Positions 1 to 33,491 of a stretch of DNA of 33,491 bases are shown piece by piece; positions within the stretch are counted from its first letter, which is position 1; each line of letters begins with the position of its first letter. The notes under the pieces were generated by a model. That model saw only the letters and a list, made by a program, of their open reading frames with translations. It was not told where the DNA came from and did no database searches. The stretch covers positions 1-33,491 of the forward strand of contig CACYDT010000172.1 of the NCBI GenBank assembly GCA_902773295.1, in the 5' to 3' direction. The stretch is from an uncultured Veillonellaceae bacterium. GTDB lineage: Bacteria; Bacillota; Negativicutes; Selenomonadales; Selenomonadaceae. A program made the position numbers and the translations under genes.

Positions 1-16
1 GGCTTGTCGTGAGTAG

Positions 17-62
17 TTAACGAACAACAAAATTTATAAAAATATTTAACATTGTTTGTTAA
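17..62. repeat. AT-rich inverted repeat, 11-bp arms
   Basis: Arms at 17-27 (TTAACGAACAA) and 52-62 (TTGTTTGTTAA) are complementary with one G-T wobble and flank a 24-base loop of almost pure A/T. There is no T-tract on either strand and no gene I can recognise in bases 1-89. It could be an operator, the end of a mobile element lying outside the window, or chance symmetry in AT-rich DNA. Confidence 0.4.
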
Positions 63-89
63 GTTTGATTATAAATACAGCATAATACT

Positions 90-185
90 CTACTGTCTTT
101 TTTTCTGCCATTCGTGTGTCCCCTCGAAAGTGACCGTCTTGGGATTGTTCCTGATCTTCTCTAAAAGTTTTTCCCACTTGCTCAA
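90..185 (-). pseudogene. HicA-type toxin remnant (N-terminal fragment)
   Basis: On the minus strand a GAGGTGAGG ribosome-binding sequence is followed by a TTG start at 185 and 31 codons before a TAG at 90-92. The N-terminal part reads SKWEKLLEKIRNNPKTVTFE, which resembles the opening of HicA/YcfA-type mRNA interferases. The last ten codons no longer look like the family, and the double-stranded-RNA-binding-like core with its catalytic His is absent. HicA proteins are normally about 60-80 residues, so this is a decayed fragment. No HicB antitoxin is visible. The family call rests on about 20 residues read by eye. Confidence 0.45.
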
Positions 186-193
186 TTCCTCAC

Positions 194-235
194 CTCTCGA
201 CTTATAGTACCATATATGATACTGCAAGTCGAGAG
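194..235. repeat. 42-bp near-perfect palindrome
   Basis: Two 21-base arms meet at 214/215 with no loop. They match except at three positions (AT against GC, and one C against T). The outer ten bases are CTCTCGACTT on the left and AAGTCGAGAG on the right; the centre is CATATATG. Read on the plus strand it is followed by ATTTTTA (236-242), so it could terminate transcription. On the minus strand it overlaps the ribosome-binding site of the HicA remnant, where an autoregulatory operator would lie. Bases 241-293 hold nothing I recognise. Confidence 0.6.
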
Positions 236-293
236 ATTTTTACTCGAATTCAATGAATATTTTATGCCCGAACGTGTCTTTCTCCCAGAACTC

Positions 294-322
294 TTCTTTT
301 ATATCCTAAAATGTGGTATGAT
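294..322 (+). promoter_or_regulatory. Probable promoter of the tetrapyrrole operon (extended -10)
   Basis: TATGAT at 317-322 is preceded by TG at 314-315, giving an extended -10 element. The -35 position (294-299, TTCTTT) with a 17-base spacer is weak. Transcription would start near 329, just at or before the AAGGAAGG sequence at 328-335. I see no cobalamin-riboswitch sequence in this short leader. Confidence 0.45.
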
Positions 323-343
323 AAACAAAGGAAGGATTTATGA

Positions 344-403
344 ATGAGATTCGTTTTTGATACGGGTTCATGTTGGCAGGAGGGAAAATGCTATATCCTA
401 TGA
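344..403 (+). CDS. Possible 19-residue upstream ORF (leader peptide)
   Basis: An ATG at 344 lies 8 bases after AAGGAAGG (328-335), a stronger ribosome-binding site and spacing than that of the next gene. It encodes 19 residues and ends at TGA 401-403, which overlaps the in-frame ATG at 400 of the downstream gene. A second ATG at 340 opens a 6-codon frame to TGA 358-360. The overlap could couple translation into the operon. Nothing in the short peptide identifies a sensed amino acid, and it may simply be fortuitous. Confidence 0.25.
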   Translation: MRFVFDTGSCWQEGKCYIL

Positions 404-1029
404 ATATGAAGCTCTCGGGGCGGCGATGTGTCGTCCTGGGGGGCGGGGCTGTGGCCTTTCGCAAGGTCGGAACCTTGCGGCAGGCGGAGGCTCGCGTGGT
501 TGTGATTGCCCCGGAGGTGGTTCCGGCTCTTGCGGAAATGGCGGAGAGGGGAGAAATCGAATGGCAGAGGGCATCCTATGAGCAGGGATGCCTCAGGGGA
601 GCCTTTCTGGTCATCTGCGCGACGGATGATGTAGCCGTGAACCGGCAGGCCGCAGAGGAGGCACGGCTGGAAGGTGCTCTTGTCAATGCTCCGGCACAGC
701 CGGAGTTGTCGGATTTCTCGGTTCCTGCGAGCCTTCGGCGGGGCAATCTCCTGCTGGCAGTTTCCACGGGGGATCTCTCCCCTGCGTTTTCCCGTGTGTT
801 GCGGGAATATCTGGAGGAAGAGTTCCCGCCCGTGTTCGGTGAGTGGCTGGAACGCCTGCACGTTTTGCGGGAAGAAGCAAAGGCGAGGATAGGAACCAGC
901 AGGGAAAGAGAGGCTTTCTGGCGCAGGGCAATGGATCGGCGTGTGTTGGATTTCGTGAGAGATGGTCAGTTGGATCGGGCGGAGGCTGAGTTGAGATATG
1001 CAATTGATGGTAGTTGGACTGAATCATAA
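388..1029 (+). CDS. Precorrin-2 dehydrogenase-like protein (CysG N-terminal/Met8p/SirC family)
   Basis: 213 residues. The family oxidises precorrin-2 to sirohydrochlorin with NAD+, and some members also insert iron to make sirohaem. A Rossmann NAD-binding motif VLGGGAVAFRKV is at about residues 16-27, followed by CATDD (77-81) and VSTGDLSPAF (125-134), all typical. The start at 388 follows AGGAGGG and gives the usual M-YP...L-GRRCVV opening; ATG 400 is an alternative and 370 is less likely. By manual alignment to E. coli CysG, catalytic Asp104 (in NVVDAP) falls on Ala103 here (in VNAPAQP), so activity is uncertain. It is the first gene of the operon and overlaps hemA by 32 bases. The CobA methyltransferase that would supply its substrate is encoded downstream. 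Confidence 0.85.
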   Translation: MLYPMNMKLSGRRCVVLGGGAVAFRKVGTLRQAEARVVVIAPEVVPALAEMAERGEIEWQRASYEQGCLRGAFLVICATDDVAVNRQAAEEARLEGALVNAPAQPELSDFSVPASLRRGNLLLAVSTGDLSPAFSRVLREYLEEEFPPVFGEWLERLHVLREEAKARIGTSREREAFWRRAMDRRVLDFVRDGQLDRAEAELRYAIDGSWTES

Positions 1030-2317
1030 GACGGCTCCGGTGGATGTGCGGGAGCGGTTCTCCATCCCGAAAGAGGCACTTCGGAAGGGGTTGGCGAACC
1101 TCGGGGAATATGGGGGGATCAATGAGGCGGTGGTGCTTTCCACCTGCAACAGGAGCGAGGTCTACGTCGTGGTGGATGATGCAAAGGCGGACAGGACGGC
1201 TGTGAAGCAGTTTATCTTCGACCTCACGGGAAACGAGGAGGACATCGACGAGTACCTCTTCACCTTTGTGGATGAGGAATGCATCCGCCATCTCTTCCAG
1301 GTGGCGGCAAGCCTGGATTCCCTTGTGCTTGGCGAAGGGCAGATACTCTCCCAGGTGAAGGCGGCCTATGCCATGGCAAGGGAGGCGGGAACCACCAGCA
1401 CGGTGCTCAACCTGCTTTTCCATCGCGCCATTGCTACGGGCAAGCGGGTGCGGACGGAGACGCGCATCGCCTGCAATTCCGTTTCCGTGAGCTATGCGGC
1501 GGTGGAACTTGCCAGGAAGGAACTGGGAGATCTTGCGGGCAGGAAAGCTCTCATTTTCGGCGCGGGCAAGATGGCGAAACTCACGGCGCAGCATCTTATC
1601 GCCAGGGATGTGTCGAAAATCTACGTCGCCAACCGCCATATCGAGAAGGCGCAGGAACTGGCCGAGGAAATCGACGGGGAAGCGGTTCCTTTTGACGGCG
1701 CCTTGAAGAAGGCCGTGGATGTGGATGTCATTGTGACTTCCACGGGGGCGCCCCATTATGTGGTGAAGTCCTGGGAAACCCGCCAGCTCATGACGAAGCG
1801 CAAGGGCAGGCCGCTCTTCCTCATCGATATTGCCGTGCCTCGGGATGTGGAGCCGGAAGTCGGGGAAATCAAGGGCGTGACGCTCTATAATATCGATGCC
1901 TTGGAGGCCGTGGTGGATGACCATGTCCGGGAACGGAAGATGGAGGCTAAAGGCGCATCGCGCATTGTGGAGGAGGAAGTCCGATCCATCGAGGAGAAAT
2001 TCCGGTATCTTTCTTTCCGTCCTCTCATGGCACTTCTTTCCGACAGGGCGGAGCGCATCCGTTGCAGGGAAGTGAGGCGGGCGGCCTCCAAGCTGCCGGA
2101 TCTCACCGAGGGGGACTGGCGGCAGGTCAATCATATGACCCGCATGATCGTGAGGAAACTCCTGCGGATGCCCATGATGAAGCTCAATGCCTCTGCGGGC
2201 ACGGAGGAGCAGCAGTTTTACATGGATGCCATGCGGGCGCTTTTCAAGCTGGACACGATAGGAGAGACAACGGGCAGTGAAAAAGGACAGGATTGTTATC
2301 GGTACGCGCAGCAGTAA
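998..2317 (+). CDS. hemA: Glutamyl-tRNA reductase
   Basis: 439 residues, close to the usual length. It reduces the glutamate on glutamyl-tRNA(Glu) with NADPH to glutamate-1-semialdehyde, the first committed step of C5-route tetrapyrrole synthesis. The N-terminus VVGLNHKTAPVDVRERF and the STCNRSEVY motif with nucleophile Cys50 are diagnostic. The Rossmann motif IFGAGKMAK (about residues 188-196) binds NADPH, and the C-terminal part is the helical dimerisation domain. The ATG at 998 lies inside the end of the preceding gene, preceded by GGAGG at 981-985. The 3' end overlaps hemC by 41 bases, which suggests coupled translation. The product goes to HemL, encoded last in the operon. Confidence 0.97.
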   Translation: MQLMVVGLNHKTAPVDVRERFSIPKEALRKGLANLGEYGGINEAVVLSTCNRSEVYVVVDDAKADRTAVKQFIFDLTGNEEDIDEYLFTFVDEECIRHLFQVAASLDSLVLGEGQILSQVKAAYAMAREAGTTSTVLNLLFHRAIATGKRVRTETRIACNSVSVSYAAVELARKELGDLAGRKALIFGAGKMAKLTAQHLIARDVSKIYVANRHIEKAQELAEEIDGEAVPFDGALKKAVDVDVIVTSTGAPHYVVKSWETRQLMTKRKGRPLFLIDIAVPRDVEPEVGEIKGVTLYNIDALEAVVDDHVRERKMEAKGASRIVEEEVRSIEEKFRYLSFRPLMALLSDRAERIRCREVRRAASKLPDLTEGDWRQVNHMTRMIVRKLLRMPMMKLNASAGTEEQQFYMDAMRALFKLDTIGETTGSEKGQDCYRYAQQ

Positions 2318-3212
2318 GCTGGCGCTCTGGCAGGCGGACTATGTGGCGGACTGCCTGCAGAAGGAATATCCCGGGCTTCGGGTGGAGAAGAAGCTCATGA
2401 CCACCAAGGGGGACAAGATTCTCGATGCGCCCTTGGCGAAAATCGGTGGCAAGGGGCTCTTTACCAAGGAGCTGGAAATGGCCATGCTCGCAGGGGAAAT
2501 CGACCTCGCCGTGCATAGCCTCAAGGACATGCCGACGGAGGTTCCGGAGGGCCTTGTCATCTCTGCTGTCACTAAGCGGCTGGATGCAGGGGATGCCCTG
2601 GTGAGCGGGAAATTCCAATCCCTTCGGGAGCTTCCCTTGGGGGCGAAGGTGGGGACCTCCTCCCTACGGCGCAAGGCGCAGCTCCTTCATGTGCGTCCCG
2701 ACCTCGAGATCCGGGACTTGCGTGGAAATGTGAATACGCGGCTCAAAAAACTGGAGGAGGAAGATTTCGATGCCATTGTCCTGGCTGTGGCAGGTCTCAA
2801 GCGGCTGGGCTTTGCCCATCGCATCACGGAAATCCTCCCCAAGGACATCCTTCTTCCCGCTGTTGGGCAGGGCGCCCTCGCCATTGAGGCAAGGGAGGAC
2901 GATGGAAGCGTCCGGGAAATGATCGCTTTCTTGAACGACGAGGGCACGGTGAATTGCGCAAGGGCGGAACGGGCGTTCCTCGCAAAAGTCGAGGGCGGCT
3001 GCCAGGTTCCCGTGGGAGTCTATGCCACGGCGAACGGCGAGGAACTTTGCGTAGAAGCTGTTATCGCCTCCTTGGACGGAAAGAGGCTTTACCGGGATGC
3101 CATGCATGGCTCCTGCAAAGATGCAAAGGAGATTGGTACGGCGCTGGCAGAGAAGCTGCTGGAGGCAGGAGGCAGGGAGATATTGCACGAATTGGGACTG
3201 CTGGGGGATTGA
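2277..3212 (+). CDS. hemC: Porphobilinogen deaminase (hydroxymethylbilane synthase)
   Basis: 311 residues, normal length. It polymerises four porphobilinogens into hydroxymethylbilane in the cytosol. The opening IGTRSSKLALWQ, the KDMPTE loop (84-89), the arginine-rich SLRRKAQL (129-136) and DLRGNVNTRL (147-156) are family signatures. Cys242 in EGGCQVPVG is the attachment point of the dipyrromethane cofactor. The start is GTG at 2277 (AGGAGA at 2260-2265), inside hemA; the next in-frame ATG would remove the conserved N-terminus. The product is used by the HemD half of the CobA-HemD fusion downstream. Confidence 0.97.
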   Translation: MKKDRIVIGTRSSKLALWQADYVADCLQKEYPGLRVEKKLMTTKGDKILDAPLAKIGGKGLFTKELEMAMLAGEIDLAVHSLKDMPTEVPEGLVISAVTKRLDAGDALVSGKFQSLRELPLGAKVGTSSLRRKAQLLHVRPDLEIRDLRGNVNTRLKKLEEEDFDAIVLAVAGLKRLGFAHRITEILPKDILLPAVGQGALAIEAREDDGSVREMIAFLNDEGTVNCARAERAFLAKVEGGCQVPVGVYATANGEELCVEAVIASLDGKRLYRDAMHGSCKDAKEIGTALAEKLLEAGGREILHELGLLGD

Positions 3213-3227
3213 AGGGGGGAATTCACT

Positions 3228-3461
3228 ATGCTCATCACCATGGATTTCAGTCCGGCGGATATCATGCTCATACAAAAACATGCCGAAGCCAGCAACCTGA
3301 GCATGGAGGACTTCACGCGGGATACCGTCATGAAAGCGGTTCGGAATGCAGAGTATCTGGCAAAAATCGACCGTGCATACAAAAACCTTGAGGAAGGCAA
3401 GGGGAAAACCTTTACGGACGAGGAATGGGAGCGATTCGTGCATGAACAAGAACTTCGTTGA
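3228..3461 (+). CDS. RelB/DinJ-like (DUF6290-type) antitoxin
   Basis: 77 residues, acidic and mostly helical. The first 25 residues (LITMDFSPADIMLIQKHAEA) form a short beta strand followed by helices, as in ribbon-helix-helix antitoxins of the RelB/DUF6290 group. The tail, rich in Glu and Lys, would wrap the toxin. Its 3' end overlaps the YoeB-like toxin by 20 bases, the usual antitoxin-first arrangement. It would neutralise the toxin and probably repress its own expression, but no separate promoter is obvious in the 15 bases after hemC, so the pair is probably transcribed with the tetrapyrrole genes. The family assignment is supported mainly by the partner. Confidence 0.75.
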   Translation: MLITMDFSPADIMLIQKHAEASNLSMEDFTRDTVMKAVRNAEYLAKIDRAYKNLEEGKGKTFTDEEWERFVHEQELR

Positions 3462-3702
3462 TCCATCCCTTGAGGAATATGTTTATTGGGCATCCCATGA
3501 CAAGAAGATTTTCAGGAAAATCAATGAGCTCATCCGGTCTATTGAGCGCGACGGATTCTCGAAAGGCTTGGGCAAGCCGGAACGGCTGAAGTATCATGAT
3601 GGATGGAGCCGCCAGATAACAAAGGAGCATCGTCTGGTCTATAATGTCGGAAAGGACAATTGCATCCATATTTTTTCCTGCAAAGGGCATTACGAAGATT
3701 GA
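3442..3702 (+). CDS. YoeB/Txe-family mRNA interferase toxin
   Basis: 86 residues, the size of E. coli YoeB (84). YoeB binds the ribosome and cleaves mRNA at the A site. Matching stretches include YVYWASHDKK near the N-terminus, FSKGLGKPERLK (39-50), WSRQITKEHRLVY (55-67) and the C-terminal KGHYED. The residues aligned with YoeB Glu46, Arg65, His83 and Tyr84 are Glu47, Arg64, His83 and Tyr84, so the toxin looks intact. ATG 3442 overlaps the antitoxin end. The pair lies between hemC and cobA-hemD in the same orientation, and only 16 bases separate it from the latter, so it was probably inserted into the operon without breaking it. Confidence 0.93.
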   Translation: MNKNFVDPSLEEYVYWASHDKKIFRKINELIRSIERDGFSKGLGKPERLKYHDGWSRQITKEHRLVYNVGKDNCIHIFSCKGHYED

Positions 3703-3718
3703 GAGGTGTTTTTGCAGA

Positions 3719-5272
3719 ATGTCAGGCATGGTATATCTGATAGGCGCAGGCCCGGGCGACCCCGGGCTGATCAGCGTGAAGGCATGTGAATGCTTGCGGC
3801 AGGCAGAGGTGGTGGTCTATGACCGACTGGCGGATGAGCGCATCCTGGCCCATGCGCCGAAGGACGCGGAATACATCTATGTGGGCAAGGCCGCCAGCAA
3901 TCACGCCATGAAGCAGGAGGACATCAACCAACTTCTGGCGGACAAGGCGAAGGAAGGGAAATGCGTCGTGCGCCTCAAGGGCGGCGACCCGTTTGTTTTT
4001 GGCAGGGGCGGCGAGGAAGCGCTGCTTCTGGAAGAGAACGGGCTGCCTTTTGAGATCGTGCCGGGCATCACATCGGCGGTCTCCGTGCCTGCCTATGCGG
4101 GGATTCCCGTGACCCATCGGGGGGTAGCGACCTCCTTTGCCGTCATCACAGGCCATGAGGACCCGACGAAGGGCGGATCCAATATGCGTTGGGACAAGCT
4201 CTCCACGGGAGTGGATACCCTTGTGTTCCTTATGGGGGTGGGGAACCTTCCTCATATCACGAAAAAACTCATGGAAAACGGCCGCGAGGCAGATACGCCT
4301 GCGGCAGTGATCCGCTGGGGCACGAAGCCGGAACAGGAAACCCTTGTGACTACGGTGGGGAGTGCTGCCGAGGATGTGGAAAGGGCGGGGCTGAAGCCTC
4401 CGGCGATTTTCCTTGTGGGGGATGTGGTGAACCTTCGGGAGAAGCTCCGCTGGTTTGACCGCAGGGAGACACATCCCTTCCTTGGCAAGACTGTCCTTGT
4501 GACGAGGGCCAGGGAGCAGGCATCGAAGCTGACAGCAGCCTTGGAACGGCTGGGGGCGAGATGCCTGGAGGTTCCCTCCATCCGTTTGGCGGAGCCGGAG
4601 GATGGCTTCCGGGCCGTGGATGCGGCGATTTCCCGAATCGCGGAATACGACTGGGTCATCTTTACCAGTGCCAATGGCGTGAGCCGTTTCTTCGAACGGA
4701 TGGAACGCGAAAAGAAGGATGCGCGGGCACTGGGCAAAGCGAGCATTGCCGCCATCGGCACGGCGACAGCCGATGCCCTCAAATCCCATGGCATTCTCGC
4801 CGATGTTGTGCCGAAAGAGTTCCGGGCAGAAGGCGTTCTGGAGGCATTGGAAGATCTTGTGAAAAAAGAGCATAAGGTTCTCATCCCACGGGCGCAGGAG
4901 GCCAGGGAGATCCTGCCGGAGAAGCTTCGGGAACTCGGCGCAGTGGTGGACGTGGCTCCCGTATACCGGACGGAAGCGGCAGAAACCGATGGCGAAGCGC
5001 TGCGGCAGAAGCTGGCCGACGGGAAAATCGATTATGTGACCTTCACGAGCTCTTCCACGGTGACGAATCTCTTGCGGATCGTTGGCACAGCGGAAGCCCT
5101 TCATGGCGTGAAAACGGCCTGCATCGGTCCTGTGACAGCGGAGACCTGCCGGAAAAAGGGAATCGAGCCGGATATCGTGGCCGAGGAGTATACGATTCAG
5201 GGCTTGGTCGAGGCAATGAGGGCATCAGTGAAGACATCAATGAAATCGTCAATGGAGGCAGGAACATGCTGA
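3719..5272 (+). CDS. cobA-hemD: Uroporphyrinogen-III C-methyltransferase / uroporphyrinogen-III synthase fusion
   Basis: 517 residues in two enzymes. Residues 1 to about 245 are an SAM-dependent methyltransferase (SUMT) that methylates uroporphyrinogen III at C2 and C7 to precorrin-2: [13 protein letters not shown] at the N-terminus, [17 protein letters not shown] and PGITSA are its signatures. From about residue 255 ([16 protein letters not shown]) to the end is the HemD fold, which closes hydroxymethylbilane with D-ring inversion; [10 protein letters not shown] and [10 protein letters not shown] are its two repeats. The gene order in the protein is common in Firmicutes. The start at 3719 has AGAGGTG 10 bases upstream; 3728 is possible. 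It overlaps hemB by 7 bases. The fusion channels carbon towards sirohaem and cobalamin rather than haem. Confidence 0.96.
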
Positions 5273-6237
5273 TACAGAAACTTCGCCCGCGCCGCATGAG
5301 GATCAGCGACGGTATGCGGGCCATGGTACGGGAGACGGAGCTTTCGGCGAAGGATTTTGTCTACCCGATTTTTGTTGTGCCGGGGGAGCATGTGAAGGAG
5401 GAAATCCCGAGCATGCCCGGCTGTTTCCATCTCTCGGTGGAGAATGCCGTGGAACTGGCAAGGGAAATCTATCGTTTGGGCATTCCCTCGGTGGAGGTTT
5501 TCGGCCTTCCGGAGTACAAGGACGAGATCGGCTCCAGCGCATGGGATCCGAAGAGCCCCGTGCAGCGTGCCATTGCCGCCATCAAGGAGGCGGTTCCGGA
5601 ACTGGTCATCGTGGGGGATGTGTGCCTTTGCCAGTACACGAGTCATGGCCATTGCGGCAAGCTCTGCGGGGAGTACGTGGACAACGACGAGACATTGAAG
5701 CTGCTCCAAAAGGTGGCCGTGAGCCAGGCAGAGGCAGGGGCGGACATCATAGCCCCCTCGGACATGATGGACGGACGTGTGGCGGCGATTCGCGAAGCTC
5801 TGGACGGGGACGGCTTCACGAATGTCTCCATTATGTCCTATGCGGTGAAGTATGCCTCCGGCTATTACGGGCCTTTCCGTGATGCGGCAGACAGCGCACC
5901 CCAATTCGGCGACCGCCGCCAGTACCAGATGGATCCCGCCAATGTGCAGGAGGCCTTGAAGGAGGTTGACCTGGATGTGGCAGAAGGCGCGGATATCATC
6001 ATGGTAAAGCCCGCTCTGGCCTATCTGGACGTGGTGCGCCGGGTGCGCGAGCATATCCATCATCCTGTGGCTGTCTACAATGTCAGCGGCGAGTATGCCA
6101 TGGTGAAGGCGGCGGCGCAGAATGGCTGGATTGACGAGAAGCGCATCGTGCTGGAGACACTCACCGGCATGAAGCGGGCGGGAGCGGATATCATCATCAC
6201 CTACCACGCCATGGATGCGGCCAAGTGGATGCAGTAA
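5266..6237 (+). CDS. hemB: Delta-aminolevulinic acid dehydratase (porphobilinogen synthase)
   Basis: 323 residues, normal length. It condenses two 5-aminolevulinates into porphobilinogen. The zinc-type cysteine cluster [14 protein letters not shown] provides Cys120, Cys122 and Cys130. The two active-site lysines are Lys195 ([14 protein letters not shown]) and Lys248 ([12 protein letters not shown]). The start at 5266 follows GGAGGCAGG and overlaps the end of cobA-hemD by 7 bases, consistent with translational coupling. All features look intact, and a zinc-dependent enzyme is expected. Confidence 0.97.
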
Positions 6238-6254
6238 AAGGAGATCGAATAGTC

Positions 6255-7583
6255 ATGCTGAATCTCGAAAAATCTGCCGAAGCATTTGCCGAGGCGAAGA
6301 CATTGATGCCGGGAGGGGTGAACAGCCCCGTGCGTTCCTATGCCAATGTGGACTCGAACCCTCCCTTCATTGCACGGGCGGAAGGCTCGAAAATCTATGA
6401 TATTGACGGGAATGAGTACATTGACTATGTGGGCTCCTGGGGGCCCATGGTGGTGGGGCATGCCCATCCGCAGGTGGTGAAGGCGCTCCAGGAGGCGGCG
6501 GCTCGCGGGACAAGCTATGGCGCACCTACCCTCATCGAATCGGAACTGGCGAAGCTTGTCATGAAAGTCTATCCCTCCATTGAGACTATCCGCATGGTGA
6601 ATTCCGGCACGGAGGCCACCATGAGCGCGCTGCGCCTTGCGCGCGGGTTCACGGGCAGGGAGAAAATCGTGAAGTTCATTGGCTGCTACCACGGGCACAG
6701 CGACAGCCTTCTCGTGAATGCAGGCTCCGGCATGGCGACGTTTGGCGTACCGAGCTCGCCGGGGGTCACGAAGGGAACCGCGGCGGATACCATTGCCATT
6801 CCCTACAATGATGAGGATGCTTTTGCATCGCTGATGGAGGAGCATGGTGAGGAGATTGCCGCAGTCATCGTGGAGCCGATTGCCGGGAATATGGGACTGG
6901 TCCTGCCGAAGCAGGGATATCTGCGCAAGCTCAGGAACCTCACGGAGCAGCATGGGGCATTGCTCATCTTCGATGAGGTCATGTGCGGCTTCCGCGCTTC
7001 TTTGGGAGGAGCGCAGGCGGCTTATGGCATCACGCCGGATCTCACATGCCTCGGCAAGATCATTGGCGGCGGTCTTCCGGTGGCAGCCTATGGCGGGCGC
7101 AGGGATATCATGGCAAACGTATCTCCCGTGGGGCCGGTCTATCAGGCGGGGACACTCTCGGGCAATCCCCTTGCCATGACGGCAGGGCTGGAAACCCTTC
7201 GCATCATCACGGCGGAGCCGGAGGAGGGCAAGGCGGACTACAGCCGCGAGCTCACCATCAAGACGAAGAAGCTTCTCCTGGGATGGCAGGAGAAGGCAAG
7301 GGAGGCCGGAGTCACGATCCAGGCGCATCAGGCAGGTTCCATGTTCGGCATTTTCTTCCATGAGCACGAGGTCTGGAACTATGAGGATTCCGCAGCCGCA
7401 GATCAGGAGGCGTTCAAGGTGTGGTTCCAGGCAATGCTGGAACAGGGCATTTATCTGGCTCCTTCGCAGTTCGAGACCCTCTTCCTTTCCGGCGCCCATA
7501 CCGATGAGGATATCGAGAGGACGATTGAGGCCGCAGAGAGAGCCTTTGGGGCTGTGGCAAAAATGGAGCGAAAAAACATTTAA
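6255..7583 (+). CDS. hemL: Glutamate-1-semialdehyde 2,1-aminomutase
   Basis: 442 residues, normal for this PLP enzyme, which converts glutamate-1-semialdehyde into 5-aminolevulinate. The motif MPGGVNSPVRSY near the N-terminus is diagnostic. Asp240 in LIFDEVMCGFR contacts the PLP pyridine nitrogen and Lys268 in CLGKIIGGGLPVAAYG forms the Schiff base. AAGGAG at 6238-6243 sets the start at 6255; an earlier in-frame ATG at 6225 lies inside hemB and lacks a good site. It is the last gene of the operon and takes the product of HemA. No hairpin terminator is visible after it. Confidence 0.97.
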   Translation: MLNLEKSAEAFAEAKTLMPGGVNSPVRSYANVDSNPPFIARAEGSKIYDIDGNEYIDYVGSWGPMVVGHAHPQVVKALQEAAARGTSYGAPTLIESELAKLVMKVYPSIETIRMVNSGTEATMSALRLARGFTGREKIVKFIGCYHGHSDSLLVNAGSGMATFGVPSSPGVTKGTAADTIAIPYNDEDAFASLMEEHGEEIAAVIVEPIAGNMGLVLPKQGYLRKLRNLTEQHGALLIFDEVMCGFRASLGGAQAAYGITPDLTCLGKIIGGGLPVAAYGGRRDIMANVSPVGPVYQAGTLSGNPLAMTAGLETLRIITAEPEEGKADYSRELTIKTKKLLLGWQEKAREAGVTIQAHQAGSMFGIFFHEHEVWNYEDSAAADQEAFKVWFQAMLEQGIYLAPSQFETLFLSGAHTDEDIERTIEAAERAFGAVAKMERKNI

Positions 7584-7606
7584 GGAAATCCGGAAAAATT
7601 ACGATA

Positions 7607-7768
7607 ATGTATGTGGAAAAGGAATACAAAGATTGGCAGGACAAGGCGAACGCCATGGATTGTGCTGTCATCCAGAAAAGAGAGCCACGGATTGGAAACA
7701 AAACGGGAAACGGATTTTCCACGAGATGGACTACGGTGATTCTCCGAGGGGAATTGCATGAGATTTAG
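7607..7768 (+). CDS. Possible 53-residue ORF of unknown function
   Basis: An ATG at 7607 opens 53 codons ending at TAG 7766-7768, between hemL and the hook gene. The product is charged, with a KEYKDWQDKANAM helix-like start and a WTTVILRGEL segment near the end. There is no good ribosome-binding site (AGGAAA lies about 18 bases upstream) and I recognise no family. It may be fortuitous or a remnant. The rest of the 7584-7786 interval shows no hairpin or clear sigma-28 or sigma-54 promoter. Confidence 0.2.
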   Translation: MYVEKEYKDWQDKANAMDCAVIQKREPRIGNKTGNGFSTRWTTVILRGELHEI

Positions 7769-7786
7769 AAGGGGCAGTGATACATT

Positions 7787-9289
7787 ATGATGCGTTCGTT
7801 ATTTTCCGGCGTTTCCGGTCTTAAGTCGCACCAGACAAAAATGGATGTCATCGGCAACAATATTTCCAATGTGAACACGACGGGGTTCAAGGGGAGCCGC
7901 GTGGTTTTTTCGGATATGTACTCCCAGCAGTTGAGCGGCCCGTCCGGCCCGCAGGGCAGTATCGGCGGAACGAACGAGAAGGCCGTCGGTCTTGGTACGG
8001 GTGTGGGGGCAATCGATCTGCTCTTTACGGATGGTTCTGTCCAGTCCACGGGCAAGAACACGGATCTGGCTCTTACCGGGAACGGTCTGTTTATCGTGAA
8101 GCAGGGCAATGAGTCTTACTACACCCGCAATGGCGATTTTTACTTCGATGCGGAAGGCAATTATGTCATGTCGGGAAATGGCATGTTCGTCCAAGGATGG
8201 ACGGAGCAGCTGAATGCAGAGGGCAAGACCATCGATCCTACTGACGTGAACATGGACAAGAAAGTGGCTTCCATCAACAGCAATGGCGAGCCGGGCATCA
8301 TCAATATCAAGGCAGGAAAGACCATGCCTCCGTCCAAGACAACGAAGGCGGACTATATAGGGAATCTGGATTCAGGGGCAACGAGCGCGATCACGACCAC
8401 GATCACGGTATACGACGATCAAGGGTTTGCCTACAAAATCCCTATCGTATTCGAAAGGGCAGCATCGGTGCCTTCTGTCACTTCTACCAGCGGGCTGGGG
8501 AACAAGTGGATTGTGGGATTCCCCAAAACGGCAAGTACAACGGCGACTTCGGGAGGCGGAGCGCCGTCGACTTCAGGTGCTTTCTCGACGCTTACGACAT
8601 CCTACACGGTCAAGTACAACGACAGAGAGGTGGGCACTGTCACGCTCGACAGCCTTATGACCATGGTGTTCAATAACGACGGCTCCTTCAATACGGTGAC
8701 ATCTGCCGAGCCTGCAAGCGCGACAACGGCTCCTGCCACGTCTGCCATGCCGGCGTTCCAGCTCACATTCACCGTGACGAATCCACCGGCTTCCATTGTT
8801 TCGACCTCTGCGACATCCGGGGCAGCACCGGCCACGTCGGGGGGATTCTCCACCACGCTTGACATTGATGTGGATGACCTGACGCAGTATGCGAATGAAA
8901 GCAGTCTTTACGGAGATACGGATGGATGGGCTTCCGGTGTCCTGAAAAGCGTCTCTTTTGACAGCAGCGGGCTGATTACGGGCGTCTATACGAACGGTGT
9001 GCGGCAATTTGAAGGGCAGGTGGCTGTTGCCCAGTTCACGAATGCGTCTGGTCTCACAAAAGCCGGCAATAGTCTTTACCAGGCATCGAACAACTCAGGG
9101 GCGGCGAATATCAAGACGGCGACCTCCCTGGGGGTTACCATCACGCCATCGGCGCTTGAGATGTCCAATGTGGATGTGGCGACAGAATTTGCGGAGATGA
9201 TTACCACCCAGCGTGGCTTCCAGTCGAATTCCAAGATCGTCACGGTGGGCGATGAGATGCTGGAAACGTTGATCAATATGAAGAGATAA
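7787..9289 (+). CDS. flgE: Flagellar hook protein FlgE (flagellar hook-basal body protein)
   Basis: 500 residues. It forms the flexible hook outside the cell and is exported unfolded by the flagellar type III system, so no signal peptide is expected. The N-terminal rod motif NNISNVNTTGFKGSRVVFSD (about 22-41), the central LTGNGLFIVKQ segment and the C-terminal SNVDVATEFAEMITTQRGFQ are the conserved D0/D1 parts of FlgE/F/G proteins. Length and the central domain favour FlgE. Residues about 225-360 are rich in Thr, Ser and Ala and contain a duplicated ATSG-rich block (see findings), making up part of the surface-exposed domain. AAGGGG at 7769-7774 precedes ATG 7787; ATG 7790 is an alternative. 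No other flagellar structural gene is nearby, so it is separated from its usual operon. Confidence 0.9.
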   Translation: MMRSLFSGVSGLKSHQTKMDVIGNNISNVNTTGFKGSRVVFSDMYSQQLSGPSGPQGSIGGTNEKAVGLGTGVGAIDLLFTDGSVQSTGKNTDLALTGNGLFIVKQGNESYYTRNGDFYFDAEGNYVMSGNGMFVQGWTEQLNAEGKTIDPTDVNMDKKVASINSNGEPGIINIKAGKTMPPSKTTKADYIGNLDSGATSAITTTITVYDDQGFAYKIPIVFERAASVPSVTSTSGLGNKWIVGFPKTASTTATSGGGAPSTSGAFSTLTTSYTVKYNDREVGTVTLDSLMTMVFNNDGSFNTVTSAEPASATTAPATSAMPAFQLTFTVTNPPASIVSTSATSGAAPATSGGFSTTLDIDVDDLTQYANESSLYGDTDGWASGVLKSVSFDSSGLITGVYTNGVRQFEGQVAVAQFTNASGLTKAGNSLYQASNNSGAANIKTATSLGVTITPSALEMSNVDVATEFAEMITTQRGFQSNSKIVTVGDEMLETLINMKR

Positions 9290-9297
9290 AAGAACTG

Positions 9298-9347
9298 GTT
9301 CAGCCATCTGCTTGTCGGCGGATGGCTGAACTTGTTGCGGCGGTTTT
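9298..9347 (+). terminator. Probable terminator after flgE
   Basis: An 11-bp perfect stem, GTTCAGCCATC (9298-9308) and GATGGCTGAAC (9321-9331), encloses a 12-base loop just after the flgE stop. The run of T (9344-9349) comes 12 bases after the stem rather than directly, so efficiency is uncertain. Confidence 0.55.
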
Positions 9348-9380
9348 TTGCAGTTTTTCGAGCGGCTCGAGGAGGTTTTC

Positions 9381-11840
9381 ATGGAAAGGGTTTCCGCTGT
9401 TTTGGTAGTATTGCAGCCGGACGGTTTCAATGCGGCGCTCAGCAATCTGGATCTGGAGCATGTCATGCTGAAGGCCATCGTCATGGATGGCATGAGGTCA
9501 GGATACACGGTTATCCAGGGGGAGAGGGTAATGGCCTGCTCCTTCTCGTATATTGACAGGGTATTGGCAGAGGCGGGACAGGAGGTTTTCTGGCTCCTTT
9601 ATGGATGCACGGGAAGTGTCAGGGATACCTGGAATGTGGCGAAATTTCTTCAGGCGCATGGAATCGATTCCCGTCATATCCTGAATTTCAGCGTGGATCA
9701 GTTCATCAGCCCGGCATGGATCGGGAATCTGCGCTGGACAGAGCATCATGCCGTGGATTTCTTTGCCACGGGCATCAGCTATATGGAAGTGGGAATAGAG
9801 CTTTCCAAGTTCCATGGGGCAAAAGGCGTCAATCTCGCATGTTCCAATGCCGATCTCCGGCAAAACCTGGATACGGCACGAAGGGTGTTCCGGTGCTTGC
9901 CGGAAGGTTCCTGCAAATTTGTTCTCATTGGGCTTGCGCCATATTCGTTCCATTATGAGAATCAAAAAGCATTTTCCGTGATGCCGAGGGATGTCCAGTT
10001 TTCCCTTGCACTGGAAAGAGATGCAGAGGGGCATGAGCAAACGGAATTCCTGCTTTCCCTGACAGGGAAAAGGCTCAGGGAATATGTTGCTTCCCTTACG
10101 GAAGAACAGGCCGATCCGGATTATGTCCAATTGAAGAAGTCCATGGATGCTCCCCTTTCTGCTGCAAAGATAGCGGAATGGGAAGGGGAACTGCGGAACC
10201 AGGACAAAAAATTGTTCCCCGAAGTATTCCAGAGCAACGTGGCGGCGCTGGAGGAATATGTGGATCTGTGCCATGCACACGGCGCTGTTCCTGTGTTTGT
10301 CGTCCTGCCGTTTGCACCGATTCTTCGGGGACGCTATCCTATGGGGATTCTCGCGCCATTCCGGCAGATCCTGCGTCAGATGGCAGGAAACAAATCCTGT
10401 TTGCTGGCGGATTTTTTTGATTTTCCGCTTCCCTATGATTGTTTCTATCAAGTGGCGCATCTGAATCGCAGGGGAGCCGGAATCGTCAGCAGCATGCTCC
10501 ACTATTTCCTTTGCGTGAATGAGTGCCTTCCTTTTGAGAGCCTTTGTCTTATGAGCTATGAGAATCTGTCGGAGTATTCCATGTTCATGGAAAAAGAGAA
10601 GCATAGCCGCATGGTGGATGACATACTTGCCGCGACAGAACAGAAGCTTGCCCGGAAGACGCGGATTTCCGTGGGATTCGTCCTGTACGATTCTTCCATG
10701 TGGTGCGGCGATGAGCTCTACCGTATGTTTGAGAGGAAGGAAAGATATGATCCGACGGTATATCTTTGCTTGCGGAAAGACGGAGGAAATGGGAAACTCG
10801 TCCGGGAGGATTACTTGCATGGACTGAACTTGTTCCGGAAGAGGGGAATCCATGTGGAAGGCATCGAGGACGACGGCATGAAGGTTCCCCGGCAGGATAT
10901 CCTGGTTTATCTGACACCTTATGATGGCGTCCTGCCAAAGAGATTCCAATGTTCCCATGTCACGATGGAGACGCTTTTGGTCTACGTTCCCTATGGCTTC
11001 GATGTCAGTCCTTTCTCGGTGGACTATTTGAGGCAGTACAACATCATGAATTTTTCCTGGCGCAGATTCTATGATGCACGAATCAATATGGAGTGGCATC
11101 AATCGGCCAATCCGGATATGAAGGGAAAGAGATTTCTTTTCAGCGGGCTTCCCAAATTGGATTTCTTTTTGCACAGCGAGGAGCATCGAGCGTTTTCCTG
11201 GAAAGGGGACGGAAAGATTGCAGCAAAGATCATTTATGCGCCTCATTGGTCGATCGATTCCGGGGTGCAATATGCAACCTTCCAATATAATTACAGATTC
11301 ATGTACGACTATGCAAAAAGCCACCCGGAGACCTCCTGGGTGTTGAAGCCGCATCCCAATCTCATGTTTTCTGCGGTGAAGAGCGGGGTATTTCCGGACG
11401 AAAAAGCTTTTCGGAAGTATTTGGATGATTGGGATTCGCTGCCGAATGCCCAAGTAGTTACAGGAGCGTATTATCAGGAAATCTTTGCCGGTTCCGATGG
11501 CATGATCCTGGACAGCGGCTCTTTCTTCCCGGAATATCAGTACACACATAAACCGTTGCTGTTCCTGACTCGTGATACACAGAAATTCAGCCCGTTGGGA
11601 GGCCGATTGATGGAAGTCCTTTACCGTGTGAACGGACAGGATTTTGAGGGAATTGAGCGTTTCATACAAAAAATCCTCATAGAAGGGGATGATTTCCTTT
11701 ATGAGCGCAGGATGAAGTTTTTCCGGGAATATTTGGACTATGCCGGACAGAATCATATGTCAGCCAGCGAATATATTTTCCATGCAATCGATGATGGGCT
11801 CAAAATGGAGGTGTCTCGAAATGACAAAGTTTCTGTTTGA
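9381..11840 (+). CDS. SGNH-like domain fused to CDP-glycerol glycerophosphotransferase-like domain
   Basis: 819 residues. Residues about 120-380 resemble SGNH/DltD-like proteins of polysaccharide clusters: FFATGISYMEVGIELSKF with Ser133, NLACSNADLRQN, VLIGLAPYSFHYE, and AHLNRRGAG with His360. The Asp usually near that His is not obvious, so hydrolase or acyltransferase activity is uncertain. Residues about 430-800 resemble TagB/TagF enzymes that transfer polyol phosphate from a CDP donor: IIYAPHWSID, WVLKPHPNLM and DSGSFFPEYQYTHKPLLFL fit that family. No signal peptide or membrane segment is seen. The start at 9381 has GAGGAGG 5 bases upstream. It overlaps the following phosphatase gene by 20 bases, so it belongs with the nucleotidyltransferase and methyltransferase genes. 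A role in decorating a surface glycan, possibly of the flagellum, is inferred. Confidence 0.65.
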   Translation: MERVSAVLVVLQPDGFNAALSNLDLEHVMLKAIVMDGMRSGYTVIQGERVMACSFSYIDRVLAEAGQEVFWLLYGCTGSVRDTWNVAKFLQAHGIDSRHILNFSVDQFISPAWIGNLRWTEHHAVDFFATGISYMEVGIELSKFHGAKGVNLACSNADLRQNLDTARRVFRCLPEGSCKFVLIGLAPYSFHYENQKAFSVMPRDVQFSLALERDAEGHEQTEFLLSLTGKRLREYVASLTEEQADPDYVQLKKSMDAPLSAAKIAEWEGELRNQDKKLFPEVFQSNVAALEEYVDLCHAHGAVPVFVVLPFAPILRGRYPMGILAPFRQILRQMAGNKSCLLADFFDFPLPYDCFYQVAHLNRRGAGIVSSMLHYFLCVNECLPFESLCLMSYENLSEYSMFMEKEKHSRMVDDILAATEQKLARKTRISVGFVLYDSSMWCGDELYRMFERKERYDPTVYLCLRKDGGNGKLVREDYLHGLNLFRKRGIHVEGIEDDGMKVPRQDILVYLTPYDGVLPKRFQCSHVTMETLLVYVPYGFDVSPFSVDYLRQYNIMNFSWRRFYDARINMEWHQSANPDMKGKRFLFSGLPKLDFFLHSEEHRAFSWKGDGKIAAKIIYAPHWSIDSGVQYATFQYNYRFMYDYAKSHPETSWVLKPHPNLMFSAVKSGVFPDEKAFRKYLDDWDSLPNAQVVTGAYYQEIFAGSDGMILDSGSFFPEYQYTHKPLLFLTRDTQKFSPLGGRLMEVLYRVNGQDFEGIERFIQKILIEGDDFLYERRMKFFREYLDYAGQNHMSASEYIFHAIDDGLKMEVSRNDKVSV

Positions 11841-12417
11841 TCTGGATGGAACCATCACGAAGCAGGAAACTTTGCCGCTGATTGCAAAAGCTTTTGGAGT
11901 AGAGGCGATAGAAGGCCTGACGAAGGAAACCATTGCCGGGAATGTTCCGTTTGTGGAATCGTTTATCCGGCGGGTGCATCTTTTGAAGGATCTTCCGGTG
12001 GATGAGGTTTCCTGTCTTTTGGGTACGGTGGAAATCTATCCGCTGCTTGCAACGTTTATTCGGGCGCACAAAGAGGCATGCGGCATTGTGACAGGAAATC
12101 TGTCGTGCTGGATTGGCTTGCTGGTTCAGAAACTTGGCTGTGCATGCTATGCATCGGAAGCAGTTGTGGAAAACCAACGCATCCAGAAATTGTCTGCCAT
12201 ATTGCGCAAGGAGAACGTCGTGCAGCAGCTGAAGGAGGAAGGCCATCGGGTAATTTTCATCGGCGATGGGAATAACGATGTGGAAGCCATGCGCATTGCT
12301 GACCGCTCCATTGCAGCAGCGCTCACTCACTCCCCGGCAGCCGGTGTCCTGTCTGTCGCGGATTACTTGGTTCTGAATGAGGTGGCATTATGCAGGCAGT
12401 TACATCAGTTGTTATAA
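11821..12417 (+). CDS. HAD-family phosphatase (HAD-IB, SerB-like)
   Basis: 198 residues, one domain. Motif I is FLFDLDGT with nucleophile Asp7 and acid/base Asp9; motif II is VTGN with Thr91; motif IV is IGDGNNDVEAM with Asp149 and Asp153. The small helical cap between motifs I and II is like that of phosphoserine phosphatase. The substrate is unknown; in this context a phosphorylated amino alcohol or polyol is likely. TGGAGGTG 7 bases before ATG 11821 defines the start and excludes the longer frame from 11740. It overlaps the genes on both sides (20 and 28 bases), so the three are translationally linked. Confidence 0.85.
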   Translation: MTKFLFDLDGTITKQETLPLIAKAFGVEAIEGLTKETIAGNVPFVESFIRRVHLLKDLPVDEVSCLLGTVEIYPLLATFIRAHKEACGIVTGNLSCWIGLLVQKLGCACYASEAVVENQRIQKLSAILRKENVVQQLKEEGHRVIFIGDGNNDVEAMRIADRSIAAALTHSPAAGVLSVADYLVLNEVALCRQLHQLL

Positions 12418-13022
12418 GCTGTGCGGGAATCGGATCCCGTTTGGGCTTAGGGATGACGAAAGCGTTGATTGATATTCATGGAAAATCCATGATACAGCGT
12501 CAGTTGGAGATGTTTGAGTCTGTGGAGGATATCCGGGTCGTGGTTGGCTTTGGGTCAGCTAAGGTGATAGAGGAAGTGAGAAAATACCGATCGGATGCTG
12601 TTTTTGTGTTCAATCATGAGTATTTCACGACCAAAACAGGATACAGCTATTATCTGGGCGCCAGGGACGGGAATGCCCTGGCCTTGGAATATGACGGGGA
12701 CTTGCTGGTCCATCCGGAGGATATGGAAAGGCTCCTTCGGATGGAGGGGGAATGGATCGCTTATGCGGACAAGGCTTCCGAGGATGCCGTTTACGTGCAA
12801 GTGGATGCGGCAGGAAATGTCCTGGGATTTTCCCGGGAAGATGGCGATTTCGAATGGACGGGGCCATGCTGCATGAAAAAAGAGCATGTCAAGCCTCTGG
12901 CAGGAAATGTATACAGCCAGCTGGAACCCTATCTGCCAATGAAAGGAATAAAAATCAGGGCATACGATATTGATACCTATGCAGATTACCAGCATGTCCT
13001 GGAGGTTGTCAAAGATTGGTGA
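12390..13022 (+). CDS. NTP-transferase (LicC-like nucleotidyltransferase)
   Basis: 210 residues, single nucleotidyltransferase domain. The N-terminal CAGIGSRLGLGMTKALIDI is the nucleotide-binding loop and GKSMIQRQLEMF follows as in sugar-phosphate and phosphocholine cytidylyltransferases. The segment FNHEYFTTKTGYSYYLGA resembles the region in LicC-type enzymes, which make CDP-choline, so a CDP-activated small alcohol is a reasonable guess. Base specificity cannot be read from sequence. GAGGTGG about 4 bases before ATG 12390 supports the start. It would supply the activated donor for the TagF-like domain encoded two genes upstream. Confidence 0.8.
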   Translation: MQAVTSVVISCAGIGSRLGLGMTKALIDIHGKSMIQRQLEMFESVEDIRVVVGFGSAKVIEEVRKYRSDAVFVFNHEYFTTKTGYSYYLGARDGNALALEYDGDLLVHPEDMERLLRMEGEWIAYADKASEDAVYVQVDAAGNVLGFSREDGDFEWTGPCCMKKEHVKPLAGNVYSQLEPYLPMKGIKIRAYDIDTYADYQHVLEVVKDW

Positions 13023-13035
13023 AAGGGATGATTTT

Positions 13036-13788
13036 ATGGGGGAACGGACAAGAGGAACCCATGTCCTTCTGGATCAGGATGGAATCAAAGAGTTTTTCGA
13101 TGGACGAAGCAAAAAAGCGTTGCCGCATTTGTACAATTACACAAATTATCAGGACAATCACCCGGATTTGGTTCTGCGGCGGGATCGATATGAAAAACAG
13201 AAGGTTCTTCCGGATCTCCGCATAGGCAAGGATACGCGGGTACTTGATATTGGGTGCGGTGTCGGCAGATGGGCCGGAACGGTTCTGTCCTGCGGGGGAA
13301 TGTATGTAGGCGTGGATTACAGCGAGCCGCTTCTGGCATTGGCCAGAAATGCCTGTGAGGAAGCGAAGGAATCCAATCGGCAGTATGAATTCATCTGCTC
13401 TTCGTTCCAAGACATCTGTGAAAAGCTTCCGGGGCATGATGCGGAGGATGGATTCGATCTCATTATTGTCAATGGTGTCATGGTTTATATCAATGACAGC
13501 GATTTGCCGAAGTGCATGGCCAATGCAGATCGATTGTTGCGGCCGGCGGGGAGGCTGTATATCAAGGAGCCGATCGCTTATGGCGAGAGGCTTACCCTGA
13601 ACCATGTCTACTCGGAGGAACTGTCCAGCGATTACAGCGCCATTTACCGCAGCGTGGATGAATATGAAGCCCTTTGGGAGAGCTTGGGGGAGCGATATAG
13701 CATGGCAAGGAAGGGAGACATGTGGGAGGACTCCCTGAAAAATAGGAAGGAAACAGGGCCGTACTACTGGATCATGGAAAAGCGCTAG
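13036..13788 (+). CDS. Class I SAM-dependent methyltransferase
   Basis: 250 residues. Motif I is VLDIGCGVGRWA (about 68-79), followed by GVDYSEPLL and FDLIIVNGVMVYI, typical of small-molecule methyltransferases; LLRPAGRLYIKEP is the post-III region. The N-terminal 60 residues (YNYTNYQDNHPD) are not assigned. The start at 13036 has GAAAGGG upstream; the frame from 12970 overlaps the nucleotidyltransferase and is less likely. As the last gene of the cluster it may methylate the sugar or the amino alcohol of the glycan; a phosphoethanolamine to phosphocholine role is possible but not shown. Confidence 0.8.
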   Translation: MGERTRGTHVLLDQDGIKEFFDGRSKKALPHLYNYTNYQDNHPDLVLRRDRYEKQKVLPDLRIGKDTRVLDIGCGVGRWAGTVLSCGGMYVGVDYSEPLLALARNACEEAKESNRQYEFICSSFQDICEKLPGHDAEDGFDLIIVNGVMVYINDSDLPKCMANADRLLRPAGRLYIKEPIAYGERLTLNHVYSEELSSDYSAIYRSVDEYEALWESLGERYSMARKGDMWEDSLKNRKETGPYYWIMEKR

Positions 13789-13802
13789 TGTCCCACCTCG
13801 TT

Positions 13803-13903
13803 CTATACTCGTGAGCAGGAAAATTTGCCTGCCCACGGTATATGCAGAGACCGTAAAAGCTTTGCCTACGGCAAATTTCAACGGTCTCTAGTATAGCTTT
13901 TTT
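13803..13903 (+). terminator. Branched (three-way) hairpin element ending in a T-tract
   Basis: A closing stem, CTATACT (13803-13809) with AGTATAG (13890-13896), encloses two hairpins. The first pairs CGTGAGCAGG (13810-13819) with CCTGCCCACG (13828-13837), one mismatch. The second pairs AGAGACCGT (13846-13854) with ACGGTCTCT (13881-13889) and carries an inner hairpin TTTGCC-TAC-GGCAAA (13861-13875). Six T follow at 13898-13903, so it probably ends transcription of the plus-strand cluster. The last codons and stop of the convergent glycosyltransferase lie inside it. It is far more elaborate than a standard terminator. Confidence 0.65.
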
Positions 13904-15755
13904 GGCACCAGGCGATGTAAGTGCAAAGATCCGGATAGGCTGCGCCCATGAGCTGTGCCTTTGTCAAGCAGTCCAGCGCCTTTTCTTTTTCTCCCCGGAA
14001 AAAATGGCAGAGCCCTGTATGATAATAGAAGGCTGGAAGAGCAGCGTTGCTTACATAGGGGATGTGCCTGTAAAGTGCGAGTGCAGTCTCCCAACGGCAA
14101 TTTTGGCAGAGTTCTTCTGCTGTTTTCAGGATGTCCTGCTCGCCAAGTTCTTTTGCCAGGAGGGCGAAACGGTCAACAAGCTCCGGGCTGCCGTATTGCC
14201 AGATGTTGTTCATCAGGTCGTGGAATGTGTCTGCATCCTCTGCGGACAATGCATGCTCGTCGCCGTGGAAGCGAAGGAGGCAATGCCGGATTCCCTCCGG
14301 GAGGACAGAGAGTTCCTGTGTGCATTTCAGAAAATCTTTCGTGGGAAGGTAGAGCAGTGAAAGCATCAAGATCCGTCCGATTCTTGTGGCCTGGCTGACG
14401 AGGGCGGGAGATGACTGGCTGTTGGCGCCGGCAAGAATCGGGGCAAGCGCTTTTGCAGTATTCTCCGCTGCCTCGCGATAGGCTTTCCTTCCCATCAGTT
14501 CCTCATAGGATCCTTCCACGGGGCACACATAGTAGAGATAGATATCGTCCCATATCCGGTTCATCAGGCAGGCGGTCAGGAAGGATCTGTCCCTGTTCCT
14601 GTCATATATGGTATCCATCCATTGGATGATTTTCTTTGGCTTTTGGTCGGAAAGAAGCCGCAGCAGATCCCGCAGGACATTCTCCTTGTAGGGGTTTTCC
14701 TTCAGGGATTTTTTGTAGAAATCTGCGGCTTCCCTGGTCCGCCCCTGCATGACGCGGATTTTGCCCAGCGCGGCATAGATGATATGGAACTGGTTGGAGA
14801 TGCCCGATTCGTACTCGCGCATGAGCTCTTCATTTTTGACTTGCTCCAGGACCTGTACCAGGCGCTGTTCTGCCAGAAGGAAATTGCGTTGCTGGAGGGC
14901 AAGTTTTGCATCCTCCCAGAGAAAGTCGGGGTGTCCCGGCACATCCTCAAGCGCTGCATCAACGATTTTTTGCAGGGTTTCACTGGAGGCGTGTTTCATC
15001 TGCTCTGACCTGATCCAGATCCAGTATTGCTTGACAAAAGCGCTTTTGATGCCTTTGTTTTTGGCTTCTACGGCAAGCTTTGCGTAATGGATGGCCTTGT
15101 CATATTGCTGCAGGTTGAAGTAAGAGACGGAAAGATAGGAATAATGCGTCGGTTTTTCGCCGCCTTCGGCTTCGATGTCTGCCAGCAGCATGTCCAGGTT
15201 GCGCTGGTTCTTGCTTATGGTCAGGCTTTGGGAATAGCCTGTGTGGTAGATGGCGAATTTCTCGGAATAGGCGAACCCCATCGCCTTTTTCCCGCTGTAG
15301 GCGAGGTATTCATGGATTCGCCCCTGGTAGCGCAATTGCTTCATGTTGCGGAAGATTCTTTTTTGGTTCGCAGTGGACTTGATTTCGTTGTTGTGATCGG
15401 CATCGATGTTGTACAGCAGGCTGTCAATGCCGAGAACCGTCTGGTTTCCATGGATGAGTTCCAATGTGGCGCGGAATTTCGTCTTGATGGACTCATCGAA
15501 ATACTCATCGGCGTCCAGGAAGACAATCCAGTCTCCGGTGGCCTGATCCAGGGCATAGTTCTTTGCGGCGGAAAAGTCATTGCACCAGGCAAAGTGATAG
15601 ACTGTGGCGCCTCCGGCCCGGGCCAGTTCCACGGTGCGATCCTCAGATCCCGTGTCCACCACGATGATTTCATCAGAAAATTCTTTCACGCAATCGAGCC
15701 ACTGCTGGATGTTCTTCTCCTCGTTTTTTGTGATAACGCACGCTGATATCTTAAT
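13878..15755 (-). CDS. Family 2 glycosyltransferase with C-terminal TPR-like region
   Basis: About 625 residues. Residues 1 to about 230 are a GT-A fold: ISACVITKNEEKNIQQWLD, then IVVDTGSEDRT and the metal-binding FLDADEYFDES (Asp81, Asp83). The remainder is helical with TPR-like repeats (for example YLSVSYFNLQQYDKAIHYAK), a layout common in flagellin- or surface-glycosylating enzymes. It is cytoplasmic with no membrane segment. No ATG or GTG exists near the conserved start. An AAAGGGGGG site (15767-15775) is followed by in-frame ATC and ATT codons at 15758 and 15755, so a rare AUU/AUC start is possible. The outermost TTG at 15809 lies in a promoter-like TTGACA without a ribosome-binding site. 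It converges on the glycan cluster and may act on the same product. Confidence 0.85.
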   Translation of the reverse strand: MKISACVITKNEEKNIQQWLDCVKEFSDEIIVVDTGSEDRTVELARAGGATVYHFAWCNDFSAAKNYALDQATGDWIVFLDADEYFDESIKTKFRATLELIHGNQTVLGIDSLLYNIDADHNNEIKSTANQKRIFRNMKQLRYQGRIHEYLAYSGKKAMGFAYSEKFAIYHTGYSQSLTISKNQRNLDMLLADIEAEGGEKPTHYSYLSVSYFNLQQYDKAIHYAKLAVEAKNKGIKSAFVKQYWIWIRSEQMKHASSETLQKIVDAALEDVPGHPDFLWEDAKLALQQRNFLLAEQRLVQVLEQVKNEELMREYESGISNQFHIIYAALGKIRVMQGRTREAADFYKKSLKENPYKENVLRDLLRLLSDQKPKKIIQWMDTIYDRNRDRSFLTACLMNRIWDDIYLYYVCPVEGSYEELMGRKAYREAAENTAKALAPILAGANSQSSPALVSQATRIGRILMLSLLYLPTKDFLKCTQELSVLPEGIRHCLLRFHGDEHALSAEDADTFHDLMNNIWQYGSPELVDRFALLAKELGEQDILKTAEELCQNCRWETALALYRHIPYVSNAALPAFYYHTGLCHFFRGEKEKALDCLTKAQLMGAAYPDLCTYIAWCQKSYTRDR

Positions 15756-15780
15756 GATGGCAATCGCCCCCCTTTGGAAA

Positions 15781-15809
15781 ATTGTGGCATGGATTATCCG
15801 GAATGTCAA
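15781..15809 (-). promoter_or_regulatory. Probable promoter of the glycosyltransferase gene
   Basis: On the minus strand TTGACA (15809-15804) is followed after 17 bases by CACAAT (15786-15781). Transcription would begin a few bases before AAAGGGGGG, leaving a leader of about 20 bases. The divergent gene at 15941 must have its own promoter in 15810-15940; I could not place it convincingly. Confidence 0.45.
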
Positions 15810-15940
15810 GCAAAGGATTTCGCAAGCATAGAATATTTGTTCGAAAAAATATTTGGTGTGCCTTGCAGGGAGGAAAATCGTTTTTTTCGTAGAATCATAC
15901 AGTATTCAAAGAAAATCAAGCTCAGAAAGAAGAGGATACT

Positions 15941-16474
15941 ATGGCAAGATCTCGTGAGGAAATTCAGGATATGGCAGGGAAGATGCTGGAAGCGGCAGGC
16001 ATCCAGCCATGCTTCAAGCCGGCTGTGCCGAAACTGGTGGCATCTCTGGGAATCAAGACAGGTATGATGCTGGACATGCAGGAGAACATCCTCTCATCTC
16101 TGCTCCTTCGCGCCTCGGATCAGGACGAGGTAGCCGGGCGGCAGGAAAACGTGATCCTCGTCAATGGCACGAAGAGCGAGAAGGAACAGCGTTTCGCTGT
16201 GGCTTATCAGGCAGCGGCTTATATGCTCCACAAGGACGAACATGAGCGTTATGAGAGCAACCTTCTCTCCCGCGATGTGGACAATGCAGGTGACGAGAGG
16301 CTGCGCCTTGCCTGTGCGCTCCTCATGGATGCCAGGCTCTTTGCCGACAAGTTCGGCAAGGCGATGAAGGGCATTCCGAACAAGGTGGCGGTATGCAAGA
16401 ATCTCAGTTCCCAGTTTGGCGTTCCGCAGTATGCGGTGGAGCGCCGCGCAGAGGAACTGCAGCTGTCCTTCTGA
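15941..16474 (+). CDS. ImmA/IrrE-like (DUF955) protein lacking the zinc site
   Basis: 177 residues. The overall pattern is that of ImmA/IrrE metallopeptidases, which cleave repressors: QRFAVAYQAAAYMLHKDE (83-100) lines up with the family RFTLAHELGHYLLH segment, RLRLACALLMDARLF (120-134) with the E-x-x-AN-x-FA-x-x-LLMP helix, and LSSQFGVPQYAVERR (155-169) with the C-terminal LA-x-x-FGVS-x-x-AV-x-x-R segment. The HExxH ligands are replaced by Tyr89, Gln90 and Ala93, and the third-ligand Glu is not obvious. It is therefore probably not a protease. It stands alone, is followed by a strong terminator, and diverges from the glycosyltransferase. Its partner is unknown. Confidence 0.65.
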   Translation: MARSREEIQDMAGKMLEAAGIQPCFKPAVPKLVASLGIKTGMMLDMQENILSSLLLRASDQDEVAGRQENVILVNGTKSEKEQRFAVAYQAAAYMLHKDEHERYESNLLSRDVDNAGDERLRLACALLMDARLFADKFGKAMKGIPNKVAVCKNLSSQFGVPQYAVERRAEELQLSF

Positions 16475-16494
16475 ATCCTTTGGAGAACGAAACG

Positions 16495-16521
16495 GAGACT
16501 GCCTGTGCAGTCTCTTTTCTT
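16495..16521 (+). terminator. Rho-independent terminator
   Basis: Perfect 8-bp stem GAGACTGC (16495-16502) and GCAGTCTC (16507-16514), loop CTGT, followed by TTTTCTT. It lies 20 bases after the stop of the ImmA/IrrE-like gene and ends that transcript. Confidence 0.9.
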
Positions 16522-16552
16522 ATGCAAAAATTTTGGTCAAAAATTCTTTGGG

Positions 16553-16596
16553 CATAGGTAGGAAAACGGCAGGTGGATAGGGAATATTTACCTATG
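16553..16596. repeat. 8-bp inverted repeat upstream of the sensor kinase
   Basis: CATAGGTA (16553-16560) and TACCTATG (16589-16596) are exact inverse complements 28 bases apart, in the region expected to hold the promoter of the kinase gene. Three AGAATT-type repeats follow (16602-16627). It could be a regulator site; no clear -35/-10 pair was found. Confidence 0.3.
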
Positions 16597-16689
16597 ATAG
16601 CAGAATTTATGTAGAATTGTAGAATTTTTGCATGGAAGCGATCCGAGTACCATAGGGAATCCTTGCTGTGCGAAGGGGGAGTAATCGTT

Positions 16690-18441
16690 ATGGGTGATAG
16701 CGCGGTCGGCCAGCTCCAGCCGGAAGTCTTGCAGGGACTTCTCGGCGGCATTGGTGATGGCGTCATCCTCACGGACAAGGAAGAACGTGTGACCTATCTC
16801 AATACGGCGGCGGCACGCATTCTTGGATGCAAGTCCCAGATGGAGGGGGATGTGTATTTCAACGATATCTGTCCTCTCGTGAACCTGAAGACGGGAGCGC
16901 GCTTCGAGAACCCCTTGCAACGGGCCTTGCGGGAAGATGCTTCCGTGGGGCTGGCGCGCAATGTGGGCGTGCTCCTTCCCGGCGGCCCCGTGTATCTGTC
17001 CGCCACCTGTTCCCCCATGCGTGACGGGGAAGGAAAGAGCATCGGCTGTTCTGTCATCCTGCGGGAGATCACGCAGCTTCGTCGGCTGGAAATGAAGATC
17101 GAGTCGGATCATTCCTATATGCGCTCGATTTTTGCAGCGGCGAAGATCGGTCTCTGCGTGCTGGACGAGGGCGGCGCCATCATTGACATCAACGATGCCG
17201 GCCTTGAAATCATGCAGACATCTTATCATGAGGTTGTCCAGCTCCAGTTCGGGGATGCTTTCCGCTGCGAGAACAGCCTGATGAAAGGGTGCGGGCACAG
17301 CGAGGAGTGCCGCCATTGCCCGGTGCGGAAGAACCTGGAAGCGGCAATCATGGACGATGATTTCACGAGCGAGTTCACGGTGGCGATGAGCAGCGCGGAC
17401 ACGGGGGAGCCCATGTGGCTCAAGGTGTTCGTTTCCCAGGCGTGGTCGGAGACCGGAAAGCAGATCATCATTGCCCTTGTGGATGTTTCCCGCCGGAAGC
17501 GGCGGGAGAATGCGCTGGAGCTGGCAAAGAAGAAGGCGGAGGCAGCGAGCAAGGTCAAGGGGCAGTTCCTGGCCAATATGAGCCATGAGATACGGACTCC
17601 CATCAACGGCATGAACGGGATGATCGATCTGACGCTCAGGACATCCCTCAGCAAGGAGCAAAGGGAGAATCTCTTGAGCGCCAAGCGCTGCTCGGAGGAC
17701 CTTTTGCATATCATCAATGACATTCTTGATTTTTCCAAGCTGGAAAGCGGGCGCATGAGGCTGGAAAATATCAATTTCGATCTATGGGAGCTCTTGCGGC
17801 AGGAAGCCAGGGTTCATGGAAAGGTGGCAATGGCGAAGGGCGTGTGGTTCACGCATCCTGTCTATCGGCATCTGCCGCAGTTCATCAGCGGGGATCCCCT
17901 GCGCCTTCGCCAGATTTTCAATAATCTTTTGACCAATGCGCTGAAATTCACGGCAAAGGGAACCATCGCCATGACAGCCGATGTGGGACAGAGGAAAGGC
18001 GCCCCCAGCCTGGAGTTTGGCGTGCATGATACGGGAATCGGTATGGACTGGCGGGGACGCAAGAAGCTCTTCAAGGCGTTCAGCCAGGTGGATGGCTCCA
18101 CCACGAGACAGTTCGGAGGCACGGGGCTGGGGCTCATGATCGTGAAGCAGCTCGTGGAAGCCATGGGCGGTGGGATCCAGGTCTTTTCCGTTCCGGGGCG
18201 GGGGAGCAGTTTCTGTTTCTGGATCCCTCTCGCGACGGTTGGCTCCGTGGAAGAAGCGCCCAAGGAGAAGCGCGTCTTTCTCCGGCCGAGCCATGGGCAG
18301 AAGGATCCATTTTCTGCATGGAAAGCCAGGCAAACGGCGGAGAAAGAAAAATTGCCAGCGGATGACATTGCATCCCTGCTGGCATATTGCGAGAACAGGT
18401 TGAGAGGAGAGGGAAAGGACAATGAGGATACTGATCGCTGA
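16690..18441 (+). CDS. PAS-domain sensor histidine kinase with a cysteine-rich PAS segment
   Basis: 583 residues, soluble, no membrane segment. Two PAS-like regions (about 12-120 and 140-265) precede a HisKA domain with phospho-accepting His299 (ANMSHEIRTPINGMNG) and a HATPase domain: N box LRQIFNNLLTNALKF, G1 DTGIGM, G2 GGTGLGLMIVKQL. The second PAS region holds Cys193, Cys201, Cys207 and Cys210 in a C-x7-CGHSEEC-x2-CPVR pattern that could bind a metal or iron-sulfur centre; a cytosolic redox or ligand signal is inferred. GGGGGA 8 bases before ATG 16690 sets the start. It lacks its own receiver; the separate receiver gene overlaps its 3' end by 20 bases and is the likely phosphate acceptor. 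Confidence 0.92.
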   Translation: MGDSAVGQLQPEVLQGLLGGIGDGVILTDKEERVTYLNTAAARILGCKSQMEGDVYFNDICPLVNLKTGARFENPLQRALREDASVGLARNVGVLLPGGPVYLSATCSPMRDGEGKSIGCSVILREITQLRRLEMKIESDHSYMRSIFAAAKIGLCVLDEGGAIIDINDAGLEIMQTSYHEVVQLQFGDAFRCENSLMKGCGHSEECRHCPVRKNLEAAIMDDDFTSEFTVAMSSADTGEPMWLKVFVSQAWSETGKQIIIALVDVSRRKRRENALELAKKKAEAASKVKGQFLANMSHEIRTPINGMNGMIDLTLRTSLSKEQRENLLSAKRCSEDLLHIINDILDFSKLESGRMRLENINFDLWELLRQEARVHGKVAMAKGVWFTHPVYRHLPQFISGDPLRLRQIFNNLLTNALKFTAKGTIAMTADVGQRKGAPSLEFGVHDTGIGMDWRGRKKLFKAFSQVDGSTTRQFGGTGLGLMIVKQLVEAMGGGIQVFSVPGRGSSFCFWIPLATVGSVEEAPKEKRVFLRPSHGQKDPFSAWKARQTAEKEKLPADDIASLLAYCENRLRGEGKDNEDTDR

Positions 18442-18817
18442 GGATGATCGCACAAGCCAGATGTTTTTGTCGCGATTTCTCTCGGAATACGGCGATGTGG
18501 ATGTGGCGACAGATGGCATGGAGGCATTGGACTTTCTCATGGACGCTGCGCGGAAAAAGGAACGATACGATCTCCTGTGTCTGGATATCATGATGCCGAA
18601 GGTCAGCGGCATCCAGGTGCTGAAGGTCATACGGACGATGGAGGAGCAGCATGGGATTCCAGCAGAAGAGCATCTTCCCATCATCATGATGACGGCTCTG
18701 ACGGATATGGACTATGTGAACCAGGCTTTCGATCTCGGTTGCGATGCTTATGCATCGAAGCCCATCGAGATCGAGAAAGTGGAAGAGGTCATGCGGAGCC
18801 TTGGACTTATAGAGTAG
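18422..18817 (+). CDS. Single-domain (CheY-like) response regulator
   Basis: 131 residues, only a receiver domain. The acidic pair is Asp8/Asp9, the phosphorylation site Asp55 (LCLDIMMPK), and the switch residues Thr91 (MMTAL) and Lys113 (SKPIE). There is no DNA-binding or enzymatic output, so it acts by protein contact or as a phosphorelay intermediate. It overlaps the kinase gene by 20 bases and is its likely partner. Only 3 bases separate its stop from that of the convergent glucosaminidase gene, and no terminator is visible between them. Confidence 0.95.
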   Translation: MRILIAEDDRTSQMFLSRFLSEYGDVDVATDGMEALDFLMDAARKKERYDLLCLDIMMPKVSGIQVLKVIRTMEEQHGIPAEEHLPIIMMTALTDMDYVNQAFDLGCDAYASKPIEIEKVEEVMRSLGLIE

Positions 18818-18820
18818 ACC

Positions 18821-19876
18821 TCATTTCTTTTTCTTCAGGCAGGAATCGAAGCGCTCCAGGTTGGTGAGGATGGTTGTGCTGGTCGGAGCCAGCTGCGCTG
18901 CCTCATGGAGATCTTTCCAGGCCTCCTTGTATTTCTTCTGCTGGATCTCAATGATGGCGAGATTGTTGAGAAGATTGGGCGCATGGACGCTTGGCACGAC
19001 GGCAAGCAGCTCCCGGAGTTCCTTGATGGAATCCTTGTATTTCTTTTTCTGGTACAGGGAGAACGCCTGCTCATAGCGCGACTTGAGAGCCGGATCCACT
19101 GCACCTGCCTTGGTGTTGGAGGAGTCTCCCTTGGCAGCTTGCCAGATGCGGAGGATGCTTTCGCCGTATCCTTTGCCGGGGATGGCCCATACGCCGTTGA
19201 GATCGGTCCAGTACTGGCTCTTTCCGGCATGCTGCGCACGGAATTTGACGACGGCAGCATAGCGTGGGTCGATGATGTCCGTGGAAGGCGGCTGGGGAGA
19301 GGCATAGGCCATGATGTGCTGGATATGGGCGCGGACACCAAGCTGCGCCGTGGCGAAGCTGGCTCCTCCTGCACGTTTCCCGACAGCGCCAAGTCCACAG
19401 AAATTGTTTTGGGCGGGTTTCACATCGTTGCCGTAGCGGAAGAACCCGGTTTCCTTGATTGCCTGGCAGAGCGCAACGTCGGGACGGATGTTTTCCCTTC
19501 CGGCCTCCTCATAGTAGGCTGCTACAAGCTGTTCCAGACTGCAGGTGAGCCTTGGCTTGGGATTCTTTTTCCGGATGTAGTCCACCATTTGCTCGGGTGT
19601 GGCTTCTGCCCTGCCCATGATGCTGATGCCCTTGTCTTGGGAGGGAGAAGTTCCGAAGACCTCTGCCATGCGCCAGTCGATTTCTTTCAGGGATTTCCGG
19701 TCGGGCGTTCCCGGCATGTCGGCGGGATAGGAAAAAGCACGGGAAGCGGTGCTCCCAAGGACGATGCGCTTCTGGGCCTGAGCCGGAGAAGCAATGGGAT
19801 TCTGAGGCAGGGCATAGGCGGGAGCGGCAAAGCCGAGGGCCAGGGCTCCTGCAAGCAGGGAATGGGCAATATTCAT
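18821..19876 (-). CDS. Secreted glucosaminidase-family protein with C-terminal TPR-like repeats
   Basis: 351 residues. The N-terminus HSLLAGALALGFAAPAYA is a signal peptide with probable cleavage after Ala22. The central part (about 110-245) matches the GH73/FlgJ-like N-acetylglucosaminidase domain: VALCQAIKETGFFRYGNDV with the probable catalytic Glu142, NNFCGLGA, and ATAQLGVRAHIQHIMAYA. It would cut peptidoglycan glycan strands in the cell envelope. The C-terminal 100 residues form TPR-like helices (SLYQKKKYKDSIKELRELL and a second copy), probably for protein contacts. AAAGGAG 8 bases before the ATG fixes the start. It converges on the response regulator gene. Confidence 0.88.
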   Translation of the reverse strand: MNIAHSLLAGALALGFAAPAYALPQNPIASPAQAQKRIVLGSTASRAFSYPADMPGTPDRKSLKEIDWRMAEVFGTSPSQDKGISIMGRAEATPEQMVDYIRKKNPKPRLTCSLEQLVAAYYEEAGRENIRPDVALCQAIKETGFFRYGNDVKPAQNNFCGLGAVGKRAGGASFATAQLGVRAHIQHIMAYASPQPPSTDIIDPRYAAVVKFRAQHAGKSQYWTDLNGVWAIPGKGYGESILRIWQAAKGDSSNTKAGAVDPALKSRYEQAFSLYQKKKYKDSIKELRELLAVVPSVHAPNLLNNLAIIEIQQKKYKEAWKDLHEAAQLAPTSTTILTNLERFDSCLKKKK

Positions 19877-19907
19877 AGGGAAGACTCCTTTGCTGTATGG
19901 AACTGAT

Positions 19908-19934
19908 TTGACACCTATTTCCGTAGTATATCAC
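19908..19934 (+). promoter_or_regulatory. Possible promoter of the EAL-domain gene
   Basis: TTGACA at 19908-19913 is followed after 15 bases by TATCAC (19929-19934). The spacer is short and the -10 weak. If used, transcription starts after about 19940, which argues against translation starts upstream of that point. It lies in the 106-base divergent interval with the glucosaminidase gene. Confidence 0.3.
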
Positions 19935-19982
19935 AGGATGGCAGGAGAATCCAAGAGGATTTTTCGCAGGATTATGGTGTAC

Positions 19983-21716
19983 ATGGATTTGGGTAAGGAT
20001 GAAATTGATGAAGGAAAGGGCGTGGATGCCTTGGCGGAGGAACTTTGGGAACATAGTGAACAGTTGAAACGCATAAAGTTTTATTTTGATCTCCAGCAGA
20101 GGACTGCCGAGGGATATCCTTTCGTGACCGATCTGCATACCGGCATTGTGATGATCTCCGACCGCATGGTGAAGGAATATGAACTGCCGGGGAACGTTCT
20201 CGTGGATTTCGATCGGTATTGGATGCCCCTTATCTATTCGGAGGATGTGGCGGATTACGAGAATGGTTTCAAGCACATTTTCGATCCGGGCCATTCCGGC
20301 GAGCACAATATTGAATACCGGGTGAGGAACCGCAAGGGAGAGTATACCTGGGTACATTGCCATGGAATCGTAGGGCGGGATGAGTCCGGTGAGGCGGTGA
20401 TGTTTGCCGGCAGCATCATGAAGATGGATCGCATCCTCCATGCAGATCCCGTGACGGGTCTCCTGAACCGCTATGCCTTTGACCAGGCCGTGAGGGACGG
20501 CGTGTCGTCTGCCGTTTCGAAGGGGGAGATGGGGGCGGTCATGATCATTGGGCTGGACAATTTCCATTTGCTCAATGAGGCATACGAGACGCATTTTGAC
20601 GATGTGGCCATGCGGCAGATCGGCCAGAGCATCACCAATGTGCTGCCGACCCATCTGAACCTCTACAAGCTGGACGGATATGAGTTCGGGCTCATTTGGC
20701 CCCATACATCCCAGGAGGAAGTGCAGATCATCTTCTCCAGCATCCAGCTTTGCCTGAGGGAGGCGAAGGAAAGCAATGACAAGGTGTTTTTTTCCGCGTC
20801 GGCAGGCGCAGTGTTCTATCCGGACAGCGGAACGGATGCCCTGGCGCTCCAGAAGCATGCCCAGGCGGCTCTTGAGATGGCACAGCAGCAGGGAAGGGAG
20901 CAGCTTCTTGTGTTCTCCAGGGAGTCCTATGAGGAATGGCTGCGCTTCATCAACCTGCAACGGGCCTTCGAGGAGAGCATCGAGAAGGGATGCAAGGGAT
21001 TCAAGCTTTTCTACCAGCCGCAGGTGGATGCCATCACCCAGGAACTTATCGGCGCAGAGGCATTGCTGCGCTGGCAGGAGGATGACGGCCATGTGATTTC
21101 CCCGCTGGTGTTCATCCCCATTTTGGAGCGCACGCGCCTCATCATCCCTGTGGGGCGCTGGATCGTGGAAGAGGCCGTCAGGACCTGCAAGAAGTGGCAG
21201 GAATACTGGCCAGGGTTCCAGATGAGCATCAATGTGTCCCTCTGCCAGCTGGAGTCCCCGGCGCTCCGGGAACATGTGAAGGAATCCCTGGAACGCCATG
21301 GCCTTCCGGCAAAATACCTGACATTGGAACTGACAGAAAGCCAGCAGGTATCCAATTCGCAATTTGTCAACGAGCAGTTCGATTATTTCAGGCAGATGGG
21401 TGTCAAGGTGGCCATGGACGATTTCGGCATGGGCTATTCTTCTCTGGCGCTTCTCAAGACATTCAGCTGCGATGTAGTGAAAATCGACAAAGTTTTTGTC
21501 GATAATGTGATGGACAGTCAATTTGACAAGAACTTGGTAAAATATGCCATCAAGCTCTGCCGAAGCATCGGCATGGCAGTATGTGTCGAGGGAGTGGAAG
21601 ACAAGGAATCCTATGAGTACCTCGCCCATGAGTGCGGGGCGGATGTGATCCAGGGGTTCTATTTCGGGCGTCCGGAACCCGAGATGATTTTCCAGGAAAG
21701 ATTCCGGAAAAACTAA
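19983..21716 (+). CDS. PAS-GGDEF-EAL protein, probable cyclic-di-GMP phosphodiesterase
   Basis: 577 residues from the chosen start. A PAS/PAC-like region covers about 30-150 (NIEYRVRNRKGEYTWVHCHG). A GGDEF domain follows (DPVTGLLNRYAFDQAV), but its signature has become LDGYEF, so it should not make c-di-GMP and may only bind GTP or be structural. The C-terminal EAL domain keeps the catalytic set: Glu359 in GAEALLRW, Asn in SINVS, LELTES, Asp479/480 in MDDFGMGYSS, VKIDKVF, CVEGVED and QGFYFGRP. It should hydrolyse c-di-GMP to pGpG and so favour motility. The start is uncertain: ATG 19974 and 19938 are in frame; AGGA lies 11 bases before 19983. Confidence 0.9.
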   Translation: MDLGKDEIDEGKGVDALAEELWEHSEQLKRIKFYFDLQQRTAEGYPFVTDLHTGIVMISDRMVKEYELPGNVLVDFDRYWMPLIYSEDVADYENGFKHIFDPGHSGEHNIEYRVRNRKGEYTWVHCHGIVGRDESGEAVMFAGSIMKMDRILHADPVTGLLNRYAFDQAVRDGVSSAVSKGEMGAVMIIGLDNFHLLNEAYETHFDDVAMRQIGQSITNVLPTHLNLYKLDGYEFGLIWPHTSQEEVQIIFSSIQLCLREAKESNDKVFFSASAGAVFYPDSGTDALALQKHAQAALEMAQQQGREQLLVFSRESYEEWLRFINLQRAFEESIEKGCKGFKLFYQPQVDAITQELIGAEALLRWQEDDGHVISPLVFIPILERTRLIIPVGRWIVEEAVRTCKKWQEYWPGFQMSINVSLCQLESPALREHVKESLERHGLPAKYLTLELTESQQVSNSQFVNEQFDYFRQMGVKVAMDDFGMGYSSLALLKTFSCDVVKIDKVFVDNVMDSQFDKNLVKYAIKLCRSIGMAVCVEGVEDKESYEYLAHECGADVIQGFYFGRPEPEMIFQERFRKN

Positions 21717-21739
21717 GACATACAGAATGAGGTGAGGAA

Positions 21740-23230
21740 ATGGAGAACACGCAAGTAACCCAGTTCAGGCGCGAGGTTTTGCGAAGGATAGCGAAATATA
21801 CATGGGAGGACTGTCTTCCGGAGAATGTCTATGACATCCTGACAGATGTTGTACGGGAGGACAGTCCGAGGGTGCGCTGCTGTGTCCACAAGGAACGGGC
21901 CGTACTGAAGAACCGCATTCAGATGGCTCTCTGGATGCCCCTTGGAATGAACCCCATCACTGCGGCAGGAGCGGCGCTCACAGAGAAAATGGACAAGAGC
22001 CTGCCTGTGATGGATGTGCTGCCCGATGCCTGCGATGCCTGCCCTATTGATAAATACTATGTCACGGATCTCTGTCGCCATTGCATCCAGCATAAGTGCA
22101 TGAACAACTGCCCCAAGCATGCCATCACCATCAAGGACAGGGCGACCATCAACCGGGATGTCTGCATTGAGTGCGGCCGCTGCGCGAAGTCCTGCCCCTA
22201 TGGAGCCATCATCGAGGTCACTCGCCCCTGCATGCGGGCCTGCGCCCTGGGGGCTCTTTCCTCCGGGCCGGACAAGCTCACGGTCATCGACTACGAGAAA
22301 TGCGTGAGTTGCGGGAACTGCCGGGGGGCTTGCCCGTTCGGTGCCCTGGACGAGCGCAGTATGATCGTCTACATCCTTTCGGCATTGAAAGAAAAGAAAA
22401 AAGTGGTCGCCATGCTGGCGCCTTCCTTCCTTGGGCAGTTCGGGCCAAAGGTCACGCCGGGCCAGGTGGTTGCGGGGCTCAAGGAGCTTGGGTTTGCAGA
22501 GGTTCTTGAGGTTGCCGTGGGAGCCGATATCACAACGCTGGCGGAGGCAGAGGAATTCAAGGAAAAGGTTCCGGAGAAGCTCCCCTTCATGACCAGTTCC
22601 TGTTGCCCGGCCTTTGTGGAGCATGTGAAGAAGCATTTCCCGGAGTATGAGGAAAACATCTCAAAGACGGCCTCGCCCATGGTGTCCTGCGGCATTTGGG
22701 CGAAAAATAAGTACGAGGATGCGCTTACTTGCTTCATCGGCCCCTGCATCGCCAAGAAGATGGAGGCGGTACGCCATCCCGAAAGCATTGATTTCGTCAT
22801 GACTTATGAGGAGCTGCAATGCGTCTTCGAGGGAACGGGAATCGACCTGGCATCCTTGGAGGCTGAAGAATACCATACAACGGCGACAGGCGGCGGGCTG
22901 GGATTCCCGTTGAACCGGGGCGTGCAGGCATCATTGAAGCTTTTCCTGGAGAAGTCAGGCTCCGGGGATGTGCTCATGGATTACGCGGACGGTCTCAGGA
23001 ATTGCCAGGAGAAGCTGTCCCTGGTGAAGCAGGGCAAGCAGTCCCTGGAGTACTTTGAGGGGATGGCATGCCAGAACGGGTGCGTTGACGGCCCGGGAAC
23101 TCTCGTGCAGCAAGGCCTGGCCAGAGTCATGCTCACGAAGTTCGCCAAGGCGGCTCCGCAGCAGGTGAGCGATGAAAACGAAGAAGCGATGGATGCGTGG
23201 AAGAAGTATGATTTCGAGGTAGGAGACTGA
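21740..23230 (+). CDS. Group B-type [FeFe]-hydrogenase
   Basis: 496 residues. The N-terminal part carries cysteine clusters for iron-sulfur centres: CDACPIDKYY and CRHCIQHKCMNNCP, then two ferredoxin-type motifs CIECGRCAKSCP and CVSCGNCRGACP. The H-cluster domain follows: L1 TSSCCPAFVEH with Cys288/Cys289, L2 FIGPCIAKKMEA with Cys336, L3 EGMACQNGCVDGPG with Cys444 and Cys448. These variants (CCPAF rather than CCPGW, and GP rather than GGG) fit group B monomeric enzymes of anaerobic Firmicutes. It would exchange electrons with ferredoxin and protons/H2 in the cytosol. Maturation genes are not in the window. GAGGTGAGG precedes ATG 21740, and a terminator follows at 23304. Confidence 0.88.
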   Translation: MENTQVTQFRREVLRRIAKYTWEDCLPENVYDILTDVVREDSPRVRCCVHKERAVLKNRIQMALWMPLGMNPITAAGAALTEKMDKSLPVMDVLPDACDACPIDKYYVTDLCRHCIQHKCMNNCPKHAITIKDRATINRDVCIECGRCAKSCPYGAIIEVTRPCMRACALGALSSGPDKLTVIDYEKCVSCGNCRGACPFGALDERSMIVYILSALKEKKKVVAMLAPSFLGQFGPKVTPGQVVAGLKELGFAEVLEVAVGADITTLAEAEEFKEKVPEKLPFMTSSCCPAFVEHVKKHFPEYEENISKTASPMVSCGIWAKNKYEDALTCFIGPCIAKKMEAVRHPESIDFVMTYEELQCVFEGTGIDLASLEAEEYHTTATGGGLGFPLNRGVQASLKLFLEKSGSGDVLMDYADGLRNCQEKLSLVKQGKQSLEYFEGMACQNGCVDGPGTLVQQGLARVMLTKFAKAAPQQVSDENEEAMDAWKKYDFEVGD

Positions 23231-23303
23231 AGGGAATCATACGGTGATATGCACAGGACAGGCGAGATATAAGGCTGTTTTTGGAAGGTTCTGCCGACAG
23301 GAA

Positions 23304-23344
23304 AGTGCCGTTGCTTCATTCATCTGGAAGCGGCGGCGCTTTTT
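23304..23344 (+). terminator. Rho-independent terminator after the hydrogenase gene
   Basis: AGTGCCGTTGCTTC (23304-23317) pairs over 14 bp with GAAGCGGCGGCGCT (23327-23340), using three G-U wobbles, around a 9-base loop. TTTT (23341-23344) follows. The T-tract is also the left edge of the palindrome at 23341-23361. Confidence 0.8.
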
Positions 23345-23361
23345 GTATAATGAATACAAAA
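23341..23361. promoter_or_regulatory. Palindromic operator-like site upstream of the XRE gene
   Basis: TTTTGTAT (23341-23348) and ATACAAAA (23354-23361) are a perfect 8-bp inverted repeat with a 5-base spacer. A related half-site, TTTGTATAC, occurs at 23389-23397 over the -10 box and is followed by GTATA (23402-23406), forming a weaker inverted repeat. Placement immediately before and across the promoter suggests autorepression by the XRE protein. Confidence 0.55.
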
Positions 23362-23369
23362 GAAAACAT

Positions 23370-23398
23370 TTGATTCTTTTCGATATATTTTGTATACT
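23370..23398 (+). promoter_or_regulatory. Promoter of the XRE regulator gene
   Basis: TTGATT (23370-23375), 17-base spacer, TATACT (23393-23398). The -10 overlaps a half-site of the inverted repeat described at 23341. Confidence 0.65.
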
Positions 23399-23470
23399 AT
23401 CGTATAAAGGGATATCAGTCGTGGAAAAAAAGGAGGTCTGTGGCAGAAAATGGCAGCTAGAGGAGCGGTG

Positions 23471-23716
23471 ATGAGATTCCATGGAAGAGATGCAGGGGAT
23501 CTGGATCATATCCCCTGTTCCCGGCGTGAAGTCATACGGCAGGTGATCATGGAGCGCAAGCGGCAGCACTTGACGCAGAAGGATCTGGCGGACAGAATCG
23601 GGCTCAAGCAAAGCAATATCAGTCGATTGGAGACGGGGAAAAGCAATCCGTCCATCGATTTCCTGCAACGTGTCGCTGTTGGATTGGGCAAAGAACTGCA
23701 TGTGGAAATCCGATGA
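23471..23716 (+). CDS. XRE-family HTH regulator (HigA-like)
   Basis: 81 residues. The helix-turn-helix covers LTQKDLADRIGLKQSNISRL followed by ETGKSNPSIDFLQRVAVGLG, the typical XRE arrangement, close to HigA-type antitoxins. No toxin gene is adjacent, so it is either a solitary regulator or an orphan antitoxin. ATG 23471 has AGGAG 5 bases upstream. ATG 23450 is in frame with AGGAGG 13 bases upstream. A 16-codon frame beginning GTG 23421 ends in a TGA that overlaps ATG 23471. Palindromic sites around its promoter suggest autoregulation. Confidence 0.85.
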   Translation: MRFHGRDAGDLDHIPCSRREVIRQVIMERKRQHLTQKDLADRIGLKQSNISRLETGKSNPSIDFLQRVAVGLGKELHVEIR

Positions 23717-23734
23717 GCTTTTTGAAAAACTGCC

Positions 23735-23763
23735 TTGCCGTTTTTGTTCCGATGTGCTATAAT
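23735..23763 (+). promoter_or_regulatory. Promoter of tRNA-Arg
   Basis: TTGCCG (23735-23740), 17-base spacer, perfect TATAAT (23758-23763). The -10 ends 9 bases before the mature 5' end of the tRNA. Confidence 0.85.
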
Positions 23764-23772
23764 GTATTCCAT

Positions 23773-23849
23773 GCGGTTGTAGCTCAGCAGGATAGAGCAA
23801 CTGCCTCCTAAGCAGTAGGTCGGGCGTTCGAATCGCCCCAATCGCACCA
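23773..23849 (+). tRNA. tRNA-Arg (anticodon CCT)
   Basis: 77 bases including an encoded CCA end. The acceptor stem pairs GCGGTTG with CAATCGC (one G-U). The D arm is GCTC/GAGC, the anticodon stem ACTGC/GCAGT encloses loop CTCCTAA giving anticodon CCT for AGG codons, and the T arm contains GTTCGAATC. It has its own promoter and terminator and is a single gene. No integrase or att duplication is visible beside it. Confidence 0.96.
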
Positions 23850-23862
23850 TTGCGGAAAAATC

Positions 23863-23903
23863 AAGACTTGTGTGGCTGTTGTGCCGTGCAGGTCTTTTTC
23901 TTT
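23863..23903 (+). terminator. Rho-independent terminator after tRNA-Arg
   Basis: AAGACTTGTGTGGC (23863-23876) pairs over 14 bp with GCCGTGCAGGTCTT (23883-23896), including four wobbles, around TGTTGT. TTTTTCTTT ends the structure. It isolates the tRNA from the operon that starts at 24026. Bases 23904-24025 should hold that operon's promoter, but I could not place one. Confidence 0.85.
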
Positions 23904-24025
23904 ACCTGTGCCGGCGTATCCGGAAACGGGGCGCCTCATGGATGCCGAAAGGGGAAAGAAATGGGACATCGGAAGGAAATCAAGGATTTTTGTCGAAGCA
24001 GAGCAAGAAAAGGGGAGGACCGACC

Positions 24026-26212
24026 ATGAAGCTGTCGATTCGGGGACGGGTGCTGCTTCTGGTGCTGTTCGTTGTGCTTGCCACTCTCTTTGCAGTAGGG
24101 ATGGTATCTTTTTACAGCTTTTATGCTTCGAAGAAAGCCGAATTAGAGCAGGAGCGTGTCCTGAAAGAGTTCCTTTTGGAATCCATGGGGAGATATGCGG
24201 AGGAATATGCCAAAGCAAGACTGAGGGAAGTCACGGAGACCAAGGCCAAGCATTTGGACAGGGAGTTCCATATTGTTGGCGAGAATGTAGAGTATATGTC
24301 TGACAGCATGTCCCGTATCCTGTCCTCGCCGGGGAACTACCTTCCCCGCATCCTGCCCGATACGCGCAGCGAGCCGGATATCCTGTCCGGCACCCCTTAT
24401 GTCCATTATAGCCCGGAACTCATGCGTCAGGGGATTGGGAAAGATCTGCAGGCGGAAATCGGGCTGGCAGGAAATTTTGCCGATGTGCTGGTGCCTATGG
24501 GCAAACCTTATCATGGCGGCAATACTTCCTTTTTTGCAGGGTCGAAACATGGTTATCTTCTGTGTATGGACTGGATTTCCTCGAAGAACGGGCCTGTCAG
24601 CATTTTTCCTTCGCCGGAGGCGCGGCAGGAATTTCTCGACAGCTTTGACCCGCGGCAACGGTTTTGGTATCATCTGGGGAAGGAGGCCGTGAGTCCGATT
24701 TTCACGGATATCTATAAGGGTGCGGAAGGTTATCTGGGGATATCCTGTGTGATGCCTTATTATGATGGCGACGGTTTTGCCGGCGTAGTGGGCATCAGCT
24801 ACAGAGTGGAGGATATTCATCGGATGATGGTGGATGTAGCTCTTGATCCGTCGAAGTTGAGGTCGAATTTCATCCTGGACAAGAATGGCCATGTGATTAT
24901 TTCCTCCGAGCAGGAGGGTATTCTGGCTGTCACGCCGGAACTCATGGATATGCGCGAGATGGAGGAGCCCAGCCTTGCGGAAGCCGCCCGGCGCATGATC
25001 GCAGGGGAAAGCGATGTCATGTCCGTGGAGCTGGAGGGCGATACTTATTACCTCGCCTTTGCGCCCATGAAGTCCGTCGGCTGGAGCCTTGGCATCGTGA
25101 TTGAGGATGACGAGGTGCTGGATCCGGTGGAGCAGGTCAGCAGCGATGTTTTGGAGAAGGTCAGCCATTTTCACGGTACGATGAAAATGATTTTTGAGGA
25201 CTCCGTGCTCAAAATGGGCATGATATTGATTCCTGTCCTGCTTCTGGTGGTGTATGGCAGCGGTTCCATGGCATCGCGCGTCACGCGTCCGATCCGCAGG
25301 CTGGCCGATGGTGTGCGGGACATTGCTTCTGGCAATTTCGACAAGAAACTCGACTTGCATACGGGAGACGAAATCGAGCATTTGGCAATATGCGTCAACT
25401 CCATGGCGGAGGACCTCAAAGCCTATACGGAAAACCTTGCCCGGGCGGCGGCAGAAAAGGAGCGCGCCCGGGCAGAGATGGAAGTTGCGGCAAAGATCCA
25501 GTCGGATATGCTGCCCGGCGTATTTCCTGCCTTCCCGGAGCGGAAAGAATTTGACATATATGCTATGATGGAACCAGCGAAGGACGTGGGTGGGGATTTC
25601 TACGATTTTTATTTGAGGGATGAGAACCGGCTGGCCTTTGCCATTGCCGATGTATCAGGAAAAGGCATTCCTGCTGCTCTTTTCATGGCAAAATCCCAGT
25701 CGATTCTCAAAAACTGCCTTTTGACGGCAAAAGATTCCGGACAGCTTGCTTCTGTTCTGGAACAAGCCAATGCCTTGCTCTGCCGGAACAACGATGCTGC
25801 CATGTTCGTGACGGTGTTCCTCGGGCTCCTCGATCTCAGCACGGGGCATCTGGTCTATGCGGACGGCGGTCATTGCCCGCCGCTCCTGGGAAGGGGCGGC
25901 CGCTATGATTTCCTGCCCATGAGGAAGGGCACCATGCTCGGGCTCATGGAACTTCCCTACGAACAGCAGAGCGTGGACCTCGCGCCGGGAGACACCATCT
26001 TCCTTTACACGGATGGAGTTTCCGAGGCGATGAACGAGAACGGGGAACAGTTCTCGGAACCGCGCATCAAGGCAGCGCTCAATGCCCTGCCGCCCGACCG
26101 GTCCCCCGAGGATATCCTGTCCTGCCTGCTGAAGAGCATCAAGCAACATGCCGGCTCTGCCGAGCAATCCGACGACATTACCATGCTAGGACTTCGATAC
26201 AACGGAAAGTGA
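24026..26212 (+). CDS. Membrane Cache-HAMP-SpoIIE/PP2C serine phosphatase (RsbU-like)
   Basis: 728 residues. A membrane helix (about 8-28) and a second (about 396-412) flank an extracellular sensor of dCache type (QRFWYHLGKE, GISCVMPYYDGDGFAGVVGI). A HAMP linker (about 413-465) and a coiled coil lead to a SpoIIE/PP2C phosphatase. Its metal-binding residues are present: Asp524 and Asp527 in GGDFYDFY, Asp542 in IADVSGKGIPAALF, Asp663 in YTDGVSEAM, and Asp716/717 near the end. It should remove phosphate from a phosphoserine of a STAS protein. The next gene, 12 bases downstream, encodes exactly such a domain. GGGGAGG 7 bases before ATG 24026 excludes the longer frame. It is the likely sensor input of the operon. 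Confidence 0.93.
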   Translation: MKLSIRGRVLLLVLFVVLATLFAVGMVSFYSFYASKKAELEQERVLKEFLLESMGRYAEEYAKARLREVTETKAKHLDREFHIVGENVEYMSDSMSRILSSPGNYLPRILPDTRSEPDILSGTPYVHYSPELMRQGIGKDLQAEIGLAGNFADVLVPMGKPYHGGNTSFFAGSKHGYLLCMDWISSKNGPVSIFPSPEARQEFLDSFDPRQRFWYHLGKEAVSPIFTDIYKGAEGYLGISCVMPYYDGDGFAGVVGISYRVEDIHRMMVDVALDPSKLRSNFILDKNGHVIISSEQEGILAVTPELMDMREMEEPSLAEAARRMIAGESDVMSVELEGDTYYLAFAPMKSVGWSLGIVIEDDEVLDPVEQVSSDVLEKVSHFHGTMKMIFEDSVLKMGMILIPVLLLVVYGSGSMASRVTRPIRRLADGVRDIASGNFDKKLDLHTGDEIEHLAICVNSMAEDLKAYTENLARAAAEKERARAEMEVAAKIQSDMLPGVFPAFPERKEFDIYAMMEPAKDVGGDFYDFYLRDENRLAFAIADVSGKGIPAALFMAKSQSILKNCLLTAKDSGQLASVLEQANALLCRNNDAAMFVTVFLGLLDLSTGHLVYADGGHCPPLLGRGGRYDFLPMRKGTMLGLMELPYEQQSVDLAPGDTIFLYTDGVSEAMNENGEQFSEPRIKAALNALPPDRSPEDILSCLLKSIKQHAGSAEQSDDITMLGLRYNGK

Positions 26213-26224
26213 GGACATATCCCT

Positions 26225-27823
26225 ATGGCACTTGACATTACACCAAAGATGAGCGGAACAACGCTGACACTGGAGCTCTCCGGCAAGCTCAGCGCGCTGG
26301 AGGCGAAGGAATTCGATGCGGCATTTGAGAAAGCCGCAACAGGCATGAAGGAGGCGCTGTTGGATTTTTCCGCGGTGGATTATATTTCTTCTGCGGGCCT
26401 CCGTTCCTTGTTTCTGGCAAAGAAAAAGATGACCCGGCAGGGCGGAGACCTCAAGGTGCTCTATCCTGCGCCGGAGGTCATGGAGGTATTCCGGGCGACC
26501 CGCTATGACAATATCGTGACCATCGTGCAGCGGGGAGCCGAAGAGGCGCAGCCTGTGTTCTATCCCTTGCGTCCCGTGCAGCGCTGGATGGTGGACACCC
26601 ATTTCAAGGTGGCGCGCTCCACCATGATGAACACCGGGGGGTTGGTCAGGCTGGATCCTTCCATCGATCTGGAACTTCTGGCGGAGGCCGTGAACGGGCT
26701 TCTTTCCGCCTATGACATCTTCCGTTGCCGTCTGGTCTTCCATCCTGAGACAGGGGACATCTGCCAGCGTTTTGACGGGGAAGTCGGCAAGGTCTATGTG
26801 GAGATCATGTCCGATGAGGCGTTTGAGGAGCGCAAGCGGGAAGTGAAGCAGCCGTATGAGCTCATCGACCATCCCCTGTACCGTTTTTATATCATGAAGA
26901 CCGCCTCCGCCGCCTATGTCTACGCGGATTTCTACCATGTCATCATGGACGGTACTGCCATTGCTCTGCTGTTTTGGCGGGAATTGGACAAGAGGTACAT
27001 GCAGCTCGTCAAGAAGGAATTGCCGAAGAACTTGCGCCAGCCTTCCAGCTATGCAGAGTATATCCTGGAGGAAGCACGGATTCCGGAGGAGGAGCTGCGG
27101 GAAGGCCATGACTACTGGAGGAAGGTGCTGGAAGGGTTCTCGGAGACAAAGCACCTGCCTCCCGCAGATCTCCAAGGGGAAGCCGTCACATTGGAGCACG
27201 AGGTCGAGATTCCCTTCCCCGGATTGGAGAAGGGATTTTTCAAGGGGAAGGACTTCAATGAAAACACCTTCTTCATGGCTGCCGTCATGCTGGCCTTGGC
27301 CAAGTCCACGGGAAGGAGCGAGGCGCTCCTGGGCTGGGTTCATAACGGCAGGGCAAACTCTGCGGAACGCCGTCTGATGGGGCTCATGCTGGACCAGTTT
27401 CCCATCCGCTGGGATTTTCGCGAGGACATTTCCGTCGCCGGCTTCCTTTCCGGGCTGGAAGCCAAGGTGCAGGAGGGCATGACCTATCGCAAGAGCCTGG
27501 ACATGGTCTATGAGGACGGCATGGAAGACGGTATCGCCAGCTTCATCCTGCAAAAAGGAAGCATGGGCCGCCGCGGTGTCATGAAGCTGGGAGGGGTCGA
27601 TGCCGTGATTGAGGAAATGCCGGCCAATGAGATCTCGGCAGCGGAAAACAGCTTGGATATTGAGATGAATTCCCATGATGACGGAACCTATTCCCTGGTG
27701 CTGGACTATGACAATCATCGCTACACGGAAGGAGCTATGCGGCAGTTCGCCGCCATCATGGAGCAGATGGTCCATGCCTTGCAGGACGGAAGCCGCATGG
27801 TATCCGGATTGCTTGCAGAATAA
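26225..27823 (+). CDS. STAS (RsbV-like) domain fused to an NRPS condensation domain
   Basis: 532 residues. Residues 1 to about 104 form a STAS anti-anti-sigma-type domain: TLELSGKLSALEAKEF, then LLDFSAVDYISSAGLRSLFL, in which Ser56 occupies the regulatory phosphoserine position of RsbV/SpoIIAA. Residues about 110-532 form a condensation domain: YPLRPVQRWMVDTHFK at its start, DFYHVIMDG with catalytic His238 and Asp242 (the first His of HHxxxDG is Tyr), and a latch region near LGWVHNGRAN and MGLMLDQFPIRW. The domain pairing is continuous in frame with no sign of sequence error. It is 12 bases from each neighbour. I infer that phosphorylation of Ser56 controls where, or with whom, the condensation domain works. 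Confidence 0.9.
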   Translation: MALDITPKMSGTTLTLELSGKLSALEAKEFDAAFEKAATGMKEALLDFSAVDYISSAGLRSLFLAKKKMTRQGGDLKVLYPAPEVMEVFRATRYDNIVTIVQRGAEEAQPVFYPLRPVQRWMVDTHFKVARSTMMNTGGLVRLDPSIDLELLAEAVNGLLSAYDIFRCRLVFHPETGDICQRFDGEVGKVYVEIMSDEAFEERKREVKQPYELIDHPLYRFYIMKTASAAYVYADFYHVIMDGTAIALLFWRELDKRYMQLVKKELPKNLRQPSSYAEYILEEARIPEEELREGHDYWRKVLEGFSETKHLPPADLQGEAVTLEHEVEIPFPGLEKGFFKGKDFNENTFFMAAVMLALAKSTGRSEALLGWVHNGRANSAERRLMGLMLDQFPIRWDFREDISVAGFLSGLEAKVQEGMTYRKSLDMVYEDGMEDGIASFILQKGSMGRRGVMKLGGVDAVIEEMPANEISAAENSLDIEMNSHDDGTYSLVLDYDNHRYTEGAMRQFAAIMEQMVHALQDGSRMVSGLLAE

Positions 27824-27835
27824 GGAAAGGAAGGA

Positions 27836-30800
27836 ATGACGATGGGCAAACATTCTGAGGAACAGAAGGAAACCTGGTGCATCGCACATTTCGGGGACGA
27901 TATGCCGGATTGCCTGCCCCTGCCGGATAGGCGTGAAGCCTGCTCATCTGCATGGGCATCCATCTCGCTGCCGCTCGGGGAACGGGAAGAAGCTGCCCCG
28001 GCAGAGCTTGCGGCAAGCGTCCTCTTCCTTCTGGGCGTGTACGGCGGCATAGAGGAAGCAGGATGCCTGGTGCGGACACCTTCCGGCTGGATTCCCTTGC
28101 GCTCGGACTGGGACAAGGCCGCTTCTCCGACGGCGCTGGCGGAAAAGACCGGGGAACTCATGAAAGCAGCATCCTCCTTTGACTGGACAAAGGAGGACGC
28201 ATGGGATACTCTGGGTCAGGAAAAGGGGCGGGGCATTGCTTTGTCCCTGGCAGGGGAGTTGCCGCAGGAAGAACGGGAAGGCTTTGCCCTGCTGTTCCGG
28301 GCTGCTCCCGACCGTTTGACCGTTTCCTATGCGGTTTCCTGCTATACGGAAGAATTCCTTCGGGGCCTTGCCCTCTCATGGAAGGAAATCCTCTTGGGGT
28401 TCCCGGGGGCAAAAAAAATGGCCGATGTCCCTGTGACGGCGAAGGAAACCCTCAGAACCTTGGACGGCTTCAATCAAACAGCCCACGAGTACGACCGGAT
28501 CTCGACCGTTGTGGACTTGTTCCGCGTCCGGGCAGCCGAATTCCCCGACCATATCGCGGTGGTCTATGAGGACAAGTCCTATACCTATGCCGAGGTGGAT
28601 GACATCTCTGATCGGTTGGCAAGCTATCTTCACCGTCAAGGGCTGGGACGGGGCGACGCTGTCCCGGTCTTCATTCCGCGCTCCGAGTACATGGTCATTG
28701 CGTCCCTTGGCGTTTTGAAGGCGGGCTGCGCCTATGAGCCTTTGGATCCCAACTATCCCGATGAGCGGCTGGCCTTCATGGCCAAGGATGCTTCGGCAAA
28801 GCTCATTCTCGTGGATGACAGCCTTCTGCCGCGTCTGGGGAATTTCAGGGACTTTTCGGGAAAGCGGCTCTGCCTTTCGGAAATCGCTGATTTGCCGAAA
28901 CCGGAGGCCACCGAATTGGCGGAGATCGCGCCGCCCGAGCCGGAGGATTTGTTCACGTTGATTTACACGTCGGGAACCACCGGCGTACCCAAGGGCGTGA
29001 GGCTTCTGCACCGGAACCTCATGGCCTATGCCGCTTGGTACCGGCGTTTCTTTGCCCCTACGGAAAAGGCTCGCATCACCTGCTACAACAGCTATGGATT
29101 CGACGGTTCCCTGACAGACATGTATCCGGCTCTCACGGTGGGCGCAGCAGTCATCGTGATTCCGGAAGAAAAGAAGCTGGATCTGCCTGCCTTGGCGGAT
29201 ATCATCCGGAAACATCGGGTTTCCATTGCCGACCTGCCCAGCCAGGTGGGGCGGCAATTCGCCCTGACCATGGACTGCCCGTCGCTGAAGTACATTGTGG
29301 GAGGCGGCGAGAAACTGGTGCCTTTCGAGCCGGTCTATCCTTATGTGTTTGCCAATGAATACGGCCCTACGGAAACCACCGTTGCCATCACTTGCTACAA
29401 CATGACGGAATACGAGCCGGACATTCCCATCGGAACGCCCATGGACAACACAGCCATCTACATTGTGGACAGCGCCGGAAGGAGAGTCCCTCCCGGCGCA
29501 CTGGGGGAGCTTTGGGCAGCAGGGGTTCAGGTCACGGGAGGCTATCTCAACCGCCCGGAGAAGACGAGGGAAGTATTCGTGCCGAACCCCTTTTCCAAGG
29601 AGCCCGGTTATGAGACGGCCTACCGCACGGGAGACATCGTGCGCTACCGTCAGGATGGCAATATCGAGTTCGTGGGAAGGCGCGACGGTTTAGTGAAGAT
29701 TCGCGGCTTTCGGGTGGAGCTTGCCGAAGTAGAGGGTGTCCTCCATGATTTCCCATCCGTGAAGAATGCGGCCGTTGTCGCGCTGGACAATCCTGCAGGG
29801 GGGAAATACATCGCCGCCTATGTGGTGGGGAATGAGCCCATTGACAAGGCTGCCCTGGCCGATTTCATCCGGGAGCGGAAGCCCCCCTACATGGTGCCTG
29901 CTGCCATCGTGCAGATCGATGCCATTCCCCGCAACCAGAACGGGAAGCTCAACCGCAAGGCTCTGCCCGTGCCGGAGATCCATGCACGCGAGAAGGAGTA
30001 TGTCCCGCCGAAGAACGAGACAGAGGCCGAGCTTGCGAGGGGCTTTGCTGTGGCATTGGGCATGGAGCGGGTCGGTGCGGAAGAAGATTTCTTTGAGGCG
30101 GGCGGCGACAGCTTAGGCATTGTGCGCCTGCTTTCTGAATGCCGCGATTTGAAGCTCAATTTCCACCTGATTTATGAGGGGAAGACTCCCAGGGGAATTG
30201 CTGCGCTCCTCGCCCGGCGCAATGCAGACAGCGCTGGTTCGGGAAAACAGAGGGAAACCCATTTCTTCGGGCCTCTCCATGAGCTGCACTATGACTGGGG
30301 GAATTCTCTGGAGGAAGGCTATGGGCTCCACTGCGATGCCACGGTATACCTGGCTCCGGATACCGACATGGAGCGGCTGGCCATGGCCGTGGAAAAGACG
30401 TTGCTGGCCCATCCTGCCGTGGATGCCAGGCTCACGGATGCCGGAGACGGAACGCTTCGCTGGAAGCCCGGCGATTTGGAGGGCATGAAGCCATCCATCC
30501 GGGAGATTTCCCGGGAAGACTACGATGCTTTGAAGGAGAACATTCGCCAACCGTTGAACAAGCCGGAGACCCGCATGTTCGTCATGCGCCTCTTCGTGAT
30601 CCGGGAAGTGGATGGAACGGCCAGCAAGGAGTTCTATTTTGATTTCCTCCATCCCATTATCGATGGGGATTCCATCAATATCTTCCTGGCGGATGTGGAT
30701 GCCGCTTACCGGGGAGAGGAACTTGCACCGGAAGAATACAGCATCTTTGATTACTATGACGAGATGGAGGATATGATAGGGACTCCTGCCTACCGGGAGG

Positions 30801-31492
30801 AACAGCAGTGGAACCATGATTTCGTCCGTTCCTTCACGGAGCGCCCGGGAGAGCTTCCGGGGGATTTGGATCCCAAGGGAGAAAATGATACCAGGGATAT
30901 CATGGTGCCCATCCATGTTGACCTCCATGCCGTGGATGCCTTCACCAAGGCGCAGGGCATCACAGACGGGACACTCCTGGCTGCGGCCTTCGGCCTTCTG
31001 CAGGGCCGGAACAACGGGGAACAGGCCGCCGCCATTCTCACCATCTACAACGGGCGGGACGATATCCGCTACGAGCGCACCATGGGCGCGGTCTACCGCC
31101 ACTATCCCCTCTGCGTCCGCTGGCAGGAGGACATGACGGCAGGGAGCTTCGTGAAAGAGACCCAGGAAAACATAATGCTCTGCCGCCGCCATGTGCTCTA
31201 CGAAGGGGACCCCGTGCCCCTCATCGCCGCTTTTGCCTATCAGGGGGAAGACGTGGACGGTCCTTTCGATTTCTGCGGCGGCAAGGCCCGCTATGAAGAA
31301 ATCGAGGACTTCGAGGAGGAGAATTTCGATTTCTTCCTCCATCGCCGCAGGGATGATTTCTACGTCAACCTGACCTATAACACGAAGGAATACAGCGAGG
31401 ATTTCGTCGCCCGTTTCCTGAAGGATTATGCCAGTGTCATTCACGCCCTTGCAGAGGGGAAGAGGATTGGGGATATCCTGGGGATGCTGTAA
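27836..31492 (+). CDS. Nonribosomal peptide synthetase (partial C - A - PCP - C)
   Basis: 1218 residues. Residues 1 to about 210 look like only the C-terminal lobe of a condensation domain, ending in LDGFNQTAHEYDR. The adenylation domain (about 215-715) has LIYTSGTTGVPKGV (about 374-387), NEYGPTETT, YRTGDIVRY, GRRDGLVKIRGFRVELAEVE and NGKLNRKALP with Lys704. The carrier domain has DFFEAGGDSLG with phosphopantetheine Ser759. A C-terminal condensation domain (about 800-1218) has FLHPIIDG with catalytic His939. There is no thioesterase or reductase. My manual specificity code is D-G-T-D-I-G-E-V-A-K, which I cannot assign to an amino acid. ATG 27836 or 27842 can start. A phosphopantetheinyl transferase is needed and is not in the window. 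Confidence 0.93.
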   Translation: MTMGKHSEEQKETWCIAHFGDDMPDCLPLPDRREACSSAWASISLPLGEREEAAPAELAASVLFLLGVYGGIEEAGCLVRTPSGWIPLRSDWDKAASPTALAEKTGELMKAASSFDWTKEDAWDTLGQEKGRGIALSLAGELPQEEREGFALLFRAAPDRLTVSYAVSCYTEEFLRGLALSWKEILLGFPGAKKMADVPVTAKETLRTLDGFNQTAHEYDRISTVVDLFRVRAAEFPDHIAVVYEDKSYTYAEVDDISDRLASYLHRQGLGRGDAVPVFIPRSEYMVIASLGVLKAGCAYEPLDPNYPDERLAFMAKDASAKLILVDDSLLPRLGNFRDFSGKRLCLSEIADLPKPEATELAEIAPPEPEDLFTLIYTSGTTGVPKGVRLLHRNLMAYAAWYRRFFAPTEKARITCYNSYGFDGSLTDMYPALTVGAAVIVIPEEKKLDLPALADIIRKHRVSIADLPSQVGRQFALTMDCPSLKYIVGGGEKLVPFEPVYPYVFANEYGPTETTVAITCYNMTEYEPDIPIGTPMDNTAIYIVDSAGRRVPPGALGELWAAGVQVTGGYLNRPEKTREVFVPNPFSKEPGYETAYRTGDIVRYRQDGNIEFVGRRDGLVKIRGFRVELAEVEGVLHDFPSVKNAAVVALDNPAGGKYIAAYVVGNEPIDKAALADFIRERKPPYMVPAAIVQIDAIPRNQNGKLNRKALPVPEIHAREKEYVPPKNETEAELARGFAVALGMERVGAEEDFFEAGGDSLGIVRLLSECRDLKLNFHLIYEGKTPRGIAALLARRNADSAGSGKQRETHFFGPLHELHYDWGNSLEEGYGLHCDATVYLAPDTDMERLAMAVEKTLLAHPAVDARLTDAGDGTLRWKPGDLEGMKPSIREISREDYDALKENIRQPLNKPETRMFVMRLFVIREVDGTASKEFYFDFLHPIIDGDSINIFLADVDAAYRGEELAPEEYSIFDYYDEMEDMIGTPAYREEQQWNHDFVRSFTERPGELPGDLDPKGENDTRDIMVPIHVDLHAVDAFTKAQGITDGTLLAAAFGLLQGRNNGEQAAAILTIYNGRDDIRYERTMGAVYRHYPLCVRWQEDMTAGSFVKETQENIMLCRRHVLYEGDPVPLIAAFAYQGEDVDGPFDFCGGKARYEEIEDFEEENFDFFLHRRRDDFYVNLTYNTKEYSEDFVARFLKDYASVIHALAEGKRIGDILGML

Positions 31493-31504
31493 GGGGGGAT
31501 TGCT

Positions 31505-33259
31505 TTGGAACGCGCTGTGAATCCTGCCTGTTTCACCCGCAAGATGTTCTTGCATTCGGTGCTGCCGGCTCCCTTGGCGGCGATTGGCTTGGCGTTGGCA
31601 GAAATGGGGGATACGATTCTGGTGGGACATGCCATCGGCATGGACGGGCTGGCCGCCATCGGCTTTATCTCCCCCCTCTTTCTCCTTGCTACCTTCTTTG
31701 TCTTTGGACTCTCCATGGGGGGCGCCATTGTCTACAGCAATCTTATGCATGAGGGGAAAAAAGAAGATGCCTTGGGCATCTTCCATTTTTTCCTGCGACT
31801 TTCCGCTCTGGTGGGCTTTGGCATCACGGCGGGAGGACTGCTCTTTGAAGACGGACTTCTCCTTCTTCTCGGCACCGGGCCGGAGGACGGCGTGGTATAC
31901 GAGATGGCAAGGAGCTATCTCTTTTTCATCCTGCTGGGGATTCCCTTTGAGATTTTGATGGAGGTCATCACCGCCTATCTTCGGAACGATGATGCCGACA
32001 CCCTTTCCGTTGCCATCCAGACGGCCAGCGGTATCGGGAACCTTGCGATCAGCGCCCTGATGCTCTTCGTTTTCGATTGGGGCGTGGCGGGTTGCAGCTT
32101 CGGTTTTTTCTTTTCCAATTTCCTGGCGGTGCTCGTTTCCCTGGCCTATATCCTGTTCTGCTCGAAGGGGGAGCTTTCTCTTCGCGGCAGGGCTGCTTCC
32201 TTCCGGGATGCTGTCAAGCCTTTGCGGCTGGGGTTTGCCACCTCTGCCGAGTACATCTTTGATGCGCTCTTTACCCTGGTGTCCATCCATCTTTTGATGG
32301 ACATCGCAGGAACAGAGGGCGTGGCGATTTTCAACATCATGGAGAATTTGGCCCTGCTCTTCATCTTCCTCTACGAGTTCATCGGAAAGACCTCCCAGCC
32401 CTTGTTTTCTGCCTTCTTTGCCGAATGCAATTTTGCCGAGCTCCATCGCGTTTTCCGTTATGCCCTGGCCTATTCCCTTCTCTGGGGCATTCTGGCCACG
32501 GTTCTGGTGGTGGTCTATCCCCAGATTCTCGACCTGCTTTTCGGGCTTGAGGATATCGAGGATGCATCCATGGCATATTATGCGGCACGTATCTTCTGCA
32601 TCAGCACGATTTTCATGGGAATTGCCCTGCTCCTGCAGAACTATCTGCAATCCGAGGAAGACGAGAGCGGGGCCTTCCTCGTGGTGTTCCTGCGGCGTTT
32701 GGGTGTCAGCCTGCCCTTGGCCTTTGTCCTGGCAAAGTTCGGCTTTGATGCCTTTTGGCTTGTCTACCCATTGTCGGAGATTGCTACATTGGTTCTTCTG
32801 TTCCTCTACAAGTACAGGAAAGGAGAGCGGCACTTGGTGGAAGAGGCGCGGATTTATACGGCGTTCTTCCCGGGCCGCATTGAGGACATGGCCGAGTATT
32901 TGGATGCCATGGAGGCCTTCGCCGCTTCCTGGGGTGCCAATCCCAGGAAAATCTACACGTTGCGGCTGGCTGTGGAGGAGATCTGCGGCTTCATGGAAGA
33001 GCGGGCCGGCCGCAGCCCGGATGTTCCCACGTTGACGCAGCTCACGCTGATTGCCCGGGAGGACGGTTTTTTCCAGCTCCATCTGCGCGATGACGGGAAG
33101 GAGATGGATCCCTTCCAACAGGAACTCCAAGGAGCTTTCACGGAACTGCCCGAGAAACTGGATACACGGGCATTGGGGCTCCATGTGGTCAAAACCCATG
33201 CCCGCCAGTTCCTCTATCGGAATTATCAAGGGTTCAACACGATGACCGTCACCATATAG
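31505..33259 (+). CDS. MATE-family transporter fused to an RsbW-like ATPase domain
   Basis: 584 residues. The first 450 or so are a 12-helix-type MATE exporter: an N-terminal PLAAIGLALAEMGDTILVGH, repeated hydrophobic helices, and FATSAEYIFDALFTL at the second half. Residues about 455-584 resemble HATPase_c_2 anti-sigma kinases: LRLAVEEICGF (Glu491/492), LRDDGKEMDPF (Asp529/530) and LGLHVVKTHARQFLYR. The N-box Asn that binds magnesium appears to be Phe496, so ATP binding or kinase activity is uncertain. The start is TTG 31505 with AAGGGGGG ending 6 bases upstream. It probably exports the NRPS product and, through its cytosolic tail, can meet the STAS domain of the condensation protein. Confidence 0.9.
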   Translation: MERAVNPACFTRKMFLHSVLPAPLAAIGLALAEMGDTILVGHAIGMDGLAAIGFISPLFLLATFFVFGLSMGGAIVYSNLMHEGKKEDALGIFHFFLRLSALVGFGITAGGLLFEDGLLLLLGTGPEDGVVYEMARSYLFFILLGIPFEILMEVITAYLRNDDADTLSVAIQTASGIGNLAISALMLFVFDWGVAGCSFGFFFSNFLAVLVSLAYILFCSKGELSLRGRAASFRDAVKPLRLGFATSAEYIFDALFTLVSIHLLMDIAGTEGVAIFNIMENLALLFIFLYEFIGKTSQPLFSAFFAECNFAELHRVFRYALAYSLLWGILATVLVVVYPQILDLLFGLEDIEDASMAYYAARIFCISTIFMGIALLLQNYLQSEEDESGAFLVVFLRRLGVSLPLAFVLAKFGFDAFWLVYPLSEIATLVLLFLYKYRKGERHLVEEARIYTAFFPGRIEDMAEYLDAMEAFAASWGANPRKIYTLRLAVEEICGFMEERAGRSPDVPTLTQLTLIAREDGFFQLHLRDDGKEMDPFQQELQGAFTELPEKLDTRALGLHVVKTHARQFLYRNYQGFNTMTVTI

Positions 33260-33398
33260 CGGAAAGAGCTGCCTTCCGGGCAGATGATAATCTCTTGTTC
33301 CGCCGGAATGCTATACTAGACACAATCATGAAGGTTTCTGTACATATGAAAGTTGGTGTTGATGGCTCATTACTTGGATATTGACATGGATTACAAGC
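33260..33398. other. Intergenic region after the NRPS operon
   Basis: A small hairpin CTGCC-TTCC-GGGCAG (33269-33283) lacks a T-tract, so it is not a convincing end of the operon. TATACT at 33311-33316 could be a -10 without a good -35. Short frames begin at 33328 (18 codons) and 33362 (41 codons, to 33487), without ribosome-binding sites or recognisable similarity. I see no supported gene here. Confidence 0.4.
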
Positions 33399-33436
33399 AA
33401 ATGCCCCATAAAATTATCATTTTGGGGCATTTTTTG
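33399..33436 (+). terminator. Rho-independent terminator
   Basis: AATGCCCC (33400-33407) pairs with GGGGCATT (33424-33431), with further AAAAT/ATTTT pairing inside, and a run of T to 33435. It may end the NRPS operon transcript or a small RNA starting near 33323. Confidence 0.8.
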
Positions 33437-33491
33437 TTGATTTTCGAAGTTCATAGGCTTGATTTTCTGCTTCTTCACTGTGCATAATGTA

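Follow-up and report, generated by a model that had tools for sequence, protein, structure and literature searches.

Could a partner switch whose STAS and RsbW-like domains are fused to an enzyme and a transporter, and which has no sigma factor encoded beside it, control the making and export of a small molecule directly? The question is raised by an operon of four genes in the window, a stretch of 33,491 nucleotides which is a complete contig of its assembly (2.46 Mb, 192 contigs, 88% complete); the view of the operon surroundings ends with the contig at position 33491. Among named records, those nearest to the window are MAGs from the rumen that carry the label Selenomonadaceae or Veillonellaceae. 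The four open reading frames all lie on the forward strand (Table 1), are separated by gaps of 12, 12 and 12 bases, and have purine-rich bases ahead of their starts which, read by eye, resemble ribosome-binding sites; the start codon of the last gene is TTG. The encoded architecture is dCache-HAMP-SpoIIE / STAS-Condensation / A-PCP-C / MATE-HATPase_c_2, with every domain above its curated Pfam cut-off. A first-pass annotation had described four genes at 12-base spacing with this domain content and with a biosynthetic enzyme and a transporter as outputs, all of which is borne out by the coordinates of the reading frames and by Pfam (Condensation/NRPS, MatE). The profile search that it proposed recovered both the STAS domain (45.9 bits) and HATPase_c_2 (33.9 bits against a cut-off of 27.4). 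Its further claim that the three classic partner-switch components are present is true of the folds; it fails at the kinase active site, where the MATE tail is without the N-box Asn.

Table 1. Features of the four-gene operon, in positions of the window
Feature	Position	Strand	Basis
Sensor phosphatase: dCache extracytoplasmic sensor, HAMP, SpoIIE/PP2C	24026..26212	+	Pfam, translation motifs
STAS (aa 11-101) fused to stand-alone condensation domain (aa 112-519)	26225..27823	+	Pfam, AlphaFold, Foldseek
STAS Ser56 codon, predicted phospho-acceptor, motif ISSAGLR	26390..26392	+	Invariance among fusions
Condensation active-site motif YHVIMDG	26933..26953	+	Homologue alignment
Single-module NRPS: N-terminal part - A - PCP - C	27836..31492	+	Pfam, motif table, 18 homologues
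MATE exporter (aa 1-440) with C-terminal RsbW-like GHKL domain (aa 441-584)	31505..33259	+	Pfam, fold search
RsbW-like tail, probably catalytically dead	32825..33256	+	Fold Z 13-15, Asn loss, dN/dS
Phe codon at N-box Asn position (VEEICGF vs EExxxN)	32990..32992	+	Alignment

The sensor phosphatase scores 165 bits for SpoIIE, 52.8 for dCache_1 and 45.5 for HAMP, and its translation contains intact DVGGD, DVSGKG, YTDG and QSDD motifs, which supplies the operon with the PP2C/SpoIIE phosphatase of an RsbU/V/W-type switch. The STAS domain of such a switch, with its conserved phospho-acceptor, is carried by the STAS-condensation protein (STAS-C): Ser56, which we take to be equivalent to Ser58 of SpoIIAA, is unchanged in 33 of 33 STAS-C fusion proteins. 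The condensation part of the protein (141 bits) also matches NRPS C domains when its AlphaFold model is searched with Foldseek, and H238, D242 and G243 of its active-site motif are invariant across the same 33 fusions. The synthetase that follows scores 258 bits for AMP-binding, 27.7 for PP-binding and 81 for a second Condensation domain, with no Pfam match to residues 1-215. Its A, PCP and C domains have intact core motifs (PCP GGDSL, C motif LHPIIDG), and the A3, PCP Ser and C motifs are kept in 18/18 homologues. The pocket code of the A domain, which we take to be DGTDVGEVAK, was placed by hand using GrsA positions and reads DG[TAGS]DVG[EQ]V[AS]K across the homologues. PPTase-family genes are represented in the genome by two PF01648 matches above the cut-off. 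Only one A and one PCP domain are encoded, so a small product is predicted, either an amino-acid conjugate or a dipeptide-like molecule.

The exporter itself is recognised by MatE domains above the cut-off (81.3 bits in two stretches). A PDB sequence search with its C-terminal tail alone was weak, and the family emerged from the fold search. The AlphaFold model of the tail (pLDDT 79.7, built with 17 sequences) has SpoIIAB and RsbW as its best Foldseek matches (1tid, E 1.3e-7), and VIA Z scores are 13-15 to SpoIIAB, RsbW and UsfX (UsfX-RsfB 14.9, RsbW-RsbV 14.2), 12.4 to SiaB and about 8 to histidine kinases. As modelled, the tail fits the SpoIIAB/RsbW fold family best, and the RsbW-like ATPase domain described in the first-pass annotation is upheld by Pfam and fold search alike. 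Stand-alone RsbW proteins have the N-box Asn in 19/19 cases and the tails of the main group in 0/22, where it is replaced by Phe, Leu, Val or Ile or is deleted; 17 of these tails come from NRPS-bearing loci and five from loci without an adjacent NRPS, and two (L059, L066) have no SpoIIE call beside them. The Gly residues of the G2 box are also partly lost, and the catalytic Glu and G1 Asp are mostly retained. Three tails of a diverged group, from loci without SpoIIE or NRPS, keep the Asn, as does a second MATE-HATP protein of the window's own genome (contig C114). Over seven homologue pairs the tail has a dN/dS of 0.14-0.23, which is indicative of purifying selection. The importance of this active-site Asn is illustrated by CapK, in which the N218A substitution strongly lowers phosphorylation of CapS (PMC13373217). 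With this precedent, and because the N-box Asn needed for Mg-ATP is absent and G2 partly lost, the MATE tail is probably a pseudokinase rather than a working kinase. The operon of the window therefore has no credible kinase of its own, its only GHKL domain having Phe at the Asn position.

Intact RsbW kinases instead have genes of their own, which some relatives carry within the operon and most at another place in the genome. Succiniclasticum-type loci (L055, L056, L057 and L061) have a STAS gene, an RsbW gene and a second SpoIIE gene appended to the operon; L038 has RsbW flanked by SpoIIE and STAS-C, and L048 carries STAS and RsbW as individual genes next to C and NRPS. The RsbW of L048 returned nothing at E 0.01 in a PDB sequence search. 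Such variants of the operon tie the synthetase-exporter module to genuine partner-switch genes. In a profile search of 79 chosen genomes, a stand-alone RsbW, judged as such by eye from frame length, was found in 33/35 genomes with STAS-C versus 9/44 others (Fisher p = 1.7e-11, kinship ignored), a co-occurrence that is confounded by kinship. The two STAS-C genomes without one are 81-82% complete. For the window's genome, a single intact stand-alone RsbW was found, on contig C176, within a SpoIIE-RsbW-STAS operon that also encodes an amino-acid-type ABC transporter; since this RsbW has its own operon and its own STAS, that it acts on STAS-C is conjecture.

Among 84,980 species genomes scanned, 80 loci were recovered, chiefly from Selenomonadaceae and Acidaminococcaceae of the rumen; they were typed by gene calling with custom profiles. 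The order SpoIIE / STAS-C / NRPS / MATE-HATP is present in 16 loci (the window, L037, L039, L040, L052-L058, L061, L062, L065, L068 and L078), five of which have an extra stand-alone STAS gene between SpoIIE and STAS-C (L039, L040, L065, L068, L078). Isolates of Selenomonas ruminantium and Succiniclasticum ruminis are represented among the 16. The neighbourhood survey suggested by the first-pass annotation thus finds the order shared across genera, and because it recurs in many of them the four-gene arrangement is not due to chance. Departures from this order are of several kinds: L038 and L071 run off their contigs, STAS-C of L059 has no neighbouring SpoIIE, and five main-group loci have no adjacent NRPS. 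The latter comprise the Schwartzia-type loci L041-L043, with an NRPS 5 kb downstream in L041, together with L066, which is without a SpoIIE call in its locus, and L067, in which SpoIIE is two genes off. Diverged relatives have STAS-C and MATE without SpoIIE, and Quinella-type loci have C and MATE without STAS; the switch is therefore dispensable in some lineages. Across 380 surveyed genomes of the class, the window's own included, the full STAS-C fusion occurs in 35 genomes of nine genera and two families, counted by eye over rows that are not phylogenetically independent. Isolates carrying STAS-C include Selenomonas ruminantium, Succiniclasticum ruminis DSM 9236 and Schwartzia succinivorans DSM 10502, and these, with the many genera, rule out an arrangement unique to one assembly or an artefact of binning. 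The Fretibacterium and Oribacterium MAG loci (L053, L080) may themselves be binning errors and are excluded from claims of spread beyond the phylum or class.

In line with the earlier remark that no sigma factor lies nearby, Sigma70_r2 has no match on the operon contig (C172) or on C176, and its five matches in the genome are all on other contigs; no sigma-factor target was found close to the switch. A diguanylate cyclase output of the SiaABCD type is likewise not encoded, Pfam finding no GGDEF domain in the four operon proteins. A GGDEF-EAL protein is encoded outside the operon at 19890-21716.

A possible explanation for this gene content is a partner switch that acts without transcription, as the gate of a biosynthesis-export unit, a reading for which confidence is evenly balanced. 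A separate RsbW kinase would phosphorylate Ser56 of the STAS domain and the condensation enzyme would be held off, until an extracellular ligand activates the Cache-HAMP-SpoIIE sensor and the phosphate is removed. The dephosphorylated STAS domain would then dock on the MATE pump, at the pseudokinase tail, and bring the condensation enzyme and the synthetase to the membrane, beside the exporter, where the operon products may assemble. The phosphatase and kinase half of this model follows known families; the docking and its effect on activity are what we infer. In its more specific form, a signal-gated metabolon in which STAS phosphorylation decides docking on the RsbW-like pseudokinase and so couples synthesis to export, the model is tentative and falls a little short of an even probability. 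The same modular logic may apply in related genomes to ABC ATPases with RsbW-like tails, and to a STAS domain fused to an APH-type-kinase-like protein.

The circuit envisaged in the first-pass annotation was a classic loop closed within the operon, with the MATE tail as a working RsbW kinase for STAS and SpoIIE as the enzyme that undoes the phosphorylation. An RsbW fold with HATPase_c_2 above the cut-off and a mostly kept catalytic Glu and G1 Asp agree with such a loop; however, the Asn missing from all 22 tails, the partly lost G2 box and the intact RsbW gene that some relatives add to the operon argue against it, and owing to the N-box loss an active kinase on the MATE protein was dropped as the leading model and is now quite unlikely. 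Against a constitutive scaffold, in which the STAS domain and the tail just tether the synthetase to the exporter and SpoIIE serves other STAS proteins, stand the invariance of Ser56 (33/33) and the SpoIIE gene upstream in 16/16 full-order loci; L059 and the Oribacterium MAG locus L080 are the only ones in which STAS-C and NRPS have no SpoIIE beside them. This explanation, which draws on STAS-C and MATE loci without a nearby SpoIIE and on MlaB as a STAS domain that is a structural transporter partner (PMC7367683), is unlikely.

A transcriptional output in trans, in which STAS-C acts as the anti-anti-sigma factor and titrates a separate, sigma-bound RsbW so that biosynthesis feeds back on expression, is very unlikely: it would leave the second RsbW-like domain on the exporter unexplained and no sigma factor is encoded on the operon contig or C176, although stand-alone RsbW genes do co-occur with STAS-C and several sigma-70-family genes are present in the genome.

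As far as we know, most accounts of NRPS regulation concern transcription. Under the non-transcriptional switch, the operon would be an instance in which a signal from outside the cell might turn production and export on or off through protein docking and not through gene activation. The hosts are common rumen bacteria with culturable type strains among them, and an RsbW-fold domain that is conserved on a transporter yet apparently without catalysis makes docking on an anti-sigma-type pseudokinase directly testable. No description of a STAS-condensation/NRPS fusion or a MATE-RsbW fusion was found in the PMC library. A survey of rumen biosynthetic gene clusters reports many NRPS clusters, and a term search of it gave no mention of STAS (PMC8241843).

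Partner switches without a sigma output are already known from the Sia, Btr, Syp and CapKS/VapKSC systems. One of these is SiaABCD of Pseudomonas aeruginosa, which like the operon has a sensor PP2C phosphatase, a STAS-like protein and no sigma factor, along with a kinase, and which controls its enzyme by direct binding (PMC7647112, PMC8457831); unlike in the operon, the output is a diguanylate cyclase to which SiaC is unfused and the kinase is active. CapK/CapS and VapK/VapS/VapC similarly combine a GHKL kinase with a STAS protein and a non-sigma output, VapS controlling its enzyme through direct binding (PMC13373217), but their outputs are a repressor and a toxin, the kinase retains its Asn and no biosynthetic enzyme is fused. 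The partner switches of Bordetella (BtrU/BtrV/BtrW) and Vibrio fischeri (SypE/SypA) act on secretion or biofilm (PMC8256260) and differ in being separate proteins with no synthetase or exporter fusion. In MlaF/MlaB a STAS domain binds and supports a membrane transporter, with the equivalent Thr52 at the interface (PMC7367683), whereas the transporter component is an ABC ATPase, and there is no RsbW-like tail, SpoIIE phosphatase or biosynthesis. The RsbU/RsbV/RsbW (sigma-B) and SpoIIE/SpoIIAA/SpoIIAB (sigma-F) switches share with the operon a PP2C phosphatase, a STAS domain with a conserved Ser and an RsbW-fold partner; in contrast to both, the operon is without a sigma factor, its RsbW-like domain is without the catalytic Asn, and its STAS and RsbW-like domains are fused to an enzyme and a transporter.

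The genome that carries the four-gene operon encodes a second MATE exporter with an RsbW-like C-terminal tail (MATE-HATP), located on contig C114, in which the N-box Asn of the kinase active site is retained. The partner of the neighbouring STAS fusion reads as an APH-type kinase when judged by eye, as were one condensation-like and one CoA-ligase-like protein encoded upstream. On contig C176 of the same genome, the C-terminus of the ABC ATPase that accompanies a SpoIIE-RsbW-STAS operon looks by eye like a degenerate RsbW domain, and no Pfam match was found at this C-terminus. The HATPase_c_2 domain of an ABC ATPase in genome G002 apparently lacks the N-box Asn.

Features flanking the operon and other loci with related domains
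Feature	Location	Strand	Remark
tRNA-Arg (CCT)	window 23773-23849		shortly upstream of operon
Terminator-like hairpin	window 23863-23896		after tRNA-Arg (CCT)
Condensation (C) proteins without STAS	L085-L130		Quinella-type and related loci
Diverged STAS-C + MATE pairs	L044-L046, L072-L077, L079, L081-L084, L086, L087, L131		4-base overlap
Second MATE-HATP protein	G000:C114, L133:6629-9591	-	adjoins STAS fusion protein
SpoIIE-RsbW-STAS operon, then ABC permease/binding protein and ABC ATPase	G000:C176, L132:4988-10274	-	
ABC ATPase with C-terminal HATPase_c_2	G002:C29, L184:10366-11547	-	HATPase_c_2 exceeds Pfam cut-off
Condensation domain with weak cNMP-binding match	L050:4106-6798		adjoins RsbW and STAS genes
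STAS, MATE-HATP and SpoIIE cluster	L170:2232-11568 and L171		elsewhere in phylum

The diverged pairs of a STAS-condensation fusion (STAS-C) and a MATE protein mostly have no neighbouring SpoIIE or NRPS, and several are adjoined by RND-type transporter genes. The STAS-less condensation proteins, which in some cases occur in multiple copies per genome, are in many instances adjacent to MATE proteins with shortened RsbW-like tails. At L078, which has the full operon order, a further NRPS (C-A-PCP-C), accompanied by a STAS gene of its own, is encoded immediately upstream of the operon. At L050, the condensation gene lies upstream of genes for an Na/Ala symporter-SBP fusion protein and for a hybrid histidine kinase. 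The cluster at L170 also includes RsbW, along with an MBOAT acyltransferase and one PG-binding protein.
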